Shown: piece by piece, positions 1-64,000 of the stretch
Layout of the letters: each line of letters starts with the position of its first letter
Position numbering within the stretch: position 1 is the first letter of the stretch
Source of the DNA: Acidaminococcus massiliensis
GTDB lineage: Bacteria > Bacillota > Negativicutes > Acidaminococcales > Acidaminococcaceae
Assembly: GCF_900095825.1 (NCBI RefSeq)
Contig: NZ_LT608315.1
Coordinates: 1,848,311 to 1,912,310, forward strand
DNA: 64,000 nt
Direction: 5' to 3'
The notes under the pieces: model-generated
Told to the model about the DNA's origin: nothing
What the model saw: only the letters and a program-made list of their open reading frames with translations
Database searches by the model: none
Made by a program: the position numbers and the translations under genes

Positions 1-888
1 ACCCAGGGCGTATTCGAGGTTTCGGCGGTCCATCACAATAAATTGGAAGAAAAGAAAGTGCTGGAAATGGCTGCTCTGGCGGAATGTGCTTCCAGCCATC
101 CCATCAGCAAGAGCCTCCAGCGGGCCTATGGCAAGCCCATTGATCGGAACCGAGTGACGGATATCCAGGAATACGGAGGCAAAGGGGTGGTGGCCCAGGT
201 GGACGGCCATACCGTCGCTGCCGGGAACGCCAAGCTCATGGACATGCTCCACATCCCCTATGTAAACTGCCATATGGTGGGGACCTTGGTCCACGTGGCC
301 ATCGACGGGGCATACCACGGGCACATTTTGATTGCGGACCGGATCAAGACCCATTCCCAAGAAGCCGTCCAGGCTCTGAAGGCCAACGGGGTGAAGAAAG
401 TGATCATGCTCACCGGGGATGAAAAACGGACTGCTGAAGCGGTGGCCAAGGAACTGGCCATCGACGAAGTCCACAGCGAACTGCTGCCCCAGGGAAAAGT
501 GGAGCAGGTGGAAGCCCTGATCCGCCGGAAGGATCCCAAGGAGAAAGTGGCCTTTGTGGGAGACGGGATCAACGATGCCCCTGTGCTGTCCCTGGCAGAT
601 ATCGGGATTGCCATGGGGGCCCTGGGCAGCGATGCGGCCATCGAAGCGGCGGATGTGGTGCTCATGGATGACGACCCATTGAAAATCAGCAAAGCCATCC
701 GGATTGCCCGGAAATGCGTGGGCATCGTGTACCAGAATATCGTTTTCGCCATCGGCATCAAGGGCATCAGTCTGGTGCTGGGGGCCCTTGGGTTCATCAA
801 CATGTGGTTCGCCATTTTTGCCGATACCGGGGTGCTGATCCTCTGTGTGCTGAATTCCATGCGGTGTTTATTCAATAAAAAAGGATAA
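1..888 (+). CDS. P1B-type heavy-metal ATPase, C-terminal part (5' end outside window)
   Basis: Partial gene; the open frame runs in from base 1. The first visible residues, TQG, are what normally follows the phosphorylation motif DKTGTL, so the N-terminal metal-binding and first membrane segments lie upstream. Visible are the P1B-signature HP dipeptide (SSHPISKSL, about 25-33 visible residues in), the nucleotide/phosphatase motif MLTGDEKR, and the hinge GDGINDAPVL. Two hydrophobic segments close the protein. The enzyme would pump a soft metal ion (Zn/Cd/Pb or Cu) across the inner membrane using ATP. The metal cannot be assigned because the transmembrane CPx motif is not in the window. A hairpin terminator follows. 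Confidence 0.9.
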   Translation, partial: TQGVFEVSAVHHNKLEEKKVLEMAALAECASSHPISKSLQRAYGKPIDRNRVTDIQEYGGKGVVAQVDGHTVAAGNAKLMDMLHIPYVNCHMVGTLVHVAIDGAYHGHILIADRIKTHSQEAVQALKANGVKKVIMLTGDEKRTAEAVAKELAIDEVHSELLPQGKVEQVEALIRRKDPKEKVAFVGDGINDAPVLSLADIGIAMGALGSDAAIEAADVVLMDDDPLKISKAIRIARKCVGIVYQNIVFAIGIKGISLVLGALGFINMWFAIFADTGVLILCVLNSMRCLFNKKG

Positions 889-896
889 ATATGAGA

Positions 897-926
897 AGAG
901 ACTAGGGAATGCCCCCTGGTCTCTTT
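897..926 (+). terminator. Rho-independent terminator after the metal ATPase
   Basis: AGAGACTAGGG pairs with CCCCCTGGTCTCT around an AATG loop and is followed by a T-rich run. It separates the ATPase gene from argC. Confidence 0.65.
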
Positions 927-980
927 GCATTTTTATGCAAAAATCTCAAAAAGTATCTGTCCCTCTCCCTCCAACTGTGC

Positions 981-986
981 TATAAT
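981..986 (+). promoter_or_regulatory. Probable -10 box of argC
   Basis: A perfect TATAAT lies 49 bases before the argC start. The -35 region (about 957-963) is weak, so only the -10 is convincing. Confidence 0.45.
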
Positions 987-1035
987 GGTCCTACTTCTAA
1001 TTTTACAAAGTACCTGAGAATGAGGGGTGGTCATG

Positions 1036-1959
1036 ATGTTTAAAGTGTTTATCGATGGCGGTGAAGGGACGACGGGGCTGCGGCTGGCCCAGCGCCTGAA
1101 GCAGCGGGAGGATATCGAACTGCTGTCCATCAGCAGCGACCTGCGGAAGAACCTGGACGCCCGGCTGGAAAAGATCGACCAGGCCGATGTGGCTTTCCTG
1201 TGCCTGCCGGATGCAGCTTCTCGGGAAGTGGCTGAAGCTGCCAAAGACTGCGAAACCAAGATCATCGACACCTCTACAGCTTTCCGCTGCGACCCGGGCT
1301 GGGCTTACGGGTTCCCAGAACTGGGCCCCAGCTATTTCCATGCCATCCAGGAAAGCAGCCGGATCGCCAATCCGGGCTGCCATGCCACCGGCTCCATTGC
1401 CGTCCTGGCTCCCTTGGTGAAGGCCCAGCTGATCCCGGCAGACGGGCTCTATACCCTGACTTCCCTGACCGGATATTCCGGCGGGGGCAAGAAGATGATC
1501 GCTTCTTATGAAAATCTCCATGATCAGGAACTGGATGCGCCCCGGATCTATGCCTTGGGCCAGCAGCACAAACATCTGCCGGAAATCTTGAAATATGCTG
1601 GGCTGGAACAGGCACCGATCTTCCTGCCCATCGTGGCGCCCTATTATGCCGGGATGCTGGTGACGGCGGGCTTCCGGATGCCGGCAGATCTGAGCCTGGC
1701 CGCCATCCGGAAACTGTATGCGGACTTTTTCAAGGATCAGGCTTTCATCACCGTGGTCCAATCGGAGGAAATGCCCAAGATGTTGGGGTCCAATACCCTG
1801 GCCGGGAAAGATTCCCTGCGGATCTTCATCTGCGGCAACGAGGAACGGTTCACCGTCTCCGCCCAGTTCGACAACTTGGGCAAAGGAGCCAGCGGCGCGG
1901 CCATCGAAAACATGAATATCGCCATGGGTCTGGACCCGGCAACGGGACTGGAACTGTGA
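1036..1959 (+). CDS. argC: N-acetyl-gamma-glutamyl-phosphate reductase, type 2
   Basis: NADPH-dependent reduction of N-acetyl-glutamyl phosphate to the semialdehyde, third step of arginine synthesis. The protein of about 307 residues is the short type-2 ArgC: it starts MFKVFIDGGEGTTGL (nucleotide-binding loop) and has the catalytic-cysteine segment around residue 110 (SRIANPGCHATG) and a later HxHLPEI-like stretch. AGGGG at 1023-1027 places the start at ATG 1036; ATG 1033 is possible and the GTG at 1027 lies in the ribosome site. No other arg gene is adjacent, so it is an orphan here, flanked by its own -10 box and a strong terminator. Confidence 0.92.
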   Translation: MFKVFIDGGEGTTGLRLAQRLKQREDIELLSISSDLRKNLDARLEKIDQADVAFLCLPDAASREVAEAAKDCETKIIDTSTAFRCDPGWAYGFPELGPSYFHAIQESSRIANPGCHATGSIAVLAPLVKAQLIPADGLYTLTSLTGYSGGGKKMIASYENLHDQELDAPRIYALGQQHKHLPEILKYAGLEQAPIFLPIVAPYYAGMLVTAGFRMPADLSLAAIRKLYADFFKDQAFITVVQSEEMPKMLGSNTLAGKDSLRIFICGNEERFTVSAQFDNLGKGASGAAIENMNIAMGLDPATGLEL

Positions 1960-1966
1960 GGAGAGG

Positions 1967-2003
1967 GGGTGTTGCACGCAACGTGCAACACCCTTTTTTT
2001 TTG
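1967..2003 (+). terminator. Strong Rho-independent terminator after argC
   Basis: Perfect 12-bp stem GGGTGTTGCACG / CGTGCAACACCC with loop CAA, followed by nine or more T. It is one of several terminators in the window with a TGTTGC core. Confidence 0.92.
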
Positions 2004-2164
2004 TTATGCTATTTCCGTTCATTTTCATGTAATTATTATATATAATACGAAAATACCCCGAACATTATTACATATTGTATACAGAATAATATTAGAAATA
2101 GAGTAAACAACGTAACAATTTTCTCGTTTTCGTGACAATTATTTGTGAACTATTTGTGAACGGA

Positions 2165-2192
2165 TTTACACAAACCGTATTTTAGTTATAAT
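2165..2192 (+). promoter_or_regulatory. Promoter of the amino-acid ABC operon
   Basis: TTTACA at 2165-2170, 16-base spacer, TATAAT at 2187-2192, in an AT-rich upstream region of about 250 bases that holds no gene. Just downstream, TGTTCG-N8-CGAACA (2199-2218) is an inverted repeat placed where an operator could act. Confidence 0.65.
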
Positions 2193-2198
2193 CGTAAT

Positions 2199-2218
2199 TG
2201 TTCGAAGTAATACGAACA
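2199..2218. promoter_or_regulatory. Possible operator (inverted repeat) of the ABC operon
   Basis: TGTTCG, eight bases, CGAACA. It begins seven bases after the -10 box, overlapping the expected transcription start. The regulator is not identifiable from the sequence. Confidence 0.35.
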
Positions 2219-2276
2219 GTATTTACCAAAATAAGATGTAATGATTGTAAATTGAATGAAAGCAGGGATGGCTATG

Positions 2277-3002
2277 ATGATCAAACTGGAGCACGTCAAT
2301 AAGTACTTTGGCACCAACCATGTCTTGAAGGACGTCAACTTGGAAGTGAAGGAAGGGGAAAAACTGGTGATCATCGGGCCGTCCGGTTCGGGGAAATCCA
2401 CCACCGTCCGGTGCATGAATTTCCTGGAAGAACCCACGGATGGGCATGTGTACATCAATGGGACGGAACTGACCCGGAAAAACCGGACCCAGATCATCCG
2501 GGACAACATGTCCATGGTGTTCCAGCAGTTCAATCTGTATCCTCACATGACGGTGCTCCAGAACTTGACCCTGGCACCCATGAAGCTCAAGCACAAGAGC
2601 AAAGAAGACGCAGAAAAGACTGCCTATCATTATCTGGAAGTGGTAGGGCTCCGGCACAAAGCCAATGTGTATCCCACCACCTTATCCGGCGGGCAGCAGC
2701 AGCGGATTGCCATTGCCCGGGCCCTGTGCGATGAAAGCAAGATCATCCTCTTCGATGAACCTACCTCTGCACTGGATCCGGAAACCATCCAGGAAGTGCT
2801 GGACGTGATGATCAAGCTGGCCAAAGAGGGGAACATCACCATGGTGGTGGTGACCCATGAAATGGGGTTTGCCCGGCAGGTGGCCGACCGGATCGTCTTC
2901 ATGGAAAACGGACAGATCATCGACGAAGGGACTCCGGACCATTTCTTCGTGAATCCTACCAATGACCGGGTAAAGAAATTCTTGAGCAAGATTATCCGCT
3001 GA
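2277..3002 (+). CDS. glnQ: Polar amino-acid ABC transporter, ATP-binding subunit (GlnQ-like)
   Basis: Cytoplasmic ATPase of a PAAT-family importer for a polar amino acid such as glutamine or glutamate. Starting MIKLEHVNKYFG it shows Walker A GPSGSGKST, the Q-loop, the signature LSGGQQQRIAIARAL, Walker B IILFDEPTSALDPE and the switch histidine in VVVTHEMGF. The length of about 241 residues is normal. ATG 2274 and 2277 are both compatible with the ribosome site at 2261-2268; 2277 gives the family-typical N-terminus. It is the first gene of an operon with a lipoprotein receptor and two permeases. The gene order ATPase-receptor-permease-permease is complete, but the substrate is not proven. Confidence 0.9.
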   Translation: MIKLEHVNKYFGTNHVLKDVNLEVKEGEKLVIIGPSGSGKSTTVRCMNFLEEPTDGHVYINGTELTRKNRTQIIRDNMSMVFQQFNLYPHMTVLQNLTLAPMKLKHKSKEDAEKTAYHYLEVVGLRHKANVYPTTLSGGQQQRIAIARALCDESKIILFDEPTSALDPETIQEVLDVMIKLAKEGNITMVVVTHEMGFARQVADRIVFMENGQIIDEGTPDHFFVNPTNDRVKKFLSKIIR

Positions 3003-3055
3003 TATACCGGCGATAATCATAGAGAAGAAAAGCAGCAATATGGGGAGGTTTTATC

Positions 3056-3934
3056 ATGAAAAAGTTAGGCAAGCTGAGCAAGATCTTTGCAGTGGGTGTC
3101 ACCGTCCTGATGGCCATTTCTTTGTTTGCGGGCTGCGGGGACGAGAAAAAGAGCGCCGATACAGGTAAATCCTCCAATGTAGCGGAAGACATCGCCGCCA
3201 TCAAGAAGCGGGGCGTCCTGCGGGTGGGCGTGAAGAACGTGACCAAAGGTTTTGGGTACCAGGATCCGGCCACCGGGAAATTCACCGGCCTGGAAGTGGA
3301 CCTGGGAGCTGAACTGGCCAAGAAACTGGGAGTGGATGTGGAATATACGCCGGTGACGGCAGCCACCCGTACCGCACTGCTGGATTCCGGGGATATCGAT
3401 ATGGTAGCCGCTACGTTCACCATCACCCCGGAACGGAAAAAATCCTGGGATTTCACCACGCCGTACTATACGGACCATGTAGGGGTCCTGGTAGAAAAAG
3501 CCAGCAACATCAATACCCTGGCTGATCTGAAGGGCAAGGTGGTAGGGGTATCCTCCGGTTCCACTTCTGCCAAGGCTTTGGTAGAAGCCATGATCAAAGC
3601 CAAGGTCATCGATGGGGACGGCTTCGATCCCAAGAGCTTCGATGCAGCCACCTGGAACAAAGGAGTCAGCTTCAAACAGTATGCGGATTATCCGGCCATT
3701 TCCACGGCCCTGTCTTCCGGCGAAGTTTCCGCCTTCTGCGTGGATAAATCCATCCTGGCCATTTACCACACCGACGACCGGACCTTCATCAAAGAACAGT
3801 TCGCCCCCCAGGAATACGGCCTGGCCACCAAGAAGGGTTCCGGCATGAGCAAGTTCTGTGAAGAAGCCGTGCAGGGCTGGCTGAAGGACGGTACCATCAA
3901 GAAGCTGGAAGCCAAATACAATCTGGACAAATAA
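3056..3934 (+). CDS. Amino-acid ABC transporter substrate-binding lipoprotein
   Basis: Extracytoplasmic receptor of the same importer. The signal peptide ends in a lipobox (LFAGC, Cys about residue 25), so it should be membrane-anchored by lipid. The mature part is a type-3 periplasmic binding fold (SBP_bac_3): RGVLRVGVKNVTKGFGY, LEVDLGAELAKKLG, the ligand-site region FTITPERKKSWDFTTPYY, and the LADLKGKVVGVSSGST hinge. The length of 292 residues is typical. It has a GGAGG ribosome site seven to eight bases before ATG. The TITxER-DFTxPYY motif fits glutamine/glutamate/aspartate receptors, in keeping with an amino-acid-fermenting lifestyle (inference). Confidence 0.9.
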   Translation: MKKLGKLSKIFAVGVTVLMAISLFAGCGDEKKSADTGKSSNVAEDIAAIKKRGVLRVGVKNVTKGFGYQDPATGKFTGLEVDLGAELAKKLGVDVEYTPVTAATRTALLDSGDIDMVAATFTITPERKKSWDFTTPYYTDHVGVLVEKASNINTLADLKGKVVGVSSGSTSAKALVEAMIKAKVIDGDGFDPKSFDAATWNKGVSFKQYADYPAISTALSSGEVSAFCVDKSILAIYHTDDRTFIKEQFAPQEYGLATKKGSGMSKFCEEAVQGWLKDGTIKKLEAKYNLDK

Positions 3935-4014
3935 GGCATGACAGGAAGCGGCAATCCTCCCTCGGCGCAGTGCTCAGACAAGATTGCCCTTCGTTTTTAC
4001 AGGAGGAATGGATC

Positions 4015-4710
4015 ATGGGCGGTTTATTTTCAGAAAGAGCCTGGGCGGTGGTCCTGGCCCACAAAGCGAATTTTATCCAAGGCTTTTCCGTTACAGTGGA
4101 AAGTGCTTTGGGCGGCATCCTGATTGCAGCGGTGCTGGGGGTCCTGTTGGGGCTCATGGGCGTCAGCTCCCGGAAGGTCCCCAAGACCCTGAACCGGATC
4201 TATGTGGAAGCCATCCAGAATACGCCGCTCATCCTGCAGCTGTGCATCCTCTATTATGCCCTTTCCTTCTCGGGCCATAAGATCGGGGTCCTGGCCGCCG
4301 GGATCATTTCCCTGGGGATCTACCATGGAGCCTATATGGCGGAAGTGATCCGGGCCGGAATCGAAGCGGTGCCCAAAGGCCAATTCGAGGCGGCTGATGC
4401 CCAAGGCTTCGATTACACCCAAAAGATGGCCTACATCATCCTGCCCCAGACCATCAAGATCATCCTGCCGCCGACGGTGAATCAGATCGGCAATCTGATC
4501 AAGAATACGGCAGTGCTGTACATCATCGGCGGGGCGGATCTGATTTCTTCCACCTACAATTTCGTGACCGGAGCCACTACCGGCGGCTCCTATGCACCGG
4601 CCTATATCGTCTGTGGTGTCCTGTTCTTCGTGATTTGTTTCCCTCTGTCCACCCTGGCAGCCAGATGGGAAGCCAAGCTGAAGGCCCAGGATGAAATGAT
4701 GAATGCTTGA
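4015..4710 (+). CDS. Amino-acid ABC transporter permease 1
   Basis: Inner-membrane channel subunit of the PAAT importer, about 231 residues with about five hydrophobic segments. The His/Glu/Gln-type TM domain is clear: VEAIQNTPLILQL, and the EAA loop EAADAQGFDYTQKMAYIILPQ that contacts the ATPase. AGGAGG at 4000-4005 supports ATG 4015; the open frame extends 45 bases upstream without a ribosome site. Its 3' end precedes the next permease by 13 bases, whose ribosome site lies across this gene's stop region, suggesting coupled translation. Confidence 0.9.
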   Translation: MGGLFSERAWAVVLAHKANFIQGFSVTVESALGGILIAAVLGVLLGLMGVSSRKVPKTLNRIYVEAIQNTPLILQLCILYYALSFSGHKIGVLAAGIISLGIYHGAYMAEVIRAGIEAVPKGQFEAADAQGFDYTQKMAYIILPQTIKIILPPTVNQIGNLIKNTAVLYIIGGADLISSTYNFVTGATTGGSYAPAYIVCGVLFFVICFPLSTLAARWEAKLKAQDEMMNA

Positions 4711-4723
4711 GGAGGGATCGACT

Positions 4724-5515
4724 ATGAATACGTTGGCAGGCAGTTTTGCCATACTGAAAAATCCGGATATCATGACCTTCATGCTGAAAGGGGTCTTCTT
4801 TACGGTGCTCTTGGCGGTGGTCTCCGTTTCCGCCAGCCTGGGCATCGCTTCCATCCTAGCTCTGGTGCGGAACTACTGCACCCGGCCGGCAGAAAGGGTG
4901 TTCCGCTGGGCGGCCACAGCGTATATCGAACTGTTCCGAAATACGCCCCTGCTGTTCTGGATCTTCATCGGCACGGTGTTCTTCCCGGCTCCCGGCATCC
5001 GGCGGATGTTCGGCCTGAGTTCCGTGGAAACCAAGCTGCTGTTCAAGTGCACCATCGCTCTGACCATCTTTGAATCCGCCATCATCGCAGAAATCATCCG
5101 GGGCGGCCTGAACGCCATTTCCAAAGGCCAATTCGAGGCGGGGTATGCCCAGGGCTTCAACATGGTCCAGGTGATGTGGTACATCATCCTGCCCCAGGCC
5201 TTCCGGAAGATCGTGCCCACCCTCATGAGCCAGGTGATCACCATCATCAAGGATACGTCCTTCATGGCCAATGTGGCCACCATCGAACTGATGGCCCGGG
5301 TCAACAAAGTGCTGAGCGGAGCAGCTCTCTACAACGGCACCGGCACCATCAACGTATCCGATGTGTTCGTCCTCTTCGGCTTCGCAGCCCTGGTGTATTT
5401 CGTCATCAACTACACCCTGTCCTGTGCGGTACGCCATGTCCAGGCCAGCCTGGAACGGGAAGGGGTGACGGAACCATTGGCAGAAATACCTGCCAATGTG
5501 GAAATGGCCAAGTGA
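4724..5515 (+). CDS. Amino-acid ABC transporter permease 2
   Basis: Second channel subunit, about 263 residues, with ELFRNTPLLFWIF and an EAA loop (EAGYAQGFNMVQVMWYIILPQ region). A GAGGAGGGA ribosome site at 4709-4717 sets the start at ATG 4724 rather than 4703. The two permeases are paralogous and should form a heterodimer. The C-terminus has a further hydrophobic segment and a short cytoplasmic tail. It is the last gene of the operon and is followed at once by a hairpin terminator. Confidence 0.9.
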   Translation: MNTLAGSFAILKNPDIMTFMLKGVFFTVLLAVVSVSASLGIASILALVRNYCTRPAERVFRWAATAYIELFRNTPLLFWIFIGTVFFPAPGIRRMFGLSSVETKLLFKCTIALTIFESAIIAEIIRGGLNAISKGQFEAGYAQGFNMVQVMWYIILPQAFRKIVPTLMSQVITIIKDTSFMANVATIELMARVNKVLSGAALYNGTGTINVSDVFVLFGFAALVYFVINYTLSCAVRHVQASLEREGVTEPLAEIPANVEMAK

Positions 5516-5526
5516 ATCTGCTGATC

Positions 5527-5565
5527 AAAAGGGGTTGCTGCGTGGGCAGCAGCCCCTTTTTCCTT
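5527..5565 (+). terminator. Terminator of the amino-acid ABC operon
   Basis: GGGGTTGCTGC / GCAGCAGCCCC (one wobble pair, loop GTGG) followed by TTTTT. Confidence 0.9.
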
Positions 5566-5646
5566 TACAACCAGCCCCAAGTAAAGTACAATGAAGATTG
5601 TTGAGTTCCAGTCGCACCTTACAAAAAATTTTTTGAGGTGATTGTG

Positions 5647-7080
5647 TTGAATTTGTATCTTGGGGTAATCGTCGGTTATGCGCTGCTGCTGATCCTGCTG
5701 GGGCATCTGGTGGGGAAGCATGTGAAGGGGGCTTCGGATTTCTTTGTGGGGGGCCGTTCTTTCAATGCAGGGCTTCTGTTCACCACCCTGATCGCCGCCA
5801 ACATCGGAGCAGGATCTACCGTAGGGGTAACGGGACTGGCCTATAAGTTCGGAGTATCCAGCTGGTGGTGGATCGGCTGCAGCGGCCTGGGGTCCCTGAT
5901 CCTGGCCTATATCGTGGGACCGGCGGTCTGGAGAGTGGCCCAGAAACACAACCTGTACACCATGGGGGATTACCTGGATCTGCGGTATTCCCATGCTTTC
6001 CGGGGGGTCACTTCTACCATGATGGCCATCGGGACCTTGGCCCTGTTTTCCGGCCAGCTGCTGGGGATCGCCTGGATCCTCAATGTGGTGGCAGGGATCG
6101 ACAAACTGTACGGCATCATCATCGCTGCGGTTGTGGTGACTTTGTATTTCTCTGCAGGAGGAATCAAAAGTGCCGCCATCGTGAACATCATCGAACTGAT
6201 CGTCATCCTGCTGGGCTTCTGCATCGCAACGCCGTTTGCGCTCCAGTACGTGGGAGGCTGGAGCGGACTCCAGGCTGCCGTATCCAGCCATATGGGAGAC
6301 GGTGCCCGGACGGCCAAGTATTTTGCCTGGGACGGGATGGGAACCACGGCCATCCTGGGATATTTCCTGATGCTGACCCCGGCCTTCTGCATCTCTCCCG
6401 GCCTCATCGGGAAAGTCTATGCAGCCAAGGATGAAAAAGCCGTCCGGGTGGGGACCCTGTGGAACGGCATCGTCCAGCTCCTCTTCGCCTTCCTGCCCAT
6501 GCTCATCGGCATGTGCGCTTATGCAGCCTTCCCGGATCTGGGGAACCAGGAACTGGCCCTGCCCAAAGCCATGAAGGAAATGATGCCTTTTGGGGTATCC
6601 GCCCTGGCTTTGTCCGCCATTTTTGCGGCAGAAGTCAGCACCAGTGACACGGTGCTCTATATGCTGGCCACCTCCTTATCCAAGGATTTGTACAAGACCT
6701 TCTTCCATCCGGAAATCTCCGACGCCGAGCTGCTGAAGGTAAGCCGGAAACTGACGGTGCTCTGCGGCATCGCCGGGATCTTCATCGCCTACTACATGGC
6801 CAACATCATCACCGCCCTGGCCATCTTCTATTCCCTGATGACCGTTTCCTTGGCGGCCCCGTTCCTGTTCGGGCTGTTTACGGAAAAGGCTTCCACCAAG
6901 GGGGCTTTCTGTTCTGCCGTCCTGGGGGTGGCTGTAGTGCTGGGCCTGAAATTCTTTAACGGAGGAAAGGGCATCGGCATCCTGAATTCCACCAGCCTTG
7001 GAATCATCGTGGCTGCTGTGGTGATGCTGGTGAGCCTGTGGGTATTTCCCCGGATTGGAAAAGGAACAGAAAAGAAATAA
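5647..7080 (+). CDS. Sodium:solute symporter family protein
   Basis: Inner-membrane SSS-family symporter of about 477 residues with around 13 hydrophobic helices. Conserved family pieces are FFVGGRSFNAGLLFTTLIAANIGAGS near the N-terminus, TMGDYLDLRYS in the helix 3 region, and the later AAEVSTSDTVLYMLATSLSKDLYK, which matches the sodium-site helix 8 region of SSS carriers. The substrate (amino acid, pantothenate, sugar acid) cannot be chosen. GAGGTG at 5635-5640 suggests a TTG start at 5647 (GTG 5644 possible). It stands alone between the ABC operon terminator and a glucosaminidase gene. Confidence 0.85.
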   Translation: MNLYLGVIVGYALLLILLGHLVGKHVKGASDFFVGGRSFNAGLLFTTLIAANIGAGSTVGVTGLAYKFGVSSWWWIGCSGLGSLILAYIVGPAVWRVAQKHNLYTMGDYLDLRYSHAFRGVTSTMMAIGTLALFSGQLLGIAWILNVVAGIDKLYGIIIAAVVVTLYFSAGGIKSAAIVNIIELIVILLGFCIATPFALQYVGGWSGLQAAVSSHMGDGARTAKYFAWDGMGTTAILGYFLMLTPAFCISPGLIGKVYAAKDEKAVRVGTLWNGIVQLLFAFLPMLIGMCAYAAFPDLGNQELALPKAMKEMMPFGVSALALSAIFAAEVSTSDTVLYMLATSLSKDLYKTFFHPEISDAELLKVSRKLTVLCGIAGIFIAYYMANIITALAIFYSLMTVSLAAPFLFGLFTEKASTKGAFCSAVLGVAVVLGLKFFNGGKGIGILNSTSLGIIVAAVVMLVSLWVFPRIGKGTEKK

Positions 7081-7145
7081 GGAAGACAGAGGGGGAAGGG
7101 GAGCACGTCTCCCGAAAAATCCATTGCAGAACGAGGTATGACCCA

Positions 7146-8297
7146 TTGAACAAGAAACAAAAACGGCTGGCCCTGGGCCTTGCCCTGGCCGGCCTGCTGG
7201 GGACCGGTACCGTTTGGGCGTCCCCACTGGAACAGGGAGCCAAACCGGCGGAAACTGTCCTTCTGGACGAAACCGAGGGACCCCTTTCCCATCTCCAGAA
7301 AAAGAAAACGGAGAAAAAAGAAAAAATCCAAAAGGAACGGGAACCGGAAAAGAAAAAGAAAACCCTTGGTTTCCGGGAACGGATCCGGAAGCAGCGGAAA
7401 CAGGAAGAAAAGGCGGCTCGGGAGCAGCCGGAAAAAAAGATCCCCAATGGGAGCCAAAGCCATCCGAAGAAAGTGGCCGCGGCTAATCCCCAAAGAGAAC
7501 TGCGCACGGAAAGCCGGGAAAAGACGGACCTCGGCCGTGATGCACGCCCGGCATCCCAACCGCCCCTGGTGATCCGGAAGGGTTATCTGGCGGTGAGCGG
7601 GGACACCTTGGTGCTGCCCCAGTGGCCGGATCCAGACAAGCTCCTGAAACTGGAGAACCAGGATCGGGTGATTACGGATCCCAGCCTGAAAATCATCATC
7701 AACCGGCTGACCACCACTGCCAAGCTGTGGGAACTGCCGGAAAACTACCAGGAAGTGACCATTGCCGGGCCGGCGGAAGCCAGCCGGGACCAGGCCGTAG
7801 TGCTGCTGCGCCGGTACAATCCCAAACTGCCCATCAAGGCCACGCCGGAAGAAATCGTGGATCTGTATTACCAGGAAGCCGGCCGGGAAGGGCTGCGCTG
7901 GGACATTGTGTTCTGCCAGGCCCTCCTGGAAACCGGGTTTTTCCGGTTCGGGGGCACGGTAGTGCCGGAACAGAACAATTTCTGCGGCCTGGGGACCACC
8001 AGTGCCACCGTCCGGGGAGCGTATTTCCCTACCCCTCGGGATGGGGTGCGGGCCCATGTCCAGCATCTCATGGCCTATACCACGGACCGGCTGCCGGCCA
8101 CTCCGGTAATCGATCCCCGGTATTATCTGGTGTACAAAGGAAAGGTCCAGAACGGATTCTACACCCGCTGGTCCCAGCTCAACGGCAAATGGGCCACCGG
8201 CAGTTATTATGCGGAGAAGATCCTGAATCTCCACGAACAGATGAAGAAGATCATCGCCATTTCCGGCAATGACTGGGATGGAGGCGTTTTGAAATGA
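7146..8297 (+). CDS. Secreted glucosaminidase-domain protein (peptidoglycan hydrolase)
   Basis: About 383 residues. A TTG start at 7146 gives a clean signal peptide (NKKQKR basic end, hydrophobic LALGLALAGLLG, cut after VWA). Residues about 45-135 are a very Lys/Glu/Arg-rich low-complexity linker, consistent with reach through the envelope. The C-terminal 170 residues are a Bax/FlgJ-type N-acetylglucosaminidase domain: FCQALLETGFF contains the catalytic Glu and NNFCGLGTT, RDGVRAHVQHL are conserved. It would cut glycan strands of peptidoglycan. Its stop overlaps the trmL start (ATGATG), so the two are co-translated. Confidence 0.82.
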   Translation: MNKKQKRLALGLALAGLLGTGTVWASPLEQGAKPAETVLLDETEGPLSHLQKKKTEKKEKIQKEREPEKKKKTLGFRERIRKQRKQEEKAAREQPEKKIPNGSQSHPKKVAAANPQRELRTESREKTDLGRDARPASQPPLVIRKGYLAVSGDTLVLPQWPDPDKLLKLENQDRVITDPSLKIIINRLTTTAKLWELPENYQEVTIAGPAEASRDQAVVLLRRYNPKLPIKATPEEIVDLYYQEAGREGLRWDIVFCQALLETGFFRFGGTVVPEQNNFCGLGTTSATVRGAYFPTPRDGVRAHVQHLMAYTTDRLPATPVIDPRYYLVYKGKVQNGFYTRWSQLNGKWATGSYYAEKILNLHEQMKKIIAISGNDWDGGVLK

Positions 8298-8764
8298 TGC
8301 ATGTTGTACTGGTAGAGCCGGAAATCCCCGGAAATACGGGGAACATCGCCCGGCTCTGCGCGGCCACCGGGGCCAGCCTGCACTTGGTGCGGCCTTTGGG
8401 CTTTTCCGTGGATGACAGATACCTGAAGCGGGCGGGCCTGGATTACTGGCATCTGGTGGACATCCACTATTATGATTCGGTGGAGGAGGTGCTGGCCGCC
8501 TATCCGGACAGTCCCCGGTTCCTTTTGACCACCCATGCCCATAAATCCTACAGCCGGGTCCATTACGGGCCCGATTCCCTGCTGATTTTCGGCAAGGAGA
8601 GCGCCGGCCTTCCGGAAAGCTTCCGGCTGGCCCATGCAGAGGAATGTGTGCGGATCCCCATGGTCAGTGAGGCCCGGTCCCTGAATCTGGCCAATTCGGT
8701 GTCCATTGTCCTTTATGAAGCGTTACGGCAGAATGATTTTGATCTCCAGGAGGGAACCATATGA
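8294..8764 (+). CDS. trmL: tRNA (cytidine/uridine-34 2'-O)-methyltransferase
   Basis: SPOUT-fold methyltransferase that 2'-O-methylates the wobble base of tRNA-Leu isoacceptors. The 156-residue length is normal. Family motifs are VLVEPEIPGNTGNIARLCAATG at the start, LLIFGKESAGLPE (motif 2) and IPMVSEARSLNLANSVSIVLYEALRQ (SAM knot). It overlaps the upstream glucosaminidase by four bases and the downstream PTPS gene by four, so it lies inside a tightly coupled run that goes on to folate synthesis. Confidence 0.93.
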   Translation: MMHVVLVEPEIPGNTGNIARLCAATGASLHLVRPLGFSVDDRYLKRAGLDYWHLVDIHYYDSVEEVLAAYPDSPRFLLTTHAHKSYSRVHYGPDSLLIFGKESAGLPESFRLAHAEECVRIPMVSEARSLNLANSVSIVLYEALRQNDFDLQEGTI

Positions 8765-9123
8765 TCTGTATCAAGGAATTCGAGTTCGACGCAGCCCACT
8801 ATCTGCCCAATTATCACGGCAAATGCGAACATCTCCACGGCCATACCTATAAGCTGGTGGTGAAGGTGGAAGGCCATCCTGACGCAGAAGGGATGGTATT
8901 GGATTTCGTCCAGTTCAAACACACAGTGAAAGAGCTGGTGGTGGACCAATTGGACCATCACTGCCTGAACGACATCCTGCCCCAGCCTTCGGCAGAGAAC
9001 ATCGCGGTATGGGTCTGGAACAAACTGAAGGAACCTCTCACCGGGGCCAACTACACCCTGTATGAAGTCCAGGTCTGGGAGACCAAGACAAGCGGGATCG
9101 TGTATCGAGGTGAATCATGCTGA
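8761..9123 (+). CDS. queD: 6-pyruvoyl-tetrahydropterin synthase family protein (QueD / PTPS-III-like)
   Basis: About 120 residues of the tunnelling-fold PTPS family. Zinc ligands are visible as His13 (FDAAHYL) and the HLHGHTY pair, with LDHHCLND later. The active-site segment reads CEHLHGH: it has both the Cys of QueD/PTPS (CxxxHGH) and a Glu three before HGH (ExxHGH), the residue used by PTPS-III enzymes that replace dihydroneopterin aldolase FolB. It lies between trmL and folE2-folP-folK with overlaps, and no folB is present in the run. Known for the family: QueD makes 6-carboxy-tetrahydropterin for queuosine. Inferred: it may supply the folate pathway too. Confidence 0.85.
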   Translation: MICIKEFEFDAAHYLPNYHGKCEHLHGHTYKLVVKVEGHPDAEGMVLDFVQFKHTVKELVVDQLDHHCLNDILPQPSAENIAVWVWNKLKEPLTGANYTLYEVQVWETKTSGIVYRGESC

Positions 9124-9884
9124 AAGATGTCCAGGCGCAGCAGGATCTGCGCCATATCGCACTGAAACATGTGGGGATCAAGGACCTGCGCTGGCCCATC
9201 TGCCTGGCGGACCGGGAAAAAGGCAGCCAGCATACGGTGGCCCATGTGACCCTGGCAGTGGATCTGCCCCAGGAACAGCGGGGGACCCACATGAGCCGCT
9301 TCGTGGAATGCCTGAAGCAGGTGGGACCCATCCGTCCTCATGAATTGGAGGAAGTGCTGGATGGGCTGCGGCAGAAGCTGGAAGCCCGGAAAGCCCTACT
9401 GGAATTCGATTGTCCCTACTTCGTGACCAAGAAGGCCCCGGTCAGCGGCATCGAAAGCTATTTGGACGTGGAGTGCCATTTCCGGGCAGAAAAGGGCGAA
9501 ACCTTTATCCTGGAAGTGGGGGTGGATGTGCCCATCCATACCCTGTGTCCCTGCTCCAAGGAAATCAGCAAGTATGGTGCCCACAACCAGCGGGCCTGGG
9601 CCAAGATCCGCATCCGTACTGCCCAGCCGGTGTGGATCGAAGAACTGGTGGAAATGGCGGAAAAGGGAGCTTCTACGCCCCTGTATTCCCTGCTGAAACG
9701 GCCGGACGAAAAATTCGTCACAGAAATGGCCTATGAAAATCCCCGGTTCGTAGAAGATGCGGTCCGGGAAATCGCCCTCCAGCTCAACGGGGATCCCCGG
9801 ATCGACTGGTACACCGTCACAGTGGAAAGTGAAGAAAGCATCCACAACCACAATGCCTTTGCAACTGTAGAAAAAGAGGTGTGA
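9117..9884 (+). CDS. folE2: GTP cyclohydrolase FolE2
   Basis: Type IB GTP cyclohydrolase (COG1469), converting GTP to dihydroneopterin triphosphate, first step of folate and queuosine routes. About 255 residues. Recognisable pieces are GSQHTVAHVTLAVDLP, RGTHMSRFVE, the metal/active-site cysteine in VPIHTLCPCSKEIS, GAHNQRA and the C-terminal ESIHNHNAFA. It overlaps the upstream PTPS gene by seven bases and ends one base before folP. FolE2 can use metals other than zinc, so it is common in metal-limited anaerobes. Confidence 0.95.
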   Translation: MLKDVQAQQDLRHIALKHVGIKDLRWPICLADREKGSQHTVAHVTLAVDLPQEQRGTHMSRFVECLKQVGPIRPHELEEVLDGLRQKLEARKALLEFDCPYFVTKKAPVSGIESYLDVECHFRAEKGETFILEVGVDVPIHTLCPCSKEISKYGAHNQRAWAKIRIRTAQPVWIEELVEMAEKGASTPLYSLLKRPDEKFVTEMAYENPRFVEDAVREIALQLNGDPRIDWYTVTVESEESIHNHNAFATVEKEV

Positions 9885-9885
9885 T

Positions 9886-11082
9886 ATGTTCCTGACCATT
9901 CCTGCAGAGCGGATCCGTACCGAAATGGAAAAACTGGAAGTCCATCCGGCCGGCATTGGGCTCATGGCCCCCAAGGCGGCAGTCCTGCCGTTGAAGCTCC
10001 TTTCCATCCGGACTCCAGCGGCCAACATCATCAAACAGGAAATGCTGTCCCTGGGAGGGGACTGTGTGAATCCCAAGGGGACCATCAACTGCAGCTTGGA
10101 CCGGGTGGATGTGATCCTCTTGGGGAACCGGCGGCAGTACCAAGCCTTGAAACAGAAACTGAAGACCATGGCCGGCTGGTTCGGCATCCAGGGCGTCCTG
10201 GATGATCTCCAAGCGTTCCTGGAGCCGGGAGAGATGGTGACCTGTTTGGCTGATGGTCGGAAACTGACCTACGAAAAGATGCGGGTCATGGGGATCCTGA
10301 ACGTGACCCCGGATTCCTTCTATGCAGGTTCCCGGATCAGTGGGGAGGAAGCCCTGCTGCAGAAAGCGGAATCCATGCTCCGGGAGGGAGCGGATTTGCT
10401 GGATATCGGCGGGGAATCCACCCGGCCGGGGGCGGATCCGGTGACCCCGGAAGAAGAGAAACGTCGGGTGACAGGTGCCCTGGCGGCTCTACGGAAAGCT
10501 TTCCCAGAGTCCATCCTCAGTGTGGATACCTACCATGCAGATACGGCAGAAGCGGCCCTGGAAGCTGGAGCGGACATCATCAATGACGTGACCGCAGCTA
10601 CTGGGGACGGCCGGATGCTGGAAACAGCGGCCCGGGCCAAGGCCCCTTTGGTGCTGATGCACATGCGGGGGACCCCCAAGACCATGATGACGGAAGACAT
10701 GCGGAGCTACCAGAATGTGGTGGGAGAAGTCTCCCAATACCTGCTGGAGCGGGCGGCAGCCTGTGCAGAAGCCGGGCTGGGGAACGATAAGGTGATCCTG
10801 GATCCGGGGCTGGGCTTTGCCAAAGGCCGGGCAGAAAACCTGGACCTGTGCAGCGGCCTGGCTGAAATGACCGGCCACGGGATCCCCGTGCTCCTGGCCG
10901 GTTCTCGGAAGGCTTTCATCGGTAAGGTACTGGGAGACCTGCCTGCGGAAGAGAGGCTGGAAGGGACCATGGCCCTTTCGGCTGCAGCCCTTTATGCCGG
11001 AGCCCAGATGGTGCGGGTCCATGATGTAAAGGAAAATGTCCGGCTGATCCGGATGCTGGAGGCGATCCGGGCATGTCGATAG
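9886..11082 (+). CDS. folP: Dihydropteroate synthase, long form
   Basis: Condenses p-aminobenzoate with dihydropterin pyrophosphate. The catalytic TIM barrel begins at about residue 128 with GILNVTPDSFYAG, followed by the pterin-site DIGGESTRPGADPV, SVDTYHADTAEAAL, HMRGTPKTM, DPGLGFAKG, LLAGSRKAFIG and a C-terminal VRVHDVKENV. About 125 extra N-terminal residues (398 in all) resemble the long FolP of Clostridia and Negativicutes; that extension has no known motif. The 3' end overlaps folK by ten bases. Confidence 0.95.
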   Translation: MFLTIPAERIRTEMEKLEVHPAGIGLMAPKAAVLPLKLLSIRTPAANIIKQEMLSLGGDCVNPKGTINCSLDRVDVILLGNRRQYQALKQKLKTMAGWFGIQGVLDDLQAFLEPGEMVTCLADGRKLTYEKMRVMGILNVTPDSFYAGSRISGEEALLQKAESMLREGADLLDIGGESTRPGADPVTPEEEKRRVTGALAALRKAFPESILSVDTYHADTAEAALEAGADIINDVTAATGDGRMLETAARAKAPLVLMHMRGTPKTMMTEDMRSYQNVVGEVSQYLLERAAACAEAGLGNDKVILDPGLGFAKGRAENLDLCSGLAEMTGHGIPVLLAGSRKAFIGKVLGDLPAEERLEGTMALSAAALYAGAQMVRVHDVKENVRLIRMLEAIRACR

Positions 11083-11552
11083 CCTATGTGGCCCTGGGGA
11101 GCAACCTGGGGGATAAAGAACAGAATATCCGCCGGGCTCTGGAGCTGATGGAACAGCACGGGGTCCGGGTGCGGAAGGTGTCGCCCCTTCTTACTACGGA
11201 ACCTTATGGGGTGACGGACCAGCCGGAATTCCTCAACGATGCTGCTGAAGTAGAATGGGCTGGGGATGCGGAAAGCCTCCTCCATACCCTCCTTGCCATC
11301 GAACAGGAGATGGGACGGCAGCGGAAACGCCATTGGGGAGAGCGGAACATCGATCTGGATCTTCTCCTTTTCGGGGACCAGATCCTCCGCAGCGCCGATC
11401 TGGTGCTGCCCCATCCGGATATGGCCAACCGGAGCTTTGTCCTGGAGCCGTTGGCCGCCATCGCTGAAACGGTGGTCCATCCAGTATTCCACCGGACCAT
11501 CGGTGAACTGTGGCAGGCACTCCAGGAAAAACAACAGAAAAAAGGGGTCTGA
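11073..11552 (+). CDS. folK: 2-amino-4-hydroxy-6-hydroxymethyldihydropteridine pyrophosphokinase
   Basis: Transfers pyrophosphate from ATP to hydroxymethyl-dihydropterin, making the substrate of FolP. About 159 residues. HPPK signatures are AYVALGSNLGDKEQNI at the N-terminus, YGVTDQPEFLND, the metal-binding segment RHWGERNIDLDLLLFGD, and LPHPDMANRSFVLEPLA. It overlaps folP and is followed three bases later by a membrane-protein gene. Confidence 0.95.
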   Translation: MSIAYVALGSNLGDKEQNIRRALELMEQHGVRVRKVSPLLTTEPYGVTDQPEFLNDAAEVEWAGDAESLLHTLLAIEQEMGRQRKRHWGERNIDLDLLLFGDQILRSADLVLPHPDMANRSFVLEPLAAIAETVVHPVFHRTIGELWQALQEKQQKKGV

Positions 11553-11555
11553 TTC

Positions 11556-12281
11556 ATGGGTGAACGTGTGAAAACAGGCGTTGTCCTGTTCCTTTTGTAT
11601 GGGCTTTTATTTGCGCTTTCGCAGCTGGTCCAGGTGGTGCCAGGACTTTCCGGCCTGCGGCTCCAGGCCATGTTGTCCGTGCCGTACGGGCTGATCTTCG
11701 GACGGACCGGGGCCATTGCAGCGGCCCTGGGGGCAGCGGCGGCCATGGCGGTGACTGGGGGGAATCCCAATTTCATTCCTATTGAATTCTTGGGGGCCCT
11801 GCTTTCTGCCTATCTGCCTTTCCGGATCTGGCAGGGGATGCGCAGTCCCCAGGAGCCTTACCTCTGCGTGGAAGACCAGCGGACGGGCACCATGTATTTC
11901 ATCCTGAGCCTGATCGGAGCCATCCCCATGGCGGTGTTCCCTGCAGTAGGCGGGGACTTGTATCAAGTGGTCCCGTTCCCGGCTTCCTATCCACGGATCT
12001 TCCTGGCTTCCTTGGTCTGTACCGTGGTGGGCGGCTTTTTGGTCTACAGCCAGGCAGCGCCCAGGATGTTCCGAGGGGCTGGAGAAGCACTTTGGAACCG
12101 GATCCGGGATACCAAAGGAACCACTCGGAGCATGGCGGTGGCGATGCTCCGGATTACCCTTACGGGAGGTTTTCTGGGCCTGGGACTGGCCTTCATCTTC
12201 CCCAACGAATTCGAACTGCTGGTGGTGGAATATGTCATGGGGATTTTTGCTGCCCTGCTCTTTATCCTGACGGCCGTCTGA
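11556..12281 (+). CDS. Uncharacterised multi-pass membrane protein
   Basis: About 241 residues with about six hydrophobic segments (residues 8-28, 40-70, 78-92, 112-135, 145-165, 195-235). No family motif is recognised. It sits between folK and a GT2 glycosyltransferase with gaps of three and ten bases, so it is probably co-transcribed with both. A helper of envelope polysaccharide export or a small-molecule transporter component are possibilities only. Two charged soluble loops (around 90-110 and 165-190) separate the halves. Confidence 0.7.
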   Translation: MGERVKTGVVLFLLYGLLFALSQLVQVVPGLSGLRLQAMLSVPYGLIFGRTGAIAAALGAAAAMAVTGGNPNFIPIEFLGALLSAYLPFRIWQGMRSPQEPYLCVEDQRTGTMYFILSLIGAIPMAVFPAVGGDLYQVVPFPASYPRIFLASLVCTVVGGFLVYSQAAPRMFRGAGEALWNRIRDTKGTTRSMAVAMLRITLTGGFLGLGLAFIFPNEFELLVVEYVMGIFAALLFILTAV

Positions 12282-12291
12282 GGGAAACATC

Positions 12292-13503
12292 ATGATGTAT
12301 GTACTGACCTTCATTGTCCAGCTGGTGCTGTTCCTGACCTTCCTCTGGACCTGCAGCACTGTGTTCATGGGTCGGCTGACCCACAAGAAGCCGCGGCCCC
12401 TTGTGGCCGGCCCCAGCCGTTTTGCCATCTTGGTCTGTGCCCATAACGAAGAACCGGTGATCGGGAAACTTCTCCAGAGCCTGGAGGACCAGGATTACGA
12501 TGGAGACCGGTATCAGGTGTTCGTCCTGGCGGACCACTGTACGGACCGGACGGCGGAAACAGCTCAGCAGTACCCCCATGTGACGGTACTGGAACGGAGC
12601 AGCGGCCCCCGTACTGGGAAAGGCGCCGTGCTCAGCTGGGGGATCCCCCTCATCCAGGAGCGGTTCGGAAGTTCTTTTTCCCATCTGGTGATCTTCGATG
12701 CGGACAATATGGCCGATCGGGGCTTCCTGACGGCCCTCAACGACAGCTTCACCCATGGGGCCCGGCTGGTCATGGGGAACCGGCTTCCCCTCAATCCCTA
12801 TGACAACCTGATCTCCCAATGGTACAGCATGTACTGGCTCAGCGTGGATGTGTTCAGCAAGCCTCGGTATAATGTGGATATGCCGGCCATTATTTCCGGC
12901 ACCGGGTTCGGCTTCGACAGCCGGCTGCTGGAGGGAGAAGGCTGGCATACCCGGACCATTGTGGAAGACATGGAGTTTTCCATGCAGCAGAATTTCAAGG
13001 GAATCTTTTCCGAATACCAGGACAAGGCACGGTTCTATGATGAACAGCCCGTGACATGGAAGGCCATGGTGAGCCAGCTGCGCCGGTGGATGACGGGGAA
13101 TTACGAAATCGCCCAGTTGTACTGGCGGGAATGGTTCCGTCATTTCCGGGCAAAGCCTGACATTCGGCTGATCGATAATTTCATCCCCATGCTCATGTGC
13201 GTGGTGTTCGGCTTTTATTTCCTGACCAATCTGCTGTGGGTGGGACACCGGGCCCTGGAAGGTCTGCCTCTCCTCACTGGGAAGGATGTGCTCTGGTGGA
13301 CCATGCTCTATGTGCTGAGCCTGATCATGGGGACCAATGCGGTCCGGGGCGGGGAACTCCAGATCAAAAAAATGCTGCCAGGGATCCTGACAGGTGGATT
13401 TTTCTGCATTTTCCTTTCCCTGATCGCCGTCTATTCCGTCTTTTTCCCCCAAAGGAAATGGATCCCCATCGCCCATATCCATCAAGAAGGGCCGGAGAAG
13501 TAA
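12292..13503 (+). CDS. Family 2 glycosyltransferase, membrane-bound
   Basis: Processive-type GT2 of about 403 residues. Order: one N-terminal membrane helix (5-25), GT-A domain with FAILVCAHNEE, ADHCTDRTAE (first Asp motif), FDADNMAD (DxD), EDMEF, the acceptor motif QLRRW (Q/RxxRW), then four C-terminal membrane helices. This set of D, DxD, D, QxxRW is that of cellulose-synthase/hyaluronan-synthase-like enzymes that polymerise and export sugar. The product is unknown. The gene ends inside a large bidirectional terminator shared with the convergent ttcA-like gene. Confidence 0.85.
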   Translation: MMYVLTFIVQLVLFLTFLWTCSTVFMGRLTHKKPRPLVAGPSRFAILVCAHNEEPVIGKLLQSLEDQDYDGDRYQVFVLADHCTDRTAETAQQYPHVTVLERSSGPRTGKGAVLSWGIPLIQERFGSSFSHLVIFDADNMADRGFLTALNDSFTHGARLVMGNRLPLNPYDNLISQWYSMYWLSVDVFSKPRYNVDMPAIISGTGFGFDSRLLEGEGWHTRTIVEDMEFSMQQNFKGIFSEYQDKARFYDEQPVTWKAMVSQLRRWMTGNYEIAQLYWREWFRHFRAKPDIRLIDNFIPMLMCVVFGFYFLTNLLWVGHRALEGLPLLTGKDVLWWTMLYVLSLIMGTNAVRGGELQIKKMLPGILTGGFFCIFLSLIAVYSVFFPQRKWIPIAHIHQEGPEK

Positions 13504-13546
13504 AGAAGGGGGGTGTTGCACTTAACGTACAACACCCCCCTTCTTT
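13502..13546. terminator. Bidirectional terminator between convergent genes
   Basis: Perfect 17-bp stem, AAAGAAGGGGGGTGTTG pairing with CAACACCCCCCTTCTTT, loop of 11 bases. It overlaps the stop codons of both the GT2 gene (TAA 13501-13503) and the ttcA-like gene (13545-13547), so both transcripts end in it. Confidence 0.88.
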
Positions 13547-14759
13547 ACTTCTCCCATTCCTCTAAAAAACTGTGTTCCTTCCCATGTTGCTTGAACTTCA
13601 GTACGGTATCCAGGTTGATGTTTTCCATGCTGTGGAAGATGTTGCTGGGAACCTGGGGATTGCCGGCGGCCAGCTGGGCGATCAGTTTCTTCACTTCCAG
13701 CCGCTTGGAATCGGTGGTTCCATCTGTATGGCAGGTGGAACAAGTTTCCGTGAATTTGCAGGCACACTGGATGAAATACAGGTCATTTTCGTCCCGCCAG
13801 CTCTTGATGTCAGCTTCCCGGACGTAATAGAGAGGCCGGATCAGTTCCATTCCCGGGCAGCTGGTGCTCTTCAGTCGGGGCAGCATGGTGCGGACGGCGC
13901 CGGCATAGAGGATGCTCATCAGATTGGTCTCGATTACATCATCGAAATGGTGCCCCAGGGCAATCTTGTTGCAGCCCAGTTCCCGTGCCTTCCGGTAGAG
14001 GTATCCCCGGCGCATCTTGGCGCAGAGATAGCAGGGGGATTCCTCCACGTGGAAGACGGATTCGAAGATGTTGGTGGAAAAGAAGGTCAAGGGCACGTGG
14101 AGCAGTTTGGCGTTCTCTTCGATGATTTTCCGGTTCATTTCATTGTAGCCCGGATCCATGCACAGGAACACCAGGCCGAAGGGAATCTTGTTGTGGCGTT
14201 TCAGATCCTGGAACAGCTTGGCCATGAGCATGGAATCTTTGCCGCCGGAGATGCACACGGCGATTTTGTCTCCCGGCTGGATCATCTCGTAATCGCAGAT
14301 AGCCTGGACGAATTTACTGGAAATCCGCCGCTTGTATTTCCGGCGCAGGGAAGTCTCGATCCGTTTCAGCCGCTGGGAATCGGCAGCGTCTTGGACTGCC
14401 TGCTTTTCCAGCCGGCACTGGAGCCACAGCGCATAGCCTCCCTTGAGGGAGACCGCTGTATAGCCTTGTTCCCGTAGGTTGTCCGCCAAGCCCAGGCTGA
14501 TTTTCCCCCACATGCAGAGGCAGACGATGAGCTTTTCTTCCGGCAGTTCCAGGAGCCCTTCCTGGAGTTCCAGGGGATTTAGGTTCACGGCTCCCGGCAG
14601 GGTCCCTCGCTGGAAGGCCGCTGCATCCCGGATATCCACCACATAGATTTGCTGGGAATCCAGTTCCGCCAGTTCTTCCGGAGAGATCTCTCTTTGCTTT
14701 TCCCAATTATCATGCAAAGCATTCATTCTTTTCCATACTTCCTTTTCTTCAGAATCCAT
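13545..14759 (-). CDS. Rhodanese-TtcA fusion (tRNA 2-thiolation family)
   Basis: About 404 residues. Residues about 25-115 are a rhodanese domain (VVDIRDAAAFQRGTLPGAVNL; active loop LIVCLCMWG with a Cys). Residues 140-390 are a TtcA-type PP-loop ATPase: SGGKDS at about 170, CYLCAKMRRG (CxxC iron-sulfur/thiolation cysteines), LGHHFDD, and CKFTETCSTCHTDG near the C-terminus. Family knowledge: TtcA proteins 2-thiolate C32 of tRNA. The fused rhodanese could hand sulfur directly to the catalytic site (inference). There is an unusually Cys-rich tail. It is transcribed alone toward the GT2 gene and shares its terminator. Confidence 0.85.
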   Translation of the reverse strand: MDSEEKEVWKRMNALHDNWEKQREISPEELAELDSQQIYVVDIRDAAAFQRGTLPGAVNLNPLELQEGLLELPEEKLIVCLCMWGKISLGLADNLREQGYTAVSLKGGYALWLQCRLEKQAVQDAADSQRLKRIETSLRRKYKRRISSKFVQAICDYEMIQPGDKIAVCISGGKDSMLMAKLFQDLKRHNKIPFGLVFLCMDPGYNEMNRKIIEENAKLLHVPLTFFSTNIFESVFHVEESPCYLCAKMRRGYLYRKARELGCNKIALGHHFDDVIETNLMSILYAGAVRTMLPRLKSTSCPGMELIRPLYYVREADIKSWRDENDLYFIQCACKFTETCSTCHTDGTTDSKRLEVKKLIAQLAAGNPQVPSNIFHSMENINLDTVLKFKQHGKEHSFLEEWEK

Positions 14760-14877
14760 GGCAATTGCCGAATCTTTCCTATTTTACCATGAAATCAGGA
14801 CAAAACAAAGGAAAAGAACGAGGGGAACTGGCCCAGTTCATAGGGCTTTTTTGACGGATGCTTCCCCCTTCAAACCA

Positions 14878-14906
14878 TTGCGGGGCCACTCCCCTTGTGC
14901 TATCCT
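14878..14906 (+). promoter_or_regulatory. Probable promoter of the amidase gene
   Basis: TTGCGG, 17-base spacer, TATCCT, ending 23 bases before the amidase start. Confidence 0.45.
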
Positions 14907-14929
14907 TTATAAGTAAGGAGGAGAACACC

Positions 14930-15652
14930 ATGGATATGAAAAAAAGAGCCGGGCAGACCTTTGTATGGGCGTGCCTCCTGGTTTTGGGCATCGGGGCCTG
15001 GTCCTGTGCCCAAGAATCTTCCCTGGCCGCGGCTCCTCCGGGGACGGCGGTACAGGGAAAACAAGCTTCGGAAAAACCGGCCATAAAGGTCAGGCCCATT
15101 GCCTATACGGGCCTGCGGCGCCGGCTGATGCGGGAATATGCCCGGATCCACTACGGCCGGGAGATGGAAACCATTGTCCCGCAGGCGGTGGTGGTCCACT
15201 GGACGGCTTCCAATTCCCGGGACGGGGTGTTCCGATACTTTTACAACGAGGAGAATCCCCGACTGAAAAACGGCACGCTGAACGTGGCCTCCCATTATCT
15301 GGTGGACCGGGACGGCACCATCTGGCAGCTGACCCCGGAAACCGCCCTGAACCGCCATGCCATCGGACTGAACTGGTGCGCCATTGGCATCGAGAACGTG
15401 GGCGGAGCGGAGGGCCGGGAAGACCTGACCCCGGCCCAGCTTGAAGCCAATGTGGAACTGATCCGGTATCTCCGGGACAAATATCCCACACTCCAGTGGG
15501 TGCTGGGCCATTATCAGCAGGAACAGGCCCGGCATACTTCTTTGTGGAAAGAAAACGTACCGGGCTATTACCATGGTAAGACTGATCCGGGGCCCCGTTT
15601 CATGGCAGGATTGAAGGGCCGGCTGGCCGGGGAAGGAGTGAAGTTCTTTTGA
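14930..15652 (+). CDS. N-acetylmuramoyl-L-alanine amidase, secreted
   Basis: About 240 residues. AAGGAGG before ATG 14930 fixes the start; the open frame extends 72 bases upstream without support. Signal sequence MDMKKRAGQTFVWACLLVLG with a nearby Cys (SCAQ), perhaps a lipobox. Amidase_2 domain: VVVHWTAS (zinc His), SHYLVDRDGTIWQL, IGIENVGG, then VLGHYQQEQARHTSLW and DPGPRF, the usual C-terminal zinc-ligand region. It would cut the lactyl-Ala bond of peptidoglycan. Its stop overlaps the next gene's TTG start. Confidence 0.88.
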   Translation: MDMKKRAGQTFVWACLLVLGIGAWSCAQESSLAAAPPGTAVQGKQASEKPAIKVRPIAYTGLRRRLMREYARIHYGREMETIVPQAVVVHWTASNSRDGVFRYFYNEENPRLKNGTLNVASHYLVDRDGTIWQLTPETALNRHAIGLNWCAIGIENVGGAEGREDLTPAQLEANVELIRYLRDKYPTLQWVLGHYQQEQARHTSLWKENVPGYYHGKTDPGPRFMAGLKGRLAGEGVKFF

Positions 15653-16530
15653 AATCGTTGAACAAGGGAATCGGCCTGCTGCTGACGGGCCTTCTGCTGC
15701 TGTCCGGGCTAGGCGTCCCCCGTACCTCCCAGGCCAGTGCACCGGCTGCAGCTTCTGCCAGGGCGGCCCTGAGCCCCCGGCTCCAGAAAATCGGACGGAT
15801 CATCCGGGAGGCTGGACCTGCCCAGGTCTATTTCACCAATCTGGCCACCAACCAGAGCATCTACTTGGGCAGCGAAACCATGCCTTCTGCCAGCATGATC
15901 AAAGTCTTTATCTTGGCCAAAGCCTATGAGGACATCCAGGACGGCAGACTGAGCCGGAAGGAAACCTTCACCTTGACCTCGGACAATGTGGTGGGTGGGG
16001 CAGGGGTCCTCCAGGGACGGGGGTACGGCAGCAAAGTGCCCCTCCAAGAGGCCCTGGAATTGATGATCACCGAAAGTGACAACACCGCGGCCAACCTGCT
16101 CATCGACCGGCTGGGCATGGACCGGATCAATGCCTATATGCAGAGCCATGGGTACACCCACAGCGTCCTGCGCCGGAAGATGATGGATACAGAGGCTATG
16201 GAGGCAGGACGGGAGAACCTGACCAGCACCCGGGATATTGCTCTGCTGTTCAAGCGGCTGTACCAGGGAAAATGTGTGGGCCCGGCCCAGGACCGGGAAA
16301 TGCTGGCCATTTACAAACGCCAGACCGACAACGACAGCATCCCCGGAGACCTGCCCCAGGGAACGGTGGTGGCCCACAAAACAGGAGAAGTCAACGACCT
16401 GCGCCACGACGGGGGCATCGTGTACACCCCCAAAGGGGCCTACGTGCTGGTGATCTTCACCCGGGATTACACTCCCTACGGAACCATGGCTGAGCTGTCA
16501 GAGAAGATCTATCAGGCGTTTGTGGAGTAG
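15649..16530 (+). CDS. Class A beta-lactamase-like serine hydrolase
   Basis: About 293 residues with a signal peptide (MKSLNKGIGLLLTGLLLLSG, cut near SQA). Penicillin-interacting motifs are all present: SxxK as SMIK at about 84, SDN in TESDNTAAN at about 144, and KTG in AHKTGEVND at about 243. The omega loop (DTEAMEAGRENLTS) does not show the canonical ExxLN, so true beta-lactamase activity is doubtful; a peptidoglycan-linked esterase or carboxypeptidase role is equally possible. TTG start overlapping the amidase stop with GGAG upstream suggests a two-gene cell-wall operon. Confidence 0.8.
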   Translation: MKSLNKGIGLLLTGLLLLSGLGVPRTSQASAPAAASARAALSPRLQKIGRIIREAGPAQVYFTNLATNQSIYLGSETMPSASMIKVFILAKAYEDIQDGRLSRKETFTLTSDNVVGGAGVLQGRGYGSKVPLQEALELMITESDNTAANLLIDRLGMDRINAYMQSHGYTHSVLRRKMMDTEAMEAGRENLTSTRDIALLFKRLYQGKCVGPAQDREMLAIYKRQTDNDSIPGDLPQGTVVAHKTGEVNDLRHDGGIVYTPKGAYVLVIFTRDYTPYGTMAELSEKIYQAFVE

Positions 16531-16632
16531 ATGCGGAAAAGCAAATGGAATTGTGGAAATGGGAACATCAATTCATTGAGGAAGAAGTCAAAAAATATAC
16601 GAACCATTGAAACAATGGTTCTAGGGTAAGGA

Positions 16633-16677
16633 AAAGCCCTGGCGGGAGTGGGAAATTCCTGCCAGGGCTTTTTCCTT
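16633..16677 (+). terminator. Terminator after the serine hydrolase gene
   Basis: AAGCCCTGGCGGGA pairs with TCCTGCCAGGGCTT, followed by TTTCC. A second small hairpin GAACCATTG-AAA-CAATGGTTC lies just upstream (16600-16622). Confidence 0.85.
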
Positions 16678-16749
16678 TCGCTGTCCCAAAATTTCTACAG
16701 CGGCTATGGTATAATAAACCAGAGTGTTTTAAAAGTGAGGGAAGGGGAG

Positions 16750-17157
16750 ATGGCTTTGAAAACGGTGCAAGTTGTGGCAGCGCTGATCATCAACCAGAAT
16801 AAAGTCTTCGCCACCCAACGGGGCTATGGAGAATTTAAAGATGGCTGGGAATTCCCTGGAGGAAAGATCGAGCCTGGAGAAACGCCGGAAGAGGCCCTCA
16901 AACGGGAAATCCAGGAAGAACTGGACACGGAAATCCAGGTGGAACAGCCTCTCACCACCGTTGAATACGAATATCCCACTTTCCATCTTTCCATGCAGTG
17001 TTTCCTCTGCAAAGTGGAACGAGGCAACTTGACCTTACTGGAGCACGAAGCTGCTCGGTGGCTTTCTTATGATGAGTTGGATAGCGTGGATTGGCTGCCA
17101 GCGGATCTGTTGGTGGTGACGGCTTTAAGGGAATATTTGTCTGAAGACGAGGATTAA
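16750..17157 (+). CDS. mutT: Nudix hydrolase, MutT-like (8-oxo-dGTP diphosphatase)
   Basis: About 135 residues. Nudix box at residues 38-60: GKIEPGETPEEALKREIQEEL, matching GX5EX7REUXEE. The N-terminus VVAALIINQNKVFATQRGYG and EFPGG are typical for the MutT/NudG group, which cleans oxidised (deoxy)nucleoside triphosphates. GAAGGGGAG precedes ATG 16750; the open frame upstream to 16648 is unsupported. TATAAT at 16710-16715 is a likely -10. Single-gene transcript. Confidence 0.85.
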   Translation: MALKTVQVVAALIINQNKVFATQRGYGEFKDGWEFPGGKIEPGETPEEALKREIQEELDTEIQVEQPLTTVEYEYPTFHLSMQCFLCKVERGNLTLLEHEAARWLSYDELDSVDWLPADLLVVTALREYLSEDED

Positions 17158-17474
17158 CTCCTTTTTAGGCGTTATTGTTATGAAGTAAATTTATTCAGAT
17201 ATGGAAAGACTTGCTCGTAGGTAAGAGCGTAGCAAGGGAGGTAGCCGTGGCGGAATTTACTGCCACGGCTTTTTCGCTGTAGTAGGCTGAGATAGGCTAG
17301 GTATAGAAAATTTTACAGGAAACCTGATTTCTTTAGTGAAATTTTACGTTAAGTTTGGTAAAATAATATGAATATGTATTTTGTTTCGCCAGCGATTCCT
17401 GCAGTGCTGGCCTATTCTTATGCATAAAAATCCATTAAAAGAGCATAAATAGAGAAAAGAAGTGAGACAACGGG
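17158..17474. other. Intergenic region before the defence operon
   Basis: No gene seen. It holds a terminator-type hairpin (AGCCGTGGC / GCCACGGCTTTTT, about 17241-17272) and an AT-rich stretch from 17300 that should contain the defence-operon promoter, although no good -35/-10 pair stands out. Confidence 0.6.
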
Positions 17475-20400
17475 ATGAGTACACTGGAAGACCTTGTGGT
17501 CGGCACAAAAGTCAAGGGAATAGTGGGAAATGAAGCGGTTACCCTTATTGCGGCCAATTGGTGCGGCAGCAATGCGGTAGAAGTGGTCTACAAGGATTCG
17601 AATGAGAACCTAGGCAACCAGATCCTTTATCGGGACAGAGAGCCGGAACTGGAACTGGAAACCCAGCACCTGCCTTGGAGTTTCAAGGGAGATCCTGGCC
17701 GCATGAAATTAGCATCTGAAGCCTACCGCATCAGTCTTGCTCATTTGTTTGACCCATACCTGGCAATCCATACGTCTTCCGTGGAACCACTGCCCCATCA
17801 GATTTCTGCAGTGTATCAGGAAATGCTTCCTCGGATTCCACTCCGTTATATCCTGGCGGATGATCCAGGAGCTGGTAAAACCATCATGACCGGTCTCTAC
17901 ATCAAAGAAATGATGGCCAGGGGCGATTTGCAACGTTGCCTGATTGTTACTCCAGGGAACTTGGTGGAGCAATGGCAGGATGAATTGTATTCCAAATTTC
18001 ACCTGCGTTTTGAGATCTTGACCAACGAGCGCATGGAATCTGCTGTTACCGGAAATATTTTTACAGAGGCCAATCTTTGCCTGGCAAGAATGGACAAATT
18101 GGCCCGAAATGAAGAACTGCAGGCTAAACTTCGAGTTTCTGACTGGGATTTGATTGTAGTGGATGAAGCCCATAAAATGTCTGCTACCCTTTGGGGAGGG
18201 GAAGTAAAGTACACAAAACGATTCCAACTGGGCAGGCTGCTTTCTACCATCACCCGGAATTTCCTATTGCTGACGGCCACTCCCCATAACGGAAAAGAAG
18301 CAGACTTTGAATTATTCCTTTCTTTGGTGGACCCGGACCGATTCGGAGTCAATCATGGAAATGGGAAACGGACTGTGGATGTAAATGATGTAATGCGTCG
18401 CCTGGTCAAAGAAGAACTGTTGAAGTTCGACGGTACTCCTTTGTTCCCGGAACGCAGAGCCTATACGGTCAATTATTCTCTTTCCCCATTGGAGGCTCAG
18501 CTATACCAGGAAGTGACGGAATACGTACAGGGAGAATTCAATCGGGCAGATAAACTGAATAAAGAACGGAAAAATACTGTAGGCTTTGCACTGACCATTC
18601 TGCAGCGGCGGCTGGCTTCTTCACCAGAAGCCATTTACCAATCGCTCCACAGGAGAAGAGAACGGCTGGAACGACGTTTGGCAGAAGAACGCCAGGGAAA
18701 ACGGACGGAAGAGTGCCAAACGCTGGATTGGGATGAAATGGATGACGACAATCTGTCGTCAGAGGAACAGGAACAGCTGGAAGAGCATGTAGTGGACCAG
18801 GCTTCTGCCGCTGCTACTATTGCAGAGCTGGAAGCGGAAATCAATACCCTGAAACATCTGGAACAATTGGCTGACCAGGTACGGGTCAGTGGGGTGGACC
18901 GGAAATGGGATGAATTGTCCAAACTGCTCCAGGATGATGTCTTTATGTTTGGCAAAGATGGCCAGAGAGAAAAACTGATCATTTTTACTGAACACAAAGA
19001 CACGCTCCATTATTTGGCGGGGAAAATCCGTTCCCTTTTGGGAGACCAGGAGGCAGTGGTAACCATTCAGGGTGGGATGCACCGGGATGAACGGCACAAA
19101 GTGGAAGAACAGTTCAAACAGGATGCTAAAGTGCGGATCCTGATTGCCACGGATGCTGCCGGCGAAGGCATTAACTTGCAGCGGGCCCATCTGATGATCA
19201 ATTATGACCTGCCCTGGAATCCCAACCGTCTGGAACAGCGTTTTGGCCGAATCCATCGGATCGGTCAGTTGGAAGTCTGCCATCTTTGGAATCTGGTGGC
19301 TGCGGAAACCCGGGAAGGGTACGTATTCCAGAGGCTTTTCACCAAATTGGAAGAGGAACGGAAAGCCCTGGGCGGAAAGGTGTTTGATATCTTGGGGAAA
19401 ATGACCTTTGATAACAAGTCCCTGAAAGATTTGCTGATCGAAGCCATCCGCTATGGCAATGATCCCAAAGTACGAAATCGGCTGAATCAGGTGGTGGATG
19501 CATCTATGGATCCGGAAGTATTCCGGAAACTGATCCAAGAGCAGGCACTGACCAATGACGTGATGGACGTCCACACCGTGAATCTGATTAAAGAGGATAT
19601 GGAACGGATGGAGGCCCATAAACTGCAGCCTCATTTTATTGAAGCATTCTTTTTGGAAGCCTTTAAAAGTGTAGGAGGACGGGTACAGAAACGGGAAAAG
19701 GGACGGTACGAGATTCCCTTTGTCCCGGCAGCTCTTCGGCAGCGGGATCGGGTTATCGGGTTCGGTGACCATGTGCTGAGAAGTTATGAGCGGGTTTGTT
19801 TTGATAAATCCTTCTGCACCCTCCAAGGAAAGCCCGATGCAGATCTTTTGTGTCCGGGACATCCTCTTTTGGAAGCCGTGATCGATTTGATCCTGGCACG
19901 GAATGGAGAAACCTTGAAAGAAGGAGCCATTTTTGTGGATGAGAGGGATTATGGAACGAAAGCCCGTCTTCTGGTCTATATTGAAGATGCCATCCAGGAT
20001 GGGGTGATGCTGCCTAGTCAAAAGCACAGGATCATTTCCAAGCACATGCATTTTGTGGAACTGCAGGAAGACGGAACCGCAAAAAATGCAGGGTATGCCC
20101 CTTATTTGGATTACCGAGAAGCCAGCGAAAAAGAAAGAGCGGCAGTTGTATCCTGGCTTCTGCAGCAAAAGTGGCTGAGCAGCGGAGTGGAAGAAAAAGC
20201 AAGAAATTACGCGGTCCAGCAGTTGATTCCCGCCCATTTGGCGGAAGTGAAAAAGCAAAAAACAGCCTCTTTGGATAAGACGGCCAAAGCCGTTACACAT
20301 AGGCTGACACGGGAAATCCAATATTGGGATGCCCGAGCTGTGGAATTGGAGCAAAAAGAGGCTGCCGGCAAAATCAACGCCAAACTGAACTCTCAAAAGG

Positions 20401-20981
20401 CCAGACAGAGAGCCGATGAGCTGGCACGCCGGAAAAATGAACGGCTGGCGGAAATCACCAAAGAAAAGAATATTTCTCCTTTGTCGCCAATGATTACAGG
20501 GGGAGCCCTAGTGGTTTCCAAAGGGCTGGCTTATTCTCTTACCCATAAAGAGAAACCGGTACCGTTTGGGCAGGGAGACAGGAAGAGTATGGAATATGCA
20601 GCCATGAAGGCTGTGATGGATATGGAAACGAAACTGGGGTATATTCCCAGGGATGTAAGTGCTGAAAAATGCGGCTATGATGTGGAATCCCATATACCGG
20701 AATCCAAACAGGACACAGCCCATAACAATGCCCTCCGATTCATAGAAGTAAAAGGACGGCAAAAAGGGGCTTCTACTGTTACTGTCAGTAAAAATGAAAT
20801 TTTGACAGCGCTGAACCGGCCGGAACAGTTCATTTTGGCCATTGTGGAAGTGGAGGGGGAGAAAACTCATATCACCTATCTGCAGCGGCCTTTCCAGAAT
20901 CCCCCGGACTTCACGGCGACCAGCATTAATTACGATATCCAGGATCTGATCCGTCAATCAGATATCCTGCTTCAGGAGTGA
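17475..20981 (+). CDS. SNF2-family helicase with C-terminal DUF3883 domain (defence operon gene 1)
   Basis: 1168 residues. Helicase core in order: Walker A ADDPGAGKT (about 133), VVDEAHKMS (DEAH, about 230), LLTATPHNG (motif III), a 400-560 insert rich in Glu/Arg that looks coiled, then IFTEHKDTLHYL, IATDAAGEGINLQRA and QRFGRIHRIGQ (motif VI, about 590). The C-terminal 150 residues carry NALRFIEVKGR, typical of DUF3883. Such proteins translocate on DNA. They are known beside DUF1156 methylases and DUF499 ATPases in bacterial and archaeal defence islands. The next gene starts nine bases after its stop codon; its ribosome site AGGAG overlaps this gene's end. Confidence 0.9.
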   Translation: MSTLEDLVVGTKVKGIVGNEAVTLIAANWCGSNAVEVVYKDSNENLGNQILYRDREPELELETQHLPWSFKGDPGRMKLASEAYRISLAHLFDPYLAIHTSSVEPLPHQISAVYQEMLPRIPLRYILADDPGAGKTIMTGLYIKEMMARGDLQRCLIVTPGNLVEQWQDELYSKFHLRFEILTNERMESAVTGNIFTEANLCLARMDKLARNEELQAKLRVSDWDLIVVDEAHKMSATLWGGEVKYTKRFQLGRLLSTITRNFLLLTATPHNGKEADFELFLSLVDPDRFGVNHGNGKRTVDVNDVMRRLVKEELLKFDGTPLFPERRAYTVNYSLSPLEAQLYQEVTEYVQGEFNRADKLNKERKNTVGFALTILQRRLASSPEAIYQSLHRRRERLERRLAEERQGKRTEECQTLDWDEMDDDNLSSEEQEQLEEHVVDQASAAATIAELEAEINTLKHLEQLADQVRVSGVDRKWDELSKLLQDDVFMFGKDGQREKLIIFTEHKDTLHYLAGKIRSLLGDQEAVVTIQGGMHRDERHKVEEQFKQDAKVRILIATDAAGEGINLQRAHLMINYDLPWNPNRLEQRFGRIHRIGQLEVCHLWNLVAAETREGYVFQRLFTKLEEERKALGGKVFDILGKMTFDNKSLKDLLIEAIRYGNDPKVRNRLNQVVDASMDPEVFRKLIQEQALTNDVMDVHTVNLIKEDMERMEAHKLQPHFIEAFFLEAFKSVGGRVQKREKGRYEIPFVPAALRQRDRVIGFGDHVLRSYERVCFDKSFCTLQGKPDADLLCPGHPLLEAVIDLILARNGETLKEGAIFVDERDYGTKARLLVYIEDAIQDGVMLPSQKHRIISKHMHFVELQEDGTAKNAGYAPYLDYREASEKERAAVVSWLLQQKWLSSGVEEKARNYAVQQLIPAHLAEVKKQKTASLDKTAKAVTHRLTREIQYWDARAVELEQKEAAGKINAKLNSQKARQRADELARRKNERLAEITKEKNISPLSPMITGGALVVSKGLAYSLTHKEKPVPFGQGDRKSMEYAAMKAVMDMETKLGYIPRDVSAEKCGYDVESHIPESKQDTAHNNALRFIEVKGRQKGASTVTVSKNEILTALNRPEQFILAIVEVEGEKTHITYLQRPFQNPPDFTATSINYDIQDLIRQSDILLQE

Positions 20982-20989
20982 GTCGAACA

Positions 20990-23759
20990 ATGGCAATCAA
21001 AAAGTTAATTGAGGTGGCACTGCCACTGGATAAAATCAATGAAGCCTGTGCTCGGGAAAAATCCATCCGTCACGGGCATCCTTCTACACTGCATCTGTGG
21101 TGGGCACGGCGGCCTTTGGCAGCAGCTCGGGCTGTTATCTGGGCCAGTCTGGTGGATGATCCTTCGTCCCATCCTGAGCTATTCCCTACGGAAGAAGAAC
21201 AGCACAAAGAGCGGGAACGGCTTTTTGCCATTTTGGAAGATCTGGTAATCTGGGAAAATTCCAATAATCAGGATGTGCTGGGCGCAGCTAAAAAGGAAAT
21301 TCTGAAATACAACCAAGGAAAATTCCCTACCCTGCTGGATCCTTTTGCAGGCGGGGGAGCCATCCCTCTGGAAGCCCAGCGCCTGGGACTGAAAGCCATT
21401 GCTCATGACTTAAACCCGGTGGCGGTTATGATTAACAAAGCCATGATCGAGATTCCACCCCGGTTTGCCGGAAAGGCACCGGTGAACCCGGACGCTCGGG
21501 CTTCTTTACTAAATACGGATTGGGTCGGCGCTCACGGTCTGGCTGAAGATGTCCGCTATTATGGGGAGTGGATGAAACAGAAAGCCTATGAAAAAATCGG
21601 ACATCTGTACCCCAAAGTCCAGCTGCCTCCGGAAGAAGGGGGCGGGGAAGCAACGGTGATTGCCTGGATCTGGGTACGGACTGTAAAATGTCCCAATCCG
21701 GCCTGCGGCTGTGAAATGCCGCTGGCCAGTTCGTTTGTGTTATCCAAGAAAAAAGGAAAAGAAGTTTGGGTTGAACCGATTATTCAAAACAATGAAATTA
21801 AATATAATATTCGTCATGGAAAATGTCCAAAAGAAAAAGAGTCGGTTAAATTGAATAAAGGGGCTTCATTTAGGTGTGTAAAATGTGGTTCTGTTACTGA
21901 GAAAAAATATATACATGATGAATTTATGGCTCATAGAAACGATACTCAATTAATGGCAATAGTAGCTGAAGGGAAAAAGAGTCGTATATATATTTCCCCC
22001 TTTGAAGAACAAAGTCAAATTGCACTATCTGCAATGCCGAAGTGGGTTCCAGAAGATCAAATGAATACAAATACACCTGATTTAGTAAGCGGACGAGGCT
22101 ATGGAATCACGATGTGGAAAGAATTATTTACCAACCGCCAACTCACCGCACTCACTACCTTCAGTTCCCTGATTTCCGATGTCATAGCCAAAGCGGAAAA
22201 AGATGCTCTGGCGGCGGGTATGGAGAATGATGGAAAAGGTCTGGATGCAGGTGGCCAAGGAGCCAAAGCCTATGGGGAAGCTGTAGGGGTGTATTTGGCA
22301 TTTGCAATAGATAGAGCCTCCGATGCATGGTCTAGTTTAGTTAGTTGGAGAAATACTGTAGAGGCCTCAAGAAATACTTTTGCTCGACAGGCCTTACCAA
22401 TGGTTTGGGATTTTACTGAAGTTAATCCTTTTAGTGGATCATGTGGTAATTGGTCAGATGCATGTGTTGGCTGGATTTATGAAGCCATTAAGGAATTTAA
22501 TGGAACTAATTTAGGACAGTCTGAACAATTTGATGCTCAAACGGATTGCGGATTACGAAATATTATGGTTTCTACGGATCCTCCTTACTATGATAATATT
22601 GGATATGCAGACCTATCAGATTATTTTTATGTTTGGATACGTCAATCTTTAAGAGATATTTATCCGAACCTGTTCAGTACCATGCTGGTTCCAAAAGTAG
22701 AAGAACTGATTGCCACACCATATCGCCATGAGGGAAATAAAGAAAAGGCAAAAGTGTTTTTTGAAAGTGGAATGCTTTCAGCTTGCCGACAGATTTATAA
22801 ATATTCTCAAGAGAAATATTCCGGTTACCATTTATTATGCCTATAAACAAAGTGATACTAGTGAGAAGGGAAAATCTTCATCAGGTTGGGAAACTATGTT
22901 GTCTGCTATTGTTCGTGCAGGTTTTTGCATTACAGGGACATGGCCGATGCGAACAGAACGTTCTGCAAGAACGATAGGGCTTGGCACCAATGCCCTTGCT
23001 TCTTCCATCGTCCTTGTTTGCCGAAAACGACCGGAAGATGCACCGCAAACTACCCGACGGACTTTGATCGCCCAGCTCCGGAGAGAACTGCACCCCGCAC
23101 TGAAAAAACTCCAGGAAAGCAACATCGCTCCGGTGGACTTGGCCCAGGCGGCTATTGGTCCGGGGATGGGTGTGTTTTCCCGATACAGCAGCGTTTTGGA
23201 GGCCGATGGGAGCGAAATGACCGTGCGCAGCGCGCTGCAGGTGATCAATGAACAGGTGGATGCCTATTTCAATGAACAGGTAGGCAGTCTGGATACGGAA
23301 AGTCGGTTCTGCGTGGACTTATATCTGCAGAACGCTTACGAAGATATTCCTTTTGGAGAAGCGGAAATCCTTTCCACGGCCAAAGGGGCCCATATTCCCA
23401 ATATGGTGAATCATGGGGTACTGTATGCCAAAGCCGGCAAGGTCCATTTGGTGAAGCGGGAAGATCTGCCCCAGGCGGTTCTTTTGGATGAAACCAATAT
23501 TTGGCTGCTGACACAGCAGTTGACCTATGCCATGGAAACTGGTGGCATTGAACAATGCGCCAAACAGGCGGCTGCCCTCTATGGCAGTAATGCAGAACAT
23601 GCCAAAGATCTGGCCTACCGGCTGTACACCGTTGCCGAGCAGAAAGGTTGGACCAGTGAAGCTTTTGCTTACAATGCCCTGGTGGTTTCTTGGCCGGATA
23701 TCCAAAGCCGGGCTGCAGAATTGAAAGCCCAGCAGCCGGAGCAATTGGATCTGTTCTAA
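20990..23759 (+). pseudogene. DUF1156 adenine-specific DNA methylase A, split by a +1 frameshift (defence operon gene 2)
   Basis: COG1743-type methylase with a zinc ribbon. First part 20990-22846: KLIEVALPLDKIN, GHPSTLHLWWARRPLAAARAV, SAM motif LLDPFAGGG, ribbon cysteines (CPNPACGC ... CVKCG), and the catalytic motif DPPY at residues 530-533 (TDPPYYDN). At 22819-22820 an extra T moves the frame; the second part (through 23759) resumes with PVTIYYAYKQSD and runs to KAQQPEQLDLF. Joined, it would be about 922 residues, the family's usual size. Two stretches (21770-22100 and 22300-22680) are far more AT-rich than the rest. Start ATG 20990 is favoured over GTG 20978 by AGGAG spacing. The frameshift may be a mutation, phase variation or a sequencing error. 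Confidence 0.85.
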
Positions 23760-23795
23760 CCTTACAAACCATTAACAAAGGAGTCAGATGTTGAG

Positions 23796-23846
23796 CTGAC
23801 CCCCAATTGTTAGACCAAAAATCTAACAATTGAGGGTCAGTTTTTT
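23796..23846 (+). terminator. Terminator-like hairpin at the IS left end (copy 1)
   Basis: CTGACCC...CAATTGTTAGA pairs over about 18-19 bp with TCTAACAATTG...GGGTCAG, then TTTTTT directly before the orfA ATG. It would stop transcripts arriving from the defence operon and also hides the GAGGG ribosome site of orfA. Confidence 0.7.
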
Positions 23847-24425
23847 ATGGCAAAACACAGCTATGAATTTAAGAAAAAAATAGTACTGGAATATTTGAAC
23901 AGTGACGAAGGGTGTATTTCTATTTCACGTAAATATGGGATGGCAAGTAGCAGCCAGCTGCTAAAGTGGGTTGCTGCTTACAAGGCATTTGGTGATGATG
24001 GACTGAAAAGATCCCGCTCTCAAAAAATATACTCTTTCAAAGAAAAACTTTCTGTGGTAGAGTCTTACTTAACAAATGAAATCTCATATCAGGAACTAGC
24101 AATTCAAGTAGGGATCAACAACCCATCAATGATTGCCAGATGGGTCAATGAATTTAGAATTGCGGGACCAGATGCTTTACGGTCACATAAAAAAGGCAGG
24201 AAGAGAACTTTGAACAAATCTCAAACCAAAAAAACAGATACCCAGGTTCAGCAGCCGATGGTCGACATCAGTGTGGAACATGTCAAGGAGTTAGAGGATG
24301 AAAATCTTAAACTCCGTATAGAGAATGCTTTTTTAAAAGAACTGAGGAGACTGCGTTTAGAGGACGAAGCAAAAATGAGAGAGTTGCGAAAATCATCTCC
24401 AGTCTCCGAAGATCATTCAAATTGA
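23847..24425 (+). CDS. IS3-family transposase OrfA (copy 1)
   Basis: 192 residues. Two helix-turn-helix-like units (residues 5-55 and 65-115) for DNA binding, followed by a C-terminal leucine-zipper-like coiled coil (KELEDENLKLRIENAFLKELRRL) used for OrfA/OrfAB assembly. Ends overlapping orfB, which lies in the -1 frame. It differs from copy 2 by one residue seen here (Ala instead of Val at about 161). Confidence 0.93.
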   Translation: MAKHSYEFKKKIVLEYLNSDEGCISISRKYGMASSSQLLKWVAAYKAFGDDGLKRSRSQKIYSFKEKLSVVESYLTNEISYQELAIQVGINNPSMIARWVNEFRIAGPDALRSHKKGRKRTLNKSQTKKTDTQVQQPMVDISVEHVKELEDENLKLRIENAFLKELRRLRLEDEAKMRELRKSSPVSEDHSN

Positions 24426-25267
24426 AAGACCTTCTCTCCTATACTCAAATGCCCAAAGCGACCTATATGTACTGGCAGAAACGGTTTGACCGCGTGAATC
24501 CAGACCAGGAAGTAGAGGACAAAATACAGGAAATCCGCAGCCAGCATAAAGATTATGGATATCGGCGCATGACCGGTGAGCTGAAGAATCAAGGGATTTG
24601 CGTGAACAAGAAGAAAGTTCAACGTATCATGCAGAAACTGAGCCTTCAGGTAACATCCTTTACCCGGAAAAGCCGTAAATACAGTTCCTATAAGGGTAAG
24701 GTAGGGACCATTGCTCCGAATAGAATACATCGTCGTTTTGAGACGAATATCCCACATCAGAAGATTACGACCGATACTTCAGAATTCAAATATTATGAAG
24801 TAGATACACAGGGACATCTGACCCTGCACAAGCTTTATCTGGATCCTTTCCTGGACATGTTCGATGATGAAATCATCAGCTATGGAATAGCCAAACGTCC
24901 TTCGGCTGAAAGCATACTGGAAGCTCAAGCTGAAGCAATCGAAATTACTGCTGATTGTCCATATCGAAGAACGTTTCACTCCGATCAGGGCTGGGCATAC
25001 CAAATGAAGGCCTATACCAGGAAACTAAAAAAAGAACGAATTTTTCAGAGCATGTCTCGAAAGGGTAACTGTCATGATAACGCTGTAATGGAAAACTTTT
25101 TCGGCTTAATGAAACAGGAAATGTATTATGGAGTGATCTACTACAGCTACGAAGAACTAAGAGCCGCTATCGAACGATACATCAAATACTATAACGAACA
25201 AAGGATCAAGGAAAAACTGGGCTGGAAAAGTCCTGTTCAATACAGGCTTTCTTTGCTGGCAGCATAA
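24422..25267 (+). CDS. IS3-family transposase OrfB, DDE integrase (copy 1)
   Basis: 281 residues as read from TTG, but the frame is open further upstream (SLRRSFKLKDLL), so it is likely made as an OrfAB fusion by -1 frameshifting in the A-rich overlap (near GCAAAAATGAG, about 24369-24379). DDE residues: Asp in TTDTSEF, Asp in FHSDQGWAY, Glu in MENFFGLMKQEMYYG. rve catalytic core and HTH_21 N-terminus are recognisable. Confidence 0.93.
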   Translation: MKDLLSYTQMPKATYMYWQKRFDRVNPDQEVEDKIQEIRSQHKDYGYRRMTGELKNQGICVNKKKVQRIMQKLSLQVTSFTRKSRKYSSYKGKVGTIAPNRIHRRFETNIPHQKITTDTSEFKYYEVDTQGHLTLHKLYLDPFLDMFDDEIISYGIAKRPSAESILEAQAEAIEITADCPYRRTFHSDQGWAYQMKAYTRKLKKERIFQSMSRKGNCHDNAVMENFFGLMKQEMYYGVIYYSYEELRAAIERYIKYYNEQRIKEKLGWKSPVQYRLSLLAA

Positions 25268-25270
25268 AAA

Positions 25271-25302
25271 AGTAACGAGACAGTAAAAACCATCTCGTTA
25301 CT
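25271..25302 (-). terminator. Inward-facing terminator at the IS right end (copy 1)
   Basis: AGTAACGAGA / TCTCGTTACT, 10-bp perfect stem. Read on the minus strand it is followed by TTTTTTAT, so it would stop transcripts entering the IS from its right side. Confidence 0.65.
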
Positions 25303-25336
25303 AAGGTCTAACTTTTTGGGGTCACATCATGTTCCC

Positions 25337-27526
25337 ATGAAAAAAATCATAGAGACCAGGCTCCCTGTGCATATTCTCACTCAATCAGCTATAGGGGAAA
25401 AGGTGAAAAAAGGCCATCCGGGGAATCTCCATCCCTGGTGGAACCGGACACCTATTGATTCTTCTGCCGCTCTCCTGGCTGCTGTACTGGAAGATACGCC
25501 CCAGGAAGAAGCACAATGGCGTACTGTCTTTGAAAGATTGGGACAGCTTGCTGACGGTGGAAAAGTACAAATACCAGCTTCTTCCAATGGTCCGGTAGTG
25601 TGTGATCCTTTCGCAGGGTTTGGAGGATTAGTAATGGCAGCTCAGAAATTGGGGCTGCCGGTTATTGCCAGTGATCTGAACCCGGTAGCTGTTACTCTCA
25701 CCAAAGCAGCAGCTGAAATTCCGGCAGAATTTGGAGAACGACAGCCAGTGAATCCCGATGCCAGTGCCCTGTTGACAGAAGGGACAGAAGGCTTGGAAGC
25801 AGATGTGGCCTATTATGGGAAAAAGCTGGGGGAAAGGGTATGTACTCTCTTGGAAAACCAGTATCCACTGGTCAATCTCCCGAGTGAACAGCAGCCACTG
25901 CCCGTATTTGCCTGGATATGGGTTCGGACCATGGAATGCCCCAATCCGGCATGCAGCTGTGAAATGCCTTTGGCTTCCAGTTTTGTCCTTACCAGGACGA
26001 AAGGAAAAGAATACTGGGCAGAACCGGTGTCAGAAGGAAAAAAGCTGACATTCCAGATTCATCAGGGAATTTGCCCTCATGGAAAAGAAACCAATAAACA
26101 TGGTAGCAAGGGAGCTCGGTTCATTTGTCCTCATTGCGGCAGCATTGCCCAGGATGAGGAAGTAATTCGTGCGGGGAAAGATGGCCATCTGGGTATCCAA
26201 CTAATGGCGGTGGGAGTCCAGACACGGACGGGGAGGGTATTTCTGGCTCCGGACGCTGTACAAAAACAGGCAGCTGCCTGTGTCCGGACGGAAGAAGAAG
26301 CATTGGGAACGATTCCCAATAATGCCCGCTGGTTCGCTCCGCCCCGGTTCGGCATTACCCAATTTTCCCAGCTATTCACACCACGGCAGAAGTGTTTTCT
26401 GGATACTCTGTGTGAACAGCTTCCAGTTATTTGCAAAGAAGCAGAATTGGACGCCATAAAAAAACAAATGGCGGATGATGGAATGCCTCTGGCAGAAAAA
26501 GGCAAGGGGGCTTTGGCTTACAGCCAGGCTATTGGAGTGTATCTTAGCTTGCTCATTAGTAAACTGGCAGACTTCCATTCCGCATTCTGTACCTGGGATA
26601 ACAGGAATGGCAATATCCGTTCGGTCTTCAACCGACAGGCACTGCCCATAGCATGGGTCTTTGGGGAAGGAAACCCATTCATTTCCGGACCCATAGGGAA
26701 TTTCCATACGGTGCTGAAAAATATGACGGATGCCATTTCTGGACTTTCAGGTTCGCGTCCTGCTGATGTTTTCCAGGCAGATGCCTTGGATGTATCGTTT
26801 CCCGAAGACTCCATCCTGTTTACGGAGTTGCCCTATTTTGACAATGTAGGATATGGGGAACTGTCTGACTACTTCTATGGTTGGCTGAAAAAGGGATTGG
26901 AGTCGATTTACCCGAATGTTTTCCAACAACAAAGTACTCCGAAAGAAGAAATTTGCTCGATTCCAGAACATTTTGCAGGAAATGCAGCAGCTGCTGCAGA
27001 AAAATACAAAGAGCAGATCCGTACAATTTTTGCTCATTTCTATCCCCATGCGTCTAAGGAATATCCTTCTGTAGTCTTCTTTGCCTACAGAGAAGCAGAT
27101 AGGGAGAATGCTTTTGATTTTCTCTTGCAGGGAATTATAGATGCAGGGTTCAGTATTACTGGATTGTGGCCAGTAAGGACTAATATTTCCAAGAAGAAGG
27201 GAGAGCTGGTACGGGTCGCAGTAATTTTCCGCAGGAGAGAAACTGATGAAGTGATAGGAACCCGGAGAGGGTTCATCAATGGACTCAAACATCGTCTCCC
27301 GGCTCTATTGGATATGGCTTACGAGGAGAATCTGCAGGAAGATGAAAAACAGATCATAGGCTTGGGGATGGGGCTGCAGATAGCTGGCGAGTTTCAGAAG
27401 GTACTCAATGCGGATGGGACACTTTTGTCTCTTTCTGATGCATTGAATCTAATTGGGCAGGAAGTCAGGGACTATTGTTACATACATGCTGTTGAAAGAC
27501 AGAAAGAGGAGGAAAATGATGGCTGA
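25337..27526 (+). CDS. DUF1156-family protein B, degenerate catalytic motif (defence operon gene 3)
   Basis: 729 residues, a shorter paralogue of methylase A. It keeps the N-terminal GHPGNLHPWWNRTP region, the SAM loop CDPFAGFGG and the zinc ribbon (CPNPACSC ... CPHCG). At the catalytic position it reads TELPYFDN instead of TDPPYYDN: Glu497-Leu-Pro-Tyr replaces DPPY. Known for N6-adenine methylases: D/N-P-P-Y/F binds the flipped adenine, so this copy may bind DNA or SAM without methylating. The IS insertion has removed its original ribosome site (AAAGGAG, 12 bases from ATG before insertion). The frame is otherwise intact. Its 3' end overlaps the DUF499 gene by eight bases. Confidence 0.85.
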   Translation: MKKIIETRLPVHILTQSAIGEKVKKGHPGNLHPWWNRTPIDSSAALLAAVLEDTPQEEAQWRTVFERLGQLADGGKVQIPASSNGPVVCDPFAGFGGLVMAAQKLGLPVIASDLNPVAVTLTKAAAEIPAEFGERQPVNPDASALLTEGTEGLEADVAYYGKKLGERVCTLLENQYPLVNLPSEQQPLPVFAWIWVRTMECPNPACSCEMPLASSFVLTRTKGKEYWAEPVSEGKKLTFQIHQGICPHGKETNKHGSKGARFICPHCGSIAQDEEVIRAGKDGHLGIQLMAVGVQTRTGRVFLAPDAVQKQAAACVRTEEEALGTIPNNARWFAPPRFGITQFSQLFTPRQKCFLDTLCEQLPVICKEAELDAIKKQMADDGMPLAEKGKGALAYSQAIGVYLSLLISKLADFHSAFCTWDNRNGNIRSVFNRQALPIAWVFGEGNPFISGPIGNFHTVLKNMTDAISGLSGSRPADVFQADALDVSFPEDSILFTELPYFDNVGYGELSDYFYGWLKKGLESIYPNVFQQQSTPKEEICSIPEHFAGNAAAAAEKYKEQIRTIFAHFYPHASKEYPSVVFFAYREADRENAFDFLLQGIIDAGFSITGLWPVRTNISKKKGELVRVAVIFRRRETDEVIGTRRGFINGLKHRLPALLDMAYEENLQEDEKQIIGLGMGLQIAGEFQKVLNADGTLLSLSDALNLIGQEVRDYCYIHAVERQKEEENDG

Positions 27527-30500
27527 ACGGGAAAATTATGAGCTGGTCCAAAAGGGGATGGATATCCTTTTGCCCTGGCTCTCTGCTTTTGTATGTGGGG
27601 AATTGAGGCGTGTCTATAAAGACCAGTGGTGGGAACAGGTGCGGGAAGCACTTACGGATTCTGATAATCATCAGTTGGATATACCTATTTCGGGAGAGCC
27701 TCTGGAACTGCAGGATTCACTGGATATGGCCAATTGTCTCCGGCTGATTCAGCGCAGATGGAAGTATGTATTCAGCCAAAAAATGTCATTAAGCCACAGA
27801 AACTGGGCTTCAGAGCTTATGGGGGTACGGAATACCGTGGCCCATCAAGGAGCGGGAGATTTGTCCCAAAGCTATGCAGAACGGGCATTGGATACCATGG
27901 CTCTTTTGTGTGAATCCATAGATGCAGAGGCTACGGAGGAAATCCGTGCCCTGTATCGGAAAGTACGGTATGGATCGGAAGCTGGGACAAAAGGAGTGCA
28001 AGAAAATGCGCTCTCTTCAGAAGAATTGAGAGCCAAAAAGAAGGAAAAGATTGCAGCCGTGTTGAGAACCAACTTAGAGGGGAATCTTCCCAGCTGGCGG
28101 GATGTGATGGAACCCCATCCGGATGTGGCCGAAGGCCGCTATAAGGCTGCTGAGTTTGCGGCGGATCTTTCTCAGGTGGCCAAAGGAGAGGGCGCCTATG
28201 AATACCGGGATCCAGTGGAATTTTTCAATCGGACCTATGTTACTGATGGGATGAAAAAGCTTTTGGTCCAATCCCTGGAACGGGTAACTGGACGGGGCGG
28301 AGAACCTGTCATCCAACTGAAAACTGCTTTTGGTGGCGGTAAAACCCATAGCATGTTGGCACTATACCATTTACTGCGGGGGAAAACTACCGCTGAAGCC
28401 ATCCCGGTAGTGAAACCCATCTTGGAAGAAGTCGGAATTACAGAACTGCCCAAAGCCAATGTAGCTGTTTTAGTGGGCACAGCCCTGAATCCGGCCAAAT
28501 GGAGTAATCCGGCTACTCTGCCTGGGTATAGAGTGAGTACTATTTGGGGGGAAATGGCCTTCCAACTGGTTACTTCTGCAGGGAAACCGGAACTTTATGG
28601 GAAATACATCCGGGAGGCGGACAGAAATGGAACATCCCCAGGTTCGGAAGCGCTGAAGAATCTGTTTAACGAATGCGGTCCCTGTCTGGTGCTGATGGAT
28701 GAACTGGTTGTCTATGGAAAGAAACTGTATGGGAAAGACAATCTGCCGGCAGGAACCTACGACAATTTTATCACCTTTATCCAGGAAATCACGGAAGCAG
28801 CCAGAGCCAGTGAAAACAGCTTGGTGGTTGCTTCTATCCCTGAATCCGATATTGAAATCGGGGGGACAGCGGGACAAAAGGTCCTGGAAACTATTGAACA
28901 TACCTTTGGACGGATGGAAGCCATCTGGAAACCGGTGGCGGCCAACGAAGGCTTTGAAGTGGTCCGGCGCCGCCTTTTCCTGAAATGCAAGGATCCAGAA
29001 GCCAGAGAAAGGGTTTGCGAAGCTTTCAGTGCAATGTATCAGGAAAATGCAAAAGACTTTCCGCTGGAAGCCAAAGAGGTGGATTATAAGAAACGGTTGA
29101 TTTCCTGTTATCCCATACATCCGGAAGTGTTTGAACGGCTGTATGAAGACTGGGCAACCTTGGAAAATTTCCAGCGAACTAGAGGTGTCCTGCGTCTTAT
29201 GGCGGCGGTAATCCATGCGTTATGGATGGCCAGTGACGCCAGTGCCATGATCATGCCAGGATCCATTCCGTTGGATACATCCAATGTACGGGATGAACTG
29301 CTCCGCTATTTGCCGGAAACTTGGAACAGCATTGTAGATAGTGAAGTGGATGGAAAAGACTCTATTCCCTACCAAAAGGACCAGGCTAACAGCTATTATG
29401 GACAAAGAATTGCCTGCCGGAGAATTACCCGGACTATTATGCTGGGCAGTGCTCCTAGTACGGCGGCCATTCGGCAACAAGGAATCCGTGGGGTAGAAAT
29501 TTCCCGGGTTATGCTGGGAACTGTGCAACCAGGGGAAAATACGGCAACGTTTAAAGATGCGCTGAATACCCTTCATGGTTCCTTGTCTTATCTGTATTAC
29601 AATCCGAATGGGGATCGCTATTGGTATGATACGAAACCTACGCTGAGAAAGGTAGCTGAGGATCGTGCCAGTCAGATTTCTTCCGCCAATGTGGACATGG
29701 AAATCAAAGAAAGACTGAAAAAGATCCGGAAGGAAGCTCCATTTTCTGGTATCCATATTTGTCCCAGTTCTTCCAACGATGTACCTGATGAACAATCGGT
29801 AAGACTGGTTATTCTGTGGCCCACCGATACTTTTAAAAATGGTTCCCTGGATTGTAAAGCTATGGAAAAAGCCAAAGGGTTCCTAGATTATCGGGGGACG
29901 GCTCCCAGAGTATATCGAAACACCCTTGCTTTTGTTGCCCCCGATAAAAATAAAATTGGAGCGTTGGGACAGGAAGTCAAACGATATCTGGCATGGAAAT
30001 CCATCTTTGAGGATAAAGATAAGGATGAGATGAACCTGGATGGAAATCAGATAAAGGAAACCAAAAACAGTTTAGACCGCAGCAACGCCACGGTGGAGGC
30101 CAGACTGAAAGAAACGTACTGTTGGCTGTTGGTTCCTTATATCGACCAGTTTGATCCCAATACCATCCAGTGGGATACCTTGGATATGGGCGGCGGTAGT
30201 GACAATATTGTAGAAAAAGCTGCTAAAACCATGGAACAGGCAGAACAAGTGATTTCTAAATGGGCACCGGCTCCTTTGAAGCTGGCGTTAGACCAATATC
30301 TTTGGAAGAATGCAGACCATATCTCTGTTAAACAGCTGTGGATCTATCTATGCACTTACTGCTATTTGCCCAGAGTGGCTAATTATGGAGTTTTGGAAGA
30401 GGCCATCCGGAAAGGTGTGGCAGCTGCTGACTTCTTCGGTTTGGCTGCGGGATATGATGAAGAAAAACAACGGTATATGGACCTGAAGTGGCATCAGCCC

Positions 30501-30950
30501 GTTTTCAGTGTGAATCCATCCGATCTGCTGGTCAAAGCCGATGTGGCGAAACAACAGATTGAAGCAGAAGAAAGTACGGCAGGACCGAGCGGCGTGGCGG
30601 AGCAGGGAAGCCCGACTGATTATCCTGGTAAACCTGAGGAAAATAGCCACACAGGAGAAACACCGACTATACCCCAGAGCGAGGAAAGTGGACAGCCTCA
30701 GGCTCCGGCAACTCCGAAAAATACCCATTTCTTCTTGTCTGCAACACTGGATAATACTCGGGTGATCCGGGATGTGGATACGTATGTAAAAGAAGTCATC
30801 CAACATCTCCAAGAAATCGATGGAGCAAAGGTTGAAATCAGACTGGAAGTGCAGGTAGATGCACCTGGTGGGATTCAAGATTCTACAGTACGGACTGTTT
30901 CTGAAAACTGCAGAGTGCTGAAAGCAGATGATTTTGGGTTTGATAAGTAA
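27519..30950 (+). CDS. DUF499 AAA+ ATPase with N-terminal HEPN-like domain (defence operon gene 4)
   Basis: 1143 residues. Residues 1-115 resemble Swt1-type HEPN domains: helical, with RNTVAH (Rx4H, the HEPN nuclease motif) at about 108-113. The ATPase follows: Walker A AFGGGKTHSMLALYH at about 270 and Walker B LVLMDELVVYG at about 390, typical of COG1483/DUF499, a relative of BREX BrxC/PglY. The C-terminal region 1020-1060 is a Pro/Thr/Glu-rich linker before a last small domain. AGGAGG at 27507-27512 supports ATG 27519. Predicted partner of the methylases and helicase; the HEPN part could be an RNase effector (inference). Confidence 0.88.
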   Translation: MAERENYELVQKGMDILLPWLSAFVCGELRRVYKDQWWEQVREALTDSDNHQLDIPISGEPLELQDSLDMANCLRLIQRRWKYVFSQKMSLSHRNWASELMGVRNTVAHQGAGDLSQSYAERALDTMALLCESIDAEATEEIRALYRKVRYGSEAGTKGVQENALSSEELRAKKKEKIAAVLRTNLEGNLPSWRDVMEPHPDVAEGRYKAAEFAADLSQVAKGEGAYEYRDPVEFFNRTYVTDGMKKLLVQSLERVTGRGGEPVIQLKTAFGGGKTHSMLALYHLLRGKTTAEAIPVVKPILEEVGITELPKANVAVLVGTALNPAKWSNPATLPGYRVSTIWGEMAFQLVTSAGKPELYGKYIREADRNGTSPGSEALKNLFNECGPCLVLMDELVVYGKKLYGKDNLPAGTYDNFITFIQEITEAARASENSLVVASIPESDIEIGGTAGQKVLETIEHTFGRMEAIWKPVAANEGFEVVRRRLFLKCKDPEARERVCEAFSAMYQENAKDFPLEAKEVDYKKRLISCYPIHPEVFERLYEDWATLENFQRTRGVLRLMAAVIHALWMASDASAMIMPGSIPLDTSNVRDELLRYLPETWNSIVDSEVDGKDSIPYQKDQANSYYGQRIACRRITRTIMLGSAPSTAAIRQQGIRGVEISRVMLGTVQPGENTATFKDALNTLHGSLSYLYYNPNGDRYWYDTKPTLRKVAEDRASQISSANVDMEIKERLKKIRKEAPFSGIHICPSSSNDVPDEQSVRLVILWPTDTFKNGSLDCKAMEKAKGFLDYRGTAPRVYRNTLAFVAPDKNKIGALGQEVKRYLAWKSIFEDKDKDEMNLDGNQIKETKNSLDRSNATVEARLKETYCWLLVPYIDQFDPNTIQWDTLDMGGGSDNIVEKAAKTMEQAEQVISKWAPAPLKLALDQYLWKNADHISVKQLWIYLCTYCYLPRVANYGVLEEAIRKGVAAADFFGLAAGYDEEKQRYMDLKWHQPVFSVNPSDLLVKADVAKQQIEAEESTAGPSGVAEQGSPTDYPGKPEENSHTGETPTIPQSEESGQPQAPATPKNTHFFLSATLDNTRVIRDVDTYVKEVIQHLQEIDGAKVEIRLEVQVDAPGGIQDSTVRTVSENCRVLKADDFGFDK

Positions 30951-30977
30951 AAAGGAAATTTAAATATTGACCATTTA

Positions 30978-31030
30978 TTCCGGTGCATCTTGTTTGAGGT
31001 AATTCAAATGAGCGGCACCGGATTTTTTGT
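30978..31030 (+). terminator. Terminator of the defence operon
   Basis: TTCCGGTGC (30978-30986) pairs with GCACCGGA (31015-31022) enclosing a smaller TTTGA/TCAAA stem, followed by TTTTTTG. Confidence 0.7.
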
Positions 31031-31151
31031 TCTAGCTATTTCAATAACCAAGCTTAAGGATCATCAACTCCGATAAAGTTCGCTATCAAAAATTTCTCCA
31101 TAAAATTTCTCTTTTAAAATGAGCATCTTGTGTTATAATAAATCCATGAGC

Positions 31152-31171
31152 ATACGAACATATGTTCGTAT
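31152..31171. promoter_or_regulatory. LexA/DinR-type SOS box
   Basis: Perfect 20-base palindrome ATACGAACATATGTTCGTAT, containing CGAAC-N4-GTTCG, the Gram-positive/Firmicute LexA consensus. It lies 13 bases after a TATAAT (31134-31139). No intact gene follows at once; the first is the XRE regulator at 31336, which also has its own promoter. Confidence 0.65.
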
Positions 31172-31275
31172 TTAAAAACTGATCCAATGGGTATGACTTT
31201 AATGAAACTCATGGTCTTTATATAAGTTCAAGTATTTTACATAAATCAACTTATACATAAAAGAAAAACTAGTAC

Positions 31276-31304
31276 TTGACGAAAACGAGCATTATCGATA
31301 AAAT
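31276..31304 (+). promoter_or_regulatory. Promoter of the XRE-type regulator
   Basis: TTGACG, 17-base spacer, TAAAAT, ending 31 bases before the ATG. Confidence 0.65.
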
Positions 31305-31335
31305 CATGATGTAAGTAAAAAGCGGAGGTAGAAAA

Positions 31336-32136
31336 ATGGAACATTTTAATTCTCAAATCCTTTTTGACAATATCGAATTCCTGATAAAAAGTGAGAGCCG
31401 AAAAATAGGAGAGGTGGAAAGTGCGGCAGGGGTCAGTGCCGGATATATTTCCAGAACCAGTAAGGATGGTGGAAGTAAACCAGGCATTGATTTTATCATG
31501 AACATTGCCAAGGTACTTCATGTGAGCATCGATACCCTTTTGAAAGTGGAGATAGCGTCTTTAACACCGACCGAGAAGTATTTGCTGGCATTCCTTACAA
31601 AGCTTGAAAATGATACTGCCCATGATTTGCTGACGTGGGAAATGGAAAATGCCAAAATACTTAATAATTTGGAACCTGATATGAATGGAAATACGGATCA
31701 TCCTCTTTTTGAATACCGGACTATTTCTATAGAAGGAGAAACTGGATATCCTGAAGAGATAAAAGCTGTTGTTTTTCAATCTCATACTTTTGGTAACAAT
31801 ACAGCTATACATGGAAATTGCTATAATTTAAGATTGAAAAATGAGTCGCATCTATACATTATGAACATATCAAAGGGCACATATCAATTAGACGATAAAG
31901 ATGCTTTTGCAAAAGAACTTTGGATGACAATACCTGGAAAAAGACCACAATTCTTATGTAGTAACTTCAAAAATCAGAAACTTGGTGATACCATTGATAC
32001 TCTTTACACTGTGGTAGCTGAAGATACAAAAAATCCGAAAGTAAAATCAGACGTTAAGTATATCATAGATTCGTTCATGAAAAATGACAATGAAAATGAT
32101 CCACCCACTGGTTTTGATGAGGAAATTCCATTTTAA
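31336..32136 (+). CDS. XRE-family regulator of a mobile element
   Basis: 266 residues. N-terminal HTH (residues about 10-60: IGEVESAAGVSAGYISRTSKDG ... SIDTLL) of the Cro/CI type, and a C-terminal domain of unknown function ending PPTGFDEEIPF. GGAGG precedes ATG. It opens a run of phage-like genes and is probably the element's regulator. A LexA box 165 bases upstream could link it to the SOS response. Base composition is more AT-rich than the flanking core genes. Confidence 0.75.
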   Translation: MEHFNSQILFDNIEFLIKSESRKIGEVESAAGVSAGYISRTSKDGGSKPGIDFIMNIAKVLHVSIDTLLKVEIASLTPTEKYLLAFLTKLENDTAHDLLTWEMENAKILNNLEPDMNGNTDHPLFEYRTISIEGETGYPEEIKAVVFQSHTFGNNTAIHGNCYNLRLKNESHLYIMNISKGTYQLDDKDAFAKELWMTIPGKRPQFLCSNFKNQKLGDTIDTLYTVVAEDTKNPKVKSDVKYIIDSFMKNDNENDPPTGFDEEIPF

Positions 32137-32153
32137 GCAAGGAGGAATGTTAT

Positions 32154-32345
32154 ATGAAATTGAGAAAACACATCCGTAATCTGCATGATGGGACTGAAGA
32201 TGGGGAAAGAATATTTGACGCCATCTACGAAGATGATCATGTGACGATCGAATTGAAAAACAGTAAAAAAGAATTAGTATTAGTTCCCTGGGAAGATATC
32301 AAATTCCAGGTGGAAGCATCCAAAAGTGCAAATGTAACATGCTAA
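32154..32345 (+). CDS. Small hypothetical protein of the mobile element
   Basis: 63 residues, MKLRKHIRNLHDGTEDGERIF..., with many charged residues. It has an AGGAGG ribosome site and starts 17 bases after the regulator stop, so it is co-transcribed with it. No family recognised. Followed by a strong terminator. Confidence 0.65.
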   Translation: MKLRKHIRNLHDGTEDGERIFDAIYEDDHVTIELKNSKKELVLVPWEDIKFQVEASKSANVTC

Positions 32346-32392
32346 AATAGAAGTTACCTGTACGGCCCTACATTTATATGGAGCTGTCAAAC

Positions 32393-32441
32393 GGAGCTAT
32401 CTACTTTGACCGAAAGGTCATGTAGATGGCTCCATTTTTTT
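32393..32441 (+). terminator. Terminator after the regulator operon
   Basis: GGAGCTATCTAC / GTAGATGGCTCC (one wobble) continued inside by TGACC-GAAA-GGTCA, then ATTTTTTTG. Confidence 0.88.
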
Positions 32442-32494
32442 GTTTCAGCAAGTTCAAAAAGTAACTTGTTGAAACAAGAAAGGATAACCAAATT

Positions 32495-32660
32495 CCCGGC
32501 TCAAGGTTCATTCCCGGACGCGGGAGTGCCCAGAGCGGCGAGCCGGGCCCTATATACCGTCAGCCTACTGGGGTGGTTGACCATGGAAGCGGAGATGCAT
32601 CTTATGGTCAATAAAGACAGGCTGCCTGTGTGGATCTTCGCTTCGCATTTTGCGAAGGAG
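32495..32660 (+). ncRNA. Structured leader RNA candidate upstream of the sigma-like gene
   Basis: No ORF is convincing here, but several clean helices follow one another: CCCGGCTC/GAGCCGGG (32495-32502 with 32540-32547) enclosing TCCCG-GACG-CGGGA, then TTGACCAT/ATGGTCAA (32577-32584 with 32604-32611), then CTTCGC/GCGAAG (32641-32646 with 32652-32657), the last covering the AAGGAG ribosome site of ATG 32668. It looks like a cis-acting RNA that controls translation, or a phage antisense-type RNA. Confidence 0.45.
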
Positions 32661-32667
32661 TCCGCAC

Positions 32668-33242
32668 ATGGCCAATCAAGAGAAAAACAGAGTCAAAGAG
32701 CAGTATTTTATTCCCCTGGAAGTAAAGGAGGGACCATCATCACGAAGGAATATGAAGACGCACCACGAAAATGGTGGAAAATTGGGAACAGGAAGGTTTA
32801 TGCCATTCTGGTCCAGGTTACCAAAGAGCAGTATGAAGCCTACATGCGCCCGGTGTGGAAGGAGGAAAAACGGCAGCAGCGGCTGGCCGAAAAACGGAAG
32901 AAACGGGAAAAAGCCCAAGAGGAACACCGGTATGATCCCTCCGTCCAGGGTTGGGATACTCCTGTTTCCTTTGAGCAGCTGTGTGAAACGGAATACGGAT
33001 TTATGGATGAAACTGGGCAGGATAGTTTGGACGAGATTTTGGTGAAAGAGGAACTTCTGAAAGCCTTGCGTGAGGAGCTGGCCAAGTTGGAAGAACTGGA
33101 CCGGACCATCCTGAACATGGCTAGCAACGGAATCAGTGAAGTGGACATTGGCCGTGAGGTGGGCCTTTCTCAGAAAGGGGTAAATAAAAGAAAGCATAAG
33201 CTCTTGGAACAGCTTCGGGAGCAGATGAAGGACTATCGGTAA
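32668..33242 (+). pseudogene. Sigma-70-like/HTH phage regulator, frameshifted
   Basis: Starts MANQEKNRVKEQYFIPLEVK and shifts frame at about 32730-32735, continuing GTIITKEYEDAPRKWW...TKEQYEAYMRPVWKEEKRQQR. The C-terminal 70 residues (LDRTILNMASNGISEVDIGREVGLSQKGVNKRKHKLLEQL) form a sigma region 4-type HTH. Such proteins are common in Firmicute phages and conjugative transposons. The first 65 bases and the rest are in different frames (575 bases in total, not a multiple of three). A structured leader with its ribosome site in a hairpin precedes it. A hairpin ATCCGGC/GCCGGAT plus T run follows at 33252-33283. Confidence 0.65.
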
Positions 33243-33370
33243 AGGTTTGGCACATCCGGCTGGAAAATTTCTGGCCGGATTTTTCTAAAATCGGTACTTA
33301 AACCAGGTGAACTTGTCCTGTTAATGGTGAAGGGGGAAAAACAAGAAACCTTCAGAAAGGAGGACAAGCC

Positions 33371-33556
33371 ATGGAGAATGCACAAGCGCTTCAAGAGCGG
33401 AGTCAGGCTTTGGACCGGGAACTGGCCGGAGTGCTGATGAAAATCAGTGACACGGCAGAACGTGCGGCCCGGCACATAATGAGCCTGAGACAAGAGAGAA
33501 AAGCGAAAGGAGTCAAACTTTATGACAAAGGAAACGTTGGTCAAATTATCCGCTGA
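33371..33556 (+). CDS. Small phage protein, hypothetical
   Basis: 61 residues, MENAQALQERSQALDRELAG..., mostly helical and charged. GGAGG ribosome site eight bases before the ATG. It overlaps the next gene by 35 bases in another frame. No family recognised; position before DUF2800 is typical of small ORFs in Firmicute phages. Confidence 0.55.
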   Translation: MENAQALQERSQALDRELAGVLMKISDTAERAARHIMSLRQERKAKGVKLYDKGNVGQIIR

Positions 33557-34971
33557 ACTGGAAATCTGTGGAAAAGCCCTTCTGAAGATTGCGGAAGCCC
33601 TGCGGTCCGAAGAAAAAGCACCGGCTCCGGAATCCCCGAAGAAAGAACCCGTTCCCAGAACGCTGACACTGGAAGAAGTGAGGAAAGTGGCGGCGGACAA
33701 GTCCCGGCAGGGGTTCACGGAAGAAGTCCGGAACCTGATCCACCATTACGGGGCGGACAAGCTGTCCAGTCTGGATCCGGAAAAGTATGATGCTTTCTTG
33801 AAGGACCTGGAGGTGATGGGCCATGCGGGTAACCATGCGGTCCTTTCCGCTTCGTCCAGCTACCGCTGGCTGGCCTGCCCGCCCTCAGCTCTGGAATGCG
33901 CCAGACTGCCGGATGTACAGAGCGACTTTGCCAAACAGGGGACGGAAGCCCATGCCCTTTGCGAATACAAGGTGAAGAAGGCCCTGGGACAGAAAGGGAA
34001 AGATCCCACCAAGTCCCTGACGTATTTCGATGAGGAAATGGCTGAATGCACCGATGCCTATGCCCAGTTTGTACTGGAAACCCTGGCCGCTGCCAAAACG
34101 ACCTGCAAGGATCCCCTGGTCCTGGTGGAACAGCGCCTGGACTTTTCACGGTGGGTGCCGGAAGGATTCGGCACGGGAGACTGCCTTATTGTGGCGGATG
34201 ATACCCTTTCCGTCATCGACTACAAGCATGGGCTGGGAGTCCTGGTGGAAGCGGAGAAAAATCCCCAGATGATGTGTTACGCCCTGGGGGCCCTGGAACT
34301 TTTTGACGGGATCTGCGATATCCAGAAAGTCTCCATGACCATTTTCCAGCCAAGGCGGGAAAACGTCAGCACCTGTACCCTGTCCAAGGAGGAGCTGCTC
34401 CAATGGGCTGAAACGGTGCTGAAGCCTACGGCGGAACTGGCATCCAGGGGAGAAGGGGAGTACAAGGCCGGTGACCACTGCCGGTTCTGCAAGATCAGGG
34501 CTACCTGCCGGAAACGGGCGGAGTACAACCTGGAACTGGCCAAATATGACTTTGCCATGCCCTTCCACCCTGGAAGATACCGAAGTGGAAGCCATCCTGG
34601 CCAAAGCCGATGAACTGGTGACCTGGGCCGGGGACGTGAAGGAATATGCCCTGCAGCAGGCTCTTTCCGGCAAGACCTGGGCCGGGTGGAAAGTGGTGGA
34701 AGGACGGTCCAACCGGAGGTACGTCAATGAGGAAGCGGTCGCTGCCAAAGTGGAAGAGGCAGGATATTCTCCTTATGAGAAGAAACTCCTGGGGATTACG
34801 GCCCTGACTAAACTGCTGGGAAAGAGACGGTTTGATGAACTTCTCACTGATTTGATTGAAAAGCCCCAGGGCAAGCCGGTGCTGGTTCCGGAAACGGACA
34901 AACGGCCGGCCATGCATACGGCGGCTGATGATTTTTCTAAGGAAAATGAAGGAAGAAATAAGAATGTCTAA
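33522..34971 (+). pseudogene. Fused small phage protein + DUF2800 nuclease-like protein, frameshifted
   Basis: Residues 1-105 (MTKETLVKLSAELEIC...DLEVMGHAG) look like the separate small protein that usually precedes DUF2800; here they run straight into DUF2800 (NHAVLSASSSYRWLACPPSA). DUF2800 is a PD-(D/E)XK-like phage family: DYKHG and the C-terminal cysteines (CRFCKIRATC) are visible. At about 34560 the frame shifts by one base: the true continuation TLEDTEVEAILAKADELVTWAG... is in the next frame and ends at 34971. So the gene is both fused and broken. It overlaps DUF2815 by eight bases. Confidence 0.75.
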
Positions 34972-35530
34972 GAATTATGTGAATCCGTGCAAAGTAATCA
35001 CTGGGGTCAATACCCGTTGGAGTTATGCCAATGTGTGGGAACCCAAATCCATCAATGGGGGAACCCCTAAATACAGCGTCAGCCTGATTATCCCCAAATC
35101 CGACACCAAGACGGTGGAAAAGGTCCGGACTGCCATTAAGGCTGCCTACCAGGAAGGGGAAGGGAAGCTGAAAGGGAACAGCCGAGTAGTCCCGGCCCTG
35201 GAAGCCATCAAGACTCCGCTCCGGGATGGGGATCTGGAACGGCCGGGAGATGATGCCTACAAAGACAGCTTCTTCATCAATGCCAACTCTGCCACGAAAC
35301 CAGGAATCGTGGACGCCGATTGCCAGCAGATCCTGGAACGCTCCGAAGTGTATTCTGGGGTGTATGGCCGGGCCTCCATCAACTTCTATGCCTTCAACAG
35401 CAACGGGAACAAGGGGATTGCCTGCGGCCTGAACAACTTGCAGAAGATCCGGAACGGGGAACCTCTGGGAGGTAAGCCCCGGGCAGAAGATGACTTTGCT
35501 TCTGCAGACGATGATGATTTCCTGGCTTAA
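34964..35530 (+). CDS. DUF2815 phage protein (ssDNA-binding-like)
   Basis: 188 residues starting MSKNYVNPCKVITGVNTRWSYANVWEPKSINGG, with KYSVSLIIPKSD and the acidic C-terminal tail ASADDDDFLA. DUF2815 proteins pair with DUF2800 and the phage polymerase; their OB-like fold and acidic tail resemble single-strand DNA-binding proteins. Frame intact, one of the few undamaged phage genes here. Confidence 0.82.
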   Translation: MSKNYVNPCKVITGVNTRWSYANVWEPKSINGGTPKYSVSLIIPKSDTKTVEKVRTAIKAAYQEGEGKLKGNSRVVPALEAIKTPLRDGDLERPGDDAYKDSFFINANSATKPGIVDADCQQILERSEVYSGVYGRASINFYAFNSNGNKGIACGLNNLQKIRNGEPLGGKPRAEDDFASADDDDFLA

Positions 35531-35543
35531 GGGAGGATAAATT

Positions 35544-35732
35544 ATGGAAACGACACTGAAACTGATTCTGGAAGCTCTGTATTGCCTTGTTGTACTGGGT
35601 ATTTTTGGATTCATTCTGGCACTGACTTACACCGACATCAAGAAAGACCAGCGTGATGAAGAAATCGCCCGGCATCGGGAAGAACGGGAAGAAGAGTATC
35701 ACCGTAAACAAATGGAATCTTTCCTGAAATAA
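35544..35732 (+). CDS. Small single-pass membrane protein
   Basis: 62 residues; one membrane helix (residues 6-27, LILEALYCLVVLGIFGFILA), then a highly charged helix rich in Asp/Glu/Arg. GGAGG ribosome site. Function unknown; placed between DUF2815 and the phage DNA polymerase. Confidence 0.6.
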   Translation: METTLKLILEALYCLVVLGIFGFILALTYTDIKKDQRDEEIARHREEREEEYHRKQMESFLK

Positions 35733-35792
35733 AGAACGGAAAATGGTGGCGGCGGGGCTTTATGCCTCGCCGCTTTTCTCGAGGTGAAGTTT

Positions 35793-37783
35793 ATGAAAAC
35801 TCTCAGTATTGATATCGAAACATACAGCGATGTGAACCTGGCCAAATGCGGTGTCTATAAGTATGCCGAGTCTCCCGCCTTTGAAATCCTCCTTTTCGGG
35901 TATGCTGTGGACGGGAGAGAGGTGCAGGTCATCGATTTGGCCCAGGGGGAAACCATCCCGGAAGAAATCCTGGATGCCCTCACTGATGACACCGTTACCA
36001 AATGGGCCTTCAATGCCAACTTCGAACGGGTGTGTTTGTCTCGGTATCTTACAGACTTGGGAAGGAGCCTGGATCCGTTCCACGACCGGCATCCCCTGTC
36101 CCAGGAATGCGCCCGGTTCCTGAACCCCGCGGGATGGAAGTGTTCCATGGTCTGGTCCGCCTATATGGGGCTGCCCCTTTCTCTGGAAGGAGTAGGGGCC
36201 GTGCTGAAGCTGGACAATCAGAAGCTGAAGGAAGGGCGGGACCTGATCCGCTACTTCTGTGTTCCCTGCAAGGAAACCAAGACCAATGGGGGCCGGACAA
36301 GGAACCTTCCCCGGCATGCCCCGGACAAATGGGCCCTGTTCAAATCGTACAACAAGCGGGATGTAGAAGTGGAAGTGGCCATCCAGCAGCGGCTAAAACA
36401 CTTCCCGGTACCGGAGCAGGTGTGGGAGGAATACCATTTGGACCAGGAAATCAACGACCGTGGCATTGGCATCGACCTGGAACTGGCCAGACAGGCGGTG
36501 GCCATGGATGCCCGGAGCCGAGAGAGCCTTATGGCGGCCCTGAAGGAACGGACGGGCCTGGAGAACCCCAATTCCGTCATCCAGATGCTGGACTGGCTGG
36601 AACAGCACGGCTTGAAGACAGATTCCCTGGGGAAGAAAAATGTGCAGGAACTGTTGAAAACGGCCCAGGAGCCTCTCCGCAGCGTATTGCGGCTCCGGCA
36701 GAAACTGGCCAAGTCCTCGGTGAAGAAATACCAGGCCATGGAAATGACGGCCTGCCAGGACGGAAGGGCCAGAGGCATGTTCCAGTTCTACGGGGCCAAC
36801 CGGACTGGGCGCTTTGCAGGAAGGCACATTCAACTGCAGAATCTTCCCCAGAACCATATGCCGGACCTTTCGGAAGCCAGGGAGCTGGTGCGGCAGGGGA
36901 ACTATGAAGCCCTGGATCTGCTCTACGATTCCATCCCGGATGGTCCTGTCCCAGCTGATCCGGACGGCCTTTGTGCCCCGGCGGGGGATGAAGTTTGTGG
37001 TCTCAGATTTTTCGGCCATTGAGGCGCGGGTCATTTCGTGGCTTGCTGGTGAAAAGTGGAAATCTGCAGCTTTTGCAGCCGGGAAGGACATCTACTGCTC
37101 AACGGCCAGTCAGATGTTTGGGGTTTCCGGTAGTAAAGCATGGAATCAACGGGGAGCTCCGCCAAAAGGGGAAAATCGCAGAACTGGCCTGTGGCTACGG
37201 GGTGTCCGTTGGGGCACTGAAGGCTATGGGTGCCCTGGACATGGGAATCCCGGAAGAAGAACTGGCCTCCCTGGTCCAGTCCTGGCGCTCCGCCAATCCC
37301 CATATCGTAGATTTCTGATGGCAGGTGGACGGGGCGGTGAAGACTGCCATCAAGCAGCGGATCCCTGTCTGGGTGAACAACATTCGCTTCTCTTGCCAAA
37401 GCGGTATGCTATTCATCGAACTGCCCGGCGGCCGGCGGCTTTCCTATGTGAAACCCCGGATCGGGGAAAACAAGTTCGGTGGGGAATCCGTGACCTACGA
37501 AGGTATCGGGGCCACCAAGAAGTGGGAGCGTCTGGAAAGCTACGGGCCCAAGTTCGTGGAAAATATCGTCCAGGGGACGGCCAGAGACATCCTCTGCTAT
37601 GCCATGCAGACCCTCCGGTGCTGTTCCATTGTGGGTCATGTTCATGATGAACTGATCATCGAATGTGAGAAAAACGTCAGTGTAGATGCCATCTGCGAAC
37701 AGATGGGCCGGACCCCGCCCTGGGCGGAGGGGCTGATCCTGCGGGCGGATGGATATGAGTGCGAGTTTTATCAGAAAGACTGA
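35793..37783 (+). pseudogene. Phage family A DNA polymerase, two frameshifts and a nonsense codon
   Basis: Starts MKTLSIDIETYSDVNL (3'-5' exonuclease motif DIET). Exonuclease and polymerase regions are readable: FNANFERVCLSRYL, KWALFKSYNKRDVEVE, GMFQFYGANRTGRFAG, then frame change at about 36942 (VLSQLIRTAFVPRRG), motif A DFSAIEARVISWLAGE, frame change at about 37122, ELACGYGVSVGALKAMG, in-frame TGA at 37316-37318 where a Trp is expected (NPHIVDF-stop-W), and motif C VHDELIIE near the end. The gene is dead. A bidirectional terminator follows. Confidence 0.85.
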
Positions 37784-37790
37784 AAAATAA

Positions 37791-37840
37791 TAAGAAGCGG
37801 CCGCAAGGAAACCATTTTTCTTGTGGCCGCTTCTTATTTC
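37791..37840. terminator. Bidirectional terminator
   Basis: TAAGAAGCGGCCGCAAG pairs with CTTGTGGCCGCTTCTTA (one wobble), between the dead polymerase gene and the convergent hypothetical gene. Confidence 0.85.
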
Positions 37841-38555
37841 AGTTATCTTTGTTTACCTGTTTCTTCTTCGTTTCATAGAGTGCGATTCGGTCAGGGGATA
37901 GGAACTCCGCTAGGCTTAAGGCCGGCAAGGGAGTACCGAATATCCAGGGAAGGCTTCGGATGAAATTCACGGTCTCAACAGCCCGGTCAAAATAGTTTAC
38001 TTCTTCATCCAGAACGGACGGATTGCAGTACGCATTAAATCTTTCTCGTAAGTAGTTCCGGAGCCTTTCCTCGTCGGAAAAATTTTTCTGCATCTGGAGC
38101 TTGAAATAATTGATGGATTTCTTTTTGCTGATTTTGCATTTCCTGGTCTTAAAGGAATAGGAAAAAGTAAGGAGACAGGAATCGGCAGCTTTCTCTGAAA
38201 TAGCTTCCATACGGAAGCAGAGGGCGGGGTCCGTGGTATCGACTTCTTCGAGATGGACCGTTTCATACCCCCTGTCAAGGGCATAAAAGAAGGCCAGCAT
38301 CCCCTTGAGCCCAGGTTCATAGAAGAGAAAGGAATCATACGGTGTGAGATTCCGCCCTTTATATTTCAGGCGGTACCGTTCATCCTCGGATAAATCAAAT
38401 TGGAATTTCAAGACATCCTGGGTTGCAAAATCAAGATTGCCGGCAGGAGCTTTTTCTTCCTTTGCAAAAAATAAGGGATCGGGAATATGCTGCAGCAACT
38501 CATCCATCTTTTCATCCCGAAAAGATTCAGAGGGATGGACTTTCTGCTTTTCCAT
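37839..38555 (-). CDS. Hypothetical protein
   Basis: About 238 residues from ATG 38555 (MEKQKVHPSESFRDEKMDELLQ), with AGGAGG 12 bases upstream. Charged, apparently soluble, no signal or membrane segment and no recognised family. Opposite in orientation to the phage genes, with the structured RNA gene 140 bases upstream in the same orientation; it may be a cargo gene. Confidence 0.6.
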   Translation of the reverse strand: MEKQKVHPSESFRDEKMDELLQHIPDPLFFAKEEKAPAGNLDFATQDVLKFQFDLSEDERYRLKYKGRNLTPYDSFLFYEPGLKGMLAFFYALDRGYETVHLEEVDTTDPALCFRMEAISEKAADSCLLTFSYSFKTRKCKISKKKSINYFKLQMQKNFSDEERLRNYLRERFNAYCNPSVLDEEVNYFDRAVETVNFIRSLPWIFGTPLPALSLAEFLSPDRIALYETKKKQVNKDN

Positions 38556-38697
38556 ATTGGTGATACGCCTCCTGAAACAGAAAATCATCAGGCCGAAAAG
38601 AATCTTTCTACAACAATATCATAACGAAGTTAACCTAGAAAAACAACCAGAGATTCTGCTCAAAATTTTCTTTTTTACGGAAAAAAATTAAAACAAA

Positions 38698-38944
38698 TGG
38701 AGAAAACTGGGTATGCAAATTATCACATACCCAGTTCTGTTATGCAGGAAAAGAAAGTACTCTTCTCTGGTGGCGGCTACCTTCACCAACCGGCTCCGGC
38801 GCCGATTCTATTCTGGACAGTAATCCGCCTGACGGAAAAGCTGCAACCTGATATAGATTACTGCTAATCCGCGACGGAAGTCACCGCTCCGCAAAGTGCC
38901 GGAAAGAGCGCTGCCCTAAAGCCTAGAAAGAAGAGTACTTTGGA
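38698..38944 (-). ncRNA. Unidentified structured RNA gene (about 245 nt)
   Basis: Three independent signals agree. A promoter on the minus strand: TTGACG (38979-38974), exactly 17 bases, TAGAAT (38956-38951), giving a start near 38944. A perfect 13-bp closing helix begins three bases later: AAAGTACTCTTCT (38941-38929) with AGAAGAGTACTTT (38766-38754). A terminator ends it: AACTGGGTATG/CATACCCAGTT (38736-38705) followed by a T-rich run. Inside are further helices, e.g. CAGTAATC with GATTACTG. No open frame fits. I could not match it to 6S, tmRNA, RNase P, SRP or a known riboswitch. It may be a phage or mobile-element regulatory RNA. Confidence 0.6.
38705..38736 (-). terminator. Terminator of the structured RNA gene
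   Basis: 11-bp perfect stem, 10-base loop; only the minus-strand side is followed by a T-rich tract. Confidence 0.65.
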
Positions 38945-38950
38945 ACTGTA

Positions 38951-38979
38951 ATTCTATCAGAGAGCCGAAGAACCGTCAA
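38951..38979 (-). promoter_or_regulatory. Promoter of the structured RNA gene
   Basis: Minus strand TTGACG-N17-TAGAAT, the best sigma-70 match in the accessory region. Confidence 0.7.
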
Positions 38980-39107
38980 TTAATTTTTGCTTTTCTGGTA
39001 CTTATCCCAGCGGATTCTGTCCTGTTACAGGTAGAGAAGGGAATCTTCTCAAGTCCATGTAGCGGGATTGGAATCTGCTATTTATTTTTTGAAGGAGTGA
39101 TAACGCC

Positions 39108-39338
39108 ATGTTTTATGTGAAGGAACCGATTACGGACAATATGGAATTTCAGATGGAAATCACGGACAAGAATGTGTTCTGCCGGTGTCCGGTTTGCGGG
39201 AAAGAAGTGCCAGTGAATCTGGAAAAAGTCTTGGGCAAAGGTAAAGGGGGCTTGTTCGAGACAGCCGTCTTATGTGAAGACTGTTCCCGGGAACTGATGG
39301 AGGTGGGCCATGGAGATGGATCAAAAACGGAATGCTGA
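39108..39338 (+). CDS. Small zinc-ribbon-like phage protein
   Basis: 76 residues with two Cys pairs (CRCPVCGKEV and LCEDCSREL), so a probable zinc ribbon. AAGGAG ribosome site. Function unknown; it begins the second block of phage gene remnants. Confidence 0.65.
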   Translation: MFYVKEPITDNMEFQMEITDKNVFCRCPVCGKEVPVNLEKVLGKGKGGLFETAVLCEDCSRELMEVGHGDGSKTEC

Positions 39339-39405
39339 ACATTACCCGGATCCCACGGCCTATCAGGCTATCCGGAATGCAGAGCCGCCCAGGTTCCCCT
39401 TATGA
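39310..39405 (+). pseudogene. Truncated small phage protein
   Basis: 31 residues, MEMDQKRNAEHYPDPTAYQAI..., ends abruptly after RNAEPPRFPL. The start resembles a common small phage protein (KRNxxxYxDPTAYxAI) that is normally about twice as long. It overlaps the end of the zinc-ribbon gene. Confidence 0.45.
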
Positions 39406-39451
39406 CCAGAAAAAGGGAAAGCCATCAAAGTATATCAGTGAGGTGATCTAA

Positions 39452-39721
39452 GTGAAATTTACGCTGTTTACGGCATCTTGTACGGGGATGGAATCCAACT
39501 GCCGGTATCCTCAGAAACGGGAAATCCAAAATGCTCAGGACCTAAAAGCGGCGGCTCAATTTGACCATGTTTGCGCTGCCTATAAAAACAGCTACCGAAG
39601 CCGGGATAACTTCCTTTGGTCCGATAATTCTCTTTTAGGACTGAAAAAATGGAAAAAAGCCTATAGAGAAAGTTTAAGAACAGACCGTCATAGAGTGACA
39701 CCGGGGAAAACATCGAGGTGA
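39452..39721 (+). pseudogene. Remnant of a VirE-type phage primase/helicase (N-terminus only)
   Basis: MKFTLFTASCTGMESNCRYP...FDHVCAAYKNSYRSRDNFLWSD matches the start of virulence-associated E-type phage proteins. After residue 58 the sequence changes to unrelated text, so the remaining several hundred residues are deleted. Confidence 0.6.
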
Positions 39722-39727
39722 TGAAAA

Positions 39728-39930
39728 ATGCGGGAACGTACCCTGGAAATGAAACTTGTGAAGGAAACCCGGAAACGGGGCGGTGTGGCTCTGAAGTTTG
39801 TTTCTCCGTCCTTCTCCGGCATGCCGGACCGAATTGGTCCTTTTGCCCCATCAGGTGATGAGATTTGTGGAAGTGAAGGCACCAGGAGAGAAGCCAAGGC
39901 CGCTGCAAAAAAGCCGGCATACCATGCGTC
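39728..39930 (+). pseudogene. VRR-NUC nuclease remnant, frameshifted
   Basis: MRERTLEMKLVKETRKRGGVALKFVSPSFSGMPDR is the start of phage VRR-NUC proteins; after a one-base shift at about 39833 the catalytic part VLLPHQVMRFVEVKAPGEKPRPLQ (ExK: FVEVK) continues in another frame. The C-terminus is lost by a deletion that joins it to the SNF2 remnant. Confidence 0.7.
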
Positions 39931-40310
39931 GAGAAATGGGATCACTTGAAAGCTCTCACCTGCAGCATAGTGGTGGGGACCGTGACAGAACGAAGGCGGG
40001 CTCTCCAGAAACTGGCGGATATTTACATTGTGAATCGGGAAAATCTGGTGTGACTTTGGAAAAACTGCCGGCTGGATTTTGATATGGTGGTCCTGGATGA
40101 GTTGCCAGTCTTGATCTGGTTCGGGCTCACATGGAGTTTGGAACTGTACCAGCAAACGGTGGCCAGGCTCTGGCGGCAGGGACAGGAAAGCCGGACGGTG
40201 ATCGTCCAGCACGAGTACCATTGACGAACGGATTCTGAAAGCCCTGGAAAAGAAAGACAGCTCCCAGGCGGCATTGATTAAAGCTGTCAAGGCGGATTTG
40301 GAGGGAATCA
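39928..40310 (+). pseudogene. SNF2 phage helicase remnant, multiply broken
   Basis: Reading VEKWDHLKALTCSIVVGTVTERR...ADIYIVNRENLV, stop (TGA 40051-40053 where Trp is expected), LWKNCRLDFDMVVLDEL (Walker B), then an internal deletion to LELYQQTVARLWRQGQ (motif VI) and a frameshift at about 40215 to TIDERILKALEKKDSSQAALIKAVKADLEG. The N-terminal third with Walker A is missing. Confidence 0.7.
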
Positions 40311-40311
40311 G

Positions 40312-40503
40312 GTGGAAGATGAAGCCCAGCGGTCGGTCCTTCGGGACCGGTACATTCATTTCGATGCCTGGGAGGACATTGCCCGGAGCATGGGTAAAGG
40401 AATCCGGTGGGTCTACACGGTCCATGGGGAAGGGATGGCAGCCGTTGAAAAAATTTTGGAGGCGTGCAGTGACTTGCAGGAAAATGCAGTAGATACACAC
40501 TAG
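40312..40503 (+). pseudogene. C-terminal remnant of a phage sigma-like/DUF1492-type protein
   Basis: 63 residues, EDEAQRSVLRDRYIHFDAWEDIARSMGKGIRWVYTVHGEG, an HTH of the sigma region 4 type used by late-gene activators. The N-terminal half is absent and the frame begins inside the helicase remnant. Confidence 0.5.
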
Positions 40504-40557
40504 AATTCGATAGACTCTTCGTGGTATGATAAAATCACGAGAAAAGGGAATAAAGAC

Positions 40558-40590
40558 AAGCCTTGCAGGATGTAAAAATCCTACAAGGCT
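40558..40590 (+). terminator. Terminator
   Basis: AGCCTTGCAGGAT / AATCCTACAAGGCT then TTTTTT; it ends the phage remnant block before the Phd/Doc module. Confidence 0.8.
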
Positions 40591-40616
40591 TTTTTCTTGC
40601 AACAAAAGGCATGGAG

Positions 40617-40994
40617 CTATTCTTGATGAATGATAATCCAGTGAAGAAGATCTTGCTGCGAGAGTTCTCCAGAAGCAATTTTTAAAAATGTATCTGACAG
40701 TTCGTCTTGTGTATAGGTGAGTTCAATCTTATTAAGAGCGAGAAACACCAACATCACATGTGCACCGATACGTTTATTGCCGTCAATAAAGGCATGGTTT
40801 TTTACAAGACCATATCCAAGACGAGCAGCCTTCTGTTGTAAGGATGGATAAATGTCTGTGCCTGAGAAGGACTGAAATGGTGCGGCCAATACGGATTCCA
40901 GCAATCCTTCATCCCGGATGCCATCAGTTCCCCCTGTTTCTTGAATCAGCTGCGAATGAAGTTTGATGATTTGATTCTTTGAAAGAACAATCAT
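40617..40994 (-). CDS. doc: Doc-type toxin (Fic fold)
   Basis: 125 residues. Fic/Doc signature HAFIDGNKRIGAH at about 66-78. Family knowledge: Doc phosphorylates EF-Tu and stops translation; its antitoxin is Phd. Start overlaps the antitoxin stop by four bases. Frame and motif intact, so the module is probably active and could keep the decayed element in the genome. Confidence 0.9.
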   Translation of the reverse strand: MIVLSKNQIIKLHSQLIQETGGTDGIRDEGLLESVLAAPFQSFSGTDIYPSLQQKAARLGYGLVKNHAFIDGNKRIGAHVMLVFLALNKIELTYTQDELSDTFLKIASGELSQQDLLHWIIIHQE

Positions 40995-41233
40995 TTGGCG
41001 AGAACCTCATAGGCTTTCCGGTTCTTGGCGATTAAACGTTTGGAAACGGCAAGTACATCTTCGTCGTTAGCAAGCTGTTCCTGTTCAGCGTTGTTGAACT
41101 CAACCAGCAGATAGCGAGGAGAGTTGTTTTTCAAAATGACAACAGGACCTTTCTCATCAACCATTCTGGCTACACGAGAAAAGTTCTGGTTTGCTTCTGT
41201 GATGGAAACAAGATTTTCTGTATTGACATTCAT
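40991..41233 (-). CDS. phd: Phd/YefM-type antitoxin
   Basis: 80 residues, NLVSITEANQNFSRVARMVDEKGPVVILKNNSPRYLLVEF, the Phd DNA-binding fold, then a charged tail that should wrap the toxin. AAGGAGG ribosome site. Upstream of doc in one operon, expected to be autoregulated. Confidence 0.88.
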   Translation of the reverse strand: MNVNTENLVSITEANQNFSRVARMVDEKGPVVILKNNSPRYLLVEFNNAEQEQLANDEDVLAVSKRLIAKNRKAYEVLAK

Positions 41234-41324
41234 AGTTGATGCCTCCTTAAGTTTGATAATTTAATTATAGCCCACAAATAGGATTAATTCAACCTATATA
41301 TATTTTTTTAATTTCCGAAAGGAG

Positions 41325-41720
41325 GTGGCAGCTGTACCGAGAAAACCAAAACGACCTTGTTCCTTCCCAGGCTGTCCGAACCTGACGGATGGGCGGTACT
41401 ATGAGAAGCACCAGAAGATCATGGCCAACCAGTACGAAAAGTATGAGCGTAGTCCGGCAACGAAGAAACGGTACGGCAGGACCTGGAAGAAGATCAGGGA
41501 TACTTACGTGGCCAGCCATCCTCTTTGTGAAGTGTGCCTGAAGCACGGCCGGTACGTGGTGGCGGAAGAAGTCCACCATAAGAAATCTCTGGCCGAAGGT
41601 GGTGCCCATGCCTGGAACAACTTGATTGCCCTGTGCAAAGCCTGTCATGCCCGGATCCATGCCCAAAGAGGAGATCGGTGGCGCCAGAAAATCACAAGAA
41701 AAAATGGACTCTCAGAATGA
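41325..41720 (+). CDS. Phage HNH endonuclease
   Basis: About 131 residues. HNH motif: CEVCLKHGRYVVAEEVHHKKSLAEGGAHAWNNLIALCKACHARIHA, with zinc Cys pairs CEVC and CKAC. Such HNH proteins lie next to terminase genes and help DNA packaging. The only start with usable position is GTG 41325, inside the ribosome site; the family's usual start would fall on a GTA at 41334, so the start codon may have been lost. Confidence 0.75.
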   Translation: MAAVPRKPKRPCSFPGCPNLTDGRYYEKHQKIMANQYEKYERSPATKKRYGRTWKKIRDTYVASHPLCEVCLKHGRYVVAEEVHHKKSLAEGGAHAWNNLIALCKACHARIHAQRGDRWRQKITRKNGLSE

Positions 41721-41918
41721 TAAATCTGAAACAAAGTGGTATACCCAGGGGGCGTATGAATCTCTGGAAGCCCAGAAAGCCAGAACTATATGAAGCAGGT
41801 AAACCAGATCTGGTACCAGATCTACCAGGTGGTGAAGGAAAACTGCTCTGTGGAGTTTGCCGGAAACACGCCCCAGGATGACGTAATGGAGCGGCTGCTC
41901 CGGTCTCGGAAGGTGTAA
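41705..41918 (+). pseudogene. Terminase small-subunit-like remnant, frameshifted
   Basis: MDSQNDKSETKWYTQGAYESLEAQKART runs to a stop at 41793; one base later in frame MKQVNQIWYQIYQVVKENCSVEFAGNTPQDDVMERLLRSRKV follows to 41918. The second part resembles the end of small terminase subunits found between HNH and large terminase genes. Confidence 0.5.
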
Positions 41919-41937
41919 CAGGAGGGAAAAGAAAGTA

Positions 41938-41993
41938 TGGAAAAAACGACCAAAGAAATGAAGCTCATCCCCATTGATGAGCTCATTCCTTAA
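41938..41993 (+). pseudogene. Start of a ParB-like/DNA-modification gene, cut by deletion
   Basis: MEKTTKEMKLIPIDELIP then stop. The LIPIDELIP segment is the usual start of ParB/Srx-domain phage methylase-partner proteins; everything after is missing. AGGAGG ribosome site precedes it. Confidence 0.4.
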
Positions 41994-42309
41994 CCTGATG
42001 GCCTCCAAGGCCGGACTTTTCAAGAAGGCATTGGGTACGGATGATCTGGCCATCCAAAGGGAAGATGGCAAGATTTCCTTCCCCTGGTTCCATGAAGCTG
42101 ACAGCACTAAGGTCCAGGTATATACCAAACTGGTGACGGCCCTTTGCCAAATGGCCAAGAAGTCCAAACGGATCACCGCCAAAGAGCATGGAGTTCCCAA
42201 TGAGAAATATGCCTTCCGGTGTTTTCTCCTGCGGCTGGGCTTTATTGGATCGGAGTACAAAGACTGCCGGAAGATCCTGCTGGAAAAACTCAGCGGTTCC
42301 GCAATGTGA
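41974..42309 (+). CDS. Mobile-element protein of unknown function, possibly truncated
   Basis: 111 residues, of which AGLFKKALGTDDLAIQREDGKISFPWF and NEKYAFRCFLLRLGFIGSEYKDCRKILL look like a conserved fragment seen in phage/ICE proteins. Its proposed start lies in the ParB-like remnant, so the true N-terminus has probably been deleted. Confidence 0.45.
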   Translation: MMSSFLNLMASKAGLFKKALGTDDLAIQREDGKISFPWFHEADSTKVQVYTKLVTALCQMAKKSKRITAKEHGVPNEKYAFRCFLLRLGFIGSEYKDCRKILLEKLSGSAM

Positions 42310-42570
42310 TCCATGGGGTGGATGTAGTTAAAAAACTGAATTACCCAAAAGTCCCCGCCTTTTTCTTCAGTCTTTGAGGAGCGGGGAACATAGAGAAAGG
42401 GAACCTAAGAGCTCCTTTTCTTGTAATATAAAAAGTGCACATTGACTTGCGGGGCTTGGACACTTGAAGCCGTTCAGTGGTCACGCAACTTTGTGCACTA
42501 TTATGATGCCTATCATATATAACACTTTGGAAAAAGTCAAGAAAGAAATTAGAAGAAGGGAGGGAGCCCC

Positions 42571-42738
42571 ATGCGGAAACTCAAAAAGTATAAGCCCACA
42601 AAATTCAAAGCCAAAACGTCCACCTACAATAAGGAACTGGCGGATTATGCGGTAGCCTTTATCGAGAGCCTGTGTCACACCAAGGGAACTTGGGCGGGTC
42701 ATCCGCTGCGGGAACCATGTTCAGGAAAGCGTCTATGA
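42571..42738 (+). pseudogene. Large terminase N-terminal remnant
   Basis: MRKLKKYKPTKFKAKTSTYNKELADYAVAFIESLCHTKGTWAG is the typical start of phage large terminases (TerL). After residue 45 it runs into other sequence and stops; the ATPase and nuclease domains are deleted. GGAGG ribosome site is kept. Confidence 0.65.
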
Positions 42739-42823
42739 TTCCCGGGGCCTGCTTTTTGTATAAGAAAAATCCCTGCTTTTTATGGGCAGGGGTTCTCCTT
42801 CTCGGATTTTTGGCAACTTGCAG

Positions 42824-43102
42824 TTAACCGACAGAAGCTACCTGCAGTTTTAAGTTCAGTGCCTGCATCAGTTTTACAAGAGTATCCAGTTTGGGCGTCG
42901 TTTTAAGGGTTTCAATGCGTGCGATGGAAGACTGGGGAATACCGCACCGTTCGGCAAGAGTACGTTGGCTGATTCCCAGTTCCTGTCTCCGCCGGATGAT
43001 AGAAGAAACAATATTGCTTACTTCTTCGATTTCTTCCATGTTGCGGCGTTCTTCCTCACTGATGGACTTTACGTGATTTTTATAATCTTCCCAAGTTCTC
43101 AT
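42824..43102 (-). CDS. HigA-type HTH antitoxin
   Basis: 92 residues. Cro/CI HTH at 36-75 (RRRQELGISQRTLAERCGIPQSSIARIETLKTTPKLDTLVKLMQAL). It overlaps the end of a HigB-like toxin remnant (ATGA). The 28-base palindrome upstream of that toxin (43495-43522) is its likely operator. Confidence 0.8.
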   Translation of the reverse strand: MRTWEDYKNHVKSISEEERRNMEEIEEVSNIVSSIIRRRQELGISQRTLAERCGIPQSSIARIETLKTTPKLDTLVKLMQALNLKLQVASVG

Positions 43103-43467
43103 TGTTGTTCCTCCTTCTGACGGATATAGTCATCCCGTTCCGCCTTGGCTCAGATGATCTCGCGTTTTGGTGTTTTCTGGGATTTCTTGCGGAAATAATG
43201 GAGCAGTACGTATTGGCTTTCATCATAATAGAAATAAAATACTCGGTTATTTCCAGGCCGAAGTTCCCATATATCATCTTCCAGATGCTTGGTGATATTG
43301 GTTGGGAGATTGGTCCCGTTTTTAGCAAGCAGGTCAATGTAGAAGATAATCTGGTTGTTTTGAATACGAGCATCTTTGTTGTTTGTGCTCTTTATACGCA
43401 ACGTTTCTAAGAAATCCCAGACGTCTGATTCGCCATGCTGATTTTCGTAGAATTCAATTTTTTACAT
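43099..43467 (-). pseudogene. HigB/RelE-type toxin, nonsense codons at position 2 and near the end
   Basis: From ATG 43467 (AAGGAG upstream) the frame reads M-stop-KIEFYENQHGESDVWDFLETLRIKS...ELRPGNNRVFYFYYDESQYVLLHYFRKKSQKTPKREI, stop (TGA), AKAERDDYIRQKEEQQ. This is a full HigB-like (gp49 family) protein except for TAA at codon 2 (a Tyr in relatives) and TGA ten or so codons before the end of the conserved core. The toxin should be dead while its antitoxin is intact. Confidence 0.75.
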
Positions 43468-43494
43468 GACTGCACTCCTTACAGTATTTCTTGT

Positions 43495-43522
43495 TTAATG
43501 ATAGCATGTATGCTATCATTAA
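43495..43522. promoter_or_regulatory. 28-base palindromic operator of the HigBA-like module
   Basis: TTAATGATAGCAT-GT-ATGCTATCATTAA, perfect arms of 13 bases, 28 bases upstream of the toxin start. Confidence 0.7.
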
Positions 43523-43557
43523 AGCAAGTAATCTACATATGGAATGTACGAGGGGCT

Positions 43558-43720
43558 GCCAACCAATCCACAGCTCCATCTCCATCGTACCGTATTCTTC
43601 TTTGAAAGGGAATATTGGGTACAACTTTATTATACGAGGGGCTTCCTATGGCGAGCCCGTCCCGGCCGCCCAGAGGGTAAAAAAGCAGGCCCGCAGTCGT
43701 AGTGATTGCGGGCCGTTTTC
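43558..43720. repeat. Dispersed MITE-like repeat (copy near HigBA)
   Basis: GGGGCTGCCAACCAATCCAC... to GGCCGCCCAGAGGGTAAAAA. Its first 95 bases match, in inverted orientation, 50926-51010. The right end (CCCGTCCCGGCCGCCCAGAG) recurs at 49180-49205 and, with small changes, at 52705-52735. A terminator-like hairpin GCAGGCCCGCAGTC/GATTGCGGGCC follows. Confidence 0.6.
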
Positions 43721-43804
43721 TGTCGGGATTTTTGGATAGGGCATTTGCTATAATGAGGATAAAGCAGGAAGAAAGAGAAAGTGGTGTAAAGGAGTAATAG
43801 AAAA

Positions 43805-44515
43805 ATGCTTCCGGATAAAATGAATTGGGATAAAATCAGATGTCTGTATGAAAAAGCAAAAGTATATCTGCAGAATCCTGAAAAAAATAAAAATTGGAAA
43901 GAAAAACCCAAAGATGGCTGGTTCTATTTATGGAATGCCTATTATTATGCTTCTGTTGCTGATGGGGAGAATATGGATCATAGAACGTATGCAAGGATCT
44001 TGGCAATGATTGCTCATGAACTGCATTTTAAAATCGACGATAATGATCGATACCGCAAGTTTTTAAGTCCAGCAGTCAGGGAATACGAAAAAGCAATTGC
44101 CTGCGGACAGGAGGTAAACAGGAAAGAATACCTTGATATTAAAGAAGAATGTGATTTCCTGGATTTTCAGGCACTGCATGAAGAGGATACGGAGGAGAAC
44201 TGGAAGGAAATAGTTTCTCTGATTGAAAATGGAGAACTTATGGATGAAAAATCTTTTCAATTCCATGACAGCGAGGCTGTTTATTTTCAGCATACTAAGA
44301 CAGAGGCAATCTTGAAACTTGCGTATGATGATTTTCTGGCTGTGTTCGCTTTTCAAGATGTATGCAGCATCGAAATAAATATTGATCCCCTTGTAGATTG
44401 GGTCCTGGATTTTCATTGTTACAGGGACAGGAGAACAGGTAATCTTGATTTCGAGGCTGGGGGATACCATATTATTTGCAAAGGGATTGTATTACAACGT
44501 ATAGAAGAGAAGTAA
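43805..44515 (+). CDS. Hypothetical protein
   Basis: 236 residues, MLPDKMNWDKIRCLYEKAKVYLQ..., soluble, rich in Asp/Glu and aromatic residues, no recognised motif. AAAGGAG ribosome site and a TATAAT-like box (43749-43754) suggest it is expressed. AT-rich compared with core genes; probably acquired. It could be an immunity-type protein, but nothing proves this. Confidence 0.6.
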   Translation: MLPDKMNWDKIRCLYEKAKVYLQNPEKNKNWKEKPKDGWFYLWNAYYYASVADGENMDHRTYARILAMIAHELHFKIDDNDRYRKFLSPAVREYEKAIACGQEVNRKEYLDIKEECDFLDFQALHEEDTEENWKEIVSLIENGELMDEKSFQFHDSEAVYFQHTKTEAILKLAYDDFLAVFAFQDVCSIEINIDPLVDWVLDFHCYRDRRTGNLDFEAGGYHIICKGIVLQRIEEK

Positions 44516-44673
44516 TATTCCTGAATGATACGGTTGAGTGAATTAATATCGAAGTAAGAAAGGCAATAAAAAAGATTCTCACACTGTCGATGCCTTCGCA
44601 TGTTCGGCAGCTACTGCTGGCAGTACGGTTTCTCTGCCAGAGGTGAATCTTTGACTTTAGTATATAGGACAAA

Positions 44674-44708
44674 CAATAGAAAAAATAAGGACAGTATTTT
44701 TTCTATTG
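44674..44708. terminator. Perfect 14-bp AT-rich hairpin
   Basis: CAATAGAAAAAATA / TATTTTTTCTATTG with a 7-base loop. Able to act as terminator in both directions between the hypothetical gene and the deformylase gene. Confidence 0.55.
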
Positions 44709-44801
44709 TGCCCTGCGGCTTGCTCCTAACGCTATTGGGTTCGAATGTTTGACCCCAATGGTCAGGGAAATGGGGGCTTTAGCAATTGCGTTTCCCCTCC
44801 T

Positions 44802-45218
44802 TTATATAACAATCCCCTGCAAATGATCCATCTCGTGCTGGATGATTTCTGCCGGAAAATCTTTAAATGTCTGTTTTTGTTTTTTGAATTCCATATCCTG
44901 GAATTCTACCTGGATTTCCCGGTACCGGGTGGTTTTTCGGGTTCCGGATAGGGATAGGGATAGGCAGCCTTCTTCGGTTTCGTAGGGATGTTCCTTTTTA
45001 AGAATCACCGGGTTGAACATGATCAGATCCATCAGCCCCAGATTCACCACGATGATGGCTTTAGGGATTCCGATCATATTGGCGGCCATGCCCACACATT
45101 CCTGCCGATGGGCGGCCAGGGTGTCCAGCAGGTCCAGGGCCGTCTGCCGGTCCCCGGGAAAAGCGGGAAGGGCTTTCTGCTGGAGGAAAACAATATCGTG
45201 GACGATTTCTTTGATCAT
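44802..45218 (-). CDS. def: Peptide deformylase family protein
   Basis: 138 residues. Motif 1 VGMAANMIG (canonical GxGLAAxQ, with the Gln changed to Met), motif 2 EGCLS (metal Cys), motif 3 QHEMDH (HExxH). Peptide deformylases remove the formyl group from nascent proteins using Fe/Zn. The short length and the altered motif 1 point to the secondary, divergent PDF class; a housekeeping copy is expected elsewhere. AAGAAGG ribosome site. Confidence 0.82.
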   Translation of the reverse strand: MIKEIVHDIVFLQQKALPAFPGDRQTALDLLDTLAAHRQECVGMAANMIGIPKAIIVVNLGLMDLIMFNPVILKKEHPYETEEGCLSLSLSGTRKTTRYREIQVEFQDMEFKKQKQTFKDFPAEIIQHEMDHLQGIVI

Positions 45219-45296
45219 GATAATACCTTCTTTCTGTAATGAGGGAGTGAACCGAAGCCCCGCAGGCCAGCCACCTCTTCCAACTAACAGTAACTT

Positions 45297-45515
45297 TTAT
45301 CTTTTTATAAAAGTATCCAACAGACCATAATCTTGTACATATTGGCTGATGAAAGCGTTGTCATGCCTGTTTTGTTGATACATGATCAGAACAATTTTGT
45401 TAGTTTTCTTTTCCACGAGGAAAGAAAGTCCTTCGTTTTCCTTTGAAACATATTCCAGTTCATATTTACTATGTTTTTCATCATAAAAAAGCAGTTCCTT
45501 TCCACTTGATTATAC
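45297..45515 (-). pseudogene. C-terminal protein fragment without a start
   Basis: An open minus-strand frame SGKELLFYDEKHSKYELEYVSKE...NRHDNAFISQYVQDYGLLDTFIKR has coding character but no start codon or ribosome site. Family not recognised. Confidence 0.35.
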
Positions 45516-45730
45516 CAAAATTTTAGCATCTATACAGAAAAAGAAGGTGTGAAAACGTATCCGCAGCGGCAGCCTTTGCCCGCTTGAGAAAATTCTCTAC
45601 CCGCTGACGCGGGTCCTTTCTCCCTTTTTCACATGACTAAGATATTACCAATCTATCATTCCAATTGAGTTATATCACTTTTCGGATTATAATAAAAACA
45701 ACGAATAGTTGAATGAGGAGTTGTTTTCTT

Positions 45731-47740
45731 ATGGGAAATGCTATTTCGGGTAAAGAATACCCCCTTGCAAAGATATTTGGAGAAGATTTTGAGTATCACA
45801 TTCCCGCATATCAAAGGCCCTATGCATGGACGCAAACAGAAACCATGGACCTGTTTGATGATTTATATGACTTTTACCAAAAAGAAGAACAAGACAGCTA
45901 TTTTTTGGGAAGCATTGTATTGATTAAAGATGAAAGCAAGCCTCATGCCGATGTGATTGACGGCCAGCAATGCCTGACTACGTTATCTATTCTTTTTTCT
46001 GTGATGGCTGATTGCTTTGCAGATTTGGATGCAAAGATAGATTGCAAGAGACTCTTGCAAGAAAAAGGGAATAAATTGACAGGAATAAAACCCAAACCGC
46101 GCCTTTTCCTACGGGATAAGGATCAGCCTTTTTTTGAGAAATATATCCAGAACGTTAACCTTCAAGATCTGTTGGAGAAAGATGCTGTTACATTTGAGGA
46201 CGAGGCTCAGAAGCACATTCAGGAAAATTGCAGAGTACTAAGAGAACGGTTTAAAGAATATTTTTCTATAGATGAAGAACTGCAGAAATTTAGCCAATTT
46301 CTTTTAACCCGTTGCTTCCTGATTGCAGTTTCTACGGAAAATCAGGAATCAGCTTTTCGAATTTTTTCTGTAATGAATAGCCGTGGGCTGGATTTGCTTC
46401 CAACGGATATTATTAAATCAGAAACCATTGGAAAGATAGCTCCAAATCTTCAAAAAGAATATACAGATAAATGGGAAAAACTAGAGGTAGAAACCACGCG
46501 TGATGGCTTTAATGAAGTGTTTACCCATACAAGAACGATATTTGCCAAAGAACGGCCAAAGAAAAATCTGTTGGAAGAATTCCGGGAATCGGTATTATGC
46601 CATACTACACCTCAGAGTTTGATTGACGATTACTTGGAACCTTATGCGAACGCCTATATCCAGTTAAAAAACTGTGCTTATCAATCTACTAAACATGCTG
46701 AAGAAATTAATGATCTTTTGGTGTGGCTGAATAAAACCAATAATTATGATTGGATGCCTCCAGCCATTAAATTCTTGGCAGAACACAGTAATGATTCCGC
46801 TTATGTGCTTTGGTTTATGCAGAAATTAGAACGGTTGGCTTCCTATCTGCTGGTAACAGCTCGAGATGTGAATCAGCGCACGGACAGATATAAATGGATT
46901 TTGGTGGAAATGGAGAGCCGGCGTCAGACCACTTTAGACAATCCTTTGAAAAATATAGAGTTAACCGAATGGGAGAAAATACAGTTTAGAGATACACTGC
47001 AGGGAGAAATCTATTTGATGCCTTCTCAACGGAGAAATTATATTATCCAGCGATTGGATTCTTTTTACAGTGATGGTGGCGCTTCCTATAATGAAAAATT
47101 GTTTACCATTGAACATGTCCTGCCTCAAAACCCGAATCCTGATAGTGAATGGGCTAAGAGTTGGTCAAAAGAACAGCAGGTGAAGTGGCTGAACCGATTG
47201 GCAAATCTGGTACCTTTGACTCGGCAACGAAATTCGGCTGCACAAAATTACGATTTTCAAACGAAAAAAGAAAAATATTTTCAGTCGAAGAAGGGGACAA
47301 GCTCTTATAAACTGACAACCCAGGTACTTTCTTATCAGGAATGGACTCCAGAAATCGTGGAAAAACGACAGAAACAATTATTAGGAAAACTTGTGGATGG
47401 ATGGGATCTTAAAAAAGATGGTAAATGTACTGAAAGTCCAGACTTCATGATTGCTGGTCGTGGTGGAGACGCAGTGGGCCTTCCTCAGGATAATGGGAAA
47501 TTTCTTGTCAAGAAGGGAAGCCGGATTGCAGAAAGCAATACAGCAGGTCTTCAGAAGACTTATGTAGAGTTAAGGGAAAAGCTTTCTCAAGAAGGGGTAA
47601 TCAAAGGAAATATCTTCCAAGAAGACCATGTTTTCGACAGCCCATCTTCGGCAGCTATTGTTGTTCTGGGACGTTCGGCCAATGGCAGGAGAGAATGGAC
47701 AAAGATAGATGGCCGATCCTTTAGCAAAGTTATACGTTGA
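45731..47740 (+). CDS. DUF262/DUF1524 (GmrSD-like) restriction protein with DUF4357 tail
   Basis: 669 residues. DUF262 (ParB-like NTPase) at the N-terminus: IPAYQRPYAW and VIDGQQCLTTL; DUF1524 HNH nuclease at about 460-550: FTIEHVLPQNPNPDSEW and NRLANLVPLTRQRNSAAQ; DUF4357 at the C-terminus. Such proteins are type IV enzymes that cut modified phage DNA. The key DUF262 motif DGQQR is DGQQC here (residue 81, codon TGC, one transition from CGC), which should weaken or kill NTPase activity. GAGGAG at 45715-45720 favours ATG 45731 over 45713. Followed by a terminator. Confidence 0.85.
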   Translation: MGNAISGKEYPLAKIFGEDFEYHIPAYQRPYAWTQTETMDLFDDLYDFYQKEEQDSYFLGSIVLIKDESKPHADVIDGQQCLTTLSILFSVMADCFADLDAKIDCKRLLQEKGNKLTGIKPKPRLFLRDKDQPFFEKYIQNVNLQDLLEKDAVTFEDEAQKHIQENCRVLRERFKEYFSIDEELQKFSQFLLTRCFLIAVSTENQESAFRIFSVMNSRGLDLLPTDIIKSETIGKIAPNLQKEYTDKWEKLEVETTRDGFNEVFTHTRTIFAKERPKKNLLEEFRESVLCHTTPQSLIDDYLEPYANAYIQLKNCAYQSTKHAEEINDLLVWLNKTNNYDWMPPAIKFLAEHSNDSAYVLWFMQKLERLASYLLVTARDVNQRTDRYKWILVEMESRRQTTLDNPLKNIELTEWEKIQFRDTLQGEIYLMPSQRRNYIIQRLDSFYSDGGASYNEKLFTIEHVLPQNPNPDSEWAKSWSKEQQVKWLNRLANLVPLTRQRNSAAQNYDFQTKKEKYFQSKKGTSSYKLTTQVLSYQEWTPEIVEKRQKQLLGKLVDGWDLKKDGKCTESPDFMIAGRGGDAVGLPQDNGKFLVKKGSRIAESNTAGLQKTYVELREKLSQEGVIKGNIFQEDHVFDSPSSAAIVVLGRSANGRREWTKIDGRSFSKVIR

Positions 47741-47828
47741 GAATGGGGTACAAGTTTGAAGATGAAAGTAAGCAGCTTATGATACTGCACAGAACACTTG
47801 TTCTGTACGAATGGCTTATTTTCCATAA

Positions 47829-47860
47829 AAAGCTCCAGTCATCGAAAGACTGGAGCTTTT
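47829..47860 (+). terminator. Terminator of the DUF262 gene
   Basis: AAAGCTCCAGTC / GACTGGAGCTTTT with ATCGAAA loop and further T. Confidence 0.88.
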
Positions 47861-48465
47861 GTTTTCATTTTGTTAATTTTTTACATCGGTTTGTTGTGAT
47901 GGCAAAATTCAGGGTTCCGGCTTTGTGGCTGGCAACCAGATTCAAAGACTATTTCTTTGGAAAACTCATTTCAGCGGTGGATTGCTATGACAAGCTGCCC
48001 TATAGAGATTGGCGGACAGATTTTGTCGGGAAGGAAGGTCTGATCATCCTATATGAATCTGAGCACAAGGCTCCAGGAAAGATTTTCTTCCATATGCTGG
48101 TGGGGTGTAGGCGGATGGATGCATTGCACGGTGGGGGATTGGGAACCGGGCGGAGAAAAAGATACGATCATCACCAGGAACAGCATTTATACTTTTTCCC
48201 GCCAGCACAATTTGAGCAGAGAAGAAAAGCAAGTTCTTCTGGAAAGGGCTGCAGCTTCCGGGAGGATGCCAGGTGACAATAGAAAGCATTAACTATCGAT
48301 CCGCCGATGTCGAAGATTTTGAGAAAAGTGATTGTCGCATCATAGGAAATGCCCAAGACAACGAAAACCATGAGCAGGCAAATGTCTATAAAGGATAAAA
48401 TTTGCAGGCAAATTTTTTTAAGGGAACCCCTCCGGGTGGCCGGGAAGGGCGAGCCTGCTTTTTAT
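47861..48465. other. Gene-poor region with coding debris and repeat
   Basis: No intact gene seen. Short frames such as WEPGGEKDTIITRNSIYTFSRQHNL (about 48120-48290) look like the ends of broken phage proteins. At 48397-48421 AAAATTTGC-AGG-CAAATTTTT forms a terminator, followed by a dispersed-repeat end (CTCCGGGTGGCCGGGAAGGG, 48429-48448); the same pair recurs at 50851-50905. Confidence 0.5.
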
Positions 48466-48744
48466 TTATCCGAACAAATCACTGTGGCTTCCTGTACGGG
48501 TCAGAGTCAGTGTCAGGATATCTTCTTCGATTTTATAAATCAGCAGCCAATCCGGCAGGATAGGACATTCACGGAATCCAATGTAATCTCCAGATAAAGC
48601 GTGATCCCGATATTTAATCGGAAGGACCTGTTCATTGACCAGGTATTCAAGGACCTCCTGGAAAAGCTCCGGCTTGTGTCCTGGACGTTGGACGGCCTTT
48701 TTGTAATCTTTTTTGAATTGCTTGCGATAGCGGATCTTAAGCAT
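48466..48744 (-). CDS. YafQ-family mRNA interferase, catalytic His replaced
   Basis: 92 residues with YRDHALSGDY, FRECPILPDWLLIY and RTGSHSDLFG. Compared with the intact neighbour at 50043-50318 (FRECHIEPDWLLIY), the His of the YafQ active site (His63 in E. coli) is Pro61 here. The other catalytic residues (His48, Asp65, the C-terminal GSH) remain. Its antitoxin is broken, so loss of activity probably made the module harmless. Confidence 0.82.
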   Translation of the reverse strand: MLKIRYRKQFKKDYKKAVQRPGHKPELFQEVLEYLVNEQVLPIKYRDHALSGDYIGFRECPILPDWLLIYKIEEDILTLTLTRTGSHSDLFG

Positions 48745-48908
48745 TCAGATCCTCCATAAGGTCCTTCACGGAATTATAGGTTTTGCACCGAACGCAGGAA
48801 AATATTGATGGCTGTAGAGGTAGGAATACCCAGGTCAGAAAAAATCAGTTCCGCCTGGTGCTTCAGATCAGCATCGACACGAAGATTTAAGGTCTTTGTT
48901 TCGGACAT
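48737..48908 (-). pseudogene. DinJ-type antitoxin, internal deletion
   Basis: Starts MSETKTLNLRVDADLKHQAELIFSDLGIPTSTAINIFLRSVQN (ribbon-helix-helix), then stops; the family's C-terminal end NSVKDLMEDLNA is still readable in another frame just before the toxin start. The middle of about 40 residues has been deleted. Confidence 0.75.
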
Positions 48909-48998
48909 AGAAATCATCCCCTTTCAACGTTATTGTAACGTTAATTTAGGAAAATATAAAGAAAATTACTTGATATTGCGTGGATTTATGGCAGTAAA

Positions 48999-49205
48999 AA
49001 TAAACCCTCTGGGAGGCCAGGGAAGGGCGGGCCTGCGGCTCACCCCTATGGCGTCAGGATGGGGGGAACGGGGAGGCAGGGAAATCCGATTTTCATCGTA
49101 TCCCCGTCTCAGAGCCAATGCCGTCCAATCGAAGGCGAGAAATCAATTGACTCCAACGTGGTAGGGGCTCCCCGCAGGGGAGCCCGTCCCGGCCGCCCAG
49201 AGGGC
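48999..49205. repeat. Dispersed MITE-like repeat with long terminal inverted repeats
   Basis: Left end CCCTCTGGGAGGCCAGGGAA... and right end ...CCCGGCCGCCCAGAGGG are inverted repeats of about 44 bases with small differences, enclosing about 120 bases that contain TTTTCATCGTATCCCCG. No coding capacity. Relatives lie at 43.6, 48.4, 49.9, 50.9/52.5-52.7 and 57.8 kb. Confidence 0.7.
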
Positions 49206-49260
49206 AAAAATAGCAGGCCTGCAGTCGAGGAATTGCGGGCCTGCTTCACTTGGAAAAGAG

Positions 49261-49580
49261 TTATTTCAGCAGTCCATCGATATTTCGCCTTGAATAGAGA
49301 AGCCTGCGTACTTCCATTGTGTCATCAATGACTACATAAAAAATGGAGAAGTTCCTTACATTGATTTTGTAGTAAGGATATTCTCTTCTTTTTGCTGATG
49401 GATAGGGCGCAAAGCTGAGAGGCATTTTATAAGTCTCTTGACAATTGCTAATTCGATATCATCAACAAGGCGATGAGCTGCAGGCGGGTTCTTTAGAGTA
49501 TTGGTTATATAGTCAGTAATTTCAAGTAAATCATTCTCGAAGAGAGGAAGAAATTTCAGGTTATAGTTTGGCTTGTCCAT
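49261..49580 (-). pseudogene. ParE/RelE-type toxin, frameshifted
   Basis: N-terminal half MDKPNYNLKFLPLFENDLLEITDYITNTLKNPPAAHRLVDDIELAIVKRLI is in one frame; the C-terminal half MPLSFAPYPSAKRREYPYYKINVRNFSIFYVVIDDTMEVRRLLYSRRNIDGLLK is in the next, after a shift at about 49430. Together they make a normal ParE-like toxin. Confidence 0.78.
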
Positions 49581-49833
49581 TGATCCGATTCCTTACTTTG
49601 TCAAAAACTTCGTCCTTGGAAAGTCTGACAGAAGTACTGGCAGCATAAGCATCAGCTTCATCAAGCTTTCTTTCCACGGTGTCAGTTAGAGCAGAGTATT
49701 GTTCAAGACTCATGAGAACCATGGTTCCATAACCATTCTTAGTAAGGAATACAGGGGAATTTGAACCTAAAACAGTTTCTTCAATCTCGGGAAATTTATT
49801 CCTTAAATCAGAAACCGGACGGATCGTAATCAT
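49561..49833 (-). CDS. Phd/YefM-type antitoxin
   Basis: 90 residues, ITIRPVSDLRNKFPEIEETVLGSNSPVFLTKNGYGTMVLMSLEQYSAL, typical Phd/YefM fold, with GGAGG upstream. Overlaps the broken ParE-type toxin by 20 bases. Intact, so it may persist as an orphan antitoxin or repressor. Confidence 0.82.
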   Translation of the reverse strand: MITIRPVSDLRNKFPEIEETVLGSNSPVFLTKNGYGTMVLMSLEQYSALTDTVERKLDEADAYAASTSVRLSKDEVFDKVRNRINGQAKL

Positions 49834-49982
49834 AGTATCACCCTCCTTTTATCAATATAATATCATTATTTTATCGTAATTTCCATAGAAACGTGGAAAA
49901 CTCTAAAGTCAGCAGTTCAATGAGTGCAGAGCCTGGCCTTCTGGTGTGCCCCTATAGGCGGCCCAGGGGGGCAAAAAAGCAG

Positions 49983-50023
49983 GGGGATGTTGCACGCATA
50001 TTTTTCACGTGCAACATCCCCTA
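49983..50023. terminator. Bidirectional terminator hairpin
   Basis: GGGGATGTTGCACG / CGTGCAACATCCCC, 14-bp perfect stem, downstream of the second DinJ/YafQ operon. Confidence 0.8.
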
Positions 50024-50042
50024 TTTATCGATATGTAATATT

Positions 50043-50318
50043 TTAGAACAAATCAGAATGGGAGCCAGTACGAAAAAGAAATAATTCCAGTACATCCTCG
50101 TCCTGACGGTAGATAAGGAGCCAGTCCGGTTCAATGTGACATTCCCGGAAATCTCCGTAGTTTCCAGTAAGCGCGTGATCACGGTATCTGGTATCAAGAG
50201 GAAGCTGGTTTGCCAGTGTTTCAACCACGGCGTCCAGCTTTTCCAGTTTCAAACCCCGTTTCCTAGCCAGCTTTAAATCTTTACGGAATTTATTGGAAGC
50301 AATGATTTCAAGCCTCAT
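50043..50318 (-). CDS. yafQ: YafQ-family mRNA interferase toxin, intact
   Basis: About 91 residues from ATG 50318 (MRLEIIASNKFRKDLKLARKR). All YafQ active-site elements are present: YRDHALTGNY, FRECHIEPDW (His and Asp), RTGSHSDLF. Ribosome-dependent mRNA cleavage is the family function. AAGG nine bases upstream supports this start; ATG 50327 is the alternative. The start region overlaps the antitoxin end. Confidence 0.88.
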   Translation of the reverse strand: MRLEIIASNKFRKDLKLARKRGLKLEKLDAVVETLANQLPLDTRYRDHALTGNYGDFRECHIEPDWLLIYRQDEDVLELFLFRTGSHSDLF

Positions 50319-50589
50319 TGTCCACATCCTTCACAAGGTCTGCAAAGCGGTGGTACCGTTTGTATTTTTCCGGATGAGCTTTCATTTCCTCATACTCGGC
50401 AAGGGCAGCACGGGTTTCAGCATTGAAGGCATTGCGGCGGACTTCAAAGGGAATCCCGTCACATCTGACAGCACTCTTTAAAAACATGGTGATAGCAGAC
50501 GACATATTCAGCCCTAAATCATTGAATAATCCTTCCGCTTCCTTTTTCAACTCTGCATCCACACGGACATTGATATTGGCAGTAGTCAT
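50308..50589 (-). CDS. dinJ: DinJ/RelB-type antitoxin
   Basis: 93 residues. Ribbon-helix-helix N-terminus (ANINVRVDAELKKEAEGLFNDLGLNMSSAITMFLKSAV) and a long helical C-terminus ending YHRFADLVKDVDNEA that binds the toxin. AGAGGTGAAT region ribosome site. First gene of an intact operon. Confidence 0.88.
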   Translation of the reverse strand: MTTANINVRVDAELKKEAEGLFNDLGLNMSSAITMFLKSAVRCDGIPFEVRRNAFNAETRAALAEYEEMKAHPEKYKRYHRFADLVKDVDNEA

Positions 50590-51009
50590 CCTGATTCACC
50601 TCTTTCTTTGTTTATCAATTCGATTATAGGTTAAAAAGATGAAAAATGCAATACAATAAATGATATTGCTTTATATTTGCAACATGATTACCGTATGGGC
50701 CGCAGGCCGGTTGGCCCGCCAGGGGCATGGAGGAAAGCAGCTCTGCCGCTTTTCCGTCTCACGCTCAGAGTCTCACGTCTTACGCAGAAGGAAATCATCT
50801 GCTGTAGGCAGATGATTCTGAACGAATTTTGCCAACGGTCAGCGGCCGAAGGATAAAATTTGCAGGCAAATTTTTGAATGGAACCCTCTGGGCGGCCGGG
50901 AAGGGCGGGCCTGCGGCCCGCCCCTCGTATAATAGAGTTGTACCAGATATTCCCTTTTATAGTGAATTACGGTACGATTAGAATGGAGCTGTGGATCGGT
51001 TGCGCGCCC
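50590..51009. other. Gene-free region with dispersed-repeat sequence
   Basis: No gene seen. It contains a terminator-like AAAATTTGC/CAAATTTTT hairpin (50855-50875), a repeat end CTCTGGGCGGCCGGGAAGGG (50885-50904) and, from 50926 to 51010, an inverted copy of the 43558-43655 repeat. The IS110 element then interrupts the repeat. Confidence 0.55.
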
Positions 51010-51015
51010 CTACCG

Positions 51016-51171
51016 CTTGACGGTTTTTGTAGAGTCCGACCACAGAATTCATTCAATTTGTTAATGAGTTGGATACCGCTCGACGGTTCATATCTAGCGA
51101 GGATACATTATGATGAAGTCTCTGTGGCTTTGATGCACAGCTGCCAATTCAAAAAAAGGAGGTTGATTTTT
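51016..51171 (+). ncRNA. Candidate bridge-RNA region of the IS110 element
   Basis: The 156-base non-coding left part upstream of the transposase. IS110-type elements encode a bridge RNA here. At 51069-51088 TTGGATACCGCTCGACGGTT closely resembles the joined ends of the element (TTGGTCTACCG + CTTGACGG), as expected of a donor-recognition loop. The RNA limits and fold are not established. Confidence 0.4.
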
Positions 51172-52341
51172 ATGCTTTGTGTCGGAATTGACGTTGCAAA
51201 GCGGAAACATGACTGCTGTATCATTGACTCGGATGCATTGAAAACAGTTGAATCTTTTACATTTCCCAATTCACGGGAAGGCTTTGACATGCTCCTTTCC
51301 AAGATTTCTGAACTGGGCATTCCAAAAGATAAAATAAGAGTAGGATTGGAAGCAACCGGTCACTATTCCTCGAATCTCGCCCATTTCATCTCAGAACATG
51401 ACCTTCCACTGCTCACTTTCAATCCGCTTCTCACGAATAGATACAAGCAAGGATTCAGCCTGCGTAAGACCAAGACTGATAAAGTCGATGCCTGCGCTAT
51501 TGCACAGATGATTGTGTCAGGGAAAGGTTCCCAAACCTACTCTTCTTCATTGTACCATAACGAGGAAATGAAATCACTCTCTCGTTACAGATCTCAAACC
51601 ATGCAGAAGTGTTCCAAGCTAAAGATATCAGTTTCCCGTCTGGTTACGATTTTATTCCCAGAGCTGGAAGGGCTGACATCTTCCATCCATCTTGCTTCAA
51701 TCTATGCGCTTCTAAAAGCCTATCCTGGCCATGAACAGATTGCTCATTGCAGCATGAAGCGGCTGACGCGCCTGTTAAGTGATGCCTCACAGGGGAGATT
51801 TGACAAAAGCAAGGCTTTGGAAATCCACCAGGCAGCATGCCGTTCTATCGGTAAAGTCTCGCTTTCGGCTTCTATGGAACTCGTCCATACCATTACGGAT
51901 ATTGAAGTGTTGAAGCAGCATATCGTTGAAATCGATGAGAAGCTTAAGGAAATGGTGGACCAGGAAGAATCTTCGATTATTGACATACCAGGGATCGGTT
52001 ATACCCTTTGTGCCAGCATTCTGGGCGAAGTTGGTGATTTCAAGCGTTTTCCGGATGTCGACAAGCTCCTGGCTTACGCAGGGATGTCACCTTCCAAACA
52101 TGACTCTGGAGACTACCATTCGAAGCATAACAAGATGGAAAAAAGAGGATCCCCCTATCTGCGAAAGACACTGTACCTTGCCGCCCGCCTGGTTGCACAG
52201 AACGTACCGAGATTCAAAGAATACCTTGAAAAGAAACTGTCAGAACACAAGCCTTACAAAATCGCTTTGTCCCATGTAGCCAAGAAACTGATCCGATTGA
52301 TTTACCGGCTGGGTATTAGTGGCTGCCCTTATTTAGCCTGA
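51172..52341 (+). CDS. IS110-family transposase (DEDD recombinase)
   Basis: 389 residues from ATG 51172, AAGGAGG upstream; the frame is open further upstream but not coding. RuvC-like DEDD domain: GIDVAKRKHD (D), VGLEATGHY (E), KTDKVDACAIA (D, D). C-terminal Tnp_20 domain IPGIGYTLCASILGEVGDFKRF with the catalytic Ser, and SPSKHDSGDYHSKHNKMEKRGSPYLRKTLY. Uninterrupted, so it may be active. Confidence 0.93.
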   Translation: MLCVGIDVAKRKHDCCIIDSDALKTVESFTFPNSREGFDMLLSKISELGIPKDKIRVGLEATGHYSSNLAHFISEHDLPLLTFNPLLTNRYKQGFSLRKTKTDKVDACAIAQMIVSGKGSQTYSSSLYHNEEMKSLSRYRSQTMQKCSKLKISVSRLVTILFPELEGLTSSIHLASIYALLKAYPGHEQIAHCSMKRLTRLLSDASQGRFDKSKALEIHQAACRSIGKVSLSASMELVHTITDIEVLKQHIVEIDEKLKEMVDQEESSIIDIPGIGYTLCASILGEVGDFKRFPDVDKLLAYAGMSPSKHDSGDYHSKHNKMEKRGSPYLRKTLYLAARLVAQNVPRFKEYLEKKLSEHKPYKIALSHVAKKLIRLIYRLGISGCPYLA

Positions 52342-52451
52342 TTTTTTTAAGCCCACAAGAGGGGGCTTGGGTAAGTGCGCCCTTTTGCCAAGATCCATAG
52401 CAACTGAAATTTATTTTAAAATTGGCTTGACTTTATATAGTTGGTCTACCG

Positions 52452-52745
52452 CGTCAGGGTCGGGGGAACGGGGAGGGCAGGGAGTTTCGGTTTTCATCGA
52501 ATCTTCGATGAGCGGGCCTGCCGCCCCTACGGCTTTGGTGCACGGCCCGTATTTTGGTGCATAAATCGGCACCGGAGGGGCCTCACGCCGGGAGGCCCGT
52601 AAAACACACCGAATGTGTGGGCGTAATGGTAATCATCCCTACGCCAACCAAGTCATACCGAACGAAGGAGATCCTCTGACTCCAACGTGGTAGGGGGCTT
52701 CCCGCAGGGGAGCCCATCCCCGGCCGCCCAGGGGGCAAAAAAGCA
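52452..52745. repeat. Right part of the dispersed repeat interrupted by IS110
   Basis: CGTCAGGGTCGGGGGAACGG, TTTTCATCGAATCTTCGATG and the end AGCCCATCCCCGGCCGCCCA recur in other copies. The stretch contains a long insertion-like part (52520-52680) not present in the 49.0-kb copy, including GGAGGGGCCTCAC/GGGAGGCCCGT. No gene seen. Confidence 0.55.
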
Positions 52746-52872
52746 GGCCGCAGTCTTGAGAAGATTGCAGACCTTTTTCTGTCGAGATTTTTGGATAGGT
52801 TAGATGATATAATGAAATAGGAAATATAAAAATTGAAGGAAAAGAAGCTCGGTAAAATCGAGGTGGTAAAAA

Positions 52873-53049
52873 ATGATGAAAGATTTAATGGCGTATTGTC
52901 CTCTTTCGGAAAAAGAAATTGATGACGGACTATGCTGTGAAATTGGTCTTGTCGTACGCCGAGATGTAAAGGAAAGTTTTGTGCCTGAGGTAAAAGATTG
53001 GGAAAAAGCAAGAAAGATATGTCCAAAGTGCTCTCCGGAATTTAAATGA
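52873..53049 (+). CDS. Small Cys-rich protein
   Basis: 58 residues, MMKDLMAYCPLSEKEIDDGLCCEIGLVVRRDVKESFVPEVKDWEKARKICPKCSPEFK. GAGGTGG ribosome site, and ATAATGA box about 60 bases upstream. The Cys set (YCPLS, LCC, CPKC) suggests metal binding. Function unknown. Confidence 0.6.
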   Translation: MMKDLMAYCPLSEKEIDDGLCCEIGLVVRRDVKESFVPEVKDWEKARKICPKCSPEFK

Positions 53050-53059
53050 TTTAACAAAA

Positions 53060-53212
53060 GGTATTATAACCAGGATTTAAAATCGCGGATTGCCAACAAA
53101 TCCTTAGCCGCATACGAGAAAGAAACCAATAGAACACAGAAACAGCTGAAGGTACAGCGAAACATAACTTATGGAATAGGTTCGGTTCTGCTGGCAGCTT
53201 TAGTGCGGAAAT
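53060..53212 (+). pseudogene. C-terminal end of a phage-type protein
   Basis: An open frame without start reads YYNQDLKSRIANKSLAAYEKETNRTQKQLKVQRNITYGIGSVLLAALVRK: coiled-coil part plus one membrane helix, like the ends of phage lysis-associated proteins. A terminator (AAGCCATGGTGGGAG/CTGCTATGGCTT with T run, 53217-53256) follows. Confidence 0.4.
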
Positions 53213-53328
53213 GATAAAAGCCATGGTGGGAGTTCTTCCTGCTATGGCTTTTTTTTGCGTTGTCAGTACTTATTTCGCCATTTCTGTCCTGCTATTTTTA
53301 GAAACGAAATTTTAGGGGGGTACGAATC

Positions 53329-53862
53329 ATGAAAAAGGGGAATGGGAAATATTACATCCTTTCTACGAAAACCAAAGCTGGAGCCAGGCTGCTGCCTATG
53401 ACCGATGAGGTGTACCAATGCTTTGTGACCATTCTGGAGCGGAGAAGACCCCCAAAGGTGGAACCCATCATCGATGGAGTGGGAAAATTCCTCTACTATG
53501 ATAAGAATGGGAACCCAATGATTGCGCTGCACTGGGAGCATTACTTTAAATATAGCGTCCGAAAATACAACAACATCTATAAATATCAGCTTCCCAAGAT
53601 TACGCCCCACATCTGCCGTCATACCTACTGTACCAACATGGCCCTATCCGGGGTCAGTGCCAAGACCCTCCAGTACCTGATGGGCCACAGCGATATATCC
53701 ATCACCCTGAATGTGTACACCCACATCAAGTTCGATGATGCCCAGAAAGAAGTGGAACTCATCCAGACCCGGCAGCAGAAGGAAATGGAAAACGTCCGAA
53801 AAGAACTGGAGCAGGTGGGCGAGATCCAGCCCAAGGTGATCCGGTTTCCCAATAAGGCGTGA
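53329..53862 (+). pseudogene. Tyrosine recombinase (integrase), C-terminal catalytic remnant
   Basis: 177 residues. Contains HICRHTYCTNMALSG (HxxR), LMGHSDISITLNVYTHI (catalytic Tyr) but not the N-terminal DNA-binding domains or the first catalytic Arg. It starts at an ATG after a GGGGGG stretch, probably not a natural start. This remnant marks the right part of a once-integrated element. Confidence 0.8.
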
Positions 53863-53869
53863 GGGGAGA

Positions 53870-53903
53870 AGGCCCACAGTCCACTTGGCTGCGGGCCTTT
53901 CCT
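53870..53903 (+). terminator. Terminator after the integrase remnant
   Basis: AGGCCCACAG/CTGCGGGCCT with T-rich tail. Confidence 0.7.
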
Positions 53904-54059
53904 TTTTTTGTATTTTTACATTTGTCATATGGTATAATAAAAAATAAATACATGAACAAGATGAGTTAGAAAAGGTTTAAGTCTGTGTTGAAGTGTGGAT
54001 TCTATAAGGCAATACCGCTTTACAGTAGAAAAGCTATTCTAAGAAATGGAGTGAGCTAT

Positions 54060-54584
54060 ATGGAAAAAAGACATATAAGATTTATGATCATTATAGCTGT
54101 ATTAGTAATTTCCAGCTTTTTAGCAGGATGCGACAATAATTCAGCTGAAAAGTCTAATATTAAATCTAAACCCGCAACAGCAAATTCACTTGCTTTAGAA
54201 AAAGTTGATTGGGAAAAAATAATTAATCAAACAAAGTCTGATATTTTGAGCCAGGAAAAAATGGTTCAGGATGTTTCTATTAAGGTTGATCAGTCAAAAA
54301 AAAGTATAATTATTTCTCTGGCTTGTAATAATGCAATTAATCAAAGTACAGCAGCAGAAGCAGCTGATACAGCTGTACGACGTTTATCAAGCAATGCGCA
54401 AATGCAGAATAAAGATATTGTAGGTCCTTCAAAAGATAACTGGGGTGGAGTTTGGGATGTTTATACTCTTGATATGCGTGTAGCCAAAATTATGGATGCA
54501 GAGAAACCAAGTAAATGGCTCATCTATGATGTCGTTGATCCTGGTGTACAAGGAAAACATAAATTTAAGGGCTTAAATAGATAA
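54060..54584 (+). CDS. Putative lipoprotein
   Basis: 174 residues from ATG 54060 (GGAG upstream). Signal peptide MEKRHIRFMIIIAVLVISSFLAGC with lipobox LAGC. The mature part is Asn/Ser/Lys-rich, no family recognised. Much more AT-rich than the next core genes, so probably part of the acquired region. Followed by an AGCCCCCT/AGAGGGCT hairpin (54619-54648). Confidence 0.7.
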   Translation: MEKRHIRFMIIIAVLVISSFLAGCDNNSAEKSNIKSKPATANSLALEKVDWEKIINQTKSDILSQEKMVQDVSIKVDQSKKSIIISLACNNAINQSTAAEAADTAVRRLSSNAQMQNKDIVGPSKDNWGGVWDVYTLDMRVAKIMDAEKPSKWLIYDVVDPGVQGKHKFKGLNR

Positions 54585-54903
54585 GATTCAATCATTTAAA
54601 ACAATAGTAATAGAGGTTGAGCCCCCTGCTTCTACAGAGGGCTTTTCTGGTTGAAAAGGTTATTTAATGGGCCAGCAGAAACAAAGTCAAACTACAACTT
54701 TTTCTGTTATAATAACAGAGAAAATTTCACCCCACAAAAAAGTACGGTAGTAAGAACAGTCCGTTTTACTACCATTTCTACTACTACAACGGGGAAAGTT
54801 GTGCCGTTTTTTGCAAAATTATGTCCTTTTCTTCGTGAACAGGTGAAACCTGCAAACCCGCATTAAGTCGGCATATTTTGGCATAGAAGGGAGTTTTGTG
54901 TCC

Positions 54904-55365
54904 ATGACCAGGATACTTTTTATCTGCCATGGCAACATCTGCCGTTCCACCATGGCGGAATTTGTTATGAAGGAGCTGGTCCGGCGTCACCATTTTGAGG
55001 AGGCATATGAAATCGCTTCGGCGGCCACCAGCCGGGAGGAAATCGGCAACGATACCCACTGGGGGACCAAGGAGCAGCTGGATCTCCACCATATTCCTTA
55101 CGCACCCCGGAAGGCCCGGCAGATGACCCGGGGGGATTATGGGTACTATAATCTGCTCATTGGGTTTGACGACGAGAACCTTCGGGAGATCCGCCGGATC
55201 GCCGGGGGAGACCCGGACCGGAAGATCCACCTGCTGCTGGATTTCACCGCTCATCCCCGGGAAATCGCCGACCCCTGGTATACGGGGGATTTTGTCAGCA
55301 CCTACCGGGATGTGGAGGAAGGGTGCAGGAGCCTGCTGCACAAGCAGCGGGCCTGCCAATGGTAA
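54904..55365 (+). CDS. Low-molecular-weight protein-tyrosine phosphatase
   Basis: About 153 residues. P-loop CHGNICRST at residues 8-16 (C-x5-R-S/T) and the general-acid loop DPWYTGDF at about 122. Removes phosphate from Tyr; in bacteria often linked to polysaccharide export control. AGGGAG upstream; GTG 54898 is an alternative start. G+C-rich again, marking return to core chromosome. Confidence 0.93.
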   Translation: MTRILFICHGNICRSTMAEFVMKELVRRHHFEEAYEIASAATSREEIGNDTHWGTKEQLDLHHIPYAPRKARQMTRGDYGYYNLLIGFDDENLREIRRIAGGDPDRKIHLLLDFTAHPREIADPWYTGDFVSTYRDVEEGCRSLLHKQRACQW

Positions 55366-55429
55366 GCTGCCAACGGTCATCCGCTAAAGGATGACAGCAG
55401 AGCTTGGCTTTGAACAGGAAAAAACAAGC

Positions 55430-56770
55430 TCAGCTTTTTAACATTATCACTGTAGGACAATCGATATGATCCCCGGCCCCTGCCAGGGGGTCGTATTTTT
55501 CTGCGTAGAAAATGCCGATGTTTGTCATTTCCGGTACTTTGTCCTTGTCCGTCAGCCGGTAATCCTGATCTCCCAGGGCCCGGAGGGATGTGTAATCGGC
55601 ATCGGGGTCATCTGCCTGTTCCACCACTGGCTTTACCTGCACCGTATAGGGCTTTCCTTTTTCCCGTTCCAGGGTCAGGGTGAGGGGAGTGCCGGCAGGG
55701 GAATAATCCAGCAGATACTGGGCCAGGTAATTCCGCTGGCTTACTTTGGCTCCGTTGATGGCGGTGAGGCGGTCACCGGGCCGGACGGCAGCCAGTTCCG
55801 GATGTTTGGCCGTATCCACGGTCTGGATGGTGGGGGATTTGCTGGTAAACGTCCCTTTCAGGGTGATCCCGTAATCATTGTGGGGTTCCAGCTTCCGATA
55901 AGTGGTCTGGGCCGCCTGGAAAATATGGTCCACAAAATCATTTTCCAGACTGGTGGAAATCCCCGATTGTGGCGGTACGTATCCGTATTTGGTGGTGTAG
56001 CCGGCCACATACCAGCTCTGGATGAAATCCATATCCACCCAGGTCCCTCCGTCCTGGGGAGAAAAACGGGCATACCCGGTGCTGCCGGTAAAGTTGCCAC
56101 CGCTTTCGGTTTTAAACAGTTCACAGGCCAGAGGATGGTCACCCATCTGGTATTCGAAGGGGAAGGATACCTTGTCGTTCAGAAAAAGAAGAAAGGCATC
56201 CCGTACCTTTTCCGGTGCCATACCCGGATAGAATACACTGTACATGGGACCGTAGGGGGCCAGTTTCTGGTTGGGAGCCTGGAGCCCCTGGATCAGCCGG
56301 GGCAGGGTGGAAAGCTTTTCTGAAAAGGCCTTTCCGTTGTTCTTCACGGCTTCCAGTTTCCAGTCCTTGGAAGGAACGGACAGCTGTGCCGCTTCGTCCG
56401 GGGTCAGCAGGTACCACCGGTCCAGACCGGGGACGCCGGCAGGGTAGGTGCGGCCGGTGGCATCGGACTGGGGCTGGAGGGGCAGGGTTCGGGAACCGTT
56501 CACCAGGGTAATGGGGCCGAACTGGCTGTCCGCCGCCCGTTTGAGATCCTGGAGCCGCAGGTACCACCGGTTGGAGGAAGGCACGTGCTGGAGCTGCACC
56601 GCCACTTTTCCCGCATGGGTCCGGGCAACCCGGATGGATTCCCCATTTTGGGTCACCAAATTCCCGTTCCGTTCTGTAAAATCCATGGCAAGGGTACGGT
56701 GGCCAAAGCCCAGAAAACAAAGAGAAAGCATCAAAACAGCATAGACCGTCGGTCGTTTTCTAAAATGCAT
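55430..56770 (-). CDS. Exported PDZ-domain protein of unknown function
   Basis: 446 residues. Signal peptide 1-28 (MHFRKRPTVYAVLMLSLCFLGFGH). Large middle region of unknown fold rich in Trp/Tyr (GGTWVDMDFIQSWYVAGYTTKYGYVPP) and a PDZ-like domain at about 305-380 (HPELAAVRPGDRLTAINGAKVSQRNYLAQYLL). No protease triad is seen, so it probably binds rather than cuts. GGAGGGA upstream of ATG 56770 fixes the start. Confidence 0.75.
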   Translation of the reverse strand: MHFRKRPTVYAVLMLSLCFLGFGHRTLAMDFTERNGNLVTQNGESIRVARTHAGKVAVQLQHVPSSNRWYLRLQDLKRAADSQFGPITLVNGSRTLPLQPQSDATGRTYPAGVPGLDRWYLLTPDEAAQLSVPSKDWKLEAVKNNGKAFSEKLSTLPRLIQGLQAPNQKLAPYGPMYSVFYPGMAPEKVRDAFLLFLNDKVSFPFEYQMGDHPLACELFKTESGGNFTGSTGYARFSPQDGGTWVDMDFIQSWYVAGYTTKYGYVPPQSGISTSLENDFVDHIFQAAQTTYRKLEPHNDYGITLKGTFTSKSPTIQTVDTAKHPELAAVRPGDRLTAINGAKVSQRNYLAQYLLDYSPAGTPLTLTLEREKGKPYTVQVKPVVEQADDPDADYTSLRALGDQDYRLTDKDKVPEMTNIGIFYAEKYDPLAGAGDHIDCPTVIMLKS

Positions 56771-56943
56771 GGAAATCCCTCCTTCAGGGCAGAAAAATTT
56801 CAAATGGATATGCCTTGATTATATACCCTGCAGGAGGAAGAGAAAATAATAAAAGGAACCCGGAGCCCGGGTTCCTTCCATCGGCCGTTGACCGTTGACA
56901 GCTGACCGTTGACGGGGCTGTTGCCCATGCAACGGCCCCTTTC

Positions 56944-57624
56944 TTACATGCACCCGCCTTTTCTGTCGGAAAAATGTTCCTTCAGCAGCTGGTTGATCTC
57001 GGCTCTTTCTTTGCCCTGTTTTTCCATCTGTTTAATCAGCTTGTAGGCGTGGAACAGGGGAGAGGGGGCGATTTCGGAGCTGAAGAAGCCGATGCCCATG
57101 TTCCAGGCCAACTGTTCGAATACATCGTCCAGGGCCCGGGAATCCAGGCCATTGGCATAGGCCTTCAGCAGTTCCCGCATGGCCTGGCGCATCCGTCCGG
57201 CACCTACTGCATTGGCCAGGGACAGCAGCAGCCGGATGTTGTAATCCAGGTAGCGTTTTTCGCTTTTCCAGGTCATATCCCAGAATTCCACTGCCAGTTC
57301 TCCCAGTTTTTCGTCGATCATGGGGTAGTTGGTGATCACCGCCGGCCGTTCCGGGGCTTCTTCCGTGTTCCCTTTGTTTTCGGTCCGGTAGAAATAGGCG
57401 TGGTATTCGTTGGGGGCCTTTTTCTCGGTGGCATGTTCATAGCCCAGCATTTCCATCACTTCATAGAGGGGGATGGGTTCGAAGGTCTGGATCACTTCCA
57501 GTCCCTGGCCCACAGGGAGCAGGGATGCCTGTTTTTTCAGCCCTTCCAGGAAATTCCCCGCAATGCCCCGCACGTCGATTTTTTTAAAGCTGCCGATTTT
57601 ATCGTTCCATTCCAGATTTTTCAT
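56944..57624 (-). CDS. DUF2249-domain protein
   Basis: 226 residues. N-terminal DUF2249 domain (KIDVRGIAGNFLEGLKKQASLLPVGQGLEVIQTFEPIPLYEVMEMLGYEH), a SirA/TusA-like fold often found with hemerythrin or nitrogen-oxide genes in anaerobes. The C-terminal 120 residues are helical (RYLDYNIRLLLSLANAVGAGRMRQAMRELL), no family assigned. AAGGAG ribosome site. GGGGCTGTTGC/GCAACGGCCCC hairpin (56914-56939) lies just past its stop. Confidence 0.72.
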   Translation of the reverse strand: MKNLEWNDKIGSFKKIDVRGIAGNFLEGLKKQASLLPVGQGLEVIQTFEPIPLYEVMEMLGYEHATEKKAPNEYHAYFYRTENKGNTEEAPERPAVITNYPMIDEKLGELAVEFWDMTWKSEKRYLDYNIRLLLSLANAVGAGRMRQAMRELLKAYANGLDSRALDDVFEQLAWNMGIGFFSSEIAPSPLFHAYKLIKQMEKQGKERAEINQLLKEHFSDRKGGCM

Positions 57625-57756
57625 ACCGATTCTCCTTCCGTTCGTTCCTGTTATCCCAGGTGATGTTACGTTCTTCGTCTTTCTGGAAACAATATAGCAT
57701 GGAACAGGAAACTGGTATGTTGTTTTTACAACAAAAAAAGACGGAGTATACCCTCA

Positions 57757-57999
57757 CGGGAGGCCGGTAAGGGCATGCCTCTGGCGCGCCCTTACCACGT
57801 CAGTGTCAGAGGGAAGGTGAAGGCGGGAGGAGCGGTTTTCATCGTATCCCCGATGAACGGGCCGGCTGTATGGTCGGCCCCCTACAGGGACGGCGAACAC
57901 AGAACCATCCGTTGTGATCGAACGACGAATCCATCGTACCTTCGTCTCAACGGTCCCTCGACAAACGCTGAACGTCCGACGCTAGACGAATCCCGCTCT
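57757..57999. repeat. Dispersed repeat copy and low-complexity sequence
   Basis: Begins CCCTCACGGGAGGCCGGTAA (57758 on), with TTTTCATCGTATCCCCGATG and GGCCGGCTGTATGGTCGGCC, relating it to the 49.0-kb repeat. 57955-58030 has short direct repeats (CTCTTCACTCTGCCC / CTCTTCACTCTGCAC). No gene seen. Confidence 0.5.
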
Positions 58000-59247
58000 T
58001 CACTCTGCCCTCTTCACTCTGCACTGTCTTCTCCCCACCCACGCCCCGGCGGCAGCGGCGGTGAGCATGGGGACTAGGGTGCGGATTGGGAAGCACAGGA
58101 GCATGATAGCGGCGGAGAGCAGGGGACGCCTGGACAGGTATCCGCAGGCCGCAGCGGTGGTGGCTGTGGCAGCGAAAAGGGCTCCGGCTCCGGTAACGGC
58201 TGCCAGCCCATACCCCAGGGACACGGCGCTGTACACAATGGGGAAGATGCTGCCCCCTTTCCAGCCGAAGGCCAGGCACAGGGCCGTTGTCAGCAGCTTG
58301 GTGACGGCGGTGAGAAAGAGCAGGGTCACCGGCAGCTGCTGCCAGGCGGCAGTCAGGGGAAGCAGACGGCCCCCGCCGCTGAACAGGTTATCCAGGTTCC
58401 AGAGCCCCAGCAGGGAGACAAAGGCCCCGGCCGTGAGACAGGACAGTATCCGGTTCCTGGCCAGGGGATGGGCCAAGGCATTGGCGCCTTTGGCAAACAG
58501 TTGATACAACTTTCCCAAGAGGATACCGCCGGCCGCAAAAAGGGGCATCCACTTCCATTCCGCCAGGCCCGCCCAACGGCGCCACATCAGCTGGGGCAGT
58601 CCATGGCCTGGCCTGGCGGCAGAATGCAGCAGAAGAAGGGCCAGTACACCGCCCAGGACCCCAGCCATATAGATGAGGACCTTCACCCGGTGCTGCTGTT
58701 TCGGATCAGGGAAAATCGGGGGAGGGGTTCCGGCAGGAGGACCTGCAGGGGAGGGGGCAAAGAATACAGCGAGGCCAGGCTGGCTGCCCAGCTGCACAAG
58801 CGCACGGACCTGGAAGACGATTTGGCGGATCCGATCCCTTACAGCGAAACACAGGGAGGTGATGATTCCTGTCAGCCCGGCTTCCGGGCCCAATGAACCT
58901 CCGGCAAAAAGAGGCAGCAGCACGGCGGTGAAAATGGCGGGCAGCCGGTGATAATCGTAGGTGCCGTCCCGTTTCACTTTGGCGATGACTTCGGCCATGG
59001 TGTCCGGGAGGATCCCAAATTTTTGCTGGAACAGACCCATGGCCAGCCCGCCGGTAAGACACAGGAACCGGATGTACCAGGAACCCGCTCCCAGGTGCTG
59101 GGGAAGGGTTTCCCAGAAAAATCCCATGCCCATTCCCAGGATTTTGAGGAAGGCCCAGACCAGGGCCCCTCCTGCAGCCCCCAGAAAGAACACAGATAGG
59201 GCCAGGAAGCCGGCCAGTTTGCCTTTTTGGAACCTTGATAGATTCAC
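58000..59247 (-). CDS. ClC-family chloride channel/antiporter-like protein
   Basis: 415 residues with about ten membrane helices. ClC signatures GGSLGPEAGLTG (selectivity filter and gating Glu) at about 117 and GWKGGSIFPI at about 325. Residues 150-190 are a Pro-rich loop longer than usual. GTG 59247 has AAGGAGG eight bases upstream; ATG 59268 contains the ribosome site and is unlikely. The second IS copy lies 84 bases upstream of its start. Confidence 0.85.
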   Translation of the reverse strand: MNLSRFQKGKLAGFLALSVFFLGAAGGALVWAFLKILGMGMGFFWETLPQHLGAGSWYIRFLCLTGGLAMGLFQQKFGILPDTMAEVIAKVKRDGTYDYHRLPAIFTAVLLPLFAGGSLGPEAGLTGIITSLCFAVRDRIRQIVFQVRALVQLGSQPGLAVFFAPSPAGPPAGTPPPIFPDPKQQHRVKVLIYMAGVLGGVLALLLLHSAARPGHGLPQLMWRRWAGLAEWKWMPLFAAGGILLGKLYQLFAKGANALAHPLARNRILSCLTAGAFVSLLGLWNLDNLFSGGGRLLPLTAAWQQLPVTLLFLTAVTKLLTTALCLAFGWKGGSIFPIVYSAVSLGYGLAAVTGAGALFAATATTAAACGYLSRRPLLSAAIMLLCFPIRTLVPMLTAAAAGAWVGRRQCRVKRAE

Positions 59248-59386
59248 GGCGAAAGCCTCCTTATACATACTTTACTTATAATTATAAAGCAAACCCCGCG
59301 GACAGAAAAGGGGTGCTGCACGCTGTGGGCATGAGCTGACCCCCAATTGTTAGACCAAAAATCTAACAATTGAGGGTCAGTTTTTT

Positions 59387-59965
59387 ATGGCAAAACACAG
59401 CTATGAATTTAAGAAAAAAATAGTACTGGAATATTTGAACAGTGACGAAGGGTGTATTTCTATTTCACGTAAATATGGGATGGCAAGTAGCAGCCAGCTG
59501 CTAAAGTGGGTTGCTGCTTACAAGGCATTTGGTGATGATGGACTGAAAAGATCCCGCTCTCAAAAAATATACTCTTTCAAAGAAAAACTTTCTGTGGTAG
59601 AGTCTTACTTAACAAATGAAATCTCATATCAGGAACTAGCAATTCAAGTAGGGATCAACAACCCATCAATGATTGCCAGATGGGTCAATGAATTTAGAAT
59701 TGCGGGACCAGATGCTTTACGGTCACATAAAAAAGGCAGGAAGAGAACTTTGAACAAATCTCAAACCAAAAAAACAGATACCCAGGTTCAGCAGCCGATG
59801 GTCGACATCAGTGTGGAACATGTCAAGGAGTTAGAGGATGAAAATCTTAAACTCCGTATAGAGAATGTTTTTTTAAAAGAACTGAGGAGACTGCGTTTAG
59901 AGGACGAAGCAAAAATGAGAGAGTTGCGAAAATCATCTCCAGTCTCCGAAGATCATTCAAATTGA
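59387..59965 (+). CDS. IS3-family transposase OrfA (copy 2)
   Basis: 192 residues, same domains as copy 1; Val instead of Ala at about residue 161. An 18-19-bp terminator-like hairpin (59336-59380) and TTTTTT sit directly before the ATG. Confidence 0.93.
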   Translation: MAKHSYEFKKKIVLEYLNSDEGCISISRKYGMASSSQLLKWVAAYKAFGDDGLKRSRSQKIYSFKEKLSVVESYLTNEISYQELAIQVGINNPSMIARWVNEFRIAGPDALRSHKKGRKRTLNKSQTKKTDTQVQQPMVDISVEHVKELEDENLKLRIENVFLKELRRLRLEDEAKMRELRKSSPVSEDHSN

Positions 59966-60807
59966 AAGACCTTCTCTCCTATACTCAAATGCCCAAAGCG
60001 ACCTATATGTACTGGCAGAAACGGTTTGACCGCGTGAATCCAGACCAGGAAGTAGAGGACAAAATACAGGAAATCCGCAGCCAGCATAAAGATTATGGAT
60101 ATCGGCGCATGACCGGTGAGCTGAAGAATCAAGGGATTTGCGTGAACAAGAAGAAAGTTCAACGTATCATGCAGAAACTGAGCCTTCAGGTAACATCCTT
60201 TACCCGGAAAAGCCGTAAATACAGTTCCTATAAGGGTAAGGTAGGGACCATTGCTCCGAATAGAATACATCGTCGTTTTGAGACGAATATCCCACATCAG
60301 AAGATTACGACCGATACTTCAGAATTCAAATATTATGAAGTAGATACACAGGGACATCTGACCCTGCACAAGCTTTATCTGGATCCTTTCCTGGACATGT
60401 TCGATGATGAAATCATCAGCTATGGAATAGCCAAACGTCCTTCGGCTGAAAGCATACTGGAAGCTCAAGCTGAAGCAATCGAAATTACTGCTGATTGTCC
60501 ATATCGAAGAACGTTTCACTCCGATCAGGGCTGGGCATACCAAATGAAGGCCTATACCAGGAAACTAAAAAAAGAACGAATTTTTCAGAGCATGTCTCGA
60601 AAGGGTAACTGTCATGATAACGCTGTAATGGAAAACTTTTTCGGCTTAATGAAACAGGAAATGTATTATGGAGTGATCTACTACAGCTACGAAGAACTAA
60701 AAGCCGCTATCGAACGATACATCAAATACTATAACGAACAAAGGATCAAGGAAAAACTGGGCTGGAAAAGTCCTGTTCAATACAGGCTTTCTTTGCTGGC
60801 AGCATAA
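59962..60807 (+). CDS. IS3-family transposase OrfB (copy 2)
   Basis: 281 residues, DDE integrase identical to copy 1 except Lys for Arg in SYEELKAAIERY. Expected to be made as an OrfAB frameshift fusion. The inward-facing right-end hairpin is at 60811-60842. Confidence 0.93.
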   Translation: MKDLLSYTQMPKATYMYWQKRFDRVNPDQEVEDKIQEIRSQHKDYGYRRMTGELKNQGICVNKKKVQRIMQKLSLQVTSFTRKSRKYSSYKGKVGTIAPNRIHRRFETNIPHQKITTDTSEFKYYEVDTQGHLTLHKLYLDPFLDMFDDEIISYGIAKRPSAESILEAQAEAIEITADCPYRRTFHSDQGWAYQMKAYTRKLKKERIFQSMSRKGNCHDNAVMENFFGLMKQEMYYGVIYYSYEELKAAIERYIKYYNEQRIKEKLGWKSPVQYRLSLLAA

Positions 60808-60885
60808 AAAAGTAACGAGACAGTAAAAACCATCTCGTTACTAAGGTCTAACTTTTTGGGGTCACATCAGCAGCACCCTCTTTTC

Positions 60886-62079
60886 TCACTTCAACGCTTC
60901 TGCAAATTCTTTCCCATACTTCCGGCACAGTTCCTGGCTGGCCTGGTCCGGGGCCCACTGGCACCGGAGCCCTTCGTTGACCACCTGGAACCCGGCCCCG
61001 CTAAGGAGCTCCGTGATCTGTTTCACGGCTTCCCCGCTCCAGCCGTAGCTGCCGAAGGCGGCGGCTTTTTTATTCTTGAACTTCAGGCCCCGGATCATCT
61101 CCATGATGCCTCCGATGGAATACAGGAACCCGTAGTTGATGGTGGGGGAGCCCACCAGGATGGCTTTGGATCTGAACACTTCCGTCACGATGTCGTTTTT
61201 GTCATCCACCGCAGAGTTGTAGATCTTCACCTTTAGGGTAGGGTCCGCCTGCATCAAGCCTTCGGCGATGCATTCCGCCATCCGCCGGGTGGAATTCCAC
61301 ATGGTGTCGTAAATCAGGGTCACCTGGTTTTCTTGGTAATTCTGGGCCCATTCCTGATAGGCTTTGACGATCTGCAGCGGATCATCCCGCCAGATCACCC
61401 CGTGGCTGGGACAGATCATGCTCACCGGTACACCCATCTTGAGGATTTCGGCGATCTTCCGGGTGACCATGGGGCTGTACAGGTTCAGGATGTTGGCGTA
61501 ATACTTCATGGCTTCCCGGTACAGTTCAGCTTTGTCCACCGCATCATTGAACAGGGTTTCGCTGGCGTAATGCTGGCCGAAGCCGTCGTTGCTGAACAGG
61601 ATGTTCTCTCCGGTCATATAGGTGAACATGGTGTCCGGCCAGTGGAGCATAGGGGCTTCGATGAACACCAGCTGGCTGCCCCCCAGGTCCAGGGTGTCCC
61701 CGGTCTTCACAGTGACGAAGTTCCAGTCCTGGTGGTACAGACCCCGGAGGATGGCTTCCCCTTTTTGGGTGCAGTAGATGGGGGTATCGGGGATTTCCCG
61801 CATGAGAGCCGGCAGGGCACCGCTGTGGTCGTTTTCATTGTGGTTCATCACGATATAATCAATGGCCTTCAGGTCGATCTCCTGTTTCAGGTTGGCCACG
61901 AATTCCTCATCAAAGGGCTTCCAGACCGTGTCCATCAGCACCGTTTTCTGATCCCCCCGGATCAGATAGGAATTATAGGAGGACCCTTTTTCCGTGGAGT
62001 ATTCATGGCCATGGAACTCTGTCAGTTCCCAGTCGATTTTCCCAACCCAGGTGACTTTATCCGTAATTTTCTTTCCCAT
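60886..62079 (-). CDS. Flavodiiron protein (oxygen/NO reductase)
   Basis: 397 residues from ATG 62079 (AAAGGAG upstream). Metallo-beta-lactamase-like diiron domain: HNENDHSG (HxExDH), HWPDTM, FSNDGFGQH, SHGVIW ligands; then a flavodoxin domain (LIYDTMWNSTRRMAE FMN loop, GSPTINYGFLYSIGG, FGSYGWSGEA). It reduces O2 to water or NO to N2O, protecting an anaerobe. Its 3' terminator has been split by the IS copy 2. A TTGT-N4-ACAA palindrome lies upstream. Confidence 0.94.
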   Translation of the reverse strand: MGKKITDKVTWVGKIDWELTEFHGHEYSTEKGSSYNSYLIRGDQKTVLMDTVWKPFDEEFVANLKQEIDLKAIDYIVMNHNENDHSGALPALMREIPDTPIYCTQKGEAILRGLYHQDWNFVTVKTGDTLDLGGSQLVFIEAPMLHWPDTMFTYMTGENILFSNDGFGQHYASETLFNDAVDKAELYREAMKYYANILNLYSPMVTRKIAEILKMGVPVSMICPSHGVIWRDDPLQIVKAYQEWAQNYQENQVTLIYDTMWNSTRRMAECIAEGLMQADPTLKVKIYNSAVDDKNDIVTEVFRSKAILVGSPTINYGFLYSIGGIMEMIRGLKFKNKKAAAFGSYGWSGEAVKQITELLSGAGFQVVNEGLRCQWAPDQASQELCRKYGKEFAEALK

Positions 62080-62150
62080 GTGAAACCTCTCCTTTGGCAG
62101 CAGCCTGTTTTTTCTATGGTTCAAGTATACCGTGGATAAGCGGGAAAATC

Positions 62151-62166
62151 CGTTGTCAGTACAACG
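62151..62166. promoter_or_regulatory. Possible operator between flavodiiron and pyridoxal-kinase genes
   Basis: CGTTGT-CAGT-ACAACG, perfect arms, 72 bases upstream of the flavodiiron start in the divergent intergenic region. Its form recalls FNR/CRP- or redox-regulator sites, but the regulator is unknown. Confidence 0.4.
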
Positions 62167-62324
62167 ATTGGGAGAGCAGTGACCAGCCGAGGGAGAATAT
62201 GCGTTCAAAGAGTGTTGCGTGTGCAGCACTTCCCCTAGCATCTCTGGCCCATATGGGGTACAATACAAGTAATGCTGACCATTTGCCCGTGTCCAATTTT
62301 CTGCATCTGAAAGGTGGTATTTCC

Positions 62325-63188
62325 ATGAAAATCAAACGTGTATTGGCCATCCATGACCTTTGTTCTTTTGGGCGCTGTTCCTTGACGGCGGCCATACCTG
62401 TGCTGTCCGCCATGGGGCACCAGGTCTGCCCGTTCCCTACGGCCCTGTACAGCAACAACCTGACCTACGGGAAATTCGTTTCCCGGGATCTGACGGACCT
62501 GATGGCTGGGTATCGGGACCAGTGGAAGGAACTGGGGCTTTCTTTTGATGCGGTCTACAGCGGTTTCCTGGCGGGACCGGACCAGGTGGAACAGGTGATC
62601 GCCGCCATTGAGGAATTTGCCGGGGAAGATCGGATTGCGGTGGTGGACCCGGCCATGGGGGACGACGGAAAGCTGTACCCGGTGTTCGATGGTGCCATGG
62701 TGGAAGCCATGAAGAAACTGGTGGCCCATGCCGCCCTGATCACCCCCAACTATACGGAAGCCTGCCTGCTGACGGATACCCCCTGCAAAGCCGGGGCACC
62801 TACTGACGACGAGCTGGAAGCCCTCTGCGACAAGCTGCTGGCCCTGGGACCCAAACAGGTGGTGATCACCAGTGTGCCCTGCGATGAGGACCATCTGAAG
62901 ATCGTCAGCTATGAAGCCAACCAGCTGTTCCCGGAAGCCTATGAAGTGAAGAAGCTGCCCTTTGCCACCTGCGGCACGGGAGATGTGTTCACCAGCACCC
63001 TGCTGGGATATGTGCTGAACGGCAAAGATCTGAACCGGTGCGTCCAGGAAGCGGCGGATTTTGTCAGCTACGTGATCGACACCACGATCAAAGCCGGGAC
63101 GGATCCCAAGGAAGGGGTGGTCCTGGAAGGGTGTCTGTGGAAGCTGCTGTTCCCCCAGTCCAAGAACTGTACTACGTGTATGGCGTGA
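62325..63188 (+). CDS. pdxY: Pyridoxal/pyridoxamine kinase
   Basis: 287 residues, ribokinase-like fold. KRVLAIHDLCSFGRCSLTAAIPVLSAMGHQVCPFPTALYSNN is the PdxK/PdxY-type N-terminus; VVDPAMGDDGKLY (Mg/ATP), LITPNYTEACLLT, and the catalytic CGTGDVFTS follow. Phosphorylates vitamin B6 to make pyridoxal phosphate, cofactor for amino-acid metabolism. AAGGTGG precedes ATG 62325; the open frame upstream is not coding. Ends in a Cys-containing tail (KNCTTCMA). Confidence 0.92.
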   Translation: MKIKRVLAIHDLCSFGRCSLTAAIPVLSAMGHQVCPFPTALYSNNLTYGKFVSRDLTDLMAGYRDQWKELGLSFDAVYSGFLAGPDQVEQVIAAIEEFAGEDRIAVVDPAMGDDGKLYPVFDGAMVEAMKKLVAHAALITPNYTEACLLTDTPCKAGAPTDDELEALCDKLLALGPKQVVITSVPCDEDHLKIVSYEANQLFPEAYEVKKLPFATCGTGDVFTSTLLGYVLNGKDLNRCVQEAADFVSYVIDTTIKAGTDPKEGVVLEGCLWKLLFPQSKNCTTCMA

Positions 63189-63206
63189 GGGAGCGAGGGA
63201 CGAAAG

Positions 63207-63240
63207 GGGGCTGTTGCGCTTGCAGCAGCCCCTCTTGTTT
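63207..63240 (+). terminator. Terminator of the pyridoxal kinase gene
   Basis: GGGGCTGTTGC / GCAGCAGCCCC, GCTT loop, then TCTTGTTTT. Confidence 0.85.
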
Positions 63241-63333
63241 TCCCCTTTCTTCCAGGTTATAATGAAGAATGGTGAAAAAATGTTTGCTTTTGGGTGGTTC
63301 CGGGGGCAGTTGGGGGAAAGGAGGACGAGAGGC

Positions 63334-64000
63334 ATGGAATTTGTGAAGAAGACACCGGCCGAGAAGGAAGAGACCTTCCGGCTGCTCCAGAAATTGTATG
63401 CTTCCGAACCCATCAAGCCCCGCACTCCGGCGGCCCCTCTGCCGGCTCCGCTCCAGGAGCTCCGAGCCATGCAGCAGGATCCGACTTCCCAGTATGAAAC
63501 CACTCCGGAGCTGTTCGTCCGTCAGGGGAAAGCCCTGGCAGCCTATGAAGATGATACCGTGTACGATCTGCCGGTGCTCCATTATTATCCCACCTACCGG
63601 GTGCTCACCGATAAAGAACTCCGGGGGTATTTCGGCTGGCGGACCCGGCTGCGGCACCAAGAGCTGGAACGGACTTCCCTGACTTATGCCTTCCTTTATA
63701 TATACGAACTGCTGAACCAGATCGGGGTGGAAAATCCTCAGGATGGGTATGAGAAACTGAAAGCGTTCGAGGAAAACTACGGCCTGCTGGATGACCGGAT
63801 CCTTCCCTATCTCCACCAGTGGCTCCGGGATTATGTGCTGTATTACCAGCTGGATCCGAAACTGCTGCCGGAAACCAAACGGACCCGGCAGGACCAAGCT
63901 TATCTGGTGCTGGAGGACTACAAAAAGGCTTCAGATCAGGATCTGTTCGATGCCTTGGATCTTTTCTCTACCTACCATATCAGCCGGTCCAAGCTGTATA
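63334..64000 (+). CDS. TerB-N domain protein (3' end outside window)
   Basis: Partial, 222 residues visible. AAGGAGG before ATG 63334. After a Pro-rich 40-residue lead, VLHYYPTYRVLTDKELRGYFGWRTRLRHQELERTSLTYAFLYIYELLNQIG is typical of TerB-N, a domain found with TerB in large stress or defence-linked proteins. The rest (TerB, TerB-C) would lie beyond base 64000. Function is not established. Confidence 0.78.
   Translation, partial: MEFVKKTPAEKEETFRLLQKLYASEPIKPRTPAAPLPAPLQELRAMQQDPTSQYETTPELFVRQGKALAAYEDDTVYDLPVLHYYPTYRVLTDKELRGYFGWRTRLRHQELERTSLTYAFLYIYELLNQIGVENPQDGYEKLKAFEENYGLLDDRILPYLHQWLRDYVLYYQLDPKLLPETKRTRQDQAYLVLEDYKKASDQDLFDALDLFSTYHISRSKLY

Follow-up and report, generated by a model that had tools for sequence, protein, structure and literature searches.

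In the gut bacterium Acidaminococcus massiliensis, a PTPS gene within the 64,000-nucleotide stretch of DNA analysed here (the window) is, with a probability of roughly 0.87, a folate-committed PTPS-III that bypasses FolB (dihydroneopterin aldolase), with the queuosine precursor made by a separate QueD. This reading draws on gene content, operon structure, an active-site motif, phylogeny, a search that found no FolB and the finding of a second QueD. That the enzyme would replace FolB is well supported by FolB absence and by the conserved operon; we infer its reaction and the roles of its residues from characterised relatives.

The gene lies in a tightly packed run on the + strand in which neighbouring open reading frames touch or overlap, with names assigned by NCBIfam and Pfam profiles. 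The first gene, trmL (8294..8764; tRNA 2'-O-methyltransferase, PF00588), scores just under its NCBIfam cut-off (TIGR00185, 187.2 versus 190.6 bits) and overlaps the ptps start by 4 bases. The ptps gene itself (8761..9123) encodes 120 aa, which we designate a PTPS-III-type 6-hydroxymethyl-7,8-dihydropterin (HMDHP) synthase and proposed FolB replacement from PF01242, the tree and the predicted fold. It is followed by folE2 (9117..9884; FolE2-type GTP cyclohydrolase, NF010200, 286.7 bits, cut-off 215; PF02649), folP (9886..11082; dihydropteroate synthase, TIGR01496, 309.9 bits over residues 134-393; PF00809), whose product has an N-terminal extension of ~130 aa, and folK (11073..11552; HMDHP pyrophosphokinase, TIGR01498, PF01288). 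An earlier note on this DNA had placed the PTPS gene between trmL and folE2-folP-folK and had seen no dihydroneopterin aldolase in the run. The gene order was confirmed, and PF02152 (FolB) found no match in the run or anywhere else in the genome, whose assembly (2.67 Mb, 4 contigs) is 99.99% complete. No PF01227-type FolE matched in this genome either, and an Rfam scan of 9 sources returned no riboswitch, its sole match being 5S rRNA.

The ptps product carries the motif CEHLHGH (8824..8844, + strand; C22-E23-H-L-H26-G-H28), which, just as the earlier note had read it, fits both CxxxHGH and ExxHGH; the PTPS-II motif CxxxxxHGH is absent, the spacing being that of CxxxHGH. Pfam places the protein in the PTPS family (PF01242, 131.2 bits, cut-off 22.4). 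It falls under the cut-off of the NCBIfam PTPS subfamily model (TIGR00039, 106.2 against 125.5) and over that of the QueD equivalog (TIGR03367, 102.5 against 89.25 bits), so an annotator would label it QueD. Cys22, Asp65, His66 and Glu107, which we take to be the catalytic positions of QueD, align with E. coli QueD (4ntm), giving the full PTPS-I residue set of CxxxHGH, Asp-His and Glu; His26 and His28 are presumably Zn ligands. The nearest PDB entries to the predicted fold (pLDDT 90.2, from a 20-row alignment) are QueD/PTPS structures; E. coli QueD ranks third and fourth through chains of 4NTM and 4NTK, and matches to Plasmodium PTPS come further down.

To place FolB and FolK in a wider setting, we used a sample of 100 genomes, comprising 63 of the order Acidaminococcales (G000-G062, the window genome included; 41 of them with completeness of 90% or more and contamination of 5% or less) and 37 from elsewhere in the class. 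None of the 63 order genomes has a FolB (PF02152) match, against 34 of the 37 others; as a control, the same search matched in 10 of 14 genomes. Two of the FolB-less genomes outside the order (G070 and G087, family f12) carry the same folate-type PTPS as the order, and in the third (G082, 84% complete) PTPS, FolK, TGT and QueC were likewise not found. FolK occurs in 95 of the 100 genomes and in 59 of the 63 within the order, so the folate pathway as such has not been lost. Neither FolB nor a folate-type PTPS was detected in seven order genomes (G025, G038, G047, G053, G054, G056 and G058), for which our guess is assembly gaps; G038 and G053 are more than 90% complete.

The other 56 order genomes each hold a single folate-type PTPS gene. 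All 56 copies adjoin folE2, and none has a QueC, QueD, QueE or QueF match nearby. Every one of the 59 folate-type copies in the order and family f12 carries CExxHGH, so the motif is not a matter of chance. A profile built from the folate copies was also run against named genomes, and the best 80 of 444 loci were retained; the closest record among those listed, which may exclude the window's own genome, is the PTPS of Acidaminococcus fermentans (98% identical to the window protein). Thirty-two of these 80 lie outside Acidaminococcales and f12, judged by title and contig, in genomes that include Caloramator, Fonticella, Thermobrachium, Anaerosalibacter, Eubacterium minutum and Athalassotoga. All 32 loci have CExxHGH, a count biased upwards because the scan patterns include LHGHTYKL and favour query-like sequences, so that this is no survey of PTPS-III. 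Among these same loci from the best 80 of 444, folE2 is close in 30 of 32, and none of the 32 genomes yielded a FolB match (completeness not given).

We built a tree of 134 sequences: 59 folate-type from the order and f12, 32 folate-type from outside, and 43 QueD-type, the last taken from 13 order genomes, G070 and 29 of the 34 class genomes with FolB (the other five, G073, G076, G080, G090 and G096, were left out). The 91 folate-type sequences, the window gene included, form one group with support 0.934, apart from the QueD types. Glu follows the motif Cys in 91 of 91 folate-type sequences versus 1 of 43 QueD types. That one, in G095, reads CENLHGH, adjoins queE and belongs to a genome with folB, so function cannot be read from the motif alone. 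Cys22, Glu23, His26 and His28 are present in all 91 folate-type sequences. Identity reaches 98% or more in 33 of the 120 columns, among them those of these four residues and of His13, Asp65, His66 and Glu107. Asp10, Thr29, Tyr30 and Thr108 are also invariant across the 91, and most QueD types have other residues there.

PTPS family membership, the ExxHGH Glu, a FolB-less genome and a folate-gene cluster are together what is expected of a PTPS-III. In the proposed route, FolE2 would produce 7,8-dihydroneopterin triphosphate as the substrate of the window PTPS, whose active site would combine Glu23, the neighbouring Cys22 and Zn bound by His13, His26 and His28. The enzyme would cleave the side chain of dihydroneopterin triphosphate to give HMDHP, so that neither the phosphatase nor the FolB step is needed, and FolK and FolP would then carry HMDHP to dihydropteroate. 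The queuosine precursor would come from the separate QueD of the queFCDE operon.

The earlier note had suggested a dual role for this enzyme in queuosine and folate synthesis. Such a PTPS-I/III would supply the folate pathway with HMDHP and the queuosine pathway with 6-carboxytetrahydropterin. Both Cys and Glu are in the motif, and CExxHGH enzymes active in both pathways are on record in an excerpt of PMC5041015. The folate half of the suggestion is well supported, given FolB in 0/63 genomes and folE2 beside 56/56 copies, but the queuosine half is not supported in this genome. The second queD for which the note suggested looking was found in the same genome, in a queF-queC-queD-queE run, adjoining queE and with the motif CTRLHGH (Cys without Glu). 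The QueE of this genome scores 293 bits against its NCBIfam equivalog (cut-off 260), and TGT is present. With a dedicated QueD in place, the window PTPS is not needed for the queuosine precursor, so the pairing of Cys with Glu does not imply a dual role, and such a role is unnecessary in this genome. We therefore regard a dual enzyme here as improbable, at about one chance in ten, although a queuosine side activity may persist.

The distribution of dedicated QueD genes argues the same way. With QueE counted when its profile exceeded 200 bits, 15 of 63 order genomes have QueE, and a dedicated QueD with CxxxHGH accompanies it in 13 of these 15, among them every one of the 12 from the window's own family. 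Of the 32 outside genomes, seven have a second PTPS, and these are the same seven in which a strong QueE was found. As our own criterion for needing dual use, we looked for a sole Cys-type PTPS in a genome with QueC and QueE; the window genome has the CExxHGH motif but not that arrangement. The two exceptions among the 15 are both genomes of family f2 (G059, 95% complete; G062, 75% complete), where QueC and QueE occur but a second Cys-type PTPS was not detected, which makes dual use plausible in that family. As far as seen, this is the only family of the order in which it is needed. The QueE search was checked on the 37 class genomes outside the order, of which 36 match at E 1e-10, each with one QueE match adjoining a PTPS or QueC match; because some of these matches reach no more than 46-60 bits, the search may overlook a divergent QueE.

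A single PTPS with QueC was considered and rejected as a sign of dual use, since 24 of 39 QueC-positive order genomes have no detected QueE and hence no need for QueD. Weak QueE matches at E 1e-10, read by eye in all 12 order genomes that have one without a strong QueE, look like NrdG2-type activases, MoaA or other radical-SAM proteins, with NrdG2 returned by an NCBIfam scan of 2 of the 12; of the weak matches in outside genomes, three were read, by eye. Weak PTPS relatives of ~160-216 aa have neither Cys nor Glu at the motif and, by motif, cannot replace QueD.

That the window PTPS is merely a second QueD, with folate made through some FolB analogue, is very improbable: it passes NCBI's QueD model and has Cys22, Asp65-His66 and Glu107 aligned with QueD residues, but against this stand its linkage to folE2, folP and folK, its anticorrelation with FolB, a folate-type clade separate from QueD and its presence in 22 order genomes (12 of good quality) without detected queC or queE.

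On the preferred reading of a folate-committed PTPS-III, the retained Cys calls for an explanation of its own. QueE was not detected in 41 of the 56 order genomes with a folate copy (26 of good quality), and the folate copy keeps both Cys and Glu in 41 of these 41, which also counts against a dual enzyme. Both codons are in use for each residue (Cys, TGC 27 and TGT 14; Glu, GAG 26 and GAA 15); the codons drift and the residues stay. On a tree of PTPS, FolE2 and FolP, which is made from the folate genes themselves and so is only a species-tree proxy, QueE-less subtrees make up 9.3 of 15.1 substitutions per site, a figure that includes stem branches and so may in part predate QueE loss. Fitch parsimony places 4 QueE changes on this tree, a minimum. 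Tentatively, and with somewhat less than even odds, we suggest that the Cys is required by the folate reaction and is not a QueD leftover, in which case CExxHGH would mark a distinct two-residue FolB-bypass mechanism, not bifunctionality. As one example of such a role, the Cys may act as general base together with Glu; structural or ancestral constraint may instead be the cause of its retention.

PTPS-III is said to have been described by Pribat et al. in 2009 as a FolB-bypass subfamily of COG0720, and that paper and Phillips 2012 are reportedly the founding papers on it. Among excerpts of later work, one states that Glu 'replacing or accompanying' Cys gives the PTPS-III FolB bypass and argues that a single PTPS for both pathways is unlikely in rickettsiae (PMC5615194), and another describes the PTPS motifs and hybrid CExxHGH dual enzymes (PMC5041015, citing its reference 55). 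Excerpts elsewhere report FolB missing from Firmicutes and other phyla (PMC4674097) and PTPS-III replacing FolB, with a table entry 'validated in 1 eukaryote and 8 prokaryotes' (PMC3223725). The window PTPS is thus a Cys-plus-Glu PTPS-III of an ordinary sort, both the FolB bypass and dual enzymes with CExxHGH being already published; a limited literature search found no paper on Acidaminococcus folate biosynthesis with a 6-pyruvoyl enzyme. What the genome adds is a clean case in which bifunctionality read from CExxHGH would mislead, a paralog pair splitting both jobs and the folate copy keeping its Cys even in relatives without detected QueE. It also adds a bacterial order in which none of 63 sampled genomes has a FolB match and in which a standard annotation model takes the folate gene for QueD. 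Why the Cys is retained can be tested, and bears on the mechanism of PTPS-III enzymes.

Compared with known systems, the window PTPS shares with PTPS-III the ExxHGH Glu, a FolB-less genome and a folate-gene operon. Plasmodium-type PTPS-III reportedly lacks the motif Cys, whereas the Cys is always kept in the 91 folate-type sequences here; in the Plasmodium type the Glu is catalytic (P. vivax E37, so named in PDB titles). FolB (PF02152) yields the same pathway product, HMDHP, but belongs to a different Pfam family and, according to the literature, acts on dihydroneopterin, whereas PTPS-III acts on the triphosphate. With E. coli QueD/PTPS-I (PDB 4NTK), the window PTPS has in common the fold, the His and Cys positions, the Asp-His pair and the Glu; it differs from QueD in Glu23, in Thr29-Tyr30, where most QueD types have Asn and Trp, in Asp10 and Thr108, and in its folate operon context. 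The PTPS-I/III hybrids have the same motif class, CExxHGH, but are defined by function in both pathways, whereas in the window genome the CExxHGH enzyme coexists with a dedicated QueD.

If any enzyme of the order is a genuine dual PTPS-I/III, serving both folate and queuosine synthesis, the strongest candidate is the folate-operon PTPS of family f2, which carries the motif CESLHGH. We base this ranking on the complement of queuosine genes in the family's two genomes, G059 (loci L178, 4073-5471, and L121, 3976-4329) and G062 (L179 and L124), in which no separate Cys-type QueD was detected although QueC and QueE are present.

The motif CExxHGH alone does not identify a folate enzyme, because CENLHGH occurs in a QueD-type gene that adjoins queE in G095 (L185, near 4054-4377), a genome of the class that encodes FolB. 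The folate-type PTPS at 8761-9123 of the window scores 102.5 against TIGR03367, the NCBIfam QueD equivalog model, above its cut-off of 89.25, and this acceptance is a likely source of wrong gene names. Elsewhere in the window, FolP carries an N-terminal extension of ~130 amino acids (9886-10284) ahead of its pterin-binding domain. By eye, an ORF at 13545-14759 on the reverse strand resembles a fusion of a rhodanese domain with a TtcA-like tRNA thiolation enzyme.

In the PTPS tree, QueD of the window's genus (L002, 1486-1815) clusters with the QueDs of class family f7 (G065 and G095; support 0.997) and not with the order's other QueDs. This grouping suggests that the queuosine genes were transferred.

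A divergent PTPS relative with the motif GEA[QR]YLHGH was found in 12 genomes (L155, 3902-4513; L149, 3882-4523; L156, L157 and similar loci), and both the Cys and the Glu of CExxHGH are missing in all 12. Among six full sequences read, four have a zinc-ribbon-like C-terminal stretch (CPLCG...CPKCG) and one a rubredoxin-like N-terminal stretch. A PTPS search of the window genome did not find this relative.

Profile searches of the 63 order genomes revealed 24 with QueC in which QueE and a dedicated QueD were undetected. One of these, G009 (a Phascolarctobacterium, judging by its contig), groups queC, queT and queF (QueC locus L159, 4230-5974). This gene content fits salvage of 7-carboxy-7-deazaguanine, a phenotype predicted earlier for gut bacteria as the 'Ac' class in PMC6593275.
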